Origin: Geothermobacter ehrlichii
Lineage (GTDB): Bacteria > Desulfobacterota > Desulfuromonadia > Desulfuromonadales > Geothermobacteraceae
Length of the DNA: 64,000 nucleotides
Assembly (NCBI RefSeq): GCF_008124615.1
Contig: NZ_VNIB01000010.1
Coordinates: 1 to 64,000 of the forward strand
Direction of reading: 5' to 3'
Positions 1 to 64,000 of this stretch are shown one piece after another (the stretch's first letter is position 1; each line of letters starts with the position of its first letter). A program made the translations under genes and the position numbers. The notes below the pieces were generated by a model. The model was not told the DNA's origin and did not search any database. It saw nothing but the letters and a program-made list of their open reading frames with translations.

Positions 1-95
1 ACTCAACGCTGGGCTATAAAAGCCCGGCTGAATACGAGGCGGCCTATTTTGAACTTGCAGCCTAACCCGGTGTCCACTAAACCGGGGGAAGGTCA
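1..95 (+). mobile_element. right end of an IS3-family insertion sequence
   Basis: The first 65 bases read as the last codons of an IS3-type OrfB transposase. They are followed by a short tail ending in GGGGGAAGGTCA at 84-95, which has the TCA terminus expected of an IS3 right inverted repeat (the left end would read TGACCTTCCCCC). The rest of the element lies outside the window, so the left repeat and target duplication cannot be checked. Only 5 bp separate this end from the 14-bp tandem array at 101. Confidence 0.75.
3..65 (+). CDS. IS3-family transposase OrfB, C-terminal 20 residues
   Basis: The frame starting at base 3 reads STLGYKSPAEYEAAYFELAA and stops with TAA at 63-65. The 'ST-LGYKSP-EYE' signature is the usual end of the DDE integrase domain in IS3-family OrfB proteins, placed just after the catalytic glutamate region. 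The gene enters from beyond the left edge, so nothing can be said about whether the copy is intact. Confidence 0.8.
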   Translation, partial: STLGYKSPAEYEAAYFELAA

Positions 96-100
96 CTTCG

Positions 101-184
101 CCTCCAGCCTCTAACCTCCAGCCTCTAACCTCCAGCCTCTAACCTCCAGCCTCTAACCTCCAGCCTCTAACCTCCAGCCTCTAA
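101..184. repeat. 14-bp tandem array (2 x 7 nt), six copies, over the 3' end of the RND gene
   Basis: Six perfect copies of CCTCCAGCCTCTAA run from 101 to 184. Each copy is two related heptamers (CCTCCAG, CCTCTAA), giving twelve heptamers. Read on the minus strand this is GGTTAGA/GGCTGGA. The stop codon of the RND gene (TAG, 167-169) lies inside the fifth copy, so the last few residues of that protein are repeat-encoded. It belongs to the same heptamer-phased family seen at 18.9, 24.7, 26.7, 29.0, 29.9 and 48.1 kb. Confidence 0.95.
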
Positions 185-2695
185 CCGCCTTCCTGCCTTC
201 CTGCCCGGTAGCCAGCAGATATGCCGGGGCCGCACGGTCAACAGCAGCAGCGCCAGCAGGGTCAGGTTGGCGATCATCGCCACCGCCATGGCCAGGCCGG
301 TGAACAGTCCGAAATAGATGGTCGGCATGAAATCGGACAGGGTGAGGATGCCGAAGCCGGCGATGATGGTGATCGAGGTGTAGTACATGGCCCGGCCGAC
401 GCTCGAGTGGCAGCGGCGGATGGCGGCCGGGTAGTCGAGGTCGTGAGTGATCTCCTCGCTGAACCGGTGCACGTAGTGGATGGTGTCGTCGACGGCGATG
501 CCGATGGTGATGGCGGCTATGGTGATGGTCATGATGTCGAGCGGAATCTTCAGCCATCCCATCAGGCCGAGAACCACTCCGGCCGCCAGCAGGTTGGGAA
601 TGATGGCGATGACCGCCAGCCGCAGGGAGCGGAAGAGAAGCAGGAACATGACCATGATGACGGCGAAGACCGCTCTCAGGGTCAGAATCTGCGAGCGGTA
701 GAGGCTCTGCAGCACATTGTTGTAGAGCACGAACATGCCGTTGATGGTTATCTGTTGCGGTTTCAGGCCGTACTTTTCGGTCAGGTCGCGCCGGATTTGC
801 CGCAACAGCTCGTTGCGCTTGAGGCCGGGGGCCGAATCGATGATCCGCAGCGTCAGCCGTACCTCGTTGCCGTCGGGCGTCATGTAGGGATCGAACAGGG
901 CGCTGGCGATGTCCGGCGGCAGCTTTTTGTGGATCACCGACAGCAGCAGGTCGTCCGGTTCGACGCCGCTGTTGTGTTGCCGGATCAGTTCCATGGTGGT
1001 GGCCAGGGAAAGCACCTTGCCGGTGGCGGGCCTGGCCTCCAGGTCGCGGTGAATCGTTTGCAGCAGCCGCAGGCGGTGGCTGTTGTACCAGTAGCTGCGG
1101 GCGGTAAGGCCGGCGTCGGTTCCAACATCGGCGAAGGGATCGTCGTCGAAATCCTCCTCGGTCGCCTGTTGCAGCTGCCAGTCCGGGTCGGCCGAGAGCA
1201 CGATCTCCATTGGCGTGGTGCCGCCGAGCTTGCGGTCGATCAGGGTCATGCCCTGGTAGATTTCCGTATCCTTTTTGAAATTGTCGATAAAGCGGTTTTC
1301 TACCGTCAGTCGGGATATTCCGATCAGGCTGAGCAGGGCGACGAGAACGAACGCCGCCAGCACCGTTTTGCGGCGTTTTTCGATCAGCCGGGCGCAGAAG
1401 CCGGTCATTCGGCCGGTCAGGTCGAAGCGGGGGGTGAAATGCTTCGGCCGCAGCAGCACAAGCCCGGCAGGAAAGATGAGAAAAGAGAGGATGAAGGCGG
1501 CGGTGATGCCGATGGCCATCATCCAGCCGAAGTCGATCACCGGGCGGATGCCGCTGATCAGCAGCGAGATGAAGGCGACCATGGTGGTCAGGGCGGTGAA
1601 GAGGCTGGGCAGAAACTTGCTGCGGACGGTTTCCAGCACCAGGGTGCGCTGGCTGACCTGGGGGTTGACGGCATGCAGTTCGTGGTAGCGCACGATCAGG
1701 TGCATCGTCAGCGAGAGGGTGATGATCAGCAGCAGCGAGGTGAAGTTGGAGGAGACCACGGTCACCCGCCAGTCGAGCATTCCAAGCAGGCCGAACATGA
1801 ACAGCACCGAGGCGCCGCAGCAGAGCATCGGCAGCAGCACCCAGCGCGGCTGCCGGAAGATGACGGCCAGCATGCCGACCAGAAAGACCAGGACGCCGCA
1901 GCCGAAGACCAGCAGGTCGTGACGGATAAAATCGATCATGTCGGCGACGATCATCGCCATGCCGCCGAGATGCAGCTCCGCACGTTGCCGGTGGCGGTCG
2001 AGAATGGCGCGGACGCGGGCGATGGTGGCTGCCTCGCGGTCGATGACCTCGGCGCTGTAGTCCTTGAATTGCGCCCGCACCCGGGCCAGCTCTTCCTTTT
2101 CGTGTGCGGACAGTTCGCCCCGGCGGTCCCTGGCGGCCAGCTCGTTGCGGCGCGCCAGCAGCTGATCATAGGCCGGGTCGGGCTTCAGGTTGATCTGCAG
2201 CGCCGTGGTGCGGCCGTCGGGACTGAGGATCAGGTTCCGGTACAGGGGGCTGGTGAGAAATTCCCGGCGGGCCAGCTGCCGGTCGACGCCGGGCGAGAGC
2301 AGGGTGCGGGCGCCGTTGTGCAGTTCGCTGAAGCCGACCGGCGGGCTCTGCAGCAGTGGCACGTCGAGAATGCTGACAACGCTCTGCACCTCTTCCAGCT
2401 CCTCCAATTCGTCCCGCAGGCGTTTCAGGTCGCCGAGGACGGCGTCGCTGAACAGTTCCCGGCGCGGGGTGTAAGCGATGATGAGAAAGTCGCCGGAACC
2501 GTAGCGGCGGCGCAGTTCCCGGTAGGTGCGCAGGTCGGCGTCATCCTCGAGAACCAGCGAATCGGCCGAGGCGTCGAGGCGAAAGTGACGGGCCTGGAAA
2601 CCGGCGGCGAGCAGGACCAGGCCGGTCACGGCGAGGACGGCCACGGGGTGGCGCAGGATGGTACGGCGGTAGAAGCGAAGCAGTCGTTTGCGCAT
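167..2695 (-). CDS. RND/MMPL-superfamily transporter (HAE3-like lipid or hopanoid exporter)
   Basis: This 842-residue inner-membrane protein has the RND layout. There is one N-terminal membrane helix (about residues 15-35), a large periplasmic loop to about 240, then a block of helices (about 250-430) containing the sterol-sensing-like region. A second half repeats the plan from about 440, with a periplasmic loop and a final helix cluster at about 680-825 containing a GIAVDDTIHY motif typical of MMPL/HAE3 proteins. Such proteins move lipids or hydrophobic compounds with proton motive force; the substrate here is unknown. The start ATG has GGAG eight bases upstream. The C-terminus (RRLEAGG) runs into the 14-bp tandem array and stops there, which suggests the original end was replaced or extended by repeat sequence. 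It has no adjacent membrane-fusion gene inside the window. Confidence 0.9.
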   Translation of the reverse strand: MRKRLLRFYRRTILRHPVAVLAVTGLVLLAAGFQARHFRLDASADSLVLEDDADLRTYRELRRRYGSGDFLIIAYTPRRELFSDAVLGDLKRLRDELEELEEVQSVVSILDVPLLQSPPVGFSELHNGARTLLSPGVDRQLARREFLTSPLYRNLILSPDGRTTALQINLKPDPAYDQLLARRNELAARDRRGELSAHEKEELARVRAQFKDYSAEVIDREAATIARVRAILDRHRQRAELHLGGMAMIVADMIDFIRHDLLVFGCGVLVFLVGMLAVIFRQPRWVLLPMLCCGASVLFMFGLLGMLDWRVTVVSSNFTSLLLIITLSLTMHLIVRYHELHAVNPQVSQRTLVLETVRSKFLPSLFTALTTMVAFISLLISGIRPVIDFGWMMAIGITAAFILSFLIFPAGLVLLRPKHFTPRFDLTGRMTGFCARLIEKRRKTVLAAFVLVALLSLIGISRLTVENRFIDNFKKDTEIYQGMTLIDRKLGGTTPMEIVLSADPDWQLQQATEEDFDDDPFADVGTDAGLTARSYWYNSHRLRLLQTIHRDLEARPATGKVLSLATTMELIRQHNSGVEPDDLLLSVIHKKLPPDIASALFDPYMTPDGNEVRLTLRIIDSAPGLKRNELLRQIRRDLTEKYGLKPQQITINGMFVLYNNVLQSLYRSQILTLRAVFAVIMVMFLLLFRSLRLAVIAIIPNLLAAGVVLGLMGWLKIPLDIMTITIAAITIGIAVDDTIHYVHRFSEEITHDLDYPAAIRRCHSSVGRAMYYTSITIIAGFGILTLSDFMPTIYFGLFTGLAMAVAMIANLTLLALLLLTVRPRHICWLPGRKAGRRLEAGG

Positions 2696-2893
2696 GCCGG
2701 TACTCCGGAGGGGTGACGAAGGGGATTTTTCATCATTCTAACAGGACTTTCGACCGGCGGAGGAGAAAGGGACGAGGATGTTAGTCCGGGTCAAATAGAA
2801 GCCTTACATGGTTAAAAATTAATCGAAAAATCGTTGGCCGGAAGCGGTTTACAGGCTAAATTCTGATGGTTACGTCATGGAGGACGTTACCTG

Positions 2894-3268
2894 GTGGAAT
2901 CCAATCTCAGCTTTCATTTCTTTGCGCCGTTGCTCGAAGTCCGTTTCGAGCCGGCCCGTTTTCGCGCCCTGCGGCTGCACGCCGATTTCGAAGACATTTT
3001 CCGCCGCGTCCGCCGGCACGATGCGACCCGCCTGCTGGTCCTGATCGCCGGCCGGGAACTTGCGGTGGCGGCGATGCACTTCTACCAGCTGGGTACCAGC
3101 TGGCAGAGCATCAGTGAAGGCCTCGACATTCCGACGGCGCTGGTTTTTCTCGAGCGCGGCGGCGTCGATCTCGACCTTTTGCAGGTCATATTCGAAAACC
3201 GCATGGCGCGGGTGCATGTCGGGCGCAGCGAGGCCGTAGCGCGGGCCTGGCTCGCCAGGCAGCGCTAG
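2894..3268 (+). CDS. hypothetical protein, 124 aa
   Basis: I do not recognise this protein. It is soluble, arginine-rich, with no signal peptide or membrane helix. It has a mixed alpha/beta look (repeated hydrophobic strands such as LLVLIAGREL followed by helices). The start is GTG at 2894 with GGAGG about ten bases upstream (2879-2883), preceded by an A/T-rich stretch at about 2800-2850 that could carry a promoter. It lies just upstream of queF on the same strand (gap about 50 bp), so co-transcription is possible, but no functional link is known to me. Confidence 0.7.
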   Translation: MESNLSFHFFAPLLEVRFEPARFRALRLHADFEDIFRRVRRHDATRLLVLIAGRELAVAAMHFYQLGTSWQSISEGLDIPTALVFLERGGVDLDLLQVIFENRMARVHVGRSEAVARAWLARQR

Positions 3269-3317
3269 CACCGTCACCCGTCCTTTTTGGTTGAATTACG
3301 GCGCTGGCCCGGCGAAA

Positions 3318-4157
3318 ATGGCAGCCATGGATGAACTCGAAAAGCGCCTACCCCTGGGCAAGGCCACGTCGTACAGCACCGATTACGACCCTTCGCTGCT
3401 CTGCCCCGTGCCGCGGCGGCTGAAAAGGGACGAGATCGGCCTTGCCGGCGAGCTTCCCTTCACCGGTTTCGACCTGTGGAACGCCTGGGAGCTTTCCTGG
3501 CTCGACGAGCGCGGCAAGCCGGTGGTGGCCCTCGGCCTGTTCCGTTTCGACTGCCGGACTCCCAACCTGGTCGAATCGAAGTCGCTCAAACTCTATTGCA
3601 ATTCCTACAACCAGACCCGCCTGGCGTCGATGGAGGCGGCCCGTCTGCGCATCGAACGGGATCTGGCGGCGGCCGCCGGCGGCCGGGTGGAGGTCCGCCT
3701 CTTTCCTCCCGATGTAAGCGACGCCTTTCAGATCCAGACGCTGCCGGGCGAGTGCATCGACCACCTCGATATCGATGTCGACCGCTATGCGCTCGATCCC
3801 GAGCTGCTGGCCGGGGCGGCCGATGTCGGCCGGGTGGTCGAACGCGAGCTGCACAGCCACCTGCTCAAGAGCAACTGCCTGGTCACCGGCCAGCCCGACT
3901 GGGCGAGCGTGCTCATTCGCTACCAGGGGCCCCGGATCGACGAGGAGGCGTTGTTGCGCTACCTGATTTCCTTCCGTCAGCACAACGAGTTCCACGAGCA
4001 GTGCGTAGAGCGCATTTTCGTCGATCTGAAGCGATTCTGCCGGCCGCAGCGACTGACCGTCCATGCCCGCTACACCCGTCGTGGCGGCCTCGACATCAAT
4101 CCGTTTCGCAGTGATTTCGAACAGGATATGCCGAACCTGAGGCTGGTTCGGCAATAA
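3318..4157 (+). CDS. queF: NADPH-dependent 7-cyano-7-deazaguanine reductase QueF (long, two-domain type)
   Basis: QueF reduces preQ0 to preQ1 in queuosine biosynthesis, using NADPH. The protein (about 279 aa) matches the long QueF form (E. coli about 282 aa). The QueF signature ESKSLKLY lies in the N-terminal half. The catalytic cysteine region is HLLKSNCLVTGQPDW, and the substrate-binding stretch FRQHNEFHEQCVERI and the C-terminal TRRGGLDINP are present. The start is uncertain: in-frame TTG at 3291, ATG at 3318 and ATG at 3327 all lie before the conserved region, and none has a strong ribosome site. I chose 3318. No other queuosine gene lies in the window, so preQ0 must be made or taken up elsewhere. 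Confidence 0.95.
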   Translation: MAAMDELEKRLPLGKATSYSTDYDPSLLCPVPRRLKRDEIGLAGELPFTGFDLWNAWELSWLDERGKPVVALGLFRFDCRTPNLVESKSLKLYCNSYNQTRLASMEAARLRIERDLAAAAGGRVEVRLFPPDVSDAFQIQTLPGECIDHLDIDVDRYALDPELLAGAADVGRVVERELHSHLLKSNCLVTGQPDWASVLIRYQGPRIDEEALLRYLISFRQHNEFHEQCVERIFVDLKRFCRPQRLTVHARYTRRGGLDINPFRSDFEQDMPNLRLVRQ

Positions 4158-4181
4158 CGGGAAGCACCTACGAGGAGGGTC

Positions 4182-4550
4182 ATGAATCGACAGGATGCCG
4201 TGCTTGCGGCCGGATTTGCCATTTTCAGCCTGCTGACGTCCTTTTACTGTGTTTTTTACGCCGTCAGCATGATCGGCCAGGGACATGGCGTACTGGCCAG
4301 TCCCTTCGCCTACGTGGCCGGCGGCTACGGCCTGATGAACGTCTACGCCCTGAGCGCCGCCTGGCGCAGCCGGGCTCCCTGGACCGAGGCGGCCAGCGCC
4401 GTCATTTCCTTCACCTTTTTCGGCGTCTACCTGGTCGACCGGTTGCGTCACGGCTTTTCCACCGGCCTGGGGTTCTGGGCGGTAGCCGTTGTCGCCGGTG
4501 CCCTCGCCGTCAACTGGCTGGCCATCCGCAAGCTGGTTCGCCGGAACTGA
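4182..4550 (+). CDS. small integral membrane protein, 122 aa
   Basis: This is an unrecognised small membrane protein with about four hydrophobic segments (roughly residues 7-32, 40-60, 70-88 and 97-115) and a short basic tail (RKLVRRN). GAGGAGG sits five to six bases before the ATG, a strong ribosome site. It follows queF by 24 bp on the same strand and probably shares its transcript. No catalytic or binding motif is visible, so its role is unknown. Confidence 0.75.
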   Translation: MNRQDAVLAAGFAIFSLLTSFYCVFYAVSMIGQGHGVLASPFAYVAGGYGLMNVYALSAAWRSRAPWTEAASAVISFTFFGVYLVDRLRHGFSTGLGFWAVAVVAGALAVNWLAIRKLVRRN

Positions 4551-4581
4551 GATCCCTTCCTTTGCCGCTTTCGGGTGCCTT

Positions 4582-4773
4582 TCAGCGCGGCGGGCGGCCG
4601 GCGGCGCAGTCCGGACAGAGTGACCGGAGCTCGTAGAGGCCGCTGTCGGCGTTGCGGACCGGCCGACAGGTCAGGTGTTCGGGGCATGTGACCTGGTAGC
4701 AGAGGTCGCAGGCCATGCTTTCCCCTTCCCCCTTCCGGTTGCAGACATGGCAGAGCCAGGGGGCCTGTTCCAT
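4582..4773 (-). CDS. cysteine-rich small protein, probable zinc binder, 63 aa
   Basis: A short gene with eight cysteines and one histidine in 63 residues: C8xxC11, C22xxC25, C30, H33, C36 and C53xxC56. The spacing suits two zinc sites like a zinc ribbon or B-box-type knuckle. I do not recognise the family. The ATG at 4773 is preceded by AGGAG with six bases between; a second ATG two codons upstream touches the ribosome site and is less likely. It lies 65 bp downstream of nothing on its strand and is convergent with the small membrane protein gene. It may have been missed by automated annotation because of its size. Confidence 0.65.
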   Translation of the reverse strand: MEQAPWLCHVCNRKGEGESMACDLCYQVTCPEHLTCRPVRNADSGLYELRSLCPDCAAGRPPR

Positions 4774-4838
4774 CGTCATCTCCTCTGAATCGTCGTTTCT
4801 TCCACCGTAGCACAGCGTGAAAAACGCCGGCGCCGGTT

Positions 4839-6239
4839 TCAGTCCGTTTTCGGGGTGCTGTCGGCCGCTGCCGGCCGGATCCTGACGGCGGAGAGAAAGA
4901 TGCCGGACACGGACAGGCCGCTGAAGACCAGCAGGGAGGTGCGCATGCTGGCGAGGAAATCCGGCACTGTCGTCGCCGAAACCGGCTGCCCGTGCATCAA
5001 CAGGGAAAAGACGACGGTAATCACCGTCATGCTGGTCATCATGCCGAGGGTGCGCATGGTCGAGTTCAATCCGGAGGCGACGCCGAGATGGCGCCGGTCG
5101 ACGCTGCCCATGATGACGCTGATGTTGGGCGATGAGAAAAGGGCGAAGCCTACGCCGAGGGCCGCCAGCAGGGCGAGGATGCGCCCCAGGGACGAGGCGG
5201 CGTCGAGGCCGGCCGCCAGGCCGAGTCCCACGGCGCAGAGCAGCATGCCGAAGGTGGCCACCGTCGGAGCGGAATAGCGGTCGGCCAGCCGGCCGCAGAG
5301 CGGAGAGAGCAGGGCCTGGGCCAGGGGCTGCAGGATCAGGACCGTCCCCGCCTGGTGCGGCGTCATTCCCCGGACTACCTGCAGAAAGAGACTGAGAAAG
5401 AAGGTGACGCCGAAAGTGGCGGCGTAGTTGAGCAGGGCGGCCAGGTTGGAGAAGGCGAATACCCGGTTGTGGCGCAGCAGCCGTACATCGAGCACCGGGT
5501 AGGGGACGCGTCCTTCGAAAACGAGAAAGCCGCCGACACCGCACAGCCCCGCCGCCACGGCCAGTCCCGCCGGCCAGCCCCGGTTCAGATGCGCCGCCCC
5601 GACGATCAGCAGCATGATGGAGCTGGCGTAGATCAGACTGCCCTGCCAGTCGAAGGGTTCGCCGCGGCTGCCGGCCCATTCCTCGGTCAGGTGGATACGG
5701 GCCACGGCGAAGGCGGCAAGACCCAGGGGAACGCAGAGCAGAAAGAGGGAGCGCCAGCCGGCCAGGCTGACCAGCCAGCCGCCGAAGAAGGGGCCGCAGG
5801 AGATGCCGGCATAGACGGCGGCGACGGCGATGCCGAGGGCCCGGCCGCGTCGCTCTGGCGGAAAGACCGTAACCACGATGGCGAAGGTGGTGGCCATGAC
5901 CATCGAGCCGCCCATCCCCTGGAAGAACCGGAGCAGAATCAGCGTCTCGATGGAGGGCGAAAGGGCGATGAGACCGCCGAAGGCGCTGAAGATCAGCAGC
6001 CCGGCGAGAAAGATGCGGCGCCGGCCGTGGATGTCGCCCAGACGTCCCATGGCGAGCAGAAAGATGGAGGCTGCCAGCACGTAGACCGTCTCCACCAGCC
6101 CGAGCTGCAGGGCGCTGGCCTGCAGCTCGCGACCGATGACCGGCAGGGCGATGCCGACGGCGCTCATCATGAAGGGCATGAGAAAGTGGGCGACGCAGAC
6201 CGCCAGCAGACTCGCTTTTTGCAGACGTATATCCGGCAT
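4839..6239 (-). CDS. MFS drug:proton antiporter, DHA2 (14-helix) family
   Basis: This 466-residue major-facilitator transporter has the DHA2/EmrB-QacA type layout. The first helix is followed by the loop motif GRLGDIHGRRRIFLAG (motif A). Motif C-like GISCGPFFGGWL follows in helix 5, and many further hydrophobic helices run to the C-terminus. It probably exports a lipophilic compound with proton uptake; the substrate cannot be told from sequence. The ATG at 6239 shares one base with the stop of the upstream SPOR-NlpC gene (TGATG), so the two are translationally coupled. An in-frame GTG one codon earlier (6242) is an alternative start. Confidence 0.88.
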   Translation of the reverse strand: MPDIRLQKASLLAVCVAHFLMPFMMSAVGIALPVIGRELQASALQLGLVETVYVLAASIFLLAMGRLGDIHGRRRIFLAGLLIFSAFGGLIALSPSIETLILLRFFQGMGGSMVMATTFAIVVTVFPPERRGRALGIAVAAVYAGISCGPFFGGWLVSLAGWRSLFLLCVPLGLAAFAVARIHLTEEWAGSRGEPFDWQGSLIYASSIMLLIVGAAHLNRGWPAGLAVAAGLCGVGGFLVFEGRVPYPVLDVRLLRHNRVFAFSNLAALLNYAATFGVTFFLSLFLQVVRGMTPHQAGTVLILQPLAQALLSPLCGRLADRYSAPTVATFGMLLCAVGLGLAAGLDAASSLGRILALLAALGVGFALFSSPNISVIMGSVDRRHLGVASGLNSTMRTLGMMTSMTVITVVFSLLMHGQPVSATTVPDFLASMRTSLLVFSGLSVSGIFLSAVRIRPAAADSTPKTD

Positions 6240-7117
6240 CACAGGTAGGCGCGAGCTCCGACGAAGGTTTTTCGCCAGTAGGGGCTGTTCAGGCTGGCGT
6301 AGCGCACCGTCTTGCCGGTGCGCGGGGCATGGATGAACTTTCCGCCGCCGGCGTAGATGCCGACGTGGGTGACCCGCCGGCCGCCGTGGGTGGCGAAGAA
6401 GACCAGGTCACCCTTGCGCAGCTGGCGCCGGCCGACCGGGCGCCCGGCGCGGTACTGCATGCGCGAGTTGCGCGGCAGGTTCAGGCCGTTGAGCCGGTAG
6501 CAGACCATGGTCAGGCCGCTGCAGTCGAAGCCGTTCTTTCGGTCTTCTCCGCCCCAGCGGTAGGGGACGCCGAGAAAACGGCGGGCGGTGCGTACCAGTT
6601 CGTCGCGCAGGTTTCCCCTGCCGCTCTTGCGAATGCGGGCCGCCGCGTAGTCGTCGGGGATGACGATGAAGAAGCTGCCGATCAGTCCCTGTCGCTGCAG
6701 GGCTTCCGCCTGTTCGCGCGCGGCGGCGTAGCTGGCATGATTGCCGAAGCGCACCTTGTACAGTCCCGATTCGTGGCGAAAGTAGTAGGCGTCGATGCCC
6801 CGGTTGCGCAGCCTTTCCTGCAGGCGAACGGCATTGTCAAGACGGCTGAAGGCGCCGACCTGGGTGGCGAAACCCATGCGCTTCAGCGTCTGCGTCGATG
6901 AGGATTCCGCCGGTTTTTTTGCTGCCGCCGTCGGCTGTCGCGGCAGCCGGTCGAGCAGGTCACCGATGGGATCGCCGGCGGCCGGCGGCAGCACCGAGGG
7001 GCTTTTGGTCGATGGCCGGGAGGTACCGCTCTGTGGTGTGGAGACGGCGAGGCAGCCGGCCAGCAGCGCCGCGGCCATGGAGAGAATCCAGCGTGAAAGG
7101 TGAGTGAAGCGCAGCAT
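6239..7117 (-). CDS. lipoprotein with SPOR and NlpC/P60 peptidoglycan endopeptidase domains
   Basis: A 292-residue secreted lipoprotein. It has a signal peptide with lipobox LAGC (lipidated Cys22), then a Ser/Pro-rich linker to about residue 75. A SPOR domain follows (about 82-153, starting ATQVGAF), which binds denuded septal glycan. The C-terminal NlpC/P60 domain (about 170-292) has the catalytic Cys199 in FDCSGL, His251 in HVGIY and His263 in FIHAPR. This family cuts gamma-D-Glu-diaminopimelate bonds in the cell wall; the SPOR domain suggests action at the division site. Its stop overlaps the start of the MFS gene. The SPOR plus NlpC combination in one lipoprotein is sensible for cell-wall remodelling at division. 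Confidence 0.92.
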   Translation of the reverse strand: MLRFTHLSRWILSMAAALLAGCLAVSTPQSGTSRPSTKSPSVLPPAAGDPIGDLLDRLPRQPTAAAKKPAESSSTQTLKRMGFATQVGAFSRLDNAVRLQERLRNRGIDAYYFRHESGLYKVRFGNHASYAAAREQAEALQRQGLIGSFFIVIPDDYAAARIRKSGRGNLRDELVRTARRFLGVPYRWGGEDRKNGFDCSGLTMVCYRLNGLNLPRNSRMQYRAGRPVGRRQLRKGDLVFFATHGGRRVTHVGIYAGGGKFIHAPRTGKTVRYASLNSPYWRKTFVGARAYL

Positions 7118-7296
7118 GCAGCGAATCCCGGAGAAATCTGCGCTTCAGGGTAGCATATTCCGGTCGCCGGATTGAACGTTTATTGCTGGTTTTTCCGCCG
7201 CATTTGACCTGGCGCAAGGAATTGCCGGCCAGACGCGATAAGATTGACCATGTCGCGCCCGGCGTGACTCGACAACCCGACAAAAGGAGACTGACC

Positions 7297-7635
7297 ATGT
7301 CCGACAGCACCGATCTTCTCGGCAGAACCCTGGAATTGAACCAGCTGCTCGACTACCAGCAGGGAGCGGTCGTCAGCCGCACCATCATCAAGAAGGAGAC
7401 CGGCACGGTGACCCTGTTCGCCTTCGACGAGGGCGAAGGACTGAGCGAGCACACCGCGCCCTTCGACGCCCTGGTCCAGGTCACCGACGGCGAGGCGCTG
7501 ATCACCATCTCCGGCAGCGAGCACCGGGTCGCCGCCGGCCAGTTCATCATTATGCCGGCCGACGAGCCGCACGCGCTGAAGGCGGTGACCCGCTTCAAGA
7601 TGCTGCTGGTGATGATCAAGTCGGGTGACAAGTGA
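7297..7635 (+). CDS. cupin-domain protein, 112 aa
   Basis: A small single-domain cupin. The two cupin motifs are recognisable as GLSEHTAPFDALVQVTDGEALI and AAGQFIIMPADEPHAL, with metal-ligand candidates His in SEHTAP and His in EPHAL. Similar small cupins are found in many anaerobes without a known substrate. The ATG at 7297 has AGGAG about eight bases upstream; longer in-frame extensions are not supported by a ribosome site. It is convergent with the peroxiredoxin gene and ends in a hairpin. Confidence 0.88.
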   Translation: MSDSTDLLGRTLELNQLLDYQQGAVVSRTIIKKETGTVTLFAFDEGEGLSEHTAPFDALVQVTDGEALITISGSEHRVAAGQFIIMPADEPHALKAVTRFKMLLVMIKSGDK

Positions 7636-7657
7636 CGGGTGATGTCGCTTGTCCCGG
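7622..7657. terminator. hairpin between convergent cupin and peroxiredoxin genes
   Basis: GACAAGTGAC (7627-7636) pairs with GTCGCTTGTC (7644-7653) with one G-T wobble and a 7-nt loop; flanking CGG/CCG may extend the stem. The stem includes the cupin stop codon. No T-run follows, so termination is only inferred from its position between two converging genes. Confidence 0.4.
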
Positions 7658-7660
7658 ATC

Positions 7661-8308
7661 TCAGGGTTTCAGGCCCGCCCTGGCTGCTGCCAGCAGGACA
7701 TCGCCGTCGACCCGGATGCGGAAGTCGGGATGGACATAGGCGAAGCTGATCAGTCCGTCGGTTCCGACGACGAAGGTAGCAGGAACCGGCAGGATGTGGT
7801 GCTTGCGTCCCGACGCCTGCTCGATGTCGAAACCGAGGCTGCGGTACTGGTCGAAGGTCGGCTCCTCCAGCCGCCAGGCCAGGCCGAAGGCTTTGGCGGC
7901 GTTGGCGTCGCTGTCGGACAGCAGGGTATAGTTGATGGCGTGCTTCTGCCGGGTTTCCCTCAGGAAGCGGGGGCTGTCCATGCTGATGGCGACAAGCTGG
8001 TAGCCGAGGCGGAGCAGGTCAGGTTCTATGCGTCCCAGGTCGGCCAGCTGTATGTTGCAGTAGGGGCACCAGCCTCCGCGGTAGAAGATGAGAATGGTCG
8101 GCTTGCCCCTGGTCAGCTGGTCGAGGCGGATCGTCCGGCCTTCGCTGTCCTGGAGAGTGACGGCAGGGATGGCATTGCCGATCAGCAGGGGGCAGATGTC
8201 CTTGGGATTGGTGGGAAGCGTATCGCGATGGCCGGCGGAGGCCATTGTCGGATACAGCAGCAGAATGAACAGGCCGGCCAGCGCCAGCCCTCTGATGTTC
8301 GGTCGCAT
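7661..8308 (-). CDS. secreted AhpC/TSA-type peroxiredoxin-like protein
   Basis: A 215-residue thioredoxin-fold protein with an N-terminal signal sequence (hydrophobic core about residues 7-24, ending TMASAG), so it probably works in the periplasm. The redox site is YRGGWCPYCNIQL with Cys81 and Cys84, the CxxC arrangement seen in AhpC/TSA family members close to 'peroxiredoxin-like' DUF899/Prx proteins. The conserved late segment PVPATFVVGTDGLI is typical of this fold. It probably reduces peroxides or disulfides; the electron donor is not evident. No neighbour on the same strand suggests a partner. Confidence 0.85.
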   Translation of the reverse strand: MRPNIRGLALAGLFILLLYPTMASAGHRDTLPTNPKDICPLLIGNAIPAVTLQDSEGRTIRLDQLTRGKPTILIFYRGGWCPYCNIQLADLGRIEPDLLRLGYQLVAISMDSPRFLRETRQKHAINYTLLSDSDANAAKAFGLAWRLEEPTFDQYRSLGFDIEQASGRKHHILPVPATFVVGTDGLISFAYVHPDFRIRVDGDVLLAAARAGLKP

Positions 8309-8497
8309 GGGGTGCCCCTTTCGTCTTTTCTATCATTTCTATCACCCCAGGCGTTTGGAGCAAGTCCGCCCAGTGTTTTGTGCTGCGCAACAGGGCTGCC
8401 GGCAGCGCCGTGCCTTTTTGCTGCATGGTGCTCCGTGGGTTGAGGCCCTCGGCTGTTGCCGTTGTTCGGTCCGTGCGGGACGTTCCGATGAAAAGCC

Positions 8498-8525
8498 TTG
8501 CCTTTTTCCCGCAACCCTGTATGAT
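8498..8525 (+). promoter_or_regulatory. candidate sigma-70 promoter for the DEAD-box helicase gene
   Basis: TTGCCT (8498-8503) and TATGAT (8520-8525) are separated by 16 bp. The -10 box matches five of six consensus positions. It would produce a leader of about 210 nt before the helicase ATG. Confidence 0.45.
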
Positions 8526-8686
8526 GCGCGACGACTGATTTATGCAGCGCGGGTTCAGGCTCTGCCGGAACCGCCCATCGCTCCCTGACCTTCCTTTCTG
8601 CAGTCGATTCCCCCGAATCCCTGGCAGCCTGTCTCCGGTTGGCGAGCACATACGCCAGTCCCGGAGCGGATGACCGCCTTCGCAGT

Positions 8687-8705
8687 CGGACAGACTGTCT
8701 GTCCG
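8687..8705. promoter_or_regulatory. palindrome in the DEAD-box gene leader
   Basis: CGGACAGA (8687-8694), centre CTG, and TCTGTCCG (8698-8705) form a perfect inverted repeat 38 bp before the helicase start. It could be an operator half-site pair or an RNA hairpin in the leader. No protein is known to me that binds it. Confidence 0.5.
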
Positions 8706-8743
8706 GCCGGTCCCGCACGCCTGTCTACTGTCAAAGGGATCTC

Positions 8744-10045
8744 ATGTCTTTTACCCAACTGCAGCTGGCCGCGCCGATTCTGCGCGCTATCGCCCAATGC
8801 GGCTACACCGAGCCGACCCCGATCCAGAAGCAATCGATTCCCGAAATTCTCGCCGGTCGCGACCTGCTCGGCTCGGCCCAGACCGGAACCGGCAAGACCG
8901 CGGCCTTCATGCTGCCGGTCCTGCACCGTCTGGCGGTGCTGAAGAAGGGCCCGAAGGGGGCGCCGCGGGTGCTGGTGATGACGCCGACCCGCGAGCTCGC
9001 CGCCCAGGTGATCGGTGCGACCCGCGACTACGGCCGTTTTCTGCGCCTGCGCAGCGCGGTGATTCTCGGCGGCAGCGCCTACGGGCCGCAGTTCCGCGAT
9101 CTTGGCCGGCCGATCGACCTGGTGGTCGGCACTCCGGGGCGGCTGATCGATCATCTTGAACGCGGCAGTCTCGATCTTTCGCGCTTGGAGGTGCTGATTC
9201 TCGACGAGGCCGACCGGATGCTCGACATGGGCTTCAAGGAGGATGTCGAAAAGGTGGTGGCGGCGGCTCCGGCCGGGCGGCAGACCCTGCTTTTTACCGC
9301 CACTCTCGACCGGACCATGGAAAACCTCGCCCGGCGGCTGCTGAACGATCCGGTGCGGGTCGATATTGCCGGCAGGAAGCCGACCCTCGACCAGATCGCC
9401 CAGCGGCTGCATGTGGCCGACAATGTTGCCCACAAGAAGCGCCTGCTGCAGCATTGTGTCGAGGCTGACGAACTCAGGCAGGCGATCATCTTCTCCGCCA
9501 CCAAGCGGGACGCCGACGCCCTGGCCCGGGAGCTGGCGGCCCAGGGCCACCGCGCCGCCGCCCTGCACGGCGACATGTCCCAGGGGATGCGCAACCGCAC
9601 GGTTCGCGACCTGCGCCAGGGTCGGGTGCGGCTGCTGGTGGCGACCGATGTCGCGGCCCGCGGCATCGATGTCCCCGGCATCAGCCATGTGATCAATTTC
9701 GATCTGCCGATGGCGGCCGAGGATTATATCCATCGTATCGGCCGGACCGGGCGGGCCGGCGCCAGCGGCACCGCCATCTCCTTCGCCAGCAACGGTGCCG
9801 ATGTCCAGCGCCTGGAGCGGATCGAGCGGCTGCTTGGCGAGTGCCTGCCGCAGGTGGAGATTCCCGGTCTGGAGCCGACCCGGCCGCTGCGCCGGGCCCG
9901 GCCGGCGGGCAAACGCCCCGGCCGCTCCGGAGGCAAGGGCTATGGTGGTTTCAAGCGCGGCAAGGGCAAACCGGGTACGCAGCGCCGGCGAGAGCCGGTG
10001 GTCGAATACCGCAGTTGCAAGGGTGGGACGGCCAGGCAGGGATGA
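8744..10045 (+). CDS. DEAD-box ATP-dependent RNA helicase, RhlE-like
   Basis: A 433-residue superfamily 2 helicase. The Q motif is EPTPIQKQSIP. Motif I is AQTGTGKT (residues 45-52), motif Ia PTRELA, motif II DEAD (154-157), motif III TAT in place of the usual SAT, and motif VI HRIGRTGRAG. The C-terminal tail is Arg/Lys/Gly-rich, which usually helps RNA binding. Such enzymes unwind short RNA duplexes in ribosome assembly or RNA decay. The start ATG at 8744 begins the conserved MSFTQL; a ribosome site AAAGGGA lies six bases upstream. The T for S change in motif III is conservative. The long leader hints at cold-shock-type post-transcriptional control, but that is inference. Confidence 0.93.
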   Translation: MSFTQLQLAAPILRAIAQCGYTEPTPIQKQSIPEILAGRDLLGSAQTGTGKTAAFMLPVLHRLAVLKKGPKGAPRVLVMTPTRELAAQVIGATRDYGRFLRLRSAVILGGSAYGPQFRDLGRPIDLVVGTPGRLIDHLERGSLDLSRLEVLILDEADRMLDMGFKEDVEKVVAAAPAGRQTLLFTATLDRTMENLARRLLNDPVRVDIAGRKPTLDQIAQRLHVADNVAHKKRLLQHCVEADELRQAIIFSATKRDADALARELAAQGHRAAALHGDMSQGMRNRTVRDLRQGRVRLLVATDVAARGIDVPGISHVINFDLPMAAEDYIHRIGRTGRAGASGTAISFASNGADVQRLERIERLLGECLPQVEIPGLEPTRPLRRARPAGKRPGRSGGKGYGGFKRGKGKPGTQRRREPVVEYRSCKGGTARQG

Positions 10046-10051
10046 GGGGGA

Positions 10052-10067
10052 GGCCCGGCAACGGGCC
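10052..10067. terminator. short GC hairpin with GCAA loop after the helicase gene
   Basis: GGCCCG (10052-10057) and CGGGCC (10062-10067) enclose a GCAA tetraloop seven bases after the helicase stop. There is no T-run; a termination or mRNA-end role is inferred from position between converging genes. Confidence 0.35.
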
Positions 10068-10099
10068 AACCGATTCTCGGGAACCTCTTTCCGGTTTCG

Positions 10100-10801
10100 C
10101 TATCGACTTGAGTGCAATTTGCCGAGCAGGTCGAGGACTTCCAGCTCGCTGACATCGTACCAGCTACGGTAGGCCGCGGCCACGGCAAAGGGATAGCTGC
10201 TGCGCAGATTGGCGCAGCAGACGCTGACACCCTCTTGGCGCAGAGTGTTGACGGCATCGATATGAGCGGTCGGGACGGCAGCGATTAGCGTTGCCGCTCC
10301 GGCTTTGCGCAATGCGTTGACTGCGACGCGCATGGTCAGGCCACTGGCCAGACCATCGTCGACGAGGATGACCGTTCGCCGTCGAACCTCGGGCAGGGGC
10401 CGGTCGTCGCGCAATGTCCGATTGCGCTGCTTGACCCGGTTCCGGGTCTGGCGGATGCCGTGAAGAATCTCCTCTTCGCTCATGCCCAGCTGCGGCAGCA
10501 GTCGTTCGTTGAGCAGCACCCCGCCGTCGAAGGCGACGGCGCCGTAGCCCGCTTCGCTGTTCCACGGCAGAGTGATTTTGCTCGCCACGGCCAGGTCCAG
10601 AGGCCAGCCGGTTTGTTCCGCTATGGCGACGCCGACCGGAACCCCGCCGGCCGGGATCGCCAGCAGCAGGGGGGAGTTCAGCTCGAGCGGCTCCAGCAGT
10701 TCGGCCAGCAGTAATCCAGCCTGTCGGCGGTCCGCAAAAACCCCGCTGCGTTCGCGCAGTGCCGGCTGCTGATAGAGCTCTCCCCATTGTTCAGCCATCA
10801 T
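10100..10801 (-). CDS. predicted phosphoribosyltransferase (COG1926-type)
   Basis: A 233-residue type I phosphoribosyltransferase. The PRPP-binding loop is VILVDDGLASGLTM (residues 144-157), preceded by the PAGGVPVG loop at 50-57. The family is widespread and usually of unknown substrate; it is distinct from the classical salvage enzymes. The start has GGGAG a few bases upstream, with two adjacent ATG codons (10801 and 10798), either of which could be used. A small unknown gene lies 20 bp upstream on the same strand and is probably co-transcribed. Confidence 0.85.
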   Translation of the reverse strand: MMAEQWGELYQQPALRERSGVFADRRQAGLLLAELLEPLELNSPLLLAIPAGGVPVGVAIAEQTGWPLDLAVASKITLPWNSEAGYGAVAFDGGVLLNERLLPQLGMSEEEILHGIRQTRNRVKQRNRTLRDDRPLPEVRRRTVILVDDGLASGLTMRVAVNALRKAGAATLIAAVPTAHIDAVNTLRQEGVSVCCANLRSSYPFAVAAAYRSWYDVSELEVLDLLGKLHSSR

Positions 10802-10821
10802 CCACTCCCAAAATCGGCCCG

Positions 10822-11055
10822 TCAGATCTGGAAATCAATTGACGGTTCGCTCTGCCCGGCCGATTCGTGCAGCATCAGGCTCATTTCGCAATCCTTGCGG
10901 TTCCAGACTTCCCAGCCTCGGCCGACGCGGACGTTGAAATAGTCGTGATGGCAGGAGCGCACCTCGCCCTGGGTATGGTTGTCGAGATTGATGACGATCC
11001 GATGCTCACCTGCGGCTGCCAGGTCACAGAGTTCGCGGTAATCCTTGCGGTTCAT
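10822..11055 (-). CDS. hypothetical protein, 77 aa
   Basis: A small soluble protein I do not recognise. It has conserved-looking features: a short N-terminal helix, a beta-rich centre (HRIVINLDNH, NVRVGRGWEVWNR) with paired His in SCHHDY, and an acidic tail. The ribosome site GGAGGAG followed by AGGAAG precedes the ATG. It is 20 bp upstream of the phosphoribosyltransferase gene on the same strand, so the two likely form an operon. Confidence 0.7.
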   Translation of the reverse strand: MNRKDYRELCDLAAAGEHRIVINLDNHTQGEVRSCHHDYFNVRVGRGWEVWNRKDCEMSLMLHESAGQSEPSIDFQI

Positions 11056-11229
11056 GTCTCTTCCTTTCTCCTCCAGGATCTTCTCTTTCTATTTTACTCC
11101 CATTGGCAGGTCGGGGGCTTCATTTTTTGCATCTGGAGTGGTGAGGTGGATGACTGCTTGACTGTCAGGAAGGCAACAGCGACAGACGGCGCAAATCATT
11201 CCCCCCGTCGAGCGAAGGTGGCAGCAGCC

Positions 11230-13227
11230 TCAGGTATCAACAGCCGGTCCGTCTGCCGTAAGCTCTCCGTGCAGCAGCTGGCAAGCCCGGTCGAGATCTT
11301 CACTTGCGCCGAGCAGCATCAGGGTGTCCCCTTCTTCCAGGCGGAGTTCGGCGGCCGGATTGTAGAGGATGCGCTCTTTGCGCACCACGCCGACCACCAT
11401 GGCGCCGGTGCGGCCGCGAAACTGCAGTTCGGCCAGGGTGCGACCCAGGCAGGGCGAACCTTCGGGGAGGGGGCGGAACTCGATCCGGCCTTCCCTGAGG
11501 ACGCTCAGATAGCCGGCCAGATCGGCCGGTGGGGCGGCCGGCTCGCGCAGACCGCCGTAGTGTTCCTGTCGCAGGGAGGCGATCAGTTTGAGGGTCTTGC
11601 CTTCGGGGATGGCGAAGCGCCGCAGCAGGCAGGCCGCCATCTGCAGGCTGGCCTCGAATTCGTCGGGGATCACCTCGTCGGCGCCGAACTCGCAGAGCCG
11701 GTCGAGGTCGAGCACGAAGCGGGTCCGCACCAGGATGTAGAGCCTGTCATTGAGTTCGCGGGCGGCCTGGATGGTGCTGGCCAGGGCCGACGGATCGTTG
11801 ATCGCCAGCACCAGCGCCCGCGCCCGCTCGATGCCGACCCGTTCCAGCACCGTGCGCGAGGTGGCGTCGCCGTAGACGATGAGCTCTCCCCGCTCCCGGG
11901 CGCGACGGACGATTTCGCCGTTCAATTCGATGTGGATGCAGGGAATCCGCATCTGTTTGAGTACCCGTCCCACGTTGCGTCCCGCCAGGCCGTAGCCGGC
12001 GATGACCACATGTCCTTCGAGGTTGGCGGTCTGCTCCTCCTGCGTGTTGCTCCAGGAATCCCGGCGGCTGCCGAGCAGGTCCGCCAGCCATTCGGCGATC
12101 TGCCCGGCGCGGGAGAAGAGCAGCGGCGTGGCCATCATCGACAGGGTGATGACGAACAGGGTGATCTGGTAGATGTGCTCGGGAATCAGCTGCAGGCTGC
12201 GGGCCTGCCTGAGCAGGATGAAGGAAAATTCGCCGACCTGAAACAGGATCAGGCCGGAAAGCAGGCAGATGCGCAGGGGGAACCGCGACCAGAGTGCCGC
12301 CAGGCTGGCGGTGCCGGCCTTGAGCAGGCCCAGGATCAGGAACAGGCCTAGAATCAGCGCCCAGTCGCCGATCAGGCTGCGGACGTTGACCAGCATCCCC
12401 ATGGAGATGAAGAAGATGGCCAGAAAGGTGTCGCGAAAGGGGATGATGTCGGACAGGGCCTGGTGTGAATAGTCCGACTCGGCCAGGGCCAGCCCGGCCA
12501 GAAAGGCTCCCAGCGCCAGGGAGAGCCCGGCCAGGTGGGTTGTCCAGGCGGTCCCCAGCACCAGAACCAGGATGGTCAGGCGGAACAGTTCCGGCGTCCT
12601 GGTGCGCAGGACGCCGACCAGCAGCGGCTGCAGCAGGTAGCGGGAGAAGACGAACAGGCCGGCCAGCAGCCCGAGCGTTCCGGCGGCGCCGAGCAGGGTG
12701 AAATCCCTGGCCTTGCCCCCCAGCAGGGGGAGCGCGACCAGAAAGAAGATGACGCCCAGATCCTGAAACAGCAGCACCGACAGGGCGATCCGGCCGTGGG
12801 CGGAATCGAGTTCGCCCTTCTCCAGCAGCAGCTTGAGAACGATGGCGGTCGAGGAGAGGGCCAGGGCCATCCCCAGCACCACGGCGGTCTTGGCCGGCAG
12901 GCCGGCCAGGCCGGCCAGACCGCCGATCAGCAGCCCGGTCAGCAGCACCTGGGTGATACCGCATTTCAGCAGCAGTCCCTTCAGCCGCAGAATCCGGCTG
13001 ACCGAGAATTCCAGGCCGATGGTGAACAGCAGCATGATCACCCCGATCTCGGCCATCATTTCGACTTCGTCAATTCCGCGTATCAGGTGAAAGCCGTAGG
13101 GGCCCGCCAGCAGACCGGTGAGCAGATAGCCGACGATCGGCGACAGCTTGATCCGGCTGCAGAAAAAGGCGATCGCCAGGGCCAGGCCGAGCAGAACCAG
13201 AATGTCTTGCAGGGTGATGGCGGTCAT
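11230..13227 (-). CDS. CPA2-family cation:proton antiporter with TrkA-N and TrkA-C domains (Kef type)
   Basis: This protein of about 665 residues has about twelve membrane helices in the first 380 residues. The CPA2 transport core includes PIVGYLLTGLLAGPYG and LFQDLGVIFFL. A soluble RCK/TrkA-N domain follows, with the nucleotide-binding start VVIAGYGLAGRNVG (about residue 400). A TrkA-C domain closes the protein (RTLAELQFRGRTGAMVVGVVR). It exchanges K+ or Na+ for protons, with gating by nucleotide or glutathione at the RCK domain. I chose ATG 13227; an in-frame GTG at 13242 is possible. It stands alone as a transcription unit downstream of the LuxR gene's terminator. Confidence 0.92.
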   Translation of the reverse strand: MTAITLQDILVLLGLALAIAFFCSRIKLSPIVGYLLTGLLAGPYGFHLIRGIDEVEMMAEIGVIMLLFTIGLEFSVSRILRLKGLLLKCGITQVLLTGLLIGGLAGLAGLPAKTAVVLGMALALSSTAIVLKLLLEKGELDSAHGRIALSVLLFQDLGVIFFLVALPLLGGKARDFTLLGAAGTLGLLAGLFVFSRYLLQPLLVGVLRTRTPELFRLTILVLVLGTAWTTHLAGLSLALGAFLAGLALAESDYSHQALSDIIPFRDTFLAIFFISMGMLVNVRSLIGDWALILGLFLILGLLKAGTASLAALWSRFPLRICLLSGLILFQVGEFSFILLRQARSLQLIPEHIYQITLFVITLSMMATPLLFSRAGQIAEWLADLLGSRRDSWSNTQEEQTANLEGHVVIAGYGLAGRNVGRVLKQMRIPCIHIELNGEIVRRARERGELIVYGDATSRTVLERVGIERARALVLAINDPSALASTIQAARELNDRLYILVRTRFVLDLDRLCEFGADEVIPDEFEASLQMAACLLRRFAIPEGKTLKLIASLRQEHYGGLREPAAPPADLAGYLSVLREGRIEFRPLPEGSPCLGRTLAELQFRGRTGAMVVGVVRKERILYNPAAELRLEEGDTLMLLGASEDLDRACQLLHGELTADGPAVDT

Positions 13228-13334
13228 GGCTTGTCCCGGCACAAGGGGGGGAGAGGTTGTCGCTGCGCGCTCATGTCGCTGCGCGAAATCGGAAGTGGTG
13301 CGTTCGTGGGTAAGTATAGCCGATTCGGATGGGG

Positions 13335-13365
13335 AAAAAAGAAGGGCGGTCCGCTTGGCCGCCCT
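13335..13365 (-). terminator. rho-independent terminator for the LuxR-type gene
   Basis: On the minus strand AGGGCGG and CCGCCCT (13359-13365 with 13343-13349) form a 7-bp stem with a 9-nt loop, followed by a T-rich run (TCTTTTTT, complement of 13335-13342). It lies about 110 bp past the stop of the LuxR-type gene. This is the clearest intrinsic terminator in the window. Confidence 0.8.
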
Positions 13366-13475
13366 GTACAGCTTTTATTTGTCTTGGCTTCCCACCTTTC
13401 CCGAATGCGCCGGACTGCGGTTTCGACATGCGTTCGGTCGCCGATGGGAGAAGATGCACTTGCATCGTAGTCCCT

Positions 13476-14825
13476 TCAGTTGTTTCGGGCTTTTCCAAAA
13501 CTCCGCAAACCCGTCACAAGCCTGTCTATTATGGTTGTAGCCGGCCTGTTTTTGTCCTGCTGTTTGCTCTGCAGGGTTGCTACGTGGCGCAGCAGGTCTT
13601 TCTGACAACTGCAGCCGGTCTTGACGTAGATCCGCTGCATGTATGTCTTGACGGTCGAGCTGGAAACGGCCATCTCTTCAGCGATCTCGCGGTAGGTCAG
13701 CCCCGCCATGACTCCAAGCAGCGTCTGTTGCTCCTTGGGGGCCAGCAGGACCCGCCACTCGGAAGGGATCTCCCGGGAGGTGACGGGTGCCGGCTGCCAG
13801 GCGGTGAAAAGTTGACGTTTTACGGAGTTGGGGGATGTTGCCCGGCTGCCATGGTGACGTCCGAGCAGGTAGAGCAGGACCAGGGTGAGATTCAGGGCCA
13901 GAATGCCGGCCATGGACACCAGGCCGGTCTGTGAGGAGAGCAGCTCGCCGAGCCACTCTCCGGTGAAAATGCCGCCGGTGACCGCCGCGCATCCGTAGCC
14001 GAAAGCGGTGACCGGGTTGCGCTGGGTCAGCATCAGTTCGAGAACGAAGACGTCGATCAGCCCGGCGGCGGCCTGCATGGCGAACAGGGCCAGGTTGGCC
14101 CCGGTCCGGCCGCCAATGCCGTGCAGGACGAGGGCGACGGTGGCGGTCAGAAAGGCCGCCACCAGACGCAGATCGCCGTGCTCAGTGCGGATTTTCAGTG
14201 CGGTTGCCACCATGGCCAGGTAACAGAACAGTTCCGCTCCCGGCCACCACGCAGCCTGCTGGTAGTTCGGCAACATTTGCGCGTACATCAGGCCGGCCAC
14301 CAGGTGATAGCAGATCAGTAGCGGCAGATAGTACGGCAGGTCGCGTTGTTGTCCCTGGGGTGGTTGCTCATTTTTGCCGGCCGCCAGCGGCAACAGCAGC
14401 AGCACCAGGGTGGTCTGCAGGACGGAAGAGTCGATACGGATCAGCAGGAAGAGTGCGAGGTTGGCAATCAGAAGTGCCATCGCCGCCTGTCGCAGCGGTG
14501 CGCGTTCACCGCTGAGGACGCAGCCGGCCTGAACCATCAGCAGGGCCCCGCAGATGCCGGCGAACAGAAGCCAGCCGGCCGCTCCGGTGGTCGTCAGACG
14601 GTAACCGGCCGTGGCGACGATGGCGCCGAGCAGCGCCAGAGGTTGCAATCGGCGCAGCCGACCGCGGTCGAGAATTACAGCGGTCAGGATCAGGGCAATT
14701 GTATGAGCTGCGAGGAACAGTTGCGTTTCCGGTGGTCCGCCTCGCAGCAACGGACCTTGCAGCGGCCAGGAGAGCAGCCAGAAAACGATGGCGGAAAAGG
14801 AGAGCAGGGGGCGTAGTTTTTTCAT
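13476..14825 (-). CDS. membrane-embedded LuxR-family transcription regulator
   Basis: A 449-residue protein with an N-terminal block of about ten to twelve hydrophobic helices (residues about 8-325) and a cytoplasmic C-terminal LuxR/GerE helix-turn-helix (about 361-412; core LTYREIAEEMAVSSSTVKTY). It lacks a receiver domain, so it may sense a membrane or extracellular signal directly, as 'helix-turn-helix LuxR with multi-pass membrane domain' proteins are thought to do. AAGGAA lies just before the chosen ATG (14825); an upstream in-frame start at 14858 has no better site. The divergent neighbour is a large secreted lipoprotein gene, which makes that gene a plausible target. A clear terminator follows it. 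Confidence 0.85.
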   Translation of the reverse strand: MKKLRPLLSFSAIVFWLLSWPLQGPLLRGGPPETQLFLAAHTIALILTAVILDRGRLRRLQPLALLGAIVATAGYRLTTTGAAGWLLFAGICGALLMVQAGCVLSGERAPLRQAAMALLIANLALFLLIRIDSSVLQTTLVLLLLPLAAGKNEQPPQGQQRDLPYYLPLLICYHLVAGLMYAQMLPNYQQAAWWPGAELFCYLAMVATALKIRTEHGDLRLVAAFLTATVALVLHGIGGRTGANLALFAMQAAAGLIDVFVLELMLTQRNPVTAFGYGCAAVTGGIFTGEWLGELLSSQTGLVSMAGILALNLTLVLLYLLGRHHGSRATSPNSVKRQLFTAWQPAPVTSREIPSEWRVLLAPKEQQTLLGVMAGLTYREIAEEMAVSSSTVKTYMQRIYVKTGCSCQKDLLRHVATLQSKQQDKNRPATTIIDRLVTGLRSFGKARNN

Positions 14826-14978
14826 TTCCTTGTATGGAATCCGAATTCGTAAGCCCATACCGGGAGGGGGGGGAACTGTTGGGCGGGCTTTGCAAAAATC
14901 CCGGGCGCACCCGCAGGTTTGCCGGTGTTTTTGGAAAAATCCGGCGCGCCGAAACTATATGATTTTTTGCATAAAAAG

Positions 14979-15004
14979 ACAAGGTCGACAAAAAGTCGAC
15001 TTGT
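14979..15004. promoter_or_regulatory. inverted repeat between the LuxR-type and lipoprotein genes
   Basis: GTCGAC (14984-14989) AAAAA GTCGAC (14995-15000) is a perfect inverted repeat, flanked by ACAAG and TTGT that extend the pairing with one bulge. It lies 62 bp before the lipoprotein start and just after an A/T-rich TATATGAT stretch (about 14957-14964). It is a reasonable operator candidate for the divergent LuxR-type regulator, or a leader hairpin. Confidence 0.5.
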
Positions 15005-15065
15005 CGTCCGGGAAGGTTTCGGCTTTTCTCCTGCTGGATCAAATCCAGAAAAGGAGGATGAAACA

Positions 15066-17177
15066 GTGTTGGAGAACATGCGGCAATGGTGGATGGGGAT
15101 CGCCCTGCTCTTGATGCTGGCGTTGGCCGGTTGTGGCAGTGATTCGTCAACCGGTACCACGGTTGCGCCAACCACTCTCAGCGGGGCGGTGGTCGATGGT
15201 TATGTACAGAATGCCCGGGTGACGGTTTATGCCGACATCGGAATGACCCAGGAACTGGCCAGCGGGGTGACCGATGCCGAGGGGCGGTTTGTTCTTGACC
15301 TGGCGGGTACGGACCTGCCGTCAACCTTCTATCTGAGGTCCCGCGGCGGGATCGATCGCGACACCGGACTGCCGGCGCCCACCATGCGGTTCGTCGGCAG
15401 CTACAGCGCCGATGGCATCTATGTGACACCGTTGACCGACATGCTCTATCGTTATGCCCGGGTCGAAGGTCTGGCGGCGGCCAAAACCAGAATAGCCGGC
15501 CGTCTGGGGCTGGCGGAACAGGATCTCTATGCTGACCCGGCGGCGGGGCAGGCCCCGGCTTCTCTGCAATAGGCGCTGGCCTCCGCGCTGCAGACGGGGA
15601 CTCAGGACTGCGTATTGCCGGACGGTGATTACACGCTGCTGGTCATTTATCTGGAGAACGCCGATCTCGACAGCACTCTCTATCCGGACACGGCGTCCCT
15701 GCTGGCAGCCAATCGGCTGGAAGGCAGCGTGACCCTGAGCGGTGGACAGCTCAGCGGCAGTCTCGGTACTGAAACGGTCAGCGGCCGGCTGAATGGCAGC
15801 GGTCTGGTGATGCAGATCACCGATGACCCGACCAGTCCGACCAGCTTCACCAATGTCAGCGGCCAGGTCGGCCTGCTCGGCAGCGTTGCCGGCACCTACT
15901 ACAATCTCGATCTGAGCCAGCCGGGAACGGTGTCACGGACCGACGGCCTGTTCGTCGCCGCCCTGGTGCCGGTTGCCGGCCTGCAGCCGGCCGCCGTGGC
16001 GCAGACGGTTGCCAGGCTTTATGGCGGTGAGCTGCATACCCTGTTTCAGGATGTTTTCGGCTCCGACCACGATACCGGTTACGGCACCATCCAGTTCACC
16101 GGTCTCGACCCGCTTGCCAACCAGGTGACCATGTCGGGCAATGGTTTCACTGTCAACTTTGTCAGTGGCGTGAGCGCCGGGACCAGCGATACCGTTCAGC
16201 TGCTGCAGGGGACCTTCCTGCAGACCGGCGACGGCCGCCCGACCGGCCTGCTGGTGCTGGAGATGCTCGACAGCACCGGTGACAAGGCCTTCTTCATCCT
16301 GCCGCTCGGCAACCGCCGTGGCATCTATGTGGCGGTGGATACCGACCGGAGAAACTCGGTTGATGCGTCAGCGCAGGATCAGGCCTACGCCATCGGTCAC
16401 GCGTTTCTGTCTGCGGCCGGACCAGTCGTTCCGCAGCTCAAGGCGGCGACCTCATACGGAATCCAGGCCTACGGTTTCGCTTCACATATTGCCAGTGAAA
16501 TTTTCAACCCTGACTACTCGCCGGGGATGTGGTCTTTCTCCCTGTCCTGCGATGTTCCGGCGAATGCCGGTGTGCATTCCTGGGACGCCAGTGCGGGGAT
16601 TAACGGCTATTTCCTGCCGGGCGTCGTTGCGTTCAGTTCGCTTGGTGATTATACGTTGCGCTCGACGAGTTCCCTGATGTTCGAGGTCTACGAAGGAGGG
16701 GGGCTGATCGGACAGCTCTCGGTTGGCGGTTGTTTCGACTCGGATACTCGTGACTGGGCTGATTGCGATGCCACCCATGTGTTGCCGGCCCATCTCCATC
16801 CGGGTCTGATCCTGGCACGGGCCAGAGAAGTGGGAAGCACGTTGCCGGACATCGTTCCCAAAACGTTTGACTACCTCGAGCGTCCCGTCTACGCCTACAA
16901 TGAGGACATGACGCGGCTGTCGGCCTTGCGCCAGGGGACTTTCAAGGTCGACGGGACCGGTAGCGGCCAGGCTACCTTGGTCATGGACGGCGGATCCAGC
17001 AGCCTTGATGTCGAACAGACCAACGGAATCATGCATGCCGTAGGTACCCAGAACAGCGACCGGCTCGATATCTACTGGATCACCGGCGTCCCGCGCGGGC
17101 TCTATCTGCGGAGCCAGCCTGCCAAGCTGGGAGCGTACATTATTCTGGAGGCCGGGGAAGTCTTTCTCTCCGACTAG
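15066..17177 (+). pseudogene. large secreted lipoprotein interrupted by one in-frame TAG
   Basis: One reading frame runs from a GTG at 15066 (AAGGAGG eight bases upstream) to TAG at 17175. It is broken by a single TAG at 15570-15572 (codon 169 of 703). The N-terminus is a lipoprotein signal with lipobox LAGC (Cys23) and a Ser/Thr linker. Then comes a carboxypeptidase-regulatory or Fn3-like beta domain (SGAVVDGYVQNARVTVY). After the TAG there are about 530 residues rich in Gly, Ser, Thr and beta-strand patterns, with scattered cysteines (SCDVPAN, GGCFDSDTRDWADC). The frame, codon use and composition continue unchanged across the TAG, whose context (CAA TAG GCG) suits a CAG-to-TAG change. It may be a recent nonsense mutation, a sequencing error, or a readthrough gene. 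I do not recognise the family. It is divergent from a membrane LuxR-type regulator. Confidence 0.75.
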
Positions 17178-17207
17178 GGATTTTTTCCAGCATCATCGAT
17201 GTGTGAA

Positions 17208-17249
17208 CAACAGGAGAGCCCTGCCGGGTCCGGCAGGGCTCTCCTGTTG
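17208..17249. terminator. 18-bp perfect hairpin between lipoprotein and ferredoxin genes
   Basis: CAACAGGAGAGCCCTGCC (17208-17225) pairs perfectly with 17232-17249 around a 6-nt loop. It lies 30 bp past the lipoprotein stop and 27 bp past the ferredoxin stop on the other strand, so it can serve both converging transcripts. There is no long T-run on either side. Confidence 0.75.
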
Positions 17250-17275
17250 CTGTCTGGTTGTCTGCAGGTAGTGGT

Positions 17276-17476
17276 TCAGAATCCGCAGCCGCCGAGCTCG
17301 CCTTCATCGAACTCGATGGCCCCGTGCGGACAGGCCGGAATGCAGATGCCGTCGAAATTGCAGCGGGATTCATCGAGCACCGCCTTGCCGTCCACCATGC
17401 TGATCGCTTTTTCGGGACAGACCCTGATGCATTCGCCGCTGCCCTGGCAGCGGTCGGCGTGAATGACGATTCTCAT
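17276..17476 (-). CDS. small ferredoxin with two incomplete 4Fe-4S motifs
   Basis: A 66-residue bacterial-type ferredoxin. Each cluster motif keeps three of the four usual positions: C10-x2-S13-x2-C16-x3-C20-P and C39-x2-D42-x2-C45-x3-C49-P. The second ligand is Ser in the first motif and Asp in the second. Asp at this place in other ferredoxins gives an easily lost iron (3Fe/4Fe interconversion). An extra Cys64 sits in the GGCGF tail. It starts one base after the dapL stop on the same strand and is surely co-transcribed with it. Its partner enzyme is unknown; DapL itself needs no electrons. Confidence 0.88.
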   Translation of the reverse strand: MRIVIHADRCQGSGECIRVCPEKAISMVDGKAVLDESRCNFDGICIPACPHGAIEFDEGELGGCGF

Positions 17477-17477
17477 G

Positions 17478-18713
17478 TCATTTCCCCCACTTGTCGCGGA
17501 TGCGGCTGACGGCGGTCTCGACGTTTTCCCGCTCGCCGAAGGCGGACAGCCGGAAGTAGCCCTCCCCGGAGGGACCGAAGCCGCTGCCCGGGGTGCCGAC
17601 CACGTGGCATTCGGCGAGCAGCTTGTCGAAGAAGTCCCAGCTGCTCATCCCTTCCGGCGTCTTCAGCCAGATGTAGGGGGCGTTAACCCCGCCGTAGCAC
17701 CGGATACCGGCGGCGGTCAGCCCCTCGCGGATGATGCGGGCGTTCTCCATGTAGTAGGCGATGACCTCCTGCACCTGCGCCCAGCCCTCGTCGGAGTAGA
17801 CTGCGGCGGCGGCCTTCTGCACCGGGTAGGAGACGCCGTTGAACTTGGTGCACTGGCGGCGGTTCCAGAGCTTGTTGAGGCTGTAGCGCTCGCCGCTGGC
17901 GGTGGTGCCGGTCAGCTCCTCCGGCACCACGGTCAGGCCGCAGCGCACGCCGGTGAAGCCGGCGGTCTTGGAGAAGGAGCGGAACTCGATGGCGCACTTC
18001 TTCGCCCCCTCGATCTCGTAGATGGAGTGGGGGATGCCGGGTTCGGTAATGAAGGCCTCGTAGGCGGCGTCGAACAGGAGCACCGCGTCGTTGGCCAGGG
18101 CGTAGTCGACCCAGCCCTTGAGCTGCTCTCTGGTCGCGACGGCGCCGGTCGGATTGTTGGGGAAACAGAGGTAGATGATGTCGACCTTCTCTTCGGGGAA
18201 CTGCGGCATGAAGCCGTTTTCCTCGGTGCAGGGCATGTAGACGATCCCCTCGTAGTAGCCCTGCTCGTTCGCCTCGCCGCTGCGGCCGACCATGACGTTG
18301 GTGTCGTTGTAGACCGGATAGACCGGGTCGCCGATGGCGACCTTGTTGGAAAGATCGAAGATGTCGAGGATATTGGCGCTGTCGCACTTGGAGCCGTCGG
18401 AGATGAAGACCTCGGAGGTTTTCAGCTCGACGCCGAGCGGCTTGTAGGCCTTGTCGATGATCACCTGCGCCAGCCAGTCGTAGCCCTGCTCCGGGCCGTA
18501 GCCGTGAAAGGTTTCGCTGCGGGCCATCTCGTCGACCCCTTCGTGGAACGCCTTGACTACCGCCGGCACCAGCGGCCGGGTGACGTCGCCGATGCCGAGG
18601 CGGATGACCCGGGCGTCGGGATTGGCGCCGGTAAACTCGGAGACCCGGCGGCTGATCTCGGGGAAGAGATAGCCGGCCTGGAGTTTGAGGTAGTTGTCAT
18701 TTATACGTGCCAT
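17478..18713 (-). CDS. dapL: LL-diaminopimelate aminotransferase
   Basis: DapL converts tetrahydrodipicolinate directly to LL-diaminopimelate with glutamate as amino donor, skipping three enzymes of the acyl routes in lysine and peptidoglycan synthesis. The 411-residue protein starts [20 protein letters not shown], the family's usual start, with GGAGG eight bases upstream. Longer in-frame sequence upstream is not conserved. Fold type I PLP features include FPNNPTGA (184-191) and the PLP lysine K249 in RSFSKTAGF, with a late [15 protein letters not shown] segment. It follows dapA and dapB in the same direction but after a 239-bp gap carrying repeats, so it may have its own promoter. Confidence 0.96.
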
Positions 18714-18911
18714 AATTCCTCCGTAGGAGAAACGGCCCTTTTTCGCCAACTCTGCGTCAGGCTTCACTTCGACTGTGCTCGACGTAGCGCTGCTACGCCT
18801 GCGCTGTCTCTGATCGCCTTCCTTGATTTGACAAAAAATTGCTCGTTCCTTGTGCGTTTGTTTTATGAAAAGGCGATCGAAATTCCAGTCGCCTTTGTTT
18901 CGTTCTTGTCC
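18714..18911. repeat. intergenic repeat-like sequence between dapB and dapL
   Basis: This non-coding stretch contains a palindromic GTAGCGCTGCTAC segment near 18783-18800 and a hairpin AAAGGCGA/TCGCCTTT (18869-18876 with 18889-18896, followed by a T-rich stretch). Its style resembles the dispersed repeats at 38.6, 50.5 and 58.5 kb, but no exact shared block was found. It could terminate dapAB transcription and hold the dapL promoter. Confidence 0.35.
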
Positions 18912-18939
18912 AGTGCCTGAAGCCTGACGCCCAGTGCCC
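18912..18939. repeat. heptamer-phased array after dapB
   Basis: Four consecutive heptamers: AGTGCCT, GAAGCCT, GACGCCC, AGTGCCC. On the minus (dapB sense) strand each begins GGC or GGG. It starts 13 bp beyond the dapB stop, right after a long hairpin. Confidence 0.8.
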
Positions 18940-18973
18940 GCGGTTTTGGGGCTCAGTCGAGCCCCAAAACCGC
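18940..18973 (-). terminator. 15-bp perfect hairpin that includes the end of dapB
   Basis: Bases 18940-18954 pair perfectly with 18959-18973 around a 4-nt loop. The right arm is the last coding part of dapB (residues AVLGL) and the loop side holds its stop codon (18953-18955). Part of the coding sequence therefore has an inverted copy just outside the gene. No T-run follows on the minus strand. Confidence 0.7.
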
Positions 18974-19756
18974 CTGCATGTCGTACATCCCGGCCGGCTT
19001 GCCCCCCAGCCAGGCGGCGGCGCGGATGGCGCCGCGGGCGAACATGTCGCGGCTCATGGCGCGGTGGGTCAGCTCGATGCGTTCGCCCATGCCGATGAAG
19101 TAGACGGTGTGTTCGCCGACGATATCGCCGCCGCGCACGGTCTGCATGCCGATCTCTTCAGGGTCGCGCTCGCCGCACATCCCTTCGCGGTGGTAGTTGG
19201 CCACCCGGTCGTAGTCGCGTCCCAGGGCCTCGGCGACGATCTCGCCCATGCGGACGGCGGTGCCGGAAGGGGCGTCCTTCTTCTTGTTGTGATGCAGTTC
19301 GACGATCTCGACGTCGAAGCCGTCGCCCAGGGTCTTGGCGATATCCTTGAGGATCTTGAAGCAGACGTTGACGCCGACGCTCATGTTGGGGGCGAAGACC
19401 ACCGGAATGCCGGCAGTGATCTGCCGCAGCCGTTCCCGTTCGTCCGGCTTGAAGCCGGTCGAACCGATGACCATCCCTTTGCCGAGGCGGGCGCAGGCCT
19501 CGGCGTTGGCCAGGGTCACCTGGGGGAAGGTGAAGTCGATGAGCAGGTCGGCGTCCTGCAGGGCCTGCTCGAGCGAATCGGTGATGGCGACGCCGAGCTC
19601 GCCGCAGCCGGCGACAAGACCGGCGTCCTGTCCGAGTTTCGGGTGCCCGGCCATCTCGACCGCGCCGACGACCTGCAGCCGGTCACTTTCGGTCGCCAGG
19701 GTGATGATGCGGCCGCCCATGCGACCGGCAGCTCCTGTGACGGCAATCTTGGTCAT
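18953..19756 (-). CDS. dapB: 4-hydroxy-tetrahydrodipicolinate reductase
   Basis: DapB reduces the DapA product to tetrahydrodipicolinate with NAD(P)H, the second committed step of the diaminopimelate/lysine pathway. The 267-residue protein has the nucleotide-binding start VTGAAGRMG (6-14). The catalytic/substrate segment [15 protein letters not shown] is at 153-167 and SVGVN at about 126-130, all standard. It is 31 bp downstream of dapA in the same direction and is followed by a hairpin and a heptamer array. DapA-DapB-DapL together supply LL-diaminopimelate; the epimerase DapF and the decarboxylase LysA are not in this window. Confidence 0.97.
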
Positions 19757-19787
19757 GTTGAAACCTTTTGAAAGCTCATGGAGTTTG

Positions 19788-20669
19788 TTAAATCAACTCG
19801 TATTTCTTCAGCACCGCCTGCAGCTTCTCCAGGTTGGCCGGCGCCATGGGGGCCAGCGGCAGGCGCACGGTGTCGCCGCACTTGCCCATCAGGCTGGCCG
19901 AGGTCTTGACCGGCACCGGATTGCTCTCGATGAACATGGCCTTGTGCAGTTCCAGCAGCTGCAGGTGCAGTTTGCGGGCGGTAGCGTAGTCGCCTTCGGC
20001 CGCAGCGGCGACCATGCGCTTGACCCTGTCCGGCGCGATGTTGGCGGTCACCGAGATGACGCCGACGGCGCCGCAGGCCATCATCGGAAAGGTAAGAAAG
20101 TCATCGCCGGAGATGACGTCGATCTTGTCGCCGGCGCGGGCGATGATTTCGCTGATCTGGGTCAGGTCGCCGGATGCTTCCTTGATGGCGACGACGTTGT
20201 CCAACTCGGCCAGGCGGCAGGTGGTCTCGGCGCTGATGTTGACGCCGGTGCGGCCGGGCACGTTGTAGAGCACCTGGGGCAGGGCAACTTCCTCGGCGAT
20301 CTTGCGGTAGTGGCGGTAGATGCCTTCCTGCGACGGCTTGTTGTAGTAGGGACAGACCAGCAGCAGGCCGTCGGCGCCGTTCTTCCTGGCATTCTGCGAC
20401 AGGTGGATCGCCTCGGCGGTGTTGTTGGCGCCGGTGCCGGCGATGACTGGAACCCGCTTGTTGACCTGGTCGATGCAGGTCTTGATGACGTAGTCGTGTT
20501 CCTCGAAGTCGAGCGTCGCCGACTCCCCGGTGGTGCCGCAGGGGACGATGACGTCGGTGCCTTTTTCGATCTGGAATTCGATCAGTTCCCGGTAGCGTTC
20601 TTCGTCGAACGTGCCATCTTCCCTGAACGGGGTAATGATGGCGACCATCGATCCGGAAAAGTGGGCCAT
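19788..20669 (-). CDS. dapA: 4-hydroxy-tetrahydrodipicolinate synthase
   Basis: DapA condenses pyruvate with aspartate semialdehyde. The 293-residue TIM barrel shows the GTTGES motif (45-50), the active-site Tyr135 in LYNVPGRTG with Arg140, and the Schiff-base Lys163 in VAIKEASG, all intact. The ATG is preceded by GGAGGAG. It lies 123 bp downstream of the Fn3-lipoprotein gene and 31 bp upstream of dapB. The gap before it could hold a separate promoter for the dap genes. Confidence 0.97.
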   Translation of the reverse strand: MAHFSGSMVAIITPFREDGTFDEERYRELIEFQIEKGTDVIVPCGTTGESATLDFEEHDYVIKTCIDQVNKRVPVIAGTGANNTAEAIHLSQNARKNGADGLLLVCPYYNKPSQEGIYRHYRKIAEEVALPQVLYNVPGRTGVNISAETTCRLAELDNVVAIKEASGDLTQISEIIARAGDKIDVISGDDFLTFPMMACGAVGVISVTANIAPDRVKRMVAAAAEGDYATARKLHLQLLELHKAMFIESNPVPVKTSASLMGKCGDTVRLPLAPMAPANLEKLQAVLKKYELI

Positions 20670-20792
20670 GGTGTTTCCTCCTCCTCAACGGTTACGGCTG
20701 AAAATACTCCCCGAAACGGTCCGCAAGGGGGCGGACCGGAAAACTTTTTGGTATCACACCGGCGGGGCAAAGTAAAGCGCCGCCGCTTCGGC

Positions 20793-21533
20793 TCAGGGCC
20801 GGGCGGTCAGGGTGAGCGCGTCGCTGGCACCGGAAACGACTTTTTGGCCCCGCAGCCGGTAGAGCGCCCGTACCCGGTAGCGGTAGCGGACCCCCGGCGT
20901 CAGGTCGAAATCGTCGTAGCGGGCTTCGTTCAGCGGCTCGGCATTCAGCGGCGTGAATCCGGCCGGCCGGTTCGCTACTCCGCGGTAGACCAGGTAACCG
21001 AGCAGTTCGAAACCTTCGGCGGTCGGCGGTTGCCACCGCAGGCGATTCAGTCGTTCGAGGCTTTCGCCCTGCAGTTGGCCGGGCGCCGGCGGCGACGGGA
21101 GAAAGACCCGCTGGGTCTGCGCCGGCAGGCCCGGCTGCCGGGAGCGGCTGACGGCGACCACCCGGTAGCGGTAGCCGCTTTCGGGCTGCAGGCCCCGGTT
21201 GTCGAAAAAGTGGATGCGACCGGACGGGGATGTGGCCTGCTCCGGGCGGATTCTGGCGATCGGCTGGCGCGGCGGCCGGCAGTCGGGGCAGTCGTCCGCC
21301 GGGTCGAACTGCTGGCGATAGACGGCGTAGTGCCGGATCGGGGCGAGGGGGCTGCCGTCCTGATTGGCCTTGGGCGGCAGCCAGGAGAGGAGCAGGCCGT
21401 CGCCGAACTGTTCGAGCTGCAGCTGCCGCACGCCGTCCGGCAGTGGCTGGCCGAGAGGGCGCACCGGCCCCTTGTGGCCGCAGGCGGTCAGCAGCATCAG
21501 AAGTCCGAGGACAGCCAGCCTGCGCATCGTCAT
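20793..21533 (-). CDS. lipoprotein with fibronectin type III-like repeats
   Basis: A 246-residue lipoprotein. The signal peptide ends with LTACGHKGP (lipid-bearing Cys18), and the CGxKGP stretch resembles the short LptM/YifL-type lipoprotein start found next to argH or lysA in many proteobacteria. The rest carries two Fn3-like beta domains (about 35-130 and 140-245; typical phrases [17 protein letters not shown] and [15 protein letters not shown]). Two cysteines in DCPDC could bind a metal or form a disulfide. Its start overlaps the argH stop by 4 nt, so it is translationally coupled to argH. Its function is unknown. Confidence 0.85.
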
Positions 21534-22909
21534 CCGGAGAGCTGCTGCCGGGCGCGGGCGATTTCGCGCGCCACAGCTTCTTTCGCCGTGCCGCCGGTGG
21601 CCTTGCGGGCGTCGACCGAGGCCTCGAGGGTGACGAAGTCGTAGATGTCCTCGTCGATCAGCTCGCTGAACTGGCGGAATTCATCGAGGCTGAGCTCGGG
21701 GATGTCCTTGCCCTGTTCGATGCAGTAGCGGACGGTCTTGCCCACCACCTCGTGCGCCTGGCGAAAGGGGAGCCCCTTGCGCACGCAGTAGTCGGCGACG
21801 TCGGTGGCGGTGGAGAAGCCTCGGGCCGCGGCCCGGCGCATCCGGTCGGCCTTGACTTTCATTTCGGCGATCATGTCGGCAAAGATCTTCAGCGAGCCCT
21901 TGACCGTGTCGAGGGTGTCGAACAGCGGCTCCTTGTCCTCCTGCATATCCTTGTTGTAGGCCAGCGGCAGCGACTTCATCAGGGTCAGCAGGCTGACCAG
22001 GTTGCCGTAGACCCGGCCGGTCTTGCCGCGCACCAGTTCCGGCACATCCGGGTTTTTCTTCTGCGGCATGATCGAACTGCCGGTGCAGAAGGCGTCGGAC
22101 AGCTCGATGAAGTCGAAGTCGGCGCTCGACCAGAGGATCAGCTCCTCGGAGAGGCGCGACAGGTGCATCATCAGGATGCTGGCGGCGGCGCAGAACTCGA
22201 TGGCGAAGTCGCGGTCGGAGACCGAGTCGAGGCTGTTGCGGGTGACGCCGTCGAAGCCGAGCTGCTCGGCCACCCATTCCCGGTCGATAGGGAAGGTGGT
22301 TCCAGCCAGGGCGCCGGCGCCCAGCGGCAGCCGGTTGAGGCGGCGGCGGATCTCCCGCATCCGTTCGCTGTCGCGGCTGAACATCTCGAAGTAGGCCAGC
22401 ATGTGGTGGGCGAAGAGCACCGGCTGGGCGGTCTGCAGGTGGGTGTAGCCCGGCATGATGACATCGAGGTTGGCCTCGGCCTGGTCGACCAGGGCGGTCT
22501 GCAGCTTTTCGAGAAAGCCGACGATGGCGTCGATCTCGTCGCGCAGGTAGAGGCGGATGTCGAGGGCGACCTGGTCGTTGCGTGAGCGCGCGGTGTGCAG
22601 CTTGCCGCCGACCGGGCCGATCTTGTCGATCAGCCGCTTTTCGATGTTCATGTGGATGTCCTCGAGGCTGACCGAAAAGGTAAATTTCCCCGCTTCGATC
22701 TCCTCGAGGATTTCGTTCAGGCCGAAGACGATGCGCTCGGCCTCGTCCTGACCGATGATGCCCTGCCGTGCCAGCATCCGGGCGTGGGCGATGGAGCCGC
22801 GGATGTCGTAGCGGTAGAGGCGCTGGTCAAAGCTGATGGAGGCGGTGAACTCCTCGACGAACTGATCGGTCGGCTGGGTGAAGCGTCCGGCCCAGGGTTT
22901 GTCGCTCAT
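21530..22909 (-). CDS. argH: argininosuccinate lyase
   Basis: ArgH splits argininosuccinate into arginine and fumarate, the last step of arginine synthesis. The 459-residue protein belongs to the fumarase/aspartase superfamily. Visible are the substrate-binding [10 protein letters not shown] (106-115), the general-acid THLQ (156-159) and the signature [11 protein letters not shown] (277-287) with its mobile catalytic serine loop. It is about 106 bp downstream of the nitrilase-like gene and overlaps the following lipoprotein gene by 4 nt. Confidence 0.97.
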
Positions 22910-23015
22910 GGATGGGTTCCTCTCAGTCTGGTCTGATGTCGCAACGACGGCGAAGCCGAATCCGTTTTATACCCCATTTTGCAAGCGAAAGAAACCGCGC
23001 TTGTGGCGCGTGCGC

Positions 23016-24173
23016 TCAGTTTCCGGTCACGCCGCCGACCAGCTCGTTGCCGGCCATGCGCACCCATGTGCCCTGCGGGGTGGGACGGAAGATGGCGTGG
23101 ATTTTCAGCGGCACCCGGGTGGTTCGGGGATCGAGTTCGTGGAAGACGGGCAGGTTGAAGAAATAGAGGCGTGGTTCCAGCCCGAAGCGCAGCCGGCAGA
23201 CCGGCAGTCCGCCGAAATCGTCGGTGGCGAATTCGGCCAGCCGCACCTGCTCCAGCTTGTGGCTCTTGTGGATGATGACGCTCGAGTGGCCGAAAGCCTC
23301 CGGTGGCACCTCGAGCCCCCCGCAGCGGGTGGCGCCGGAACTGTTGCAGAACAGGGTGATGGCGTCGCGCACGCCGGGGGTGTATTCGAGATATTCGCCG
23401 TAGAAGCCGTTGACCACGTCGCGGAAGGCCTGGTGTTCCGGCTTGGGGTTGCACTGGATGACGGTCAGCAGGTCGAGCCGCTGGCGTGAGGCGAAGAAGA
23501 GTTCGTTGGCGCGGGAGATGATGGCGCTGATGTTCGACTGGTAGAGGTCGCGGTAGACGTAGTCGAGACAGATCAGGTTCATGAAGTTGAAGCAGGTCGG
23601 ATGGCAGCGCAGCAGGGGAAAGATCCGGCCCCGGTAGAGGTCGTGCAGCGAATCGAGAGTCTCCTCGCCGCCGAAGGGATGACTCTTGGCTTCGAGAAAG
23701 ACCCGCAGCCGGCCGCTGTTCTCCTTGCAGGCGATGACGCACCAGTTGACCGGCATCTGCTCGACGTCGCCGGAGTCGAGGTCCCGTTCGACTTCGGCCA
23801 GCAGTTCGGCGTTGTCCCCGGCGTGCCTTTGCAGCCGGGCGTGAAAATCGGCCAGGGTCACGTGCTCGACGCCGAAGATGGTGACGGTGTTGGGGCGGAA
23901 GCGGTCGCCGATCAGGGCCAGGGCGTCATCGACCCGGGCGGCCGGCATGATTGATTCAGGCAGAATCAGGAAATGGAGCTTTTTCAGGTTCTTTTCGCCG
24001 GTGGCGACCATCTCGAAAATGGTGTGAATCTGTCGCCACTGTTCTTCGGGATCGGCTATGCGGAAGGCAAGATCGGTTTGTTCGAGGTGGTTGGTGAGCT
24101 GGCAGGTCATCGCATGCAGGTGATGACCGCGGGGGATGGCGACCTGGATGTCCTTTTCGACGATGCGTACCAT
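23016..24173 (-). CDS. nitrilase-superfamily-like protein, 385 aa
   Basis: I do not recognise a characterised relative, but the carbon-nitrogen hydrolase plan is visible. The Glu candidate is E73 in FLILPES, the Lys candidate K163 in EAKSHPF, and the nucleophile candidate Cys202 in NLICLDY. Spacings of 90 and 39 residues are close to the usual nitrilase triad. A late FCNSSGATRCGG...GHSSVII segment fits the typical 'N-G...G-S-ii' stretch. It would hydrolyse or transfer an amide- or nitrile-like group; the substrate is unknown. The start ATG 24173 has GGAG nine bases upstream; longer in-frame sequence overlaps the Nudix gene and is rejected. It is 11 bp after the Nudix gene, and both lie between argG and argH. 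Confidence 0.65.
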   Translation of the reverse strand: MVRIVEKDIQVAIPRGHHLHAMTCQLTNHLEQTDLAFRIADPEEQWRQIHTIFEMVATGEKNLKKLHFLILPESIMPAARVDDALALIGDRFRPNTVTIFGVEHVTLADFHARLQRHAGDNAELLAEVERDLDSGDVEQMPVNWCVIACKENSGRLRVFLEAKSHPFGGEETLDSLHDLYRGRIFPLLRCHPTCFNFMNLICLDYVYRDLYQSNISAIISRANELFFASRQRLDLLTVIQCNPKPEHQAFRDVVNGFYGEYLEYTPGVRDAITLFCNSSGATRCGGLEVPPEAFGHSSVIIHKSHKLEQVRLAEFATDDFGGLPVCRLRFGLEPRLYFFNLPVFHELDPRTTRVPLKIHAIFRPTPQGTWVRMAGNELVGGVTGN

Positions 24174-24184
24174 CGCTGACTCCG

Positions 24185-24670
24185 TCAGGGCAGGCGCATC
24201 TGGTCTGGGATTTCGCCCGCCGCGTCGATGATGGCGTGCTCGGGCCCCCAGTCGAGTTCGGGAAAGACCCGGGCGAGGATGTGTCGGCAGCCGGGTGGCA
24301 GGTCCATTCCCGGCAGTGCTTCGCGGGAGAACCAGGCCGCCTCGGTGCATTCGGTCTTGTTGGGGCGCAGGTTGCCGCCGGTCGGATGGCAGCGGTAGTA
24401 GAGGATGACGTAGTGATCCTGCCCGCAGCCGACGCCGATGTGCTCGTAGACGTCGATCAGGCCGTCGACGCCGACAAGCAGGCCGACCTCCTCCCGCACT
24501 TCGCGGTGCAGGGCGGCGAGGATCGGTTCGCCGTGATCGATCTTCCCCCCCGGCATCACCCACTGGCTGCAGAAGGGCTCGATGCAGCGCCGGGTCAGCA
24601 GGACCCGGCGCTGCTCGTCGACGATACAGGCGACCACGGAGGTCTTGATGTGCTGTTTTTTGAATTCCAT
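24185..24670 (-). CDS. Nudix hydrolase, MutT-like
   Basis: A 161-residue Nudix protein with an exact Nudix box: G42-x5-E48-x7-REV-x-EE-V-G-L (42-64), which binds the metals that cut a nucleoside diphosphate bond. The substrate is not predictable. Two positions upstream, RRCIEPFCSQWVMPGGK resembles NUDIX enzymes acting on ADP-ribose or oxidised nucleotides. It is 37 bp downstream of argG and 11 bp upstream of the nitrilase-like gene, so the pair is embedded in the arginine operon, an uncommon place. Confidence 0.9.
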   Translation of the reverse strand: MEFKKQHIKTSVVACIVDEQRRVLLTRRCIEPFCSQWVMPGGKIDHGEPILAALHREVREEVGLLVGVDGLIDVYEHIGVGCGQDHYVILYYRCHPTGGNLRPNKTECTEAAWFSREALPGMDLPPGCRHILARVFPELDWGPEHAIIDAAGEIPDQMRLP

Positions 24671-24680
24671 TCAAAAAACC

Positions 24681-24715
24681 GGGCTCGAGGCGCCGGGCGC
24701 CTGGCGTCTAGCGCC
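24681..24715. repeat. heptamer-phased array over the argG stop codon
   Basis: Five consecutive 7-mers: GGGCTCG, AGGCGCC, GGGCGCC, TGGCGTC, TAGCGCC. The argG stop (TAG, complement of 24708-24710) lies in the array, so the last codons of argG are part of it. Confidence 0.85.
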
Positions 24716-25928
24716 TGCTTTTGTTCATCATGCTGCGGATGCGCAGCCGCAGGGCGTTGAGCTTGATGAAGCCCTCGGCATCGGCCTGGTTGTAGACCTC
24801 GTCGGCCTCGAAAGTGGCGAAATCGGGGTTGAACAGGGAGTGGGTGTCCGACTTGCGGCCGACCACCCGGCAGTGTCCCTTGTAGAGCTTGACCCGGGCA
24901 ACGCCGTTGACCGTCTTCTGGGTTTCGTCGATCAGCGCCTGCAGCGCTTCGCGTTCGGGGGAGAACCAGTAGCCGTTGTAGATCATCGCCGCGTAGCGGG
25001 GCACCAGGGAGTCGCGCAGGTTCATCACCTCGCGGTCCATGGTGATCTGCTCGACGCCGCGGTGCGCTTCTTCGAGAATGGTGCCGCCGGGGGTTTCGTA
25101 CACGCCGCGGCTCTTCATGCCGACGTAGCGGTTCTCCAGCAGGTCGAGACGGCCGATGCCGTGCTCGTAGCCGTACTGGTTGAGTCTGGCCAGCAGGTTG
25201 GCCGGGGAGAGCCGCTCGCCGTTGATTGCCACCGGGTTCCCCTGTTCGAATTCGATCTCCAGGTATTCCGGCTTGTCGGGGGCATCCTCGGGCCGCCGGG
25301 TCATCACGTACATCTCCTCCGGCGGTTCGGCCCAGGGGTCCTCGAGCACGTCCCCCTCGAAGGAGATATGCAGCAGGTTGCGGTCGGAGCTCCAGGGGAA
25401 TTTCTTGCTGGTCGGCACCGGGATGCCATGCTTGCGGGCGTAGGCTTCCAGGGCGCTGCGGCTGTTCAGGTCCCATTCCCGCCAGGGAGCGATGACCTTG
25501 ACGTTGGGATCGAAGTGGTAGTAGGCGAGTTCGAAGCGGACCTGGTCGTTCCCCTTGCCGGTGGCGCCGTGGGAGACGGCGTCTGCCCCCTCCTTGGCGG
25601 CGATTTCCATCTGCGCCTTGGCGATCAGCGGCCGGGCGATGGAGGTGCCGAGAAAGTAGCGGCCCTCGTAGATGGCGTTGGCGCGGAACATGGGGAAGAC
25701 GAAGTCGCGTACGAATTCTTCGCGCAGGTCGAGGACGTAGCAGGCGGAGGCGCCGGTGTCCTTGGCCTTTTGCGGAATGTGATCGAGCTCCTCGCCCTGG
25801 CCGAGATCGGCGGAAAAGGCTACCACCTCGCAGCCGTATTCCTCGATCAGCCATTTGAGGATGATTGACGTATCCAGCCCGCCCGAGTAGGCGAGGACAG
25901 CCTTCTTGACCGTTCCATGCTTGCTCAT
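24708..25928 (-). CDS. argG: argininosuccinate synthase
   Basis: ArgG joins citrulline and aspartate with ATP hydrolysis to AMP. The 406-residue protein has the ATP pyrophosphatase P-loop YSGGLDTS (14-21) near the start and the usual [10 protein letters not shown] motif in the middle. The length equals the family norm. GGAG lies nine bases before the ATG. Its 3' end is in a heptamer array (see 24681). It is 57 bp downstream of the RDD-protein gene and upstream of the Nudix/nitrilase pair. Confidence 0.97.
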
Positions 25929-25985
25929 TGCAGATGCTCCTGAGTTGGTTTCTTGAATAGAATTTTCTATAACTATTCTTACAGC

Positions 25986-26636
25986 TTACAGCTTGACGAC
26001 CCTCGTTCCGGCGATTTTGTCGTGCAGTCCCCGATGCTGCGGGTCAAAGAGTATCATGAGATAGCCGCAAAACAGGACCAGGGCCGAAATCGGCTTGGCC
26101 ACCACCTCGCGCAGAAAGGCCGCGGCATAGCCGACCTCGGAGCCGTCCGCTCTCTCGACCCGGATGCGGGTGACCATCTTGCCCGGCGTCTGGCCGCAGT
26201 AGCCGATGAAGACCACCGCGAACAGCCAGTGGGCGGTGAGCAGGACAAACAGGGCCAGCAGGCCCATCAGTTCCAGGGCGCGCGGGTGACTGCCACCGAA
26301 GAGGTGGATGATCAGGCTCAGACCGAAAGCCAGCACCAGCACCAGCAGCGAAAAGGCGACGCAGTCGAGAAGGTGGGCGACCAGCCGCAGTCCGAAACCG
26401 GCGGTCTCGGTTCTGGCCGCTGCCGGCGTCGCCTGCGTTTGTTCGCCAGGCTCCGAACGTATCGGGGACGGTTTCGCCGTGGACGTTTCGGCTGCCGCCG
26501 GGGCCGGCTGCCGGTCCGGCGGTGTCCAGGCAAAGCGCTGTCCGCATCGCGGACAGAGCACCCGGACGGTGCGTGGCGGAATCCGTTCGGCGGGAACGTC
26601 ACGCCGGTAGCGGCAATGTGGGCAGGTGATGGTCAT
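25986..26636 (-). CDS. RDD-family membrane protein with N-terminal zinc ribbon
   Basis: A 216-residue protein with an MJ0042-type zinc ribbon at the N-terminus (C5xxC8 and C28xxC31), a Pro/Ala-rich linker to about residue 75, then an RDD domain with three to four membrane helices (the arginine/aspartate signatures LRLVAHLLDCV and PQHRGLHDKIAGTRVV are visible, plus GQTPGKMVTRIRV). RDD proteins are linked to ion or small-molecule transport, but most are unassigned. It sits between argF and argG on the same strand with gaps of 82 and 57 bp. A fused regulator-like zinc ribbon and membrane domain suggest envelope sensing, though that is inference. Confidence 0.88.
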   Translation of the reverse strand: MTITCPHCRYRRDVPAERIPPRTVRVLCPRCGQRFAWTPPDRQPAPAAAETSTAKPSPIRSEPGEQTQATPAAARTETAGFGLRLVAHLLDCVAFSLLVLVLAFGLSLIIHLFGGSHPRALELMGLLALFVLLTAHWLFAVVFIGYCGQTPGKMVTRIRVERADGSEVGYAAAFLREVVAKPISALVLFCGYLMILFDPQHRGLHDKIAGTRVVKL

Positions 26637-26647
26637 CTGTAAATTCC

Positions 26648-26713
26648 GGCGCTGGACGCCGGGCGTCGGGCGCCGGGCTTTTTCCCAACGTCTGATGCCC
26701 GATGCCTCAAGCC
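26648..26713. repeat. heptamer-phased array after argF
   Basis: Heptamers with a GGC or GGG start on the plus strand (GGACGCC, GGGCGTC, GGGCGCC, GGGCTTT at 26654-26681), then a less regular part and CGATGCC, TCAAGCC (26700-26713). It ends six bases before the argF stop codon (26719). GGG tracts four bases apart make this a possible G-quadruplex site. Confidence 0.8.
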
Positions 26714-26718
26714 CGCCT

Positions 26719-27627
26719 TTATCCCATCAATGTCGCCATGATCGCCTTTTGCACGTGCAGGCGGTTTTCCGCCTCGTCGAACACCACCGACTGCTTGCTT
26801 TCGATCACCTCGTCGGTGATCTCCTCGCCGCGGTGGGCCGGCAGGCAGTGCAGCACGATGGCGTCGTCGGCCGCCGCCTCGAGGACGGGCCGGTTGAGCT
26901 GATAGCCGGCAAAGGCCCGGCGGCGCTTCTCCGCCTCGTCCTCCTGCCCCATGCTGGCCCAGACGTCGGTCGACAGCACGTCGGCGCCCTCGGCCGCCGC
27001 CAGCGGATCGGAGGTGTAGCTGACGTCCGCTCCCAGCTCCGCCGCCCGCCGCATCACCTCTTCGTCAGGACGGTAGCCCTCCGGGGTGGCGACCTGCAGA
27101 CGGAAGCCGAAGACGGCGGCGGCGTTGATCCAGCTGTTGGCCATGTTGTTGCCGTCGCCGATCCAGGCGAAGGTCAGGCCCTCGTAGCCTCCCTTGTGCT
27201 CAATGACGGTGAACAGGTCGGCCATCAGCTGGCAGGGGTGATAGAGGTCGGTCAGGCCGTTGATGACCGGCACCTTCGACCAGTGGGCCAGCTCCTCTAC
27301 CGCTTCCTGCGAGAAGGTGCGGATCATGATGCCGTCGCAGTAGCGCGCCATCACCCGGCCTGTATCCTTGATCGGCTCGCCCCGTCCCATCTGCGTCGTT
27401 CCGGAATGCAGAAAGAGGGCGTGGCCGCCGAGCTGAAACATGCCGACCTCGAAGGAAACCCGGGTGCGTGTCGAACTCTTTTCGAAGATCATCGCCAGGG
27501 TCTTGCCCTCCAGCAGGCGATGGGGCTCCGCCCGTTTTTGCCGCGCCTTCAGGTCGGCGGTCAGGGCGAAGATCCGGTCGAGCTCCTCCTTGTTCCAGTC
27601 GGTCAGACAGAGAAAGTCCTTTGGCAT
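26719..27627 (-). CDS. argF: ornithine carbamoyltransferase
   Basis: ArgF makes citrulline from ornithine and carbamoyl phosphate. The 302-residue protein shows STRTR (52-56) for carbamoyl phosphate, HPCQ (130-133) for ornithine/phosphate contact, and the late HCLPAHRGEE with the catalytic cysteine and the family's usual tail. It is 34 bp downstream of argD. A heptamer array follows its stop. Confidence 0.97.
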   Translation of the reverse strand: MPKDFLCLTDWNKEELDRIFALTADLKARQKRAEPHRLLEGKTLAMIFEKSSTRTRVSFEVGMFQLGGHALFLHSGTTQMGRGEPIKDTGRVMARYCDGIMIRTFSQEAVEELAHWSKVPVINGLTDLYHPCQLMADLFTVIEHKGGYEGLTFAWIGDGNNMANSWINAAAVFGFRLQVATPEGYRPDEEVMRRAAELGADVSYTSDPLAAAEGADVLSTDVWASMGQEDEAEKRRRAFAGYQLNRPVLEAAADDAIVLHCLPAHRGEEITDEVIESKQSVVFDEAENRLHVQKAIMATLMG

Positions 27628-27661
27628 TCCAAGTCTCCCATGCAGATAAAATAAACACCGG

Positions 27662-28882
27662 TCAGGGTTGTTTCGTGTTGTCGGTAGCGGCCTGTTCCCG
27701 GAAGACCGCCTGCAGAATGTCCATCGCCCGGTCGACTTCTTCGCGGTTGACCGTTAGCGGCGGCACGAAGCGCAGCACCCTGCCGACGGTGCAGTTGATC
27801 AGCAGCCCGCGCTGCAGCGCCCGCTCCACCAGCGGCGCGCCGTCGATGTCCAGTTCCATGCCGAGCATCAGCCCGCGGCCGCGCACCTCGCGGATCCAGG
27901 CGAACTCCTTTTTCAGCTGTTCGAGACGCAGGCGCAGGTAGGCGCCGACGGCGACGCAGTTGTCGAGGATGCGCCCCTCGGTCAGCTCCCGCATGACCGC
28001 CAGGGCAGCCGCCGTGGCCAGCGGATTGCCGCCGAAGGTCGAGCCGTGGCTGCCGGGCCCGAAGCTGGCTGCCACCTTGTCGACGGCCAGCATGGCGCCG
28101 ATGGGCACGCCGCCGCCCAGCCCCTTGGCCAGGGTCATGATGTCGGGCCGGACATGGTCGTGCTGCCAGGCGAACAGGTAGCCGGTGCGGCCGCAGCCGG
28201 TCTGCACCTCGTCGAAAATCAGCAGCAGTTTGTGCTGGTCGCAGAGCTCGCGAACCTGCTGCAGGTAGCCTTCGGGCGGCACGATCACGCCCCCTTCGCC
28301 CTGGATCGGCTCCAGCATGACGGCGCAGGTGCGTGCCGTGACCGCCTTGCGCAGCGCCTCGATGTCGCCGAAAGGCAGGTGGACAAAGCCCGGCAGCACC
28401 GGTTCGTAGCCGACACGAACCTTCTCTTGGCCGGTGGCGCTGATGGTCGCCATGGTCCGGCCGTGAAAGGAGGCGGTGGCGGTGAGGATTTCGAAGCGGT
28501 CCGTGCCTTTGTGCTCACGGCTGTATTTGCGGGCCAGCTTGATCGCCGCCTCGTTGGCTTCGGCCCCCGAATTGCAGAAGAAGACCTTGCCGGCAAAGGC
28601 GTGGGCGGTGAGCCGCTCGGCCAGTTCGATCTGCTGCGGAATCTGGTAGAAGTTGGAGCAGTGGATGAGAGTCGCCGCCTGCTCCTGGATGGCCGCCACC
28701 ACCTTCGGATGGCAGTGGCCGAGATTGTTGACCGCCACCCCGGCGAGAAAATCGAGATATTCTCTGCCGTCGGCGTCGTAGAGCCGGCAGCCTTCGCCGC
28801 GAACCGGCGCGACGGGATAGCGTCCGTAGGTGGCGGCGATGACCTTGTCGGCCCGTTCGATCCAGTGCTGATTGTCGCTCAT
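27662..28882 (-). CDS. argD: acetylornithine aminotransferase
   Basis: ArgD transfers an amino group from glutamate to N-acetylglutamate semialdehyde; many ArgD enzymes also act in the succinylase diaminopimelate route, not needed here because DapL is present. The 406-residue class III aminotransferase shows FCNSGAEANEAAIKLAR (102-118), the PLP-anchoring DEVQTGCGRTG (224-234) and PLP lysine K253 in TLAKGLGGG. It lies 123 bp downstream of argB and 34 bp upstream of argF. Confidence 0.96.
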   Translation of the reverse strand: MSDNQHWIERADKVIAATYGRYPVAPVRGEGCRLYDADGREYLDFLAGVAVNNLGHCHPKVVAAIQEQAATLIHCSNFYQIPQQIELAERLTAHAFAGKVFFCNSGAEANEAAIKLARKYSREHKGTDRFEILTATASFHGRTMATISATGQEKVRVGYEPVLPGFVHLPFGDIEALRKAVTARTCAVMLEPIQGEGGVIVPPEGYLQQVRELCDQHKLLLIFDEVQTGCGRTGYLFAWQHDHVRPDIMTLAKGLGGGVPIGAMLAVDKVAASFGPGSHGSTFGGNPLATAAALAVMRELTEGRILDNCVAVGAYLRLRLEQLKKEFAWIREVRGRGLMLGMELDIDGAPLVERALQRGLLINCTVGRVLRFVPPLTVNREEVDRAMDILQAVFREQAATDNTKQP

Positions 28883-28992
28883 TGGTGGTTTCCTTGCAGA
28901 ACAGGTTCGCCAGGAGCGTTCCGGGGCGAGCAGTCTGCATCGGCCACCGCCGGCCCGCTGCTCCCTGACCTCCTGTCGTTTGTCTCTTTCCC

Positions 28993-31323
<2,331 letters not shown>

Positions 31324-31327
<4 letters not shown>

Positions 31328-31854
31328 GGCAGTGTCTCCACGGTGATCTGATCGTTGGTGTAGATGCAGATATCGGCGGCGATGCGCAGCGCCTTTTCGG
31401 CGATCTGTCGCGCCGCCAGTTCGCTGCTGTCGACCATGGCCCTGGCCGCCGCCAGGGCGTAGGCGCCGCCCGAGCCGATGGCGGCGATGCCGTCGTCCGG
31501 TTCGATGACGTCGCCGGCGCCGGAAATGATCAGGGTGGTGTCGGCGTCGGCCACCACCAGCAGCGCCTCGAGACGGCGCAGCACCCGGTCGGTGCGCCAG
31601 TCTTTGGCCATTTCCACCGCCGCCCGCGTCAGGTTGCCGCGAAGCTCCTTGAGCTTGGCGTCGAACTTCTCGAACAGGGTGAAGGCGTCGGCGGTGCTGC
31701 CGGCGAAGCCGGCCAGAACCCGGTTCTCGCCCAGCCGGCGTATCTTGCGGGCCGAATGCTTCATGACCGTGTTGCCCAGGGTCACCTGGCCGTCCCCTGC
31801 CAGGGCCACGGCGCCGTTCTTTCTCACGCAGATGATGGTTGTGCCGCGAAACAT
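31324..31854 (-). CDS. hslV: ATP-dependent protease peptidase subunit HslV (ClpQ)
   Basis: HslV is the Ntn-hydrolase, proteasome-like peptidase. The 176-residue protein begins MFRGTTI; cleavage after Gly4 would expose Thr5 as the catalytic residue. The conserved GDGQVTLG and [16 protein letters not shown] segments are present. It leads the hslVU pair and is the first gene of the long minus-strand block toward arg and dap genes. An A/T-rich stretch just upstream (31870-31930) probably holds its promoter, though no clear heat-shock consensus was found. Confidence 0.97.
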
Positions 31855-31982
31855 GCTTGCCTGTCCATTTTGATGTTTAGTTCACGAAATCAAAAGTAAA
31901 AATATAGCACAGTTCCCCTCAAATCCACCATCAATTTCGGGATTCGGGCGAAGGGGAAGAGGCGAAAGGGAAAAGCTGGCGT

Positions 31983-33125
31983 TCACGCGTCGCCGGTCGG
32001 CAGCACGAGCGTCGCCCGGGTTCCCTTGCCCGGAGTGCTGTCGAGCCGCACGTCGCCGCCCATGGCCCTGCAGAATTCCCTGGTGTAGTAAAGACCGAGG
32101 CCGAACCCGGGCACCTGGCCGGTTCGTTGCGGATCGACCTGGTGGAACTTGTCGAAGACCCGGCCGAGCTCCTTCGGGTCGATACCGGGCCCGTCATCGG
32201 CGATATGCAGCAGGACCCGGTTGTCCGCGCGTTCGACGCCGATCTCGATCCGGCCGCCGCAGGGGGTGAACTTGACGGCGTTATCGAGCAGGGCGCGCAG
32301 GCAGAAAACCAGCCGCTCCCGGTCGGCCCGGACGGGCGGAATTCGGTCGGGAAAGCGGGTGGAGAGCCGGATGCCGGCGGCCCGGACCCGCAGCTCGATT
32401 TCGTCGAGACAGTCCTTGAGGGGGCCGTGCAGTTCGATCGGCTCGATCCGCGGCCGGCCGGCGGCCAGCACCTTTTCGCTGTAGTAGAGCAGTCCCTGGA
32501 TCAGTTCGGCGAGATAGTCGGTTTCGCGCTGGATGAGGGGAAGGTTCTGGCGGCAGACATCCATGCCGTCCTGGGGCAGCTCGCGCGCCAGATTCTGCAG
32601 AAAGAGGGAGATGACGGTGACCGGTGTCTTCAGCTTGTGCGAAACCAGGCCGAGGAACTCGGTCTTGAGCCGATCCCCTTTCCGGGCTCGAAGCAGCTCT
32701 TCGCGCAGGACCTTCTTCTCCAGGGTCTTCCGGATGACGGTGGTCAGCTGCAGCGGGTCGACCGGCTTGGTCAGAAAATCGTCGGCATCCAGCTTCAGGG
32801 CCCGCAGCACCACCTCGCGGTCGCCATAGCCTGTCATCATGACCACCACCTGGTCGGGATCCCTTTCCCGGATGCGGCGCAGCAGGTCGAGGCCGTCCAT
32901 TTGCGGCATCATGACGTCGGAAAGGACGACATCGACCTGCTCTGTTTCCAGGATGGTCAGCGCCTGCCGGCCGTTTTCAGCCTCGAGAACGCGATAGCCG
33001 TCCAGGGCACGGGCGCAGAGGTCGCGCAGCACCGGCTCGTCATCGACCACCAGGATACTCTGCCGCCTCTGCTGCAAGGCCGGCTGTGGTGCCACCTGCT
33101 GTTGGGGTCGTTTGCCGGCGCTCAT
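31983..33125 (-). CDS. receiver-histidine kinase protein (REC-HisKA-HATPase)
   Basis: A 380-residue soluble protein with an N-terminal receiver domain (about 22-135; acidic pocket DDE at 28-30, phospho-acceptor D70 in LSDVMMP, Lys in LTKP at 120). A histidine kinase core follows (HisKA with phospho-His163 in VSHKLKTPV and an HATPase with DNAVKF, DDGPGI, GFGLGLYY). The order REC-kinase suggests that phosphorylation of the receiver controls the kinase. It has no membrane segment, so its input is another kinase. It lies 29 bp downstream of alaS on the same strand and may be read from the same transcript. Its output regulator is unknown. Confidence 0.9.
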   Translation of the reverse strand: MSAGKRPQQQVAPQPALQQRRQSILVVDDEPVLRDLCARALDGYRVLEAENGRQALTILETEQVDVVLSDVMMPQMDGLDLLRRIRERDPDQVVVMMTGYGDREVVLRALKLDADDFLTKPVDPLQLTTVIRKTLEKKVLREELLRARKGDRLKTEFLGLVSHKLKTPVTVISLFLQNLARELPQDGMDVCRQNLPLIQRETDYLAELIQGLLYYSEKVLAAGRPRIEPIELHGPLKDCLDEIELRVRAAGIRLSTRFPDRIPPVRADRERLVFCLRALLDNAVKFTPCGGRIEIGVERADNRVLLHIADDGPGIDPKELGRVFDKFHQVDPQRTGQVPGFGLGLYYTREFCRAMGGDVRLDSTPGKGTRATLVLPTGDA

Positions 33126-33154
33126 GTCGAGGGTTCCTCCCGTGCCTGCCCGGT

Positions 33155-35803
<2,649 letters not shown>

Positions 35804-35875
35804 GGAATGTCCTTTCGATACTTTTCGGGATTGCGCGCCGCGATCACGGTGCGCAATCCCGCTGATTGTCGTGCG

Positions 35876-36355
35876 TCAGTCCTCCGCCTCGAGGGCGGAG
35901 AAGATGGTTGCCAATGCAAAGCCGCGGCGCTGGAAGAACTGGACCAGCCGTCGCCGCGCCGCCGCGTCGGCCCGGAGAAAGTCGATGTCCGGGTAGCGGC
36001 GGGCCGCCAGGTCGCGAATCAGGGCCTCGGGGTCACAGCCGCCGCAGGCCAGCTCGCAGGCTTGTTCGGCCAGTTCCGGATCGATGCCGCGCCAGGTCAG
36101 TTCGAGCAGCAGCCGCCTTCCCCAGGCGCGTCCGCCCGCAACCAGGTTGCGGGCGGTTCGTTCGGCGAAACGCCGGTCGTCAAGGTAGCCGAGCCGGCGG
36201 CAGCGATCGATGGCCGCGGCGACGTCGTCCGGCGCGAAGCCCCGCTGGCGCAACCGCTCGGCCAGCCCCCGGCAGCTGTAGTCCCTGCGGGTCAGCAGTC
36301 GCAGGGCCGTCGCGTAGGCGTCGCCGCCCTTTTTTTGCCGTCGCCCGCCGGTCAC
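35876..36355 (-). CDS. recX: RecA modulator RecX
   Basis: RecX limits RecA filament growth. The 159-residue protein is composed of three-helix repeats typical of RecX (AERLRQRGFAPDDVAAAIDRCRRLGYLDDRRFAE and AARRRLVQFFQRRGFALATIFSAL, given here as separate stretches). It lies three bases downstream of the pilT stop on the same strand and upstream of alaS. The recA-pilT-recX order places a pilus motor gene between two recombination genes, an arrangement I associate with Desulfuromonadales. Confidence 0.92.
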   Translation of the reverse strand: MTGGRRQKKGGDAYATALRLLTRRDYSCRGLAERLRQRGFAPDDVAAAIDRCRRLGYLDDRRFAERTARNLVAGGRAWGRRLLLELTWRGIDPELAEQACELACGGCDPEALIRDLAARRYPDIDFLRADAAARRRLVQFFQRRGFALATIFSALEAED

Positions 36356-36358
36356 CTG

Positions 36359-37528
36359 TCAGAACCGGTCGATCTGGATCTTTTCACCTTCGGCCGGCTT
36401 GGGGACGTCCAGGTTCGCTTCCTTGTCCTCGAAATTGTCCCAGGTGCTGTCGGAGGTGGAGGAGACGCCGGAGACCTTGAGCTTGAAATCATCCGGGTTC
36501 GAACTCTGGCGCAGGGCCTCCTCGAAGGTGATCAGTTTTTTCTGCAACAGCTGCAGCAGCGACTGGTCGAAGGTCTGCATGCCGTAGGAGACATAGCCCT
36601 GGGCCATGGTGTCGCGCAGCAGCTTGGTCTTGTCCTTGTCCTCGATCAGTTCCCGCACCCGCGCGGTCGAAACCAGGACCTCCACCGCCGGAACCCGGCC
36701 CTTGCCGTCGGCGCACGGCACCAGCCGTTGGGAGATAACCCCCTTGAGGATGGCGGCCAGCTGCAGCCTCACCTGCCGCTGCTGGTAGGGCGGAAAGACG
36801 CCGATGATGCGGTTGATGGTTTCGGGGGCGTCGACGGTGTGCAGGGTGGAGAGCACCAGGTGCCCGGTTTCGGCGGCGGTGATGGCGGTCTCGATGGTTT
36901 CGTAGTCGCGCATCTCGCCGACCAGGATCACGTCCGGATCCTGGCGCAGGGCGCTTTTCAGGGCGATGTTGAAGCTCTCGGTGTCGAAGCCGACCTCGCG
37001 CTGGTTGATGATGCTCTTCTTGTCGCGGTGCAGGTACTCGATCGGATCCTCGATGGTGACGATATGGGCGGTGCGGTGGCTGTTGATGTGGTCGATCAGG
37101 GCCGAAAGAGTCGTCGATTTGCCCGAGCCGGTGGCGCCGGTGACCAGGATCATCCCTCGCGGCTCCATGGCCAGCTTTTTCAGCACCGGCGGCAGCAGCA
37201 GCTGGTCGATGGTCTTGGTTTCGAAGGGGATGGTCCGGAAGACCAGGGAGACGGAGCCGCGCTGGGTGAAGGCGTTGACGCGAAAACGCCCCAGACCGGG
37301 CACGCCGTAGGAGAGGTCGACCTCGTGACTCTCCTCGAAGCGGCGGCGCTGGGCTTCGTTCATGATGCTGTGGGCGATGGTCTTCGTCTGTTCCGGGGTG
37401 ATGCGCGGCGCCTTGGGCAGCGGACGCAGGCTGCCGTCGATGCGGTAGATCGGCGGCAGCCCGGCCTTCAGGTGGACGTCGGAGGCACGCGCCTTGAGCG
37501 CCATGGCGAGGATGCTGTTCAGTTCCAT
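36359..37528 (-). CDS. pilT: type IV pilus retraction ATPase PilT
   Basis: PilT powers type IV pilus retraction on the cytoplasmic side of the membrane. The 389-residue protein has the N-terminal PAS-like domain, Walker A GATGSGKS (131-138), the Asp box IEDPIEYLH, Walker B ILVGEMRD and the His box AAETGHLVLSTLHT. The C-terminal AIRNLIRE-like element is replaced by RVRELIEDKDK, close to the typical sequence. A charged tail (about 350-389) is longer than in E. coli-type PilT. It lies two bases after recA. Confidence 0.95.
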   Translation of the reverse strand: MELNSILAMALKARASDVHLKAGLPPIYRIDGSLRPLPKAPRITPEQTKTIAHSIMNEAQRRRFEESHEVDLSYGVPGLGRFRVNAFTQRGSVSLVFRTIPFETKTIDQLLLPPVLKKLAMEPRGMILVTGATGSGKSTTLSALIDHINSHRTAHIVTIEDPIEYLHRDKKSIINQREVGFDTESFNIALKSALRQDPDVILVGEMRDYETIETAITAAETGHLVLSTLHTVDAPETINRIIGVFPPYQQRQVRLQLAAILKGVISQRLVPCADGKGRVPAVEVLVSTARVRELIEDKDKTKLLRDTMAQGYVSYGMQTFDQSLLQLLQKKLITFEEALRQSSNPDDFKLKVSGVSSTSDSTWDNFEDKEANLDVPKPAEGEKIQIDRF

Positions 37529-37530
37529 GC

Positions 37531-38553
<1,023 letters not shown>

Positions 38554-38574
38554 GTCGGAACCTCCCGTCTTTTT

Positions 38575-38647
38575 CAGGTTGTTGAAAAACTATTGCGGTT
38601 GGCGATACGGCGTTGAAAACAGCCTCATCACGTTTTTCAACAACCTG
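38575..38647. repeat. 73-bp element with 16-bp perfect terminal inverted repeats, upstream of recA
   Basis: CAGGTTGTTGAAAAAC (38575-38590) and its perfect complement GTTTTTCAACAACCTG (38632-38647) bound a 41-bp centre. Two blocks of it (38583-38604 and 38609-38627) recur exactly at 58439-58460 and 58628-58646. The size and ends resemble a miniature inverted-repeat element. In RNA it would fold into a long hairpin in the recA leader. Confidence 0.85.
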
Positions 38648-38673
38648 TTTTGGCGTCAGTATCGGTTGTTGGT

Positions 38674-38690
38674 GTGACACTATATGTCAC
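38674..38690. promoter_or_regulatory. palindrome between thpR and recA
   Basis: GTGACA (38674-38679), spacer CTATA and TGTCAC (38685-38690) form a perfect inverted repeat that overlaps the thpR stop codon. The centre contains a TATA-like core. It could be an operator for recA or a promoter element; no known LexA box was recognised in it. Confidence 0.5.
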
Positions 38691-39262
38691 GCCGGGCGCG
38701 GCTGCAGGCGCGCCATCACCCGCGGGGTGTGGATGGCGCCTCCGGGCTGCAGGCGGCTCTCGTACAGGATGATGCGATCGACCTCCAGCTCTCCACAGTC
38801 GGCCGGTTCGCTGTCGTCGGTCAGCCGCCGCAGGTCGAGGGGGCATTTTCGCGCCCGCCCGAGAGTCAGGTGCGGGTGGAAGGAGTTGGCCCGGAACCGG
38901 ATGCCGCAGTCGCGCAGCCCGTCAACCAGCCGGTGGTGCAGGGCGGCCCATTGGTCGCCGGCGCTCAGGCCGGCCCAGAGAACGCGGGCCCGGCGGCTCG
39001 AGGGGAAGGCTCCCAGCCCGCGGCAGGTGCTTGAAAACGCCTGGCTCGACCGACCTACCGATAGCACAGCAGAGGCGATTTTTTCAAGGGAATCCTCGGT
39101 CTGGTCGCCGAGAAAGCAGAGGGTGACGTGAAAGCTTTCCGGGCGGGTCCAGCGCAGGCCGGAAATCCCGGTCGCCAGCCGACACTGCAGCTCGCCCAGT
39201 CTCTTCTTCAGGCTGTCGGCGGTCGGAACGGCGATGAACAGGCGGCAGGTTCGGGTACTCAT
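38687..39262 (-). CDS. thpR: RNA 2',3'-cyclic phosphodiesterase
   Basis: A 191-residue 2H phosphoesterase (formerly 2'-5' RNA ligase). The two HxTx motifs are HVTL (45-48) and HLTL (131-134), both with the catalytic histidine and threonine. It opens 2',3'-cyclic phosphates on RNA. The ATG at 39262 overlaps the histidine kinase stop by 4 nt, so translation is coupled. In several bacteria thpR lies next to cinA and recA, as it does here. Confidence 0.92.
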   Translation of the reverse strand: MSTRTCRLFIAVPTADSLKKRLGELQCRLATGISGLRWTRPESFHVTLCFLGDQTEDSLEKIASAVLSVGRSSQAFSSTCRGLGAFPSSRRARVLWAGLSAGDQWAALHHRLVDGLRDCGIRFRANSFHPHLTLGRARKCPLDLRRLTDDSEPADCGELEVDRIILYESRLQPGGAIHTPRVMARLQPRPA

Positions 39263-41331
39263 GCTTCGGTCTCCGCGGCCGTTTCCCCCAGCGGCAGCAG
39301 CAGGTGAAAGCGGCTGCCCCCCTGGCGGGTCCCCTCGCTGGCGGCCCAGATCATGCCGCCGTGCGCCTCGATCATGCCGCGCGCCAGGGTCAGACCGAGC
39401 CCGACCCCCTTGCCGCCGAAGCGGGTTCGCGAGGTGTGGTGGTCGCTGATGTCGCCCACTTCGTAGAACTTGTCGAAGATGCGTGGCAGTTCCTCCGGGT
39501 CGATGCCGATGCCCGAGTCGCTGACGATGATGCATAGGTAGGCGTCGGCCAGCGGCCGGTCGAAGAAGCCGAGGGCGAAAGGCTCGAGGTCGGTGCGCCG
39601 TGCCAGGATCTCCTCTTTGTGCATCCGGGTTGTCTCGATCCTGATGTTGCCGTCGGGAGGGGTGAACTTGATGGCGTTTTCCACCACCCGCAGCAGCGCC
39701 TTGTGCAGGTGGTCGGAATCGCCCCAGATCGGGAAGGAGTCGCCGGAGATGTCCAGGTGCAGCGAGAGGCGGTTTTCGATCAGGTTGGAACGGACGGTCT
39801 CTTCCAGGCTGCGCAGCAGCAGGCGCAGGTCGATTCTTTCCCGGCCGAGATAGATGCTCTGCGCCTCGAGCCGGGCCACCTCGAGCAGGTTGTCGACGAT
39901 GTCGCGCAGGCGGTCGCCGCCCTGGCGGATGGCGTCGATCACCCGCAGCTGGTCTTCGGGCAGCTCGGCCTGTCGGTCGAGCAGGATCTCGGTGCCGGCG
40001 AGGATGTAGGTCAGCGGGGTGCGCAGCTCGTGCGAGGCCAGGGCGAGGAAGTTGTTCTTCATCCGTTCCAGCCGCTCGAGGGTGCGGGTCGCCTCTTCCT
40101 GCCGGCGCAGGTTCTCCTTCAGCCGCCGCCGGGACTCCTTCAGCTCACGGTTGGTCGCCTCGTTCAGGCGGTTCTGCCAGCGCAGGGCCTCGAGCAGCTC
40201 CGCCCCCTCGATGGCGGCGCCGAGCTGTTTGCCGACGGCGATCAGCAGGTGGACCTCGTCCCGTTTGAAGACCCGCTTGTCCCGGCAGCAGATGCAGAGC
40301 ACCCCGACGATGCGGTCGCGGACGCTGATAGGCACCGCCTGGAAACCCCGCCACTCGGTTTCGGCCACCGACTTGGCCCAGCGCCGGCTGTCGGTCTGCA
40401 GATCGACGGACGAGCGGGGGTGGCCGGTGGCAGCGACCGCGCCGGCCAGTCCCTGTCCAGGCCGCATGCGGGACAGCTCTTCGCGGACGCTGTCCGGCAT
40501 GTTGTAGCAGGCCGCCAGGTGCAGGTCGTTGCCGCCGTGGCGCAAAAGAAAGATGCTGCCGCTGTCGGCGTCGAGGGACTGGGCAACGGTGCGCAGGGTA
40601 GTGTCGAGCAGGGCCTGCAGCCCGTGGCTTTCGGCTGCCTGGTGGGCGATGCGGTTGAGCAGGGTCAGATCCCGGTTCTTCTGCCGCAGCTCCTGCTCTA
40701 TCTGTTTCTGGGCGGTGATGTCGCGCAGGATGGCGTGGATGACCCGCTGTCGTCCGAGGTTGCCCAGCCGGGTGTGGATGGCGCCGGTAAAGCGGCTGTT
40801 GTCCCGGCGGCGGAAAACGAGATTGTCGTCTTCGGCATGGCCGATGGCGAGGGTTCGCTCCACCAGGCTCAGGTAGCGGGATCGCTCCGTCTCCGGCATG
40901 AGTTCGAGCAGTGGTTTTTCGGCCAGTTCCTGCGTCGAATAGCCGAGCAGCCGGCAGGCTTCGCGGTTCTGGTCGACGAGCCGGCCGCTTTGCGGGTCGA
41001 TGAAGAGGATGGCGTCGCTGGCCCAGTCGAGCAGCTGGCGCTGGCGGCGTTGGGCCTGGGCCAGTTCGTCCCGCGCCGAACGGCCGCGCTGTTGCTCCTC
41101 GGCCAGCTGTCGGGCGAGGGCCTCCTTTTCGTCGCGCAGGGCTATCAGCCTGGCCAGCAGCAGAACGATCAGCAGCAGACAGCTTCCCAGCGACAGGCCG
41201 AAGAACAGCGGGGTCCATTGCCCGGGGCCGGTCCACGGCAGCACCAGCAGCACTGGCAGCAGGGCGGACAGCCCCGCCAGCAGCAGCGGTTTGCGCCCGG
41301 ACAGAAATCTGTTGCCAACGGTGCCGTTCAT
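39259..41331 (-). CDS. membrane PAS-GAF sensor histidine kinase
   Basis: A 690-residue sensor kinase. It has two N-terminal membrane helices (about 16-32 and 41-62), a short coiled coil, a PAS domain (about 100-210; DAILFIDPQSGRLVDQNREA), a GAF domain (about 235-385), a second coiled coil, then HisKA with phospho-His434 in LASHELRTPL. The HATPase carries the N box ENAIKFTP, DSGIGID, and GGKGVGLGLTLARG. No receiver domain is attached, and the partner regulator is not next to it. Its start overlaps the cinA stop by 4 nt and its stop overlaps thpR by 4 nt, so it is part of the larB-recA operon run. Confidence 0.92.
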   Translation of the reverse strand: MNGTVGNRFLSGRKPLLLAGLSALLPVLLVLPWTGPGQWTPLFFGLSLGSCLLLIVLLLARLIALRDEKEALARQLAEEQQRGRSARDELAQAQRRQRQLLDWASDAILFIDPQSGRLVDQNREACRLLGYSTQELAEKPLLELMPETERSRYLSLVERTLAIGHAEDDNLVFRRRDNSRFTGAIHTRLGNLGRQRVIHAILRDITAQKQIEQELRQKNRDLTLLNRIAHQAAESHGLQALLDTTLRTVAQSLDADSGSIFLLRHGGNDLHLAACYNMPDSVREELSRMRPGQGLAGAVAATGHPRSSVDLQTDSRRWAKSVAETEWRGFQAVPISVRDRIVGVLCICCRDKRVFKRDEVHLLIAVGKQLGAAIEGAELLEALRWQNRLNEATNRELKESRRRLKENLRRQEEATRTLERLERMKNNFLALASHELRTPLTYILAGTEILLDRQAELPEDQLRVIDAIRQGGDRLRDIVDNLLEVARLEAQSIYLGRERIDLRLLLRSLEETVRSNLIENRLSLHLDISGDSFPIWGDSDHLHKALLRVVENAIKFTPPDGNIRIETTRMHKEEILARRTDLEPFALGFFDRPLADAYLCIIVSDSGIGIDPEELPRIFDKFYEVGDISDHHTSRTRFGGKGVGLGLTLARGMIEAHGGMIWAASEGTRQGGSRFHLLLPLGETAAETEA

Positions 41332-42581
41332 TCCTGTTCGTCCTCCAGATGGCGGATCAGCCGCGCCAGGGCGGTCATCGCGGTCAGTTCGCGGATGCGC
41401 CACCGGTCGCCGCCAAGCTGCAGGCGTTCGGTCTCGGTGCCCGCGGCGTGGGCCAGGGCGAGAAAGACGGTTCCCACCGGCTTGTCCTTGGTGCCGCCGT
41501 CCGGGCCGGCGATGCCGGTTACCGCCAGGCCGAGATCGGTGCCGGCGGCCCGCCGGATCCCTTCGGCCATGGCAGCGGCGCATTCGGCGCTGACCGCGCC
41601 CTGTTCGTCCAGAATGGCGGCCGGCACCCCGAGCCAGTCCTGCTTGGCGCTGTTGGCGTAGCTGACCGCGCCCCGTTCGAAAAAGGCCGAAGCGCCGGGG
41701 ATATCGGTCAGCCTGGCGGCGATCAGGCCGCCGGTGCAGGATTCGGCCAGGGCGAGGGTCTTTTTCGCCTGCCGCAGTTTTTTTGCCGCCAGTTCCGCCA
41801 GGGTCGTTTGGTCGGGAAAGAGGATGGCTCCGGCGAGGGCGGCGCGGGTCCGCTCGGCGGCCGCGGCCAGGGCCGCCGCATCGCGGCTGCGCAGCTTGAC
41901 GATGGTGACCGGAAACTCGACGCCGAATCCCAGCTCGACCAGCTCCGGCACGCCGTGCCGGCGCAGGCGGCTTTCGACCTCCGGCTCCGGCAGGCCGAAC
42001 ACGCGCAGCCGCTCTTCGCGCAGCGCCGGCGGCGCGCCGGAGCTGGCCAGCAGCCGGGGCAGCACCTCCGTCTCCAGCATCCGTTGCATCTCCCGCGGCA
42101 CGCCCGGCAGAAAGAAGAACAGGCAGCCCCGGTGTTCGAGGCAGAAGCCGGGCGCCGTCCCCAGGCCGTTGACCAGCACCTCGGCCCCCTGCGGCAGCAG
42201 CGCCTGCTTGCGGTTGGCCGCCGGCATGACGCGGTTCAGCCTCCGGAAGTGTTCGACGATCAGATTGAGGGCCTGCGGATTCTCGTCCAGGGGACGACTG
42301 AAGGCGCGGGCGGCGGCGAGGGTGGTCAGGTCGTCGTCGGTAGGGCCGAGCCCGCCGGTGACGATGACGGCCCGGAAGCGTCCGGCCAGCTGCCGCAGGG
42401 CATCGACGATATCCTCGAGCCGGTCGCCGACGGTCAGGGATGCCCGCAGCTTCAGGCCGTTTTCGGCCAGCCGTCCGGCGATCTTCCGGGTGTTGCCGTC
42501 GACGAGTTCGCCCGACAGCAGTTCGCTGCCGGTGGTCAGTACGGCGATGTCGAAGCTCTCCCTGTTCATGAACGGACTCAT
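41328..42581 (-). CDS. cinA: CinA family protein (ADP-ribose pyrophosphatase / nicotinamide-nucleotide amidase)
   Basis: The 417-residue protein has an N-terminal MoaB/CinA-like domain (about 10-175; TTGSELLSGELVDGN, VTGGLGPTDDD) and a C-terminal PncC amidase domain (about 255-417; LALAESCTGGLIAARLTDIPGAS, GIAGPDGGT). This two-domain form hydrolyses nicotinamide mononucleotide and cleaves ADP-ribose for pyridine-nucleotide salvage. The start codon is uncertain: AAGGAG lies only two bases before 42581 and 14 bases before the in-frame ATG at 42569. It lies upstream of recA by two genes, as in many bacteria. Confidence 0.95.
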   Translation of the reverse strand: MSPFMNRESFDIAVLTTGSELLSGELVDGNTRKIAGRLAENGLKLRASLTVGDRLEDIVDALRQLAGRFRAVIVTGGLGPTDDDLTTLAAARAFSRPLDENPQALNLIVEHFRRLNRVMPAANRKQALLPQGAEVLVNGLGTAPGFCLEHRGCLFFFLPGVPREMQRMLETEVLPRLLASSGAPPALREERLRVFGLPEPEVESRLRRHGVPELVELGFGVEFPVTIVKLRSRDAAALAAAAERTRAALAGAILFPDQTTLAELAAKKLRQAKKTLALAESCTGGLIAARLTDIPGASAFFERGAVSYANSAKQDWLGVPAAILDEQGAVSAECAAAMAEGIRRAAGTDLGLAVTGIAGPDGGTKDKPVGTVFLALAHAAGTETERLQLGGDRWRIRELTAMTALARLIRHLEDEQE

Positions 42582-42599
42582 ATCTCCTTCTGCTGCTGG

Positions 42600-43073
42600 T
42601 CAGGAGAAGACCAGCAGGCAGAAACGCAGGGCCAGGGCGGCGTAGATGCCGGCGGCGACGTCGTCGAGCACCACGCCGACACCGTTTTTCATCTCGCGGT
42701 CGAACCAGGATGCCGGCGGCAGCTTGGCGATGTCGAACAGCCGGAAGAAGCCGAATCCGAGCAGGGCGGCGCTCCAGCTGAAGGGGAGCAGCGCCACCGT
42801 GACCAGGTAGCCGACCAGCTCGTCGATGACGATGCGGCCGTCGTCGGCCACCCCGTAGTGGCGGCCGGCCCGTTCGCTGCAGTAGCAGGCGAGCAGCAGC
42901 AGCAGAATCCAGGCAAGGGTAAAGCCGGTCGGCGAAAGCCGGCTCAGCAGCCAGAAGAGCGGAATGCCGGCCAGGGTGCCGAAGGTGCCGGGGGCGACCG
43001 GGGCGTAGCCGAGGCCGCCGTTGGCCGCCAGCAGCAGCCACAGGCGGGGATGATCGGTGTTGTGAGCGCTCAT
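42600..43073 (-). CDS. pgpA: phosphatidylglycerophosphatase A
   Basis: PgpA dephosphorylates phosphatidylglycerophosphate to phosphatidylglycerol in the inner membrane. The 157-residue protein has the family start with GYAPVAPGTFGTLAGIPL and the metal-binding IDELVGYLVT plus the later FDIAKLPPASWFDREMKNGVGVVLDDVAAG signature, quoted here as separate parts. It has about four membrane helices. The ATG at 43073 overlaps the larC stop by 4 nt; the earlier start at 43115 would overlap larC much more and is unlikely. Confidence 0.95.
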   Translation of the reverse strand: MSAHNTDHPRLWLLLAANGGLGYAPVAPGTFGTLAGIPLFWLLSRLSPTGFTLAWILLLLLACYCSERAGRHYGVADDGRIVIDELVGYLVTVALLPFSWSAALLGFGFFRLFDIAKLPPASWFDREMKNGVGVVLDDVAAGIYAALALRFCLLVFS

Positions 43074-44260
43074 GTGTCGGTTTCCTCCCCGGCCAGCAGC
43101 TTCTCTGCGGCGCATTCGACCTGGCGGTAGACCTCGGCCAGCGGCAGACCGGTTTGCCGGGCGATGCGGCGACAGTCCTCGAATTCGGGCGACAGCCGCC
43201 TGGTGGTGCGGTCGACCTGAAAGAGCTTGACCCGGACCTCACCGAAGGGCGTTGCCACCGTCCGGATCTCTCGCGGCAGCTTCCAGCGCCGTTCGGTCCG
43301 CCAGCGGACGCCGCTGCTGGTGCCCTGGCGCAGCAGCAGGGCGGCGAGCCTTTCCCCTTCGGCCTCCGGCGCGACCAGGATGATGCCGGCGCCGGGCCGG
43401 TTCTTTTTCATCTGCAGCGGCGCAAAGGCCACGTCGAGGGCACCGTGTTCGAACAGCAGCTCCTGCAGGTAGCCGAGCCATTCCGGGCTGGCGTCGTCGA
43501 TGTGCGACTCGATGACGGTGACCCGGTCACACTCCAGTCCCGAGCTGGTCTCTTCGCCGAGCAAGCCGCGCAGCAGGTTCGGCCGGTCGGCCAGCTCCCG
43601 TCCGCCGACGCCGTAACCGGTGCGTTCGAGGCGCATGGCCGGCAGCGGCGCGAATTCCGCCAGCGCCTTGACGATGGCGGCGCCGGTGGGTGTCACCAGC
43701 TCGTGGTCGCAGTCGGCGGCGACCACCGGCACGTTTTCGAGCAGGGCGGCGGTGGCCGGGGCCGGCAGTGGCATGCGGCCGTGTTCGGTGTCGACAAAGC
43801 CGCGACTCAGCGGCAGCGGCGAGCAGACCAGCCGCTCGATTCCCAGCTGCTGCAGGGCCAGGCAGCAGCCGACGATGTCGATGATGGCGTCGACCGCCCC
43901 CACCTCGTGGAAGTGGATCGCGTCGAGGGGGACGCCGTGAATCTTGGCCTCGGTTTCCCCCAGCAGGCGAAATATGGTGCGGGCCTGTTTCCGCGCCGCC
44001 GCTGGCAGCGGTGCGTCGGCCAGCATCCGGTCGATCCGGTTCCAGCTGCGGTGCGGCTGCTCTTTTTCGACCCGGACCTCGACCCGGGTGCCGCCGATGC
44101 CGAGACGTTTTTCCCGGCGGACGTGCAGGGTCCAGCCGTCAAGTCCGAGCGCCGCGAGATCGCCGCGCAGGCGATCGGCCTCAAATCCCAGATCGACCAT
44201 CAGGCCGAGCAGCATGTCGCCGGCGATGCCGGAGAAGGTGTCGAGATAAAGCGTCTTCAT
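43070..44260 (-). CDS. larC: nickel pincer cofactor biosynthesis protein LarC
   Basis: LarC inserts nickel into the pincer cofactor of lactate racemase using CTP. The 396-residue protein is full length. The N-terminal MKTLYLDTFSGIAGDMLLG, the HFHEVGAVDAIIDIVG metal-binding segment and LVTPTGAAIV are characteristic; in Lactobacillus LarC this region is split by a frameshift into two parts, but here it is one gene. LarB is directly upstream with a 4-nt overlap. No larA or larE is in the window. Confidence 0.94.
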   Translation of the reverse strand: MKTLYLDTFSGIAGDMLLGLMVDLGFEADRLRGDLAALGLDGWTLHVRREKRLGIGGTRVEVRVEKEQPHRSWNRIDRMLADAPLPAAARKQARTIFRLLGETEAKIHGVPLDAIHFHEVGAVDAIIDIVGCCLALQQLGIERLVCSPLPLSRGFVDTEHGRMPLPAPATAALLENVPVVAADCDHELVTPTGAAIVKALAEFAPLPAMRLERTGYGVGGRELADRPNLLRGLLGEETSSGLECDRVTVIESHIDDASPEWLGYLQELLFEHGALDVAFAPLQMKKNRPGAGIILVAPEAEGERLAALLLRQGTSSGVRWRTERRWKLPREIRTVATPFGEVRVKLFQVDRTTRRLSPEFEDCRRIARQTGLPLAEVYRQVECAAEKLLAGEETDT

Positions 44261-45012
44261 TCGTCGTTCCGGCGCAGAATGCGGGCGGCGGCGAAGGCGG
44301 CGCCGAAGCCGTTGTCGATGTTGACCACGGTGATGCCGCTGGCGCAGGAGTTGAGCATGCCCAGCAACGCCGCCAGGCCGCCGAAGGCGGTGCCGTAGCC
44401 GACCGAGGTCGGTACCGCGATCACCGGGGCGGCGACCAGGCCGCCGATGACCGAGGGCAGGGCCCCCTCCATGCCTGCGACGACGATGATGGCCGCTGCC
44501 CGCTGCAGCTGGCTGGATTCCGCCAGCAGGCGATGGATGCCGGCGACGCCGACATCGACCAGTTCCTCGACCTCGAGGTCGAGCATGCGGGCGGTGATCG
44601 CCGCCTCTCTGGCCACCGGCAGGTCGGAAGTGCCGGCGCAGACGATGAGCAGCGGCCCGTAGCGGGGCCGTGGCGGCGCCTGGCCGGACAGGGTAAAGGT
44701 GCGTCCCACCGGATCGTAGTCGCCGCCGTGCCGTTGCTGCAGCCGTTTTGCCTTTTCCGGATTCAGGCGGGTGACGAGAATGTTGCGCCCCCTGGCCGTC
44801 ATGGCGGCAACGATGGCGTCGAGCTGGTCGGCGCTCTTGCTTTCGCCGAGGACGACTTCCGGCGTTCCCTGGCGCAGCTCGCGGTGATGGTCGATGCGGG
44901 CGACGCCGATATCCTCGAAGGGCAGAGCCTGCAGACGCTCGAGCAGTTCGTCGGTGGACAGGCCGCCGTCACGAAATGCCGTCAGCAGCTTTTTCAGTTC
45001 AGTCCGGTTCAT
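44257..45012 (-). CDS. larB: nickel pincer cofactor biosynthesis protein LarB
   Basis: LarB carboxylates the pyridinium ring and hydrolyses nicotinic acid adenine dinucleotide, the first step of the pincer cofactor. The 251-residue protein shows the PurE-like core LIVCAGTSDLPVAREAAITA, VDVGVAGIHRL and VVAGMEGALPSVIGGLVAAPVIAVPTSVGYG (here split for reading). It overlaps larC by 4 nt and lies 76 bp downstream of the HD-domain gene. Confidence 0.94.
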   Translation of the reverse strand: MNRTELKKLLTAFRDGGLSTDELLERLQALPFEDIGVARIDHHRELRQGTPEVVLGESKSADQLDAIVAAMTARGRNILVTRLNPEKAKRLQQRHGGDYDPVGRTFTLSGQAPPRPRYGPLLIVCAGTSDLPVAREAAITARMLDLEVEELVDVGVAGIHRLLAESSQLQRAAAIIVVAGMEGALPSVIGGLVAAPVIAVPTSVGYGTAFGGLAALLGMLNSCASGITVVNIDNGFGAAFAAARILRRNDE

Positions 45013-45088
45013 GCCAAAACTCCATAATTAGCAGGCTCGCTGTCGTTTGCCAATCCCCGCCGCAACAAATTTGCGGCGCCGGCGGAGC

Positions 45089-45655
45089 TTACAGGCCCAG
45101 TTCGGGCGCGATTTTTTGCATCGCCTGCAGGCAGAGGTCGCAGAATTCGTCCAGGGGGATGCCGGCCTGTTCGCATTCGCGGATGATCTCCCGGCTGGCG
45201 CCGGCGGCGAAGGCTTTTTCCTTGAAGCGCTTGCGCACCGACTTCGGCTTGACGCTGGCCAGTTTCCTGTCGGGATAGACCAGGGCGGTGGCGATGATCA
45301 GGCCGGTGATGGTTTCGCCCGCCGCCAGGGCGTGATGGAAGATCGTCCGTCGCCGGTCGCCATGGGCCGCTTCGTTGTGCAGGCGGATCGCCTCGACGAT
45401 TTCCGGATCGACGCCCAGCCGGTTGAGGATGGCAACGGTCTGGTGGGTGTGGCGTTCGAGATCGTCGGCCGTCTGCTCGACATCGAGATCGTGCAGAAGT
45501 CCGGCCAGTCCCCATTTTTCCTCGTCTTCGCCCAGTCGGCGGGCCAGGGCCCGCATCACCGCTTCGCTGGCCAGACAGTGCTTGATCAGGTTCGGGCTGT
45601 GAATATGCTGGTGGACCAGGTCGAGGGCCTGGTTGCGGTCAATGCCGTACGACAT
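45089..45655 (-). CDS. HD-domain (HDIG) hydrolase, 188 aa
   Basis: A small HD-superfamily protein. The metal ligands are visible as HCLASEAV (His26), GLLHDLD (H55, D56), HN in RLHNEAAHG and the last acidic residue region ETITGLI. Proteins of this type in anaerobes are often annotated as HDIG-domain hydrolases of unknown substrate. There is no GYP motif, so it is not an HD-GYP enzyme. It is upstream of larB on the same strand with a 76-bp gap. Confidence 0.88.
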   Translation of the reverse strand: MSYGIDRNQALDLVHQHIHSPNLIKHCLASEAVMRALARRLGEDEEKWGLAGLLHDLDVEQTADDLERHTHQTVAILNRLGVDPEIVEAIRLHNEAAHGDRRRTIFHHALAAGETITGLIIATALVYPDRKLASVKPKSVRKRFKEKAFAAGASREIIRECEQAGIPLDEFCDLCLQAMQKIAPELGL

Positions 45656-45725
45656 GGGTATCTCCCTCCCTTGAGAAGATGATTTGTCAGCCTAAACAAA
45701 TCATTATAGCAGGATTTCAGGTGAT

Positions 45726-46346
45726 GTGGAGGAGACGGTGAACTGCCATGTCGCCAGGGTTCTGGGGGAAAGGATTGCCGGTTGCCAGTGGACGGATGAT
45801 TTTGATGTCAATGGCGTATATGCCACTTGTCCGGTTTTCTTTTTTGAGCAATCCCGCAATTTTGGTGTAGTAAAGCATTTTATGTTTATCAGTTTTGATC
45901 GGGTGCGTGACGCTTTCGTTTGGACTGATCGGCAAGTCGCCATGAACTGTCGACGGTTGGCAGAAGGCGCCTTTACCAAGGTCGGCGCCGATCCGCTGAA
46001 CCTGACTGTGCGGGTGCGGAAAACCGGCAGCCTGGTTGCCGATATCGGCGGACGTACCGGCTGGATGACCAGCCTGGGATCCGAAACCCTGGTCAGTGAC
46101 CTGGAAGCGAAGTTCAATTACGATTTCGATATCGACGACCACCTGCTCAGCGCCGGATTTACCGGCTACCGGGGAGCGACGTTCACGATTTACGGCCGGG
46201 AACCGGAGCGCTACGGTCTTGTCATTGGGGGTGGGCTGAGTTTCCTGAGTGGAAGCGGATTCCGTTCGTCACTGCGCGTTCAGGAAGAGCTGCGGGAAGG
46301 TTGTCGCTCTTTCGCGGTCTACGGAGGCTTGCGTCTGGATTCCTGA
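45726..46346 (+). pseudogene. remnant of an autotransporter beta-barrel domain
   Basis: The C-terminal 130 residues of this frame fit the end of an autotransporter barrel (PF03797-like): the consensus-like GRTGWMTSLGS, then AKFNYDFDIDDHLLSAGFTGYRGATFTIYG, REPERYGLVIGGGLSFLS and a closing SFAVYGGLRLDS (parts). A working barrel normally ends in Phe or Tyr after such a strand; this one ends in Ser. The passenger and the first barrel strands are absent. The first 75 codons (45726-45950) are less GC-rich and unlike the barrel, with several Cys, and no signal peptide is present. I call it a decayed insertion remnant rather than a working gene. Confidence 0.6.
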
Positions 46347-46433
46347 GCCTGAAAATTCCGGACGGCATCTGCTGGATCAGCGCGTCGGTGCCCGGGGACA
46401 AACCCCGGTCACCGACGTTTTTTGACCGACCTT

Positions 46434-46793
46434 TCAGCTTCGTCTGGCCGAAGCCCGCTCGCGCAGGTCGATGACCCGCGCCGGCGTCCGTTGCTGTTTT
46501 TCCTCGGCGAGCACCTTTTCCGGGTTGTTGAAGGCGTCGTGAAATTTCTGGAAATGGTCCCAGAAGATTTCCACCATGGCGTTCATCCGCGACAGGGGGT
46601 CCTTGCAGCGGGACAGGGTGGCGTCGATGCGGAACTGCAGGCCGCGGGCCCGTTTGCGGTAGGCTTCTGGAAAGCTTTCTATCGTCTTCTCGACCAGTTC
46701 GCGACTGACCCGGTCGAATTCTTCGCTGTCGGTTTCGGCCAGATCCGTCAGGTGTTCGATGATGCCTCGGGTATCGTTGATGTCGGGAATCAT
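46434..46793 (-). CDS. DUF3135-like protein, 119 aa
   Basis: A helical soluble protein. The centre RKRARGLQFRIDATLSRCKDPLSRMNAMVEIF resembles the conserved 'RLxGLQFxID...K-P' core of DUF3135 proteins from gamma- and deltaproteobacteria; it is quoted as the key region only. The function is unknown. It is 55 bp downstream of the AbiEi-like gene on the same strand, so the two may be one transcript. It is not a convincing AbiEii-type toxin, since it lacks nucleotidyltransferase motifs. Confidence 0.6.
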   Translation of the reverse strand: MIPDINDTRGIIEHLTDLAETDSEEFDRVSRELVEKTIESFPEAYRKRARGLQFRIDATLSRCKDPLSRMNAMVEIFWDHFQKFHDAFNNPEKVLAEEKQQRTPARVIDLRERASARRS

Positions 46794-46848
46794 GTTCTGT
46801 TTTCCTCGTGCCGGTCTTTCGTGTTCCGGCTAACTCCATGAACAAATC

Positions 46849-47907
46849 TCATTCCACCGGCCTGCCCGCGAATCGCGGCGCCAGATACTCGCGAAACAGC
46901 CTTTCGGCGATCTGCGGCTGCCGCGTCGCTGTCGCCGCCATTTCGGCGTGCAGCAGCAGTGGATCGGCGAGCGGCGTCTCTTGCGGCTGCCATCCCCGCC
47001 AGGCGTCCACCCGGCCGAACCGGCGCAGCAGGTGAACCCGTCCCGCCGGGTCGGGGATCAGCTGCAGCTTGAGCATCAGCCGCAGCGGATCGCCGGCAAG
47101 GTGCAGGCTGGCCTGCTCCGGCGTTCCTTCTCTGAGCAGGAGGCAGGCTCCCAGTTCGCCGCCGATCAGCACGTCGTCCTCCAGCCCCTGCTCGCGGATC
47201 ATGTCGGGCAACCGGGCAATTCCGTCCGCCGCGACCGGTCGGCAGGGCTGGATGCCGAGCGTCGCGCGCAGGCGATCGCCGTAGCCGATTTCCCAGCGGC
47301 GGAACAGTTCGTCCGCCGCGTGCAGCTGGCGGATGCCGTTTCGTTCGACCAGATGGCCGAGCTGTTCGAGATTCTTCAGCACCGGACCGACGGCGCCCAG
47401 GGCGATGCCCGATTCGCCGGCCAGGTCGCGATAGGTCCAGGCCGCCGCCTTTGGTTGCCGCAGCAGCAGAAAGATCAGTTTCAGCCCGGCGTGCTGGAAT
47501 GCGCGTCCCGTCCGGGGCTGTCTTTCCGGCCGCTTGCGGCCGCTGACCTCGACGAACAGGGGTGGCTGCCGCAGGCTGGCGTTGCCGGCGGCGTCGACGA
47601 AATCGATACCCGAGCGGCGCAGCTTGGCGGCGACCTTTTCCGGCAGATAGTCGGTCAGCAGCAACGGTTTTTCGCCGTCGGGTTCGTTTCGCAGATGATG
47701 GATGGCCACCTCGGCGCTGGTCTCGGTCAGCCGCAGGCGGGTGAACGTCCGGTAGCTGAGGCGCCCCCAGGGGCCCTGAAGCTGCAGCCGGCCCTGCTCC
47801 TCGGACCTGTCGCTCGGGAAAAAATCGGCTTGGCACCCGTCCAGGGCCCGCAAATTGCGCAGGCAGGCTTCCAGAGTCTGTCGTTCGCTGTCGGTCAGGC
47901 GCGCCAT
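46849..47907 (-). CDS. orphan AbiEi-family antitoxin-like regulator (COG4861 type)
   Basis: A 352-residue protein matching the COG4861 group now annotated as type IV AbiEi-family antitoxin. Recognisable pieces are LLTDYLPEKVAAKLRRSGIDF (first 20 only used as guide), FVDAAGNASLRQPPLFVEVSG, AFQHAGLKLIFLLL and a winged-helix stretch TYRDLAGESGIALGAVGPVL that would bind DNA. The C-terminal half would neutralise a partner toxin. No AbiEii nucleotidyltransferase toxin is next to it: the downstream gene is DUF3135-like and the upstream is ftsK. An inverted repeat lies in its promoter region, as expected for autoregulation. Confidence 0.8.
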   Translation of the reverse strand: MARLTDSERQTLEACLRNLRALDGCQADFFPSDRSEEQGRLQLQGPWGRLSYRTFTRLRLTETSAEVAIHHLRNEPDGEKPLLLTDYLPEKVAAKLRRSGIDFVDAAGNASLRQPPLFVEVSGRKRPERQPRTGRAFQHAGLKLIFLLLRQPKAAAWTYRDLAGESGIALGAVGPVLKNLEQLGHLVERNGIRQLHAADELFRRWEIGYGDRLRATLGIQPCRPVAADGIARLPDMIREQGLEDDVLIGGELGACLLLREGTPEQASLHLAGDPLRLMLKLQLIPDPAGRVHLLRRFGRVDAWRGWQPQETPLADPLLLHAEMAATATRQPQIAERLFREYLAPRFAGRPVE

Positions 47908-47950
47908 GGTTGTCGGACTCTCCGCTGAAGTCAGGTGTTGTTCACCATTC

Positions 47951-47979
47951 TATAATGTTCATCCTCTATGAACAAGGGG
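47951..47979 (-). promoter_or_regulatory. operator/promoter of the AbiEi-like gene
   Basis: TGTTCAT (47956-47962) and ATGAACA (47968-47974) form a perfect inverted repeat. Read on the minus strand, TTGTTC and TAGAAT are 17 bp apart across it, a plausible promoter for the antitoxin-like gene. A third TGTTCA lies at about 47938-47943. AbiEi proteins commonly repress their own promoter through such repeats. Confidence 0.55.
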
Positions 47980-48010
47980 TAAAGTGTGAACGGGGGCTCA
48001 GAATTGGGAG

Positions 48011-48143
48011 GAATCAGGAATCAGGGGCGAGGGGCGAGAAGCAAGAAGCGCGAGTCGAGAGTCGCGAATCGAGGATCGAGGATCGAGGATCGAGGGTCGA
48101 GGGTCGAGGATGGAGGGACGAGGGACGAGGGACGAGGGTCGTT
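48011..48143. repeat. heptamer-phased array after ftsK, 19 units
   Basis: Nineteen consecutive 7-nt units starting with GAATCAG x2, GGGCGAG x2, then AAGCAAG, AAGCGCG, AGTCGAG, AGTCGCG, AATCGAG, GATCGAG x3, GGTCGAG x2, GATGGAG, GGACGAG x3 and GGTCGTT. The change between neighbours is often one base, as if the array grew by slippage and then drifted. It ends 7 bp from the ftsK stop (48151-48153). The G-rich strand is plus here, opposite to most other arrays. Confidence 0.95.
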
Positions 48144-48150
48144 CTCCCCG

Positions 48151-50436
48151 TTACTCCCCGCCAATCCTGTTGATGAAGACCTCGCGCGGGCGGCTGGTGC
48201 CGTCGGAGGGGCCGACGATGCCTTCCCGTTCCATTTTCTCGATCATGCGGGCGGCGCGATTGTAGCCGAGACGCAGGCGGCGCTGCAGCATGGAGATGGA
48301 GGCCTGCCGGGTTTCGGCGATGATGGCGAGGGCCTCGTCCCATTTCTCATCGTACTCGTCATCGTCGTTGCCCGCCGCGCCATCGCCGGGGGGAGGCTGG
48401 AGAATGCTGCTGTCGTATTCGGGATCGCCCTGCTTTTTCAGAAAATCGACCACCCGCTGCACCTCCAGCTCGGAGACGAAGGCGCCGTGGACGCGCTGCA
48501 GCACGCCGGAGCTGGGCGGCAGGAAGAGCATGTCGCCCATGCCGAGCAGACTCTCGGCGCCCATCGAATCGAGGATGGTGCGCGAATCGGTGCGTGAGAA
48601 GACCCTGAACGAGATGCGGGTCGGAAAGTTGGCCTTGATCAGGCCGGTGATAACGTCGACGCTGGGACGCTGAGTGGCGAGGATCAGATGGATGCCCGCC
48701 GCCCGCGCCATCTGCGCCAGACGGGCGACGCTCTCCTCGATTTCGCGACCGGCGACCATCATCAGATCGGCCAGCTCGTCGACGATGACGACGATGTAGG
48801 GCAGGTGGCCGTGTTCCAGCTCTTCTTCGGGTTCGGGGACCGGCGTGTCCGGATCAGTCGGTTCGGGCGCGGCGTCGACCTGGATGATGCCCTTTTTCTT
48901 CAGCTCTTCCTTCTCTTTTTCCTCGCGGGCGATCTTCTTGTTGTATCCGTCGATGTTGCGCACGCCCTTGTCAGCCATCAGCTTGTAGCGGCGCTCCATC
49001 TCCCGCACCGCCCAGGCCAGGGCCAAAGACGCCTTCTTCGGGTCGGTGACCACCGGCAGCAACAGGTGCGGAATGCCCTCGTAGATCGACAGTTCCAGCA
49101 TCTTCGGATCGACCATGATCAGCCGGACGTCGGTCGGACTGGAGCGGTAGAGCAGCGACAGGATCATGGTGTTGATCGACACCGATTTGCCGCTGCCGGT
49201 GGAGCCGGCCACCAGCAGGTGCGGCATCTTGGCCAGGTCGGAGACGACTGTGTGGCCGAAGATGTCCTTGCCGAGGGCCAGCGGAAGTCGTCCGGACGAT
49301 TTCTGGAACTCGGGCGACTGGAAAATCTCCTTCAGGTAGACGGTCTCCCGTTCCTTGTTGGGGATTTCAATGCCGACCACGCCGCGGCCCGGAATGGGGG
49401 CGACGATGCGGATCGAAAGGGCCTGCAGGGCCATGGCGAGGTCGTCGGCCAGGCCGGCGATCTTGTTGACCTTGACGCCGGGCGCCGGGGCGAACTCGTA
49501 CATGGTGACCACGGGGCCCGGCTTGACTTCCGACACCTCTCCTTCAACGCCGAAATCACGCAGCTTCTTCTCCAGCAGCCGGGCGTTCATCATCAGCGTC
49601 TCGCGATCGACGGACGGCGCTTCGTCGCCGTCGTGATCGAGCAGGTTGAGAGAGGGAAAGTGGTAGGTTCCGGACGGTTCGAGAAAATCGAAACTCTCCT
49701 GGTCCGGCGGCGGTTCCTTGCGGCGTTTGCGCCGGGGCGCGATTCGGGTCGCCGGCGCCGGCAGGGCGGCGGGTTCGGGCTGAACGATCACCGGTTCCCG
49801 GTCGACGCGGATTCCCTTTTTCAGGGCTTTTTCCTTTCGGCGCGCCGCCCGCGCGTCGCGGCGCTGGTTGAGGGCCGAACCGACCCGCTCGGCCAGACCT
49901 TCCAGGAACAGGACCATGGAAAAGCGCGCCACCAGCATGAAGGAGGCCAGGAAAAGGGCCAGCAGCAGGATGAAGGCGCCGGCATAGTTGAGATAGCCGC
50001 GTAGCGGATCGGCCAGGATGCGGCCAAGCGCTCCCCCGGCCTGACTGATGGTTTCGCCGAACAGGTGCACCCGGCTTGCGTGCAGGGCAACCAGGCCGTC
50101 GAGAGTGACCAGCAGCAGGATGAAGGCGCCGATCTTGTAGAGACGGACCTTGATGTCGCGGAACTTCAGCAGGCGCCAGGCAAAGAGAAAGCAGGCCAGT
50201 GGCACCAGGAAGGAAGGCAGCCCGAGCACCTGGAAGAAGAGATCGGCCAGATGCGCCCCGACAACGCCGCCGAAGTTGCGGATGGTCTCCGGGTGCAGGT
50301 TGTTGTTGAAGGACGGATCGGCGTTGGAGAAGGAGACCAGGCTGAGCAGGGTGAAGACCCCGAAGGCGAGCCAGAAGATGCCGGCGATTTCCTTCTTCAG
50401 ATGTTCGCGGAAAAAAGGTTTGCTTTCGCTGCCCAT
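48151..50436 (-). CDS. ftsK: DNA translocase FtsK
   Basis: FtsK moves chromosome ends across the closing septum and activates dimer resolution. The 761-residue protein has four N-terminal membrane helices (about 20-175), a short Pro/Arg-rich linker, the alpha/beta motor with Walker A VAGSTGSGKS and Walker B IVVIVDELADLMM, and the C-terminal winged-helix gamma domain that reads KOPS (RQASISMLQRRLRLGYNRAARMIEKMEREGIVGP, given as the recognition region). The linker is much shorter than in E. coli. I chose ATG 50436; the longer in-frame extension translates the repeat at 50461-50550. Confidence 0.96.
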   Translation of the reverse strand: MGSESKPFFREHLKKEIAGIFWLAFGVFTLLSLVSFSNADPSFNNNLHPETIRNFGGVVGAHLADLFFQVLGLPSFLVPLACFLFAWRLLKFRDIKVRLYKIGAFILLLVTLDGLVALHASRVHLFGETISQAGGALGRILADPLRGYLNYAGAFILLLALFLASFMLVARFSMVLFLEGLAERVGSALNQRRDARAARRKEKALKKGIRVDREPVIVQPEPAALPAPATRIAPRRKRRKEPPPDQESFDFLEPSGTYHFPSLNLLDHDGDEAPSVDRETLMMNARLLEKKLRDFGVEGEVSEVKPGPVVTMYEFAPAPGVKVNKIAGLADDLAMALQALSIRIVAPIPGRGVVGIEIPNKERETVYLKEIFQSPEFQKSSGRLPLALGKDIFGHTVVSDLAKMPHLLVAGSTGSGKSVSINTMILSLLYRSSPTDVRLIMVDPKMLELSIYEGIPHLLLPVVTDPKKASLALAWAVREMERRYKLMADKGVRNIDGYNKKIAREEKEKEELKKKGIIQVDAAPEPTDPDTPVPEPEEELEHGHLPYIVVIVDELADLMMVAGREIEESVARLAQMARAAGIHLILATQRPSVDVITGLIKANFPTRISFRVFSRTDSRTILDSMGAESLLGMGDMLFLPPSSGVLQRVHGAFVSELEVQRVVDFLKKQGDPEYDSSILQPPPGDGAAGNDDDEYDEKWDEALAIIAETRQASISMLQRRLRLGYNRAARMIEKMEREGIVGPSDGTSRPREVFINRIGGE

Positions 50437-50460
50437 ATCTTCGGCACTATAGCCCAAAAG

Positions 50461-50545
50461 TCGGCGATTTGACAATGAAACATTGTGCGCTTTTTCGGCT
50501 GCTTTCGTCTTGTCTCGTCGCCCGCGTGACGTTTTTCGATACCCG
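50461..50545. repeat. partial copy of the dispersed repeat between uppP and ftsK
   Basis: A 30-nt block (50486-50515) matches 58673-58702 at 28 of 30 positions, and the following sequence (CGTTTTTCGATACCCG) resembles the TTTTTCAACGCCCTG end of the larger copy. It is the right-hand part of the same repeat family as at 38.6 and 58.5 kb. Confidence 0.65.
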
Positions 50546-51337
50546 TCAAAACGGCACCAGCAGAAAGAGCAGGCCGACAAGCCAGCAGTAGACGGCGAAG
50601 ACCAGCAGCCGCCGTTTGCGGATAACACCCATCAGCAGATGAATCGAGGCCAGTCCGATCAGAAAGGCCGCCAGGGTGCCGGCCAGGTAGGCCGGGATCT
50701 CCGCGGCCTGGACCGCCCGCAGATCTCTGAGCGACAGCAGGGCGGCGCCACCGACCGCCGGCAGGGCGAGAAGGAAGGAGAAACGGGCGGCGGCTTCGCC
50801 GTCGACGCCGCGCAGCAGCAGGACGGCGATGGTGGAGCCGGAGCGGGAGATGCCGGGGATGATCGCCAGCCCCTGGACGGTGCCGACCAGCAGCGCGTCG
50901 AAGGCTCCCAGCCTGTCGATGCCCCGCTCGCCGCGCCGCAGCCGTTCGGCGACGAAGAGCAGGCTGCCGGTCACCAGCAGCATGGCGGCGACTGTCGGCA
51001 GGCTGTGAAAGAGCCGGCTGAAGAAATCCTCCAGGCTCAGGCCGATGATGGCCGTGGGTACCGACGCCAGGGCGAGCAGACCGAGCAGGCGCAGCTGACG
51101 CCGGTCTTCCTCGTTGCGGCGCAGCGGGGCGCTGAGCAGCGCCGCCAGGTCGTGACGGAAGTAGAGACAGACCGCCAGCATGGTGCCGACATGCAGCATG
51201 ACGTCGAACAGTACTCCCGGTTGCCGGAAGCCGGTCAGAAAGTGCTGGGCGATGACCAGGTGGCCGGAGCTGGAAACGGGAAGAAATTCGGTCAGTCCCT
51301 GCAGCAGGCCGAGAAAAACGGCTTGTCCGATGCTCAT
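50546..51337 (-). CDS. uppP: undecaprenyl-diphosphatase
   Basis: UppP (BacA) dephosphorylates undecaprenyl pyrophosphate so the lipid carrier can be reused in cell-wall synthesis. The 263-residue membrane protein shows the two signatures EFLPVSSSGHL (17-27) and PGISRSGSTIA, each with the catalytic serines, and about eight helices. It follows the RNase J gene on the same strand with a 32-bp gap. Confidence 0.97.
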   Translation of the reverse strand: MSIGQAVFLGLLQGLTEFLPVSSSGHLVIAQHFLTGFRQPGVLFDVMLHVGTMLAVCLYFRHDLAALLSAPLRRNEEDRRQLRLLGLLALASVPTAIIGLSLEDFFSRLFHSLPTVAAMLLVTGSLLFVAERLRRGERGIDRLGAFDALLVGTVQGLAIIPGISRSGSTIAVLLLRGVDGEAAARFSFLLALPAVGGAALLSLRDLRAVQAAEIPAYLAGTLAAFLIGLASIHLLMGVIRKRRLLVFAVYCWLVGLLFLLVPF

Positions 51338-51369
51338 TTATGTGTTTCTCCGGATATCCGCATGTCAGG

Positions 51370-53054
<1,685 letters not shown>

Positions 53055-53058
<4 letters not shown>

Positions 53059-53759
53059 GCCTCGCCGTCTCCCAGGGTCGCGGCGATCGGCTGTCGGATC
53101 TGCGCCATCAGCTCGCGCAGCTGCCGGACCGATTTGCCGGCGGTTGGAACCGGGGCGAAGAAGGTCACCTCGATGCGGCCGCCGCGGATCTTCTTGCCGC
53201 CCTTGGGCATGATGGTGAAGCTGCCGCTGATGGCGACGGGGACGATCTCCACTCCCGACTGCAGGGCGACGAGAAAACCGCCCTTCTTGAAGGGACGAAG
53301 GCTGCCGTCTTCGGTTCGGGTGCCTTCCGGAAAGATGATGACCGAGGCGCCGGCGGTGATGCGGCTGGCCACCATTTTCATACTTTCGAGGGACTCGCGG
53401 CGGTCGCCGCGCTCCACGGGAATGTAGCCGGCCTGCCGCATGACCAGGCCGAACAAGGGGATGCGGAAGAGCTCGGCCTTGGCCAGCCAGCGAAACTGTC
53501 CGGGGATGCCGGCCAGCAGCGCCAGGATGTCGAAGTTGCTCTGGTGGTTGGCCATGAAGATGACCGGCCTGTCGGCCGGAATGTTCTCCAGCCCCTTTAT
53601 GCGCAGGCGGACTCCGGCCAGGGCCAGCCCGATCCGGCCCCAGAGGCGTGCCCAGTTGTGCAGGGGGTTGGCGCCGCCGACCAGGGCGATGAAGAAGCCG
53701 ACGAGGATCATGGCCAGGGTCAGGGGGAGGAAGATGCTGTAGAAAAAGAGGCTGCGCAT
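53055..53759 (-). CDS. plsC: 1-acyl-sn-glycerol-3-phosphate acyltransferase (PlsC family)
   Basis: This 234-residue membrane-associated acyltransferase transfers an acyl chain to lysophosphatidic acid in phospholipid synthesis. The catalytic NHQSNFD (HxxxxD, His72 and Asp77) and the substrate motif FPEGTR (143-148) are intact, with one N-terminal hydrophobic helix (about 5-30). AAGGAG with a six-base gap precedes ATG 53759; an earlier TTG is not supported. It is the first gene of the plsC-rnj-uppP set. An acyl-CoA synthetase gene at 58.7 kb is not linked. Confidence 0.93.
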
Positions 53760-53831
53760 GAACAACTCCTTGAAAAACCTTGAAAACGCAGTCTAGTTGA
53801 GCTTTTTTCGCGAGTCAATCACTTCGCCCGC

Positions 53832-53860
53832 TTTACAGCACTGGCGCATTTGGCTACACT
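53832..53860 (+). promoter_or_regulatory. candidate sigma-70 promoter for ssb
   Basis: TTTACA (53832-53837) and TACACT (53855-53860) are spaced 17 bp apart. The start would give a leader of about 95 nt before the ssb ATG. Confidence 0.45.
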
Positions 53861-53962
53861 TCACCCGATTTGCATCTGAATCCGCATTTTCCCCCATTCA
53901 ATCCGCATCAGGCAGGTCGTTCATCGGCAGGTATCGGCGGTCTGCGAAGGAGGATGTCACCC

Positions 53963-54409
53963 ATGTCAGTCAACAAGGTCATTCTGGTCGGCAATCTCGG
54001 CAAGGACCCCGAGCTGCGCTACACTCCCGCGGGCACCGCTGTCGCCACCTTCCCCCTGGCCACCAGCGAACGCTATCGCGACAAGAGCGGCCAGCAGGTC
54101 GAAAAGACCGAGTGGCACAATATCGTCGTCTGGCGCAATCTGGCCGAGATCTGTGGAAAGTATCTGCACAAGGGCAAACAGGTCTACATCGAGGGCAAGA
54201 TTCGCACCCGTTCCTACACCGACCGGGACGGCAACAAGCGCTACATCACCGAGATCGAGGCCGAACAGATGCAGATGCTCGGCCGGATCGGAGACGATGT
54301 CGGCAGCCGTGCTCCTGCCCCGGCCGCAGCCCAGGACGATTTCAACCAGCAGCCGGCGGCTTCCTTCGACGAGCCGGCCTACAATCCCGACGACGACATC
54401 CCCTTCTAG
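53963..54409 (+). CDS. ssb: single-stranded DNA-binding protein
   Basis: SSB coats single-stranded DNA in replication and repair and recruits partners through its tail. The 148-residue protein starts [20 protein letters not shown] (family-typical) with AAGGAGG nine bases upstream. The OB fold covers residues 1-110. The flexible tail ends in the acidic partner-binding tip DDDIPF. The stop is followed by an unrelated HEAT-repeat gene on the same strand. Confidence 0.98.
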
Positions 54410-54545
54410 CTCGGGGTGACTGACGCCGGCGAAATATCCATCCGTTGCCCCGCAGAAGGCGCCCCGCGCCGGTCGCCGTGCCGTCGACACCCTGCCGTAT
54501 TATCCGCCGTCCATGCCGGTCGGCGGGGCCATGGAGTCTGTGGAC

Positions 54546-55112
54546 ATGCTCGATGAACGCCGGGAAGCGTTGAGGAACGCTCTGAACGATTCTGACGAGG
54601 AGGTTCGTCAGGCGGCGGCCAGGGCGCTGGACGGCATCGAACTGCTTGACAGTCTCGACGCCTTGCTGCAGGCGGTGGTCGCCGGCGAACGCGGTGAACG
54701 GGTCAAGGCCATTTTCGCCTTGGAAAGGGCCCGTTCTTCCCGGGTTTTTCCGGTTCTGCTCAAGGCGGTCGAGGACGAGGATGCCGATATCCGTGCCGCC
54801 GCCACCCAGGTGCTCGGTCGTCGGCACAATCCCCGGACCCTGAAGGCGGTGCTGGCGCGGCTGAAAGACAGCGAGCCGGCGGTGCGGGTTCACGCCGCCA
54901 CCGCCCTTGGCTATTTTTCCGACCGGCGGCTGGTTCCCTATCTGGCCGCCGTGCTCAAGGCGCGTGACGACGCCCTGGTCTGCGCCGCCATCGATTCTTT
55001 GGCCCGGATCGGCGATCCGTCCGCCGAGCCGCACCTGCTGCTGGCCCTGCACGATCCGCGGCGCAAGGTGCGTATTGCCGCCGCCGAGGCGCTGGGGCGT
55101 CTCGATTTCTGA
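54546..55112 (+). CDS. HEAT-repeat protein, 188 aa
   Basis: A small alpha-solenoid protein of about five to six HEAT (PBS-lyase-like) repeats with signatures EVRQAAARAL, DADIRAAATQVLG, EPAVRVHAATALG, DALVCAAIDSLARIG and RRKVRIAAAEALG. Such proteins usually serve as scaffolds. The start at 54546 has GGAG nine bases upstream; in-frame ATG codons at 54513 and 54531 are alternatives. It lies 136 bp downstream of ssb on the same strand. The longer HEAT protein at 56.8-58.3 kb has the same repeat type. Confidence 0.85.
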   Translation: MLDERREALRNALNDSDEEVRQAAARALDGIELLDSLDALLQAVVAGERGERVKAIFALERARSSRVFPVLLKAVEDEDADIRAAATQVLGRRHNPRTLKAVLARLKDSEPAVRVHAATALGYFSDRRLVPYLAAVLKARDDALVCAAIDSLARIGDPSAEPHLLLALHDPRRKVRIAAAEALGRLDF

Positions 55113-55452
55113 AACCGCTCAGGACACTGAAAAAAGCCTGTTGGCGGCGTTGTCCTCATGCCGCGAAATTTCGGATGCCTTGCATCCGACTTTTTGAGCC
55201 GCCTGCCTTGCTGATAACCTCGTTTTCGGCACTGCGCACTGCCTCTTGCGTACTTTCTTTTGCGTGCTCTGGTTGCAGTCAATCTCTCCCGCCTTCTTGG
55301 TTTTCATAACCCGCTTCTGTCGCCGACGGCCTGCTGGAATATAAAAAACATCTGTTGTTTCAATGATCAATCTGTAAATCCGGAACGACGAGACAAGGTC
55401 CCGTTCCGGGGCGTTCCGCCACCGTGGCGTGTGTGGGCGGCGGGGAGCGCAG
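55113..55452. other. intergenic region between converging HEAT and HD-GYP genes
   Basis: No gene is convincing in this 340-bp stretch. It holds a hairpin TCGGATGC/GCATCCGA (55171-55178 with 55182-55189), a section starting CTGAAAAAAGCCTG near 55128 that recalls the dispersed repeats elsewhere, and an inverted repeat CGGAACG (55381-55387) with CGTTCCG (55402-55408), plus a third copy of CGTTCCG at 55412-55418. These could be terminators for the two converging genes. Confidence 0.5.
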
Positions 55453-56781
55453 TCAGTCGAGATAGTCGGTGACGTCGATGTTGCGGCTGAAAGGATCGAC
55501 CTCGGCGACGATGCGGCGCTGGCCGTCTTCGGCCAGTTCGATGTCTTCCGGCGGTTCGATGCGCTCTCCGTCACCGTCGAAGAGGAGTCTGAGCCGGAGC
55601 TGCCCGGAATTCTCCGGGTTGATCCAGGCGATCAGGCCGATTTCGTTGCTGGTCAGGCGCACCAGGCTGCCGACCGGGTAAGGGCCGAGAAAGCGGGTGA
55701 AGCGTGCCAGATAGTCGGGATGGAGGGCTGTTCCTGAAAGTTCTTCCAGCCGGGCGACGGCCTGTTTCGGGGTCATGGGGCGCTGGTAGGAGCGCAGGGT
55801 GGTGATGGCGTCGTAGGTGTCGGCGATGGTCGCCATGTCGACCAGGGGCGAAAGCGCCTTGCCCTTGGCGTCGGCCGGATAGCCTTCGCGGTTGTAGCGC
55901 AGGTGATGTCCGAGAACGATGTCGATCACTTCGGGGGACATCCCCTCCATTTTGCGGACCAGATCGGCCCCGGTGGTGGGATGCTTCTTGATCTGCTCGA
56001 ACTCCTCGTCGGTGAGCCGCCCGGGTTTGTTGATGATATTCCAGTCGATTTTCAGCTTGCCGATGTCATGCAGCAGGGCCCCCAGACCCAACAGGCGCAG
56101 TTTTTCCTCCCCCAGGCCGCAGGCGCGGCCGACAGTCAGGGCCAGCACGGCCACGTTGACCGAGTGGGTGAAGGTGTAGTTGTCGTAATCCTTGAGCAGC
56201 GACATGGCGAACAGGGCGTGCGGATCGGTCAGGGTCATGTGGACCATGCTCTTGACGGTCTTGACCGCTTCTTCCGAGGAGGGGACAGTCCCCATGCGCA
56301 CATCGTGAAAGATGCGGTCAACGACATCCAGCGCCCGGCTGTAGATGGCCCGCGGCGTCTCGCTGTCCTCGTCGTCCCTGGCGCGAACGGGCAGAATGTG
56401 TCTGACGCCCCGGGCTCGCAGTGTCTGCTGCAAATCGCCGTTGCCGGCGCCTTCGTGCAGTACCAGTATGAACTGGCGGATCTCCTCGTTGGTGACGCCG
56501 CGGTTGAATTCGAGGCCTTCGATGTCGAAACGCTGGAGCTGGGCGATGACGTCGTTTGCCGCCGGTTGGTTGTCGGTGAAGAGGTGTTGGTCGACAAAGA
56601 GGCTGCCCTCCAGCAGGCCGACGCGCATCGATTGCCGGCGACGCAGGTAGAGCAGCAGCTGTTCCGACAGCCGGGCTATCTGTCGCTTGACCTCGGGATG
56701 GGCGGCTGGGTAGAGCTTCAGCCCCTTGCAGGCGGCGGCCAGAAACTGGACGATCTGCTGTGGTCTGTCCTGGTCAGTCAT
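55453..56781 (-). CDS. HD-GYP phosphodiesterase with an N-terminal YPxxHP domain
   Basis: A 442-residue signalling protein. The C-terminal HD-GYP domain (about 185-345) carries HD at 238-239 (LLHDIGKLK) and GYP at 300-302. The HHExxDGxGYP signature is changed to HHLRYNREGYP, so activity on cyclic di-GMP is possible but not certain. The N-terminal 110 residues (LKLYPAAHPEV at about 21-31, then MRVGLLEGSLFVD) resemble the start of the neighbouring HEAT protein. It overlaps that gene by 8 bp and is downstream of it. The two probably form one complex or pathway. Confidence 0.88.
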   Translation of the reverse strand: MTDQDRPQQIVQFLAAACKGLKLYPAAHPEVKRQIARLSEQLLLYLRRRQSMRVGLLEGSLFVDQHLFTDNQPAANDVIAQLQRFDIEGLEFNRGVTNEEIRQFILVLHEGAGNGDLQQTLRARGVRHILPVRARDDEDSETPRAIYSRALDVVDRIFHDVRMGTVPSSEEAVKTVKSMVHMTLTDPHALFAMSLLKDYDNYTFTHSVNVAVLALTVGRACGLGEEKLRLLGLGALLHDIGKLKIDWNIINKPGRLTDEEFEQIKKHPTTGADLVRKMEGMSPEVIDIVLGHHLRYNREGYPADAKGKALSPLVDMATIADTYDAITTLRSYQRPMTPKQAVARLEELSGTALHPDYLARFTRFLGPYPVGSLVRLTSNEIGLIAWINPENSGQLRLRLLFDGDGERIEPPEDIELAEDGQRRIVAEVDPFSRNIDVTDYLD

Positions 56782-58321
56782 GGGCGCGGTTCAGGTATTT
56801 CAGGGCTGTCGCCGCTTGGCGGGCGACCTCGGGAGAGCGGTCGCTGGCGGCCTGTTCCAGCAGCGGCGCGCTGTCCGGGGCGCCGATTTCGCCGATGGCC
56901 TGGGCGGCGGCGGCCCGCAGTTCGTTCTGTTCGTGGCGTTTGAAGATCCGGCGGGTCTTCAGGACGGTCGCCAGGGCCGGCAGGGCATCAAGCGAGCCGA
57001 TCTCCCCCAGGGCGCGAATGGCGTCCTTCTTGCGGCCGAGCTGCTTGCAGAAAAAGTCGCTTTTGCGGACGATTTTCAGCAGGTCGGGAACCGCCGTTTC
57101 GTCGCCGATCACACCCAGGGAAAGGATCGCCTGCCGGCTGATTTCCTCGTCGTCGTCGTTGATGATGTCGAGCAGAATGCGCGCCGCACCCGGACCGCCG
57201 ATGCGCGTCAGGGCGCGGATGGTTTCCCGGCAGACACGGATGTCTTCGTGGTGCAGCAGCGGATTCAGGTGGCGGGTGGCGGCCGGGTCTCTGATTTCCC
57301 CCAGGATGTTGACGGCGTTGCGCACCACATACCAGCGTTCGTCCCGCAGGTAGGCCGCCAGAAGCGGCACCGCCTGTGATCCCTGGCGGGCGAGGGCGTT
57401 GCTCAGGATCTTGCGGCAGGCTCCCACCTTTTCGCCGGCCAGCCGTTCCATCAGCCGCTCCAGGGAGCGTTGGCGCAGAAAAGTCAGAATGCGCAGCAGC
57501 AGCTCCCGATGACGGTCGGCGATCTCGCGGTCGCAGAGAAAATCGATCAGAAAGTCGATCAGTTCGGGTTGGGTCAGCTGGTTCAGGGCATTCAGCGCCG
57601 CTTCGCGTCGGGGCAGGCGGGCGCTGCGGTCTGCGGCGAACTGGCAGAGCAGGGCCAGGGCTTCGAGCAGCCGCAGGCGTCCACGGGGATTCTGACAGAG
57701 GCGGGCGAGGGGAACCAGCTCTTCGAGCAGGACGGCAAAGCGGCTGTCGTCCTGCTCGCGGCGCAATTCTTCGATGACCGTTTTCAGGTCCCGTTCGCCG
57801 ACATCGATCTCCAGGTTTTGCAGAAAGTCTTCGCCGCTCCCGCCGGTGTCATCGTCCTTGGTGATTTCGATTTCCCGCTTGTGGGCCAGGATCTGCTCCA
57901 GGTCGGTTTCGTTGACCCAGATGGTGGTGAGACGCGCCTTGAGCAGCAGGTCCTTGATGCCGCCGTGCCGGTGAACCTCGCGCGGATCGATGGCCAGGGC
58001 GCGGCCGAAACCGATCAGGTCGTCGGTGGAAAGATCGGGAAGGATCACCAGCGTCTGCACCAGGCGTCCGAAAAGGTAGGCGGCCAGCTTGCGCAGGACC
58101 TGGTTGCCGGCGGCGACGGGAGTCTCGTCGAGAAAGAATCCTTCCTTGTGCACCCTGAGCGTGAGATTGCGGCCGGCCTCAAGCAGAGGCAGAAAGGCGG
58201 TACGGGTTTCGGAGGCCGTGGTCGCGACGGCCGGATGCCCGGACGGGTAGTACTGGACCGCTTTGAGCAGCTTGGTCAGTTCGCGCAGGGCCGCTTCGAT
58301 CTGGGGCAGGGATTGGCTCAC
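56774..58321 (-). CDS. HEAT-repeat protein with an N-terminal YPxxHP domain, 515 aa
   Basis: A 515-residue protein. Residues 1-125 are like the N-terminus of the downstream HD-GYP protein (YYPSGHPAV at 24-32, then LTLRVHKEGFFLDETPV). Residues about 200-515 form eight or more HEAT repeats (RDERWYVVRNAVNILGEI, EDIRVCRETIRALTRIG, DEEISRQAILSLGVIG, ELRAAAAQAIGEIG, SPEVARQAATALKYL). It has no membrane segment or enzyme motif. The shared N-terminus and an 8-bp overlap with the HD-GYP gene suggest the two interact. I do not know a name for this N-terminal domain. Confidence 0.85.
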   Translation of the reverse strand: MSQSLPQIEAALRELTKLLKAVQYYPSGHPAVATTASETRTAFLPLLEAGRNLTLRVHKEGFFLDETPVAAGNQVLRKLAAYLFGRLVQTLVILPDLSTDDLIGFGRALAIDPREVHRHGGIKDLLLKARLTTIWVNETDLEQILAHKREIEITKDDDTGGSGEDFLQNLEIDVGERDLKTVIEELRREQDDSRFAVLLEELVPLARLCQNPRGRLRLLEALALLCQFAADRSARLPRREAALNALNQLTQPELIDFLIDFLCDREIADRHRELLLRILTFLRQRSLERLMERLAGEKVGACRKILSNALARQGSQAVPLLAAYLRDERWYVVRNAVNILGEIRDPAATRHLNPLLHHEDIRVCRETIRALTRIGGPGAARILLDIINDDDEEISRQAILSLGVIGDETAVPDLLKIVRKSDFFCKQLGRKKDAIRALGEIGSLDALPALATVLKTRRIFKRHEQNELRAAAAQAIGEIGAPDSAPLLEQAASDRSPEVARQAATALKYLNRAHD

Positions 58322-58430
58322 CTTGAATCTTCTCGAACGTTGGAATCGCTTGCGACTTTCAGCATACTCGCTTGCCGGCGGATTGTAAATCTCCCATGAA
58401 CGCTGGCCCTGTTGCCCTGATCGCGTCTAA

Positions 58431-58734
58431 CTGGCTGCTGAAAAACTATTGCGGTTGGCGTGACCATGAGTCCGCAAACCCATGCCCGACAGATAGCACG
58501 TCATTGAGCTGCCTGAGGATCGCAAAAATCACCGATGAACCAGCGGGTGCATCGGTGATTTTTGCAACGCCCACTCCGGTCAAGCACGCGCACACTCTTC
58601 TACGGTCTGAGCTTGCGAACTCAGGGAGGCGTTGAAAACAGCCTCAAATGCTCATTTGCCGATTTTGTAAACTGCGCTTTTTCGGCTGTTTTCGCCTTGT
58701 CTTGCCTGCCCTCATAACATTTTTCAACGCCCTG
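58431..58734. repeat. large copy of the dispersed inverted-repeat element, with an insert
   Basis: The outer ends (CTGCTGAAAAAC near 58436 and TTTTTCAACGCCCTG at 58720-58734) match the ends of the recA-upstream element. Internal blocks 58439-58460 and 58628-58646 are identical to 38583-38604 and 38609-38627; between them are 167 bp here against 4 bp there. The insert contains a perfect 16-bp hairpin (58522-58537 with 58550-58565). Its right portion is also found upstream of ftsK. No protein gene is convincing inside it. Confidence 0.75.
58522..58565. terminator. perfect 16-bp hairpin inside the large dispersed repeat
   Basis: GCAAAAATCACCGATG (58522-58537) pairs perfectly with 58550-58565 across a 12-nt loop. 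It has an A-run on one arm and T-run on the other, so it could stop transcription in either direction, between the converging acyl-CoA synthetase region and HEAT gene. Confidence 0.6.
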
Positions 58735-58743
58735 CCAACCGGT

Positions 58744-60555
58744 TCAGTCGTTATCCGTCAGGCAGTAGCCGGCGTCGTGGATGCCGTGATCTTGCGGCAG
58801 GTACATCCGTTCGATCAGGTCGGCGTAGGTGTCGCGGATGATTTTGCGCTTCAGTTTGAGTGTCGGGGTGATCTCCCTGCCCGAGAAGTCGCGCGACATC
58901 AGGGTGAAGCGTTTGATGTGCATGAATCCCGGCTGTCCGGCCTGCAGCCGGTCGACCCGGCGGCGGATAAGGTCGAGAATGACCGGGTGGTTCACCAGCC
59001 CGCAGTGGTCGAGGTAGGGAAGCTTTTTCAGCCGGGCGTATTTTTCCAGGTTGTCGAAGTTGGGGACGATCAGGGCGACGAGGTAGGGTTTGCGGTTGCC
59101 GAAGACGAAGGCGTTGGCGATGAACTTGTCCGACTTGAGGCGGTTTTCGATCAGCTGCGGGGCGATGTTCTCCCCGCCGGCGGTGATGATCAGGTCTTTC
59201 TTGCGGTCGGTGATGCCGAGAAAGCCGTCCCGGTCGAGAGTGCCGATATCGCCGGTGTAGAACCAGCCGTCCCGCAGGGCTTCGTCGGTCTTGACCGGGT
59301 TCTGCCAGTAGCCCTTGAAGACGGTCTTGCCGCGGATCAGGATTTCGCCGTCGTCGGCGATGAGGATTTCAGTTCCCGGCATGCAGCGACCGACGGTGCC
59401 CAGGCGCACCTGTCCCTCGCAGTTGGCGGCGATGCCGGCCGAGGTCTCGGTCAGGCCGTAGCCCTCGTAGATGGGGATTCCGGCGGCGAGAAAGAATTCG
59501 GCCACGTTACGCGCCAGAGGGGCGCCGCCGGAAACGAAGAAGCGGATTCTGCCGCCCAGCGGCTCGCGCAGCTTGCCGAAGACCTTGTCGCGGGCGATCC
59601 GCACCACTCTGTCCAGCCATCCGGGGATTTCCTGCCCGGCCAGTTCGAGATGCAGGTGCCGGGTGCAGGCTTTCAGGGCGGCGAAGAAGATCTGCTTTTT
59701 CAGCCAGGAACCGGAACCAACTCGCTCCATGACCCGGGCGTACATCTTTTCGAACAGGCGGGGAACGCTGATGACCACCGTCGGCCTGACCTCCTGCAGG
59801 TTGACCGGGACGCTGTCGATGCTTTCGGCGTAGTTGATGGTCGCGCCCTGGATAAGCATGAAGTAGTAGCCGTCGACCCGTTCGAAGACATGCGACAGCG
59901 GCAGGAAGGAAAGACAGGAGTCGGCGGGGCTGATGCTGAAGACGCAGGCGGCCGCCTCGACCGCCGAAAGGATGTTGTCGTGGGTGAGCATCGCCCCTTT
60001 CGGCGGACCGGTGGTGCCGGAGGTGTAGACGATGGTGGCCAGATCTTCCCGTTTGACCTGGGCGAGGCGCCGGTCGAGGAGCTGGCTGTCGACGGTGTCG
60101 GGCAAAAAGCGGCGCAGCGGAATCGCCGCCTCGCCGTTGCTGTCGCCCTCGATCAGGATGATCGACTCCAGGTCAGGAAGCTGGGCGAGCTGCGTCTCGA
60201 TCTTGCGCAGCTCGTCGATGGAACGGACGAATACGAAGCGACTGCCGGAATTGTTCAGGATGTAGGCTGCCTCCTCCGCCCCTTCGGTGTGGTAGACGGG
60301 GACCGTCACGCCGCCGCAGGCCATGATCGCCAGGTCGGCGAAGGCCCATTCCGGCCGGTTGGGTGACATGATGGCCACCCGGTCGCCCGGTTCGATGCCG
60401 AGGGCGAGCAGGCCGCCGGCAAAGCGCCGGACCTGTTGCACAAACCGTTGCCAGTCAATATCACGCCAACGGTCGCCCAGCTTGGTTCGCATGACGACCT
60501 GGCGGCCGCGTTCGGGCGCCAGGTCGAGGATGGTCTGGGGAATGTTTCGATGCAT
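58744..60555 (-). CDS. long-chain fatty-acid-CoA ligase (AMP-forming)
   Basis: A 603-residue adenylate-forming enzyme that activates fatty acids with ATP and CoA. The AMP-binding P-loop YTSGTTGPPKGAM, the YGLTET motif, the hinge YTGDIGTLDRDGFLGITDRKKDLI (split in reading) and the C-terminal Lys region KLKRKIIRDTYADLIERMY are present, all as in FadD15-type ligases. GGAGG with a five-base gap precedes ATG 60555; longer in-frame sequence upstream is the complement of coaE and is not coding. It is divergent from coaE. Confidence 0.95.
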   Translation of the reverse strand: MHRNIPQTILDLAPERGRQVVMRTKLGDRWRDIDWQRFVQQVRRFAGGLLALGIEPGDRVAIMSPNRPEWAFADLAIMACGGVTVPVYHTEGAEEAAYILNNSGSRFVFVRSIDELRKIETQLAQLPDLESIILIEGDSNGEAAIPLRRFLPDTVDSQLLDRRLAQVKREDLATIVYTSGTTGPPKGAMLTHDNILSAVEAAACVFSISPADSCLSFLPLSHVFERVDGYYFMLIQGATINYAESIDSVPVNLQEVRPTVVISVPRLFEKMYARVMERVGSGSWLKKQIFFAALKACTRHLHLELAGQEIPGWLDRVVRIARDKVFGKLREPLGGRIRFFVSGGAPLARNVAEFFLAAGIPIYEGYGLTETSAGIAANCEGQVRLGTVGRCMPGTEILIADDGEILIRGKTVFKGYWQNPVKTDEALRDGWFYTGDIGTLDRDGFLGITDRKKDLIITAGGENIAPQLIENRLKSDKFIANAFVFGNRKPYLVALIVPNFDNLEKYARLKKLPYLDHCGLVNHPVILDLIRRRVDRLQAGQPGFMHIKRFTLMSRDFSGREITPTLKLKRKIIRDTYADLIERMYLPQDHGIHDAGYCLTDND

Positions 60556-60690
60556 GTTCACCTCCGGCCGTGATTCGCTTTCTTTCGGGATTCTGCTTTC
60601 TTTCATTATACCGGGGAAATGGCGGATTTCCGGCACGGCGATGCCTTTTGCAGGCTTGACATGCCGGCGCGGCGCTGGCATGAAGGAGTC

Positions 60691-61290
60691 ATGATTCTGG
60701 GGATCACGGGCAATATCGCCAGCGGCAAGAGCCGGGTGGCGGCCAGGATGGTCGAACTGGGAGCGGTGGCCCTCAGCGCCGATCAGCTTGCGCGAGAGGC
60801 GGTGGGCCCCGGCAGCGACACCCTGACCAAGCTGGTCGCCGTGTTTGGCGACGCCATTCTGGCGGCTGACGGCAGTCTTGACCGGCCGCGCCTTGCGGAG
60901 ATCGTCTTTGCCGATGCCGAAGCGCGAAAACGGCTCGAGGCGATCACCCACCCGGCCATCGCCCGCCTGGCCGAGGAGCGGCTGCGACGGCTGAGGCAGG
61001 AAGGCCACCGGCTGGTGGTCTACGAGGCGCCGCTTCTCTTCGAGGCCGGTGCCGAGGGACGGGTCGACCGGGTGCTGGTGGTGCTGGCGGCGACCGAGGT
61101 GCGGCTGGCGCGGCTGATGGCCCGGGACGGTCTGGAGCGCGAAGCGGCCCTGAGCCGGATCCGGGCGCAGATGCCGCAGGAGGAGAAGGCGGCGCGGGCT
61201 GATTACGTCATCGACAATTCCGGGGACTGGGAGGACTGCCGCCGGCAGGTCGACGATCTCTACCGCCGGCTGGTTTCTTCGCCGGCCTGA
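60691..61290 (+). CDS. coaE: dephospho-CoA kinase
   Basis: CoaE phosphorylates dephospho-CoA, the last step of CoA synthesis. The 199-residue protein has Walker A GNIASGKS (7-14) and the typical ADQLAREAVGPGSDTL and EAPLLFEAG segments. AAGGAG precedes the ATG. The 3' end overlaps the convergent alpha/beta hydrolase gene by 31 bp. It is divergent from the acyl-CoA synthetase gene, which uses CoA. Confidence 0.95.
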   Translation: MILGITGNIASGKSRVAARMVELGAVALSADQLAREAVGPGSDTLTKLVAVFGDAILAADGSLDRPRLAEIVFADAEARKRLEAITHPAIARLAEERLRRLRQEGHRLVVYEAPLLFEAGAEGRVDRVLVVLAATEVRLARLMARDGLEREAALSRIRAQMPQEEKAARADYVIDNSGDWEDCRRQVDDLYRRLVSSPA

Positions 61291-62090
61291 TCCGTGCCAT
61301 CCAGAAAGCGGCCGATGCGCTGCAGGGTGTCGGCGAGATGCGGGTTGTCCGGCAGGGTCAGCACGTGCGGCGCCTCCGGACCGTAACGGTGGAAGGCCTT
61401 CTCGCGGCTGCCGAGCTGTCGGAACAGCTGTTCGGTGCTTTCGGGGTCGATGGTCTGATCGCCGAGGCTGCCGAGGATGAGACAGGGCAGCTCGATCGTT
61501 TGCAGCCGCGGCCGCAGATCAGCGAGCAGCCAGTGGATTTCGGCGATGCCGGCCAGCGGGCGGCGTTCGTAGAAGAAGGGGGCGACGGCCGGAACCTTGG
61601 GATGATGTTGGTAGGGGCGCAGGTGCCTGAGCAGCCAGGCCAGCCGGGCGAGACGGTGCCTGACGCGCAGGAAGGGGGAACAGAGGGCCAGCCGGGTGAT
61701 GGGAGAACCGCCGGCGGCGGCCCGCAGCAGCAGCAGGGAGCCGGTGCTTGAACCGACCGCGGCGGGCGGGCCGAATTCAGCACTCAGCAGCTGCAATCCT
61801 TCTTCGACGACCTGCAGCCAGTTTCGCCAGGATTGCCGTGCCAGGTCCTCGGGGCTGGTGCCGTGTCCCGGCAGGCGCACCGCCAGGCAGGGATGGCCGC
61901 GCCTTGCCAGGTACTCCGCCGGCAGGCGCATCTCGTACGGCGAGGCGGTGAAGCCGTGCACCAGCAGAACCGCCGCTTTTTTTCGCTTTTCGCCGGCAAG
62001 GAAAAAGGGAAGGTTTTCCGGGCGGCTCACGCCCTCCTCCCTTCCCCGCCGGCGGCAGGCTGCGATGTAGTGGTCGATGCTTTCGCTCAT
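61260..62090 (-). CDS. alpha/beta hydrolase, carboxylesterase-like
   Basis: A 276-residue alpha/beta-hydrolase. The oxyanion stretch LLVHGFTASP (43-52), the nucleophile elbow GSSTG (113-117; Ser115), the acid GDQTIDP (about 213) and the histidine in APHVLTLPDNPH (about 242) fit the triad. It resembles carboxylesterases or monoglyceride lipases of the est30 type. The 3' end overlaps coaE by 31 bp. Substrate unknown. Confidence 0.85.
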   Translation of the reverse strand: MSESIDHYIAACRRRGREEGVSRPENLPFFLAGEKRKKAAVLLVHGFTASPYEMRLPAEYLARRGHPCLAVRLPGHGTSPEDLARQSWRNWLQVVEEGLQLLSAEFGPPAAVGSSTGSLLLLRAAAGGSPITRLALCSPFLRVRHRLARLAWLLRHLRPYQHHPKVPAVAPFFYERRPLAGIAEIHWLLADLRPRLQTIELPCLILGSLGDQTIDPESTEQLFRQLGSREKAFHRYGPEAPHVLTLPDNPHLADTLQRIGRFLDGTDQAGEETSRR

Positions 62091-62111
62091 TGAACGGCGG
62101 CCGATACAGCA

Positions 62112-62140
62112 ACGCCCCCGGGCCGTCTGGCCGGGGGCGT
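62112..62140. terminator. GC-rich hairpin after the IclR gene
   Basis: ACGCCCCCGG (62112-62121) pairs with CCGGGGGCGT (62131-62140), with GCC/GGC extending the stem inward. It lies between the hydrolase start and the IclR stop. No T-run follows on the minus strand. Confidence 0.55.
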
Positions 62141-62163
62141 CTGGTTGCGGTTGGGGGATGGGG

Positions 62164-62943
62164 TTACTTGTGGTAGCCGAGCCGGGTCGAGAGCTCTTCC
62201 GCCGCCTTGACCACCAGCGGCGCCAGCTCCTTTTCGATCAGCTCCATGGGCATCCGCATCGAGGGCCCGGAGATGCTGATGGCGCCGACGATGCGGCGGG
62301 TGTAGTCGCGGATCGGGGCCGCGATGCAGCGGACGCCGGGGTCGAGTTCTTCGTCGTCGATGGCGTAGCCCTGCTCGGCAATCTTCTTCAGTTCCGCCTT
62401 CAGCTTGTCGCGGTCGGCCAGGGTGGTCGGCGTATGGGCCTCCAGCTCATCGGGCAGCACCTCTTCCAGCTCCTCTTCCGACATGTGGGCCAGGTGAACC
62501 TTGCCCGAGGCGGTGCAGTAGGCCGGCAGCCGGGTGCCGACGCGGGAGACGACCCGCACCGTCTGGTCGGTTTCGACGACATCGAGGTAGACGATGTGCG
62601 ATTCCTTGAAGATGGCCACGTAGGAGGTTTCGTTGCACTGTTTGACCAGCTTCTCGAGAATCGGCTTCGCCTGCCGCAGAAGCCCCATCTGCTTGATGAA
62701 GGTCTGCCCCAGTTCGAGGGATTTCAGCCCGAGCCGGTAGTTTTCGGTCGCCTTGTTCTGCTCGATGTACCCCCGCGATTCGAGGGTGGCCAGCAGGCGG
62801 AAGACGTTGTTCTTGTGCAGTTTCAGCCTCTTGGACAGCTCGGTGACGCCGAGTTCGTCGACATCGTCGTGAAACTGTTCGAGCAGGTCGAGAGCGTGCG
62901 AGACTGCCTGGATGATATATTCGGATTTTTCTTTCTTGGCCAT
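62164..62943 (-). CDS. IclR-family transcription regulator
   Basis: A 259-residue regulator. An N-terminal winged helix-turn-helix (about 10-75; ELGVTELSKRLKLHKNNVFRLL) is followed by a GAF-like effector domain (about 90-255; GTRLPAYCTASGKVHLAHMSE, and GVRCIAAPIRDYTRRIVGAISISGP). The typical IclR effector motif is intact. The effector is usually a small organic acid or aromatic metabolite. The ATG at 62943 begins MAKKEKSEYI; longer in-frame sequence is not conserved. A strong promoter-like pair and a palindrome are upstream at 63103-63146. Confidence 0.92.
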   Translation of the reverse strand: MAKKEKSEYIIQAVSHALDLLEQFHDDVDELGVTELSKRLKLHKNNVFRLLATLESRGYIEQNKATENYRLGLKSLELGQTFIKQMGLLRQAKPILEKLVKQCNETSYVAIFKESHIVYLDVVETDQTVRVVSRVGTRLPAYCTASGKVHLAHMSEEELEEVLPDELEAHTPTTLADRDKLKAELKKIAEQGYAIDDEELDPGVRCIAAPIRDYTRRIVGAISISGPSMRMPMELIEKELAPLVVKAAEELSTRLGYHK

Positions 62944-63102
62944 GTTTCCAGAATCCCCTCGTCTAGAGTCGGCGGACAAGACCCTTCATCATAGAAAAAA
63001 ACAGCGCTGTGTCAAGGACAAAAGGCGGCTGTTCGATTTGGCCAAACGGCGAAAATTCGTTGGAGTTTCAGCCTTCTGGCCGTGATGCTTCTTGTCTCGA
63101 AA

Positions 63103-63131
63103 ATAATAGAATGCTGTTTTATGTCTGTCAA
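63103..63131 (-). promoter_or_regulatory. sigma-70 promoter for the IclR-family gene
   Basis: On the minus strand TTGACA (complement of 63126-63131) and TATTAT (complement of 63103-63108) are separated by 17 bp. The -35 is a perfect match and the -10 matches five of six. The leader to ATG 62943 would be about 150 nt. Confidence 0.75.
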
Positions 63132-63132
63132 C

Positions 63133-63146
63133 CGGAAGCGGTTCCG
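63133..63146. promoter_or_regulatory. possible IclR-type operator
   Basis: CGGAA (63133-63137), GCGG, TTCCG (63142-63146) is a short palindrome directly upstream of the -35 box. IclR regulators often bind similar GGAA/TTCC-type palindromes near their own promoter; the match is weak evidence. Confidence 0.4.
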
Positions 63147-63299
63147 TAGACGGCTTTTTCCGATGGAATCAGCATGTTGACGCCGAACGGAGCCCTGTCG
63201 CCGGCCGCCATTGATGTGTGTTTTTTCAACCGGCTGCGGCGCGGCGAGGCCTGCCTTTCCAACCGTTCTCCATGCTGGCTAGCAAGGACAGTGCCGGAA

Positions 63300-64000
63300 T
63301 CACTCGACCAGGTCGACGTCGCTCTTCATCACTTCGCGCAGGACGCTGGTGGCGAAACTGCCTCTCGGCAGGACGAAGCCGAGACGGAGCCCGTCCCCTT
63401 CTTTTGTGATGTCGACCTGGTCGAGGGGGACGCGCAGCGGTCGGCGCTCGCCGTCCATGGTCAGTCCGTCACCGAGGCGAAAGTCGGCAGGTTGCAGGCT
63501 GAACTTGTCGAGCAGGCTTTGCTCGAGCAGGCCGGCCTGGCCGGAGGCGAGCAGGATCTTGCGGCCGAACAGGGGGCCGGTCGGGCTGATTTCGAACCGG
63601 TCGGCCCGTGGCTGCTCCCGTTGCGGGTCTTCGACGCGAAAGCAGGCGCCGTTGTCGTGCTTCCAGGCGATGTCGCCCGGCCAGAGACGTTCGATGCTGG
63701 ACAGGCGCATGGCGAGCAGGCGGTCGAACAGCTCCGCCTGCAGGGCGGAAAGATAGAGCCTGAGCCGGCGGCGGGGGAGGCTGAACAGGGCCTGTTTTTC
63801 GCCGCGGCCGTCGGCCAGGGCTTCGATCATGCGCCGTTCGTCGCGCATGCGGGCCGGCAGATGGCGCAGGCAGGCCTGCAGGTCGCCGGCGTGAAAGGCG
63901 GTCGCAGCCTGCCGCCAGGCGGCGTGGTCGATCTGTTGCGGGTCGCCGATGATTTCGGCGATGGCCTGGCGGTATTCCCGGCGCAGCAGGGCGGCGCCGA
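63300..64000 (-). CDS. truD: tRNA pseudouridine(13) synthase TruD, C-terminal part
   Basis: TruD makes pseudouridine at tRNA position 13. About 233 residues of the C-terminal part are seen, ending LRLGFVLPRGSFATSVLREVMKSDVDLVE-stop (key stretch LPRGSFATSVLRE, a TruD signature). The frame stays open to the right edge: before the internal ATG at 63848 it reads the typical LLRREYRQAIAEII and HAGDLQACLRHLPAR, so the true start is beyond the window. The N-terminal catalytic domain with its GxKDR-like motif is not visible. Confidence 0.92.
   Translation of the reverse strand, partial: GAALLRREYRQAIAEIIGDPQQIDHAAWRQAATAFHAGDLQACLRHLPARMRDERRMIEALADGRGEKQALFSLPRRRLRLYLSALQAELFDRLLAMRLSSIERLWPGDIAWKHDNGACFRVEDPQREQPRADRFEISPTGPLFGRKILLASGQAGLLEQSLLDKFSLQPADFRLGDGLTMDGERRPLRVPLDQVDITKEGDGLRLGFVLPRGSFATSVLREVMKSDVDLVE

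Follow-up and report, generated by a model that had tools for sequence, protein, structure and literature searches.

An uncatalogued N-terminal domain shared by an HD-GYP protein and a HEAT-repeat protein encoded by overlapping genes in Geothermobacter ehrlichii

The gene pair and its neighbourhood

Two overlapping genes for an HD-GYP protein (P0001) and a HEAT-repeat protein (P0002) lie on the minus strand of the window, the 64,000-nucleotide stretch of Geothermobacter ehrlichii DNA analysed here. P0001 is composed of the shared N-terminal domain (N-domain), a helical linker, the HD_5 catalytic domain and a C-terminal extension, and P0002 of the shared N-domain followed by a HEAT solenoid. 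An earlier note on this DNA had placed both genes correctly, and the 8 bp overlap that it reported is present in the sequence. The features of the locus are as follows:

54513-55112, plus strand: small HEAT protein, 199 aa, convergent to the pair (Pfam HEAT_2, E=3.9e-31)
55453-56781, minus strand: HD-GYP gene (P0001, 442 aa; ORF, translation, Pfam HD_5)
55729-56202, minus strand: HD-GYP catalytic domain of P0001 (PF13487 placement in its own genome; metal ligands)
56377-56781, minus strand: shared N-domain of P0001, residues 1-135 (hhalign; AF2 model)
56774-56781, minus strand: 8-bp overlap of the HEAT and HD-GYP genes, with the HEAT stop TGA within the start of the HD-GYP gene
56774-58321, minus strand: HEAT gene (P0002, 515 aa, GTG start; ORF, translation, Pfam HEAT_2)
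56792-57379, minus strand: C-terminal HEAT repeats of P0002, residues ~315-510 (Pfam HEAT_2, HEAT and HEAT_PBS stretches; NCBIfam)
57902-58321, minus strand: shared N-domain of P0002, residues 1-140 (hhalign; AF2 model built on HEAT-N sequences only)
58744-61008, minus strand: AMP-binding gene of acyl-CoA synthetase type, upstream of the pair (PF00501, E=1.7e-82)
60619-61290, plus strand: CoaE gene, between hydrolase and ligase on the opposite strand
61260-62090, minus strand: alpha/beta hydrolase (Pfam)
62164-62979, minus strand: IclR-type regulator (Pfam)

Of 36 loci, the window among them, 32 have a homolog of the small HEAT protein next to the pair; comparison of this protein with the N-domain profiles was negative, and no N-domain was found in it. 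A homolog of the AMP-binding gene, the start of which is probably over-extended in the ORF call, lies on the same strand in at least 24 of these 36 loci (several loci end early), while homologs of the hydrolase and the IclR-type regulator occur in 26 and 32 of them, respectively. A connection of the pair with lipid metabolism is at present a lead. The 422 bp between the ligase and HEAT genes contain a dispersed repeat and a single weak promoter-like match, where chance alone would give 0.4; the pair may therefore have its own transcript.

P0001 is matched by Pfam HD_5 over residues 194-351 (E=1.4e-23; 83.9 bits against a cut-off of 27.2). Its catalytic domain was compared across 118 aligned rows, P0001 included, drawn from 137 N-domain HD ORFs after removal of duplicates and incomplete domains. 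Seven residues that correspond, by PmGH numbering, to metal ligands (H206, H238, D239, H267, H292, H293 and D321) are identical in 118/118 rows, and this assignment fits the alignment to solved HD-GYPs. Equally invariant are the GYP motif (300-302), the HDxGK lysine, R330 and Y332. Four residues before the first histidine, every one of the 118 rows has a tyrosine; this is presumably the position of the third-metal glutamate ligand in PmGH, which fits the alignment to 4mcw, and the extra glutamate of the trinuclear, PmGH-type site occurs in none of the rows. The HHE glutamate beside the GYP loop is likewise found in 0/118 (leucine in 81, methionine in 12, isoleucine in 7 and others in 18, with leucine in P0001), so that the activity of P0001 is not certain. 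On its sequence, P0001 is probably an active binuclear HD-GYP phosphodiesterase, with c-di-GMP or 3',3'-cGAMP as its putative substrate. Both c-di-GMP and cGAMP are reported to be in use in Geobacter, a member of the same order (PMC6456294, PMC8835794), so that either may be hydrolysed by P0001.

Pfam HEAT_2 matches P0002 in five stretches (E=1.5e-33; 115.3 bits against a cut-off of 27.7), and NCBIfam adds HEAT-type matches under their cut-offs at 315-398 and 394-510. Identification of P0002 as NblB or CpcE was rejected, its scores staying well below the curated equivalog cut-offs (NblB, 70.4 bits for a cut-off of 300; CpcE, 35.7 bits for one of 330); phycobilisomes would not be expected in the host bacterium. 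An anti-phage defence system was also rejected, as PADLOC gave generic matches only (Cas3 HD, E=1.1e-5; HEAT-ARM_XIII, E=1.1e-12).

One N-terminal domain in two proteins

Direct comparison of P0001 with P0002 by BLASTP yields an insignificant match (47 aa, 21% identity, E=0.088), so that the two sequences alone are no proof of homology between their N-termini. Profiles were therefore built separately for the N-domains of HD-GYP proteins (HD-N) and of HEAT proteins (HEAT-N). P0002 was searched in 39 genomes from its own genome, genus, family and order, all 39 of which match somewhere, and longer loci were taken for 35 of the 38 relatives (L031-L065) and for three others. This gave first alignments of 35 HD-GYP and 34 HEAT N-terminal sequences, window included, which hhalign matches over 134 columns with a probability of 98.2, E=2.7e-14 and a score of 89.2. 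Column-shuffled controls (n=50) reached a maximum probability of 3.8 and a maximum score of 21.2, and two reversed-profile controls scored 10.4 and 11.4; chance similarity is ruled out by these controls.

A second comparison, based on named records, gave a probability of 99.6 and E=9.3e-25 over 142 columns (62 HD-N against 64 HEAT-N). It derives from a named-contig scan of 205 relatives, of which the best 80 were kept, representing 79 distinct loci and many organisms common to the first set. The scan yielded 62 HD-N and 66 HEAT-N segments; one HD-N and three HEAT-N segments were omitted as fragmentary or divergent, leaving 61 and 63, to each of which the window's own sequence was added. A profile of HD-N sequences only also retrieves the window's HEAT N-terminus in its own genome (E=4.4e-10). 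Identity between the two types is low, at 14% in the first alignment and 13% in the second.

Spill-over from the neighbouring domains was considered and rejected: N-domain profiles reach a probability of 3.9 at best when compared with the HEAT portion and with the small HEAT protein, and the HD-N profile meets the HD part over 18 columns only, where the cut segments overlap. It is thus well supported that the N-termini of P0001 and P0002 are one homologous domain. The common domain proposed in the earlier note therefore stands, the profile comparison having found the two N-termini significantly similar and the 50 shuffles far lower. The length given there, 110-125 residues, is too short: the shared region extends over ~135-140 residues and finishes, in AF2 models, in a short strand behind two or three helices.

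The sequence elements from which this proposal arose, LYPAAHP and YYPSGHP together with the beta-rich stretches LLEGSLFVDQ and VHKEGFFLDE, are indeed found in the two translations. The YPxxHP core that they suggest holds for the window pair and is not universal across the wider family. In the alignments from named records, Y24, H28 and P29 of HD-N hardly vary, and HEAT-N has Y25 and P26 in every sequence and P30 in almost every one; in a broad set, [YF]xxxHP is present in 34/64 HD-type and 42/72 HEAT-type domains. In both AlphaFold2 models (pLDDT 89.5 for HD-N and 92.7 for HEAT-N), the elements follow the same order: the YPxxHP turn connects a first pair of helices, after which come a beta hairpin, one helix and one strand, then two or three further helices and a closing strand. 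The N-domain is accordingly modelled as an alpha/beta domain of ~135 residues.

Neither Pfam nor NCBIfam matches the first ~130 residues of P0001 or P0002. Over 62 + 64 members, Pfam detects no consistent family, with three stray single-member matches (E 0.003-0.008), and NCBIfam gives one stray match among the 64 members of the HEAT-N set. The shared N-domain is uncatalogued and absent from Pfam. No solved fold stands out as a clear counterpart: Foldseek against the PDB returned no match at E<=0.001 for either model. Among solved structures, the best VIA match has Z 7.0 and rmsd 1.9 over 49 residues of a helical hairpin for HD-N, and Z 3.0 and rmsd 5.0 over 98 residues for HEAT-N. Profile matches to PDB chains at E<0.1 comprise just Octarellin V.1 and a connected cytochrome c555 trimer, which were rejected as engineered proteins with repeated stretches; all other rows have E above 0.1.

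Distribution, architecture and evolution of the N-domain

The search across genomes suggested in the earlier note finds that the N-domain recurs and that the pairs have been kept over great evolutionary distance. The HD-N profile detects the domain in 78 of the 198 phylum genomes sampled. Pairs of N-domain HEAT and HD-GYP proteins occur, among named records, in Desulfuromonadales, Dadabacteria, Nitrospirae, Rokubacteria and Zixibacteria, and also in genomes of Gemmatimonadetes, one of which has five pairs. Across these lineages, the order is HEAT then HD-GYP, with the genes adjacent or overlapping. The genome of G. ehrlichii itself contains five N-domain copies: the window pair, a second pair on contig C8, directly preceded by co-oriented SpoVR- and PrkA-type genes, and a lone HD-GYP protein on C4. 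Six of its nine HD_5 genes are without an N-domain, and no match to the P0002-family HEAT profile was found in their +/-1.5 kb loci.

In the sets obtained with N-domain profiles, a HEAT-type gene lies immediately upstream of 62 of 63 N-domain HD-GYP genes. This count comprises 27/27 among the best thirty phylum matches of the HD-N profile (L093, not being HD-type, and the previously counted L072 and L080 are excluded), together with 19/20 and 16/16 in loci picked from phylum and other-phyla profile matches, respectively, which are not a random sample. In sets obtained with the HEAT query, which are biased to pairs, the corresponding counts are 34/34 (order) and 49/49 (genome contigs). The HEAT N-domain itself is not visible in 13 of 145 pairs, seven of them in loci ending at 1.5 kb. 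The sole N-domain HD-GYP gene in these counts without an adjoining HEAT gene is the lone copy on C4.

The converse relation is looser. HEAT proteins with the N-domain are not followed by an HD-GYP gene in 7/28 classified ORFs of the phylum picks, 4/17 of the other-phyla picks, 5/16 of L181-L208 and 0/48 of L130-L180, in a classification that omits ORFs at locus edges, short ORFs and those of GGDEF type. These 16 unpaired cases include two without recognised HEAT repeats and at least two (L188/L262 and L191/L264) that are the same gene in two sets. An N-domain HD-GYP protein is thus almost never found without a HEAT protein, while the N-domain HEAT protein can stand alone, which fits a HEAT platform with HD-GYP as its output.

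Two further observations come from individual loci. Several Gemmatimonadetes loci of the named-contig scan have a HEAT protein without the N-domain, and loci from two actinobacterial genomes have an N-domain HEAT protein without an HD-GYP partner.

Besides HEAT and HD-GYP proteins, the N-domain is hosted by GGDEF-AAA-HEAT chains and by a HEAT-cNMP-PilZ chain (L118). The wider family thus lies in a cyclic-dinucleotide context, in line with the c-di-GMP-type enzyme of the earlier note. With their other domains assigned by Pfam, L114 reads GGDEF-AAA-N-N-HEAT, with two N-domain copies, and L119 is a GGDEF-AAA-HEAT chain with one; the chains of L115-L117, L124, L125 and L228 were judged by the place of the N-domain, the HEAT profile and sequence rather than by Pfam. 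GGDEF-type chains with a single copy are 1180-1197 aa long. The GGDEF motif reads AGDEF in six of eight chains, AGDNF in one and GADEF in one. Both tandem N-domains of the GGDEF chains are without the motif histidine. The idea that a tandem combines one HEAT-type with one HD-type copy was rejected, as both copies group with the HEAT type in the tree.

In a tree of 156 domains, the HEAT and HD types require 4 changes among 136 tips, compared with at least 37 in 200 shuffles, from which it follows that the two types of N-domain are old and have been kept separate. HEAT-N and HD-N distances are correlated over 82 pairs (r=0.87), a value as high being reached in 0 of 1000 permutations, and shared species history adds to this correlation. 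The correlation of HEAT-N distances with those of the HD catalytic domain is equally high (r=0.88), which points to inheritance of the pair as a unit rather than to a specific contact between N-domains. Five paralogous pairs in one Gemmatimonadetes genome have near-identical matrices (e.g. 0.47/0.44 and 0.82/0.81). The gene pair is inherited and duplicated as a unit.

A putative two-gene signalling module

P0001 and P0002 are probably partners in one signalling device, and a HEAT/HD-GYP partnership across lineages is well supported. The reading that we favour, with a probability of roughly 0.5, is a conserved two-gene cyclic-dinucleotide module in which the HD-GYP protein is docked on, or controlled by, the HEAT protein through their paired N-domains. 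P0001 would act as the phosphodiesterase, its binuclear-type metal site being intact, and P0002 as its dedicated scaffold and regulator. The two N-domains would pair and so dock the enzyme onto the HEAT solenoid; the solenoid would read another protein or signal and then localise or switch the phosphodiesterase. That the N-domains bind each other directly, that the HEAT protein controls the enzyme, that P0001 is active and which substrate it cleaves are all matters of inference. The module is favoured because of the homology of the N-domains, their predicted order of elements, the upstream HEAT genes, the lack of matches to this HEAT family beside the six HD_5 genes without an N-domain, the long separation of the two N-domain types and the correlated distances, although the latter are weak evidence for N-N contact, since joint operon inheritance gives the same correlation. 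The tandem in L114 looks as a built-in N-N pair would look; it is an inexact mimic of the HEAT/HD-GYP pair, as both copies are of HEAT type and lack the histidine, and this counts against the module, as do the lone HD-GYP gene on C4 and the missing HHE glutamate.

A less probable alternative, which nevertheless deserves serious attention, is that the N-domain serves both proteins for docking or ligand binding: each would use it to bind a third partner or a small molecule common to the two, or to form homodimers, and they would act in one pathway with no need to touch each other. The presence of the domain on lone HEAT proteins and on one lone HD-GYP protein, its single copies in GGDEF-type chains and the third, small HEAT gene beside the pair would all be consistent with such a role, which leaves unexplained, however, why a HEAT gene lies directly upstream in 62 of 63 cases. 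In a further reading, which appears rather unlikely, an ancient duplication left both proteins with the N-domain as a passive structural cap, and they are tied by co-transcription and a shared pathway alone. Low identity between the types, the existence of lone copies and the fact that operon inheritance alone explains co-divergence are compatible with a cap; the domain has, however, been kept on both partners in at least six named lineages, and a cap would not need to recur in GGDEF and PilZ architectures. Chance or convergence around the short YPxxHP motif, for which the insignificant BLASTP result might be quoted, can be dismissed in view of full-length profile matches in two sets (with organisms common to both), the low shuffled and reversed controls, and the same predicted topology from HD-N-only and HEAT-N-only alignments.

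The two-gene module might be part of something broader. We suggest only tentatively that a whole family of modular second-messenger devices is built on this pairing domain, so far unrecognised, with HEAT platforms as local hubs in many phyla. In one version, the HEAT solenoid would recruit a trans-encoded HD-GYP protein by heterodimerisation of N-domains; in the other, the N-domain, sometimes in tandem, would link HEAT repeats with a GGDEF cyclase and an AAA ATPase within one chain. If this were true, HEAT hubs would set the synthesis (GGDEF), breakdown (HD-GYP) and read-out (PilZ) of cyclic dinucleotides. Many N-termini that at present have no assignment could also be annotated by means of the N-domain, which would join GGDEF, HD-GYP and PilZ proteins as one set.

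To our knowledge, the regulation of HD-GYP enzymes is poorly known. As a non-Pfam domain marks a dedicated HEAT partner in several lineages, regulation by a scaffold in trans becomes testable with two proteins. None of the titles and abstract openings listed for HD-GYP proteins, HEAT repeats, c-di-GMP and Geobacter describes a HEAT/HD-GYP pair of this kind.

Several known systems bear comparison. GAF-type sensors (PelD, phytochromes) resemble the N-domain in being alpha/beta with N-terminal helices, and several entries that probably contain GAF domains recur among the weak, insignificant Foldseek rows of both models; with a best E of 0.054, TM ~0.2 and no sequence match, a relationship is at most hypothetical. 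The PBS-lyase/HEAT proteins NblB and CpcE have HEAT_PBS-type repeats as in P0002. Bd1817 of Bdellovibrio (3tm8; E=4.1e-12 to P0001) is of HD-GYP type and likewise has a separate region at its N-terminus; its significant stretch covers P0001 residues 179-335 only, leaving the N-domain unaligned, and unlike P0001 it is gapped at the GYP tyrosine. The solved proteins 4mcw ('metal dependent phosphohydrolase') and 5z7c (3'3'-cGAMP-specific phosphodiesterase 3) have HD_5, the seven metal ligands, the HDxGK lysine and GYP in common with P0001, and 5z7c also has the tyrosine four residues before the first histidine. The P0001 family differs from both in having leucine, methionine, isoleucine or other residues in place of the HHE glutamate, and P0001 adds a new N-terminal domain and a probable HEAT regulator in trans. 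The closest known kind is the HD-GYP phosphodiesterase with regulatory input, to which the present pair adds an uncatalogued domain and a probable trans-encoded HEAT partner.

Paralogues and a dispersed repeat in the same genome

The G. ehrlichii genome holds another HEAT/HD-GYP pair on a second contig (C8), and both of its proteins carry the same N-terminal domains as the pair in the window. Genes of the PrkA and SpoVR types lie directly upstream of it.

Locus C8:33000-42000, with a HEAT protein of 736 aa and an HD-GYP protein of 389 aa

An HD-GYP paralogue with the N-terminal domain is also found on contig C4 (locus L110, 3693-5306), where it stands alone, with no HEAT gene beside it; it is flanked by a Nudix-like and a glutamate-synthase-like ORF (names assigned by eye).

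Beside the window pair, the intergenic stretch that separates its HEAT gene from the acyl-CoA-synthetase-type gene contains a dispersed repeat of ~107 bp (window 58625-58745), which has 19 matches in this genome, itself included, at 74-100% identity, some of them short.

Domain arrangements at other loci

In chains of 1414-1447 aa at five loci (L114, L115, L116, L117 and L124), two N-terminal domains in tandem are combined with HEAT repeats. Two consecutive genes at L115 each encode such a chain, and that of L114 matched the Pfam families GGDEF, AAA_16 and HEAT_2.

The HEAT orthologue at L056 (4974-6637) consists of two ORFs in one genome, with N-terminal domain and solenoid separate, which may reflect a frameshift, a sequencing error or a real split.

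Finally, a single 1680-aa chain (L118, 3014-8056) has the N-terminal domain and HEAT repeats together with cNMP-binding and PilZ domains; the PilZ domain is C-terminal and bears an RxxxR...DxSxxG-like motif.
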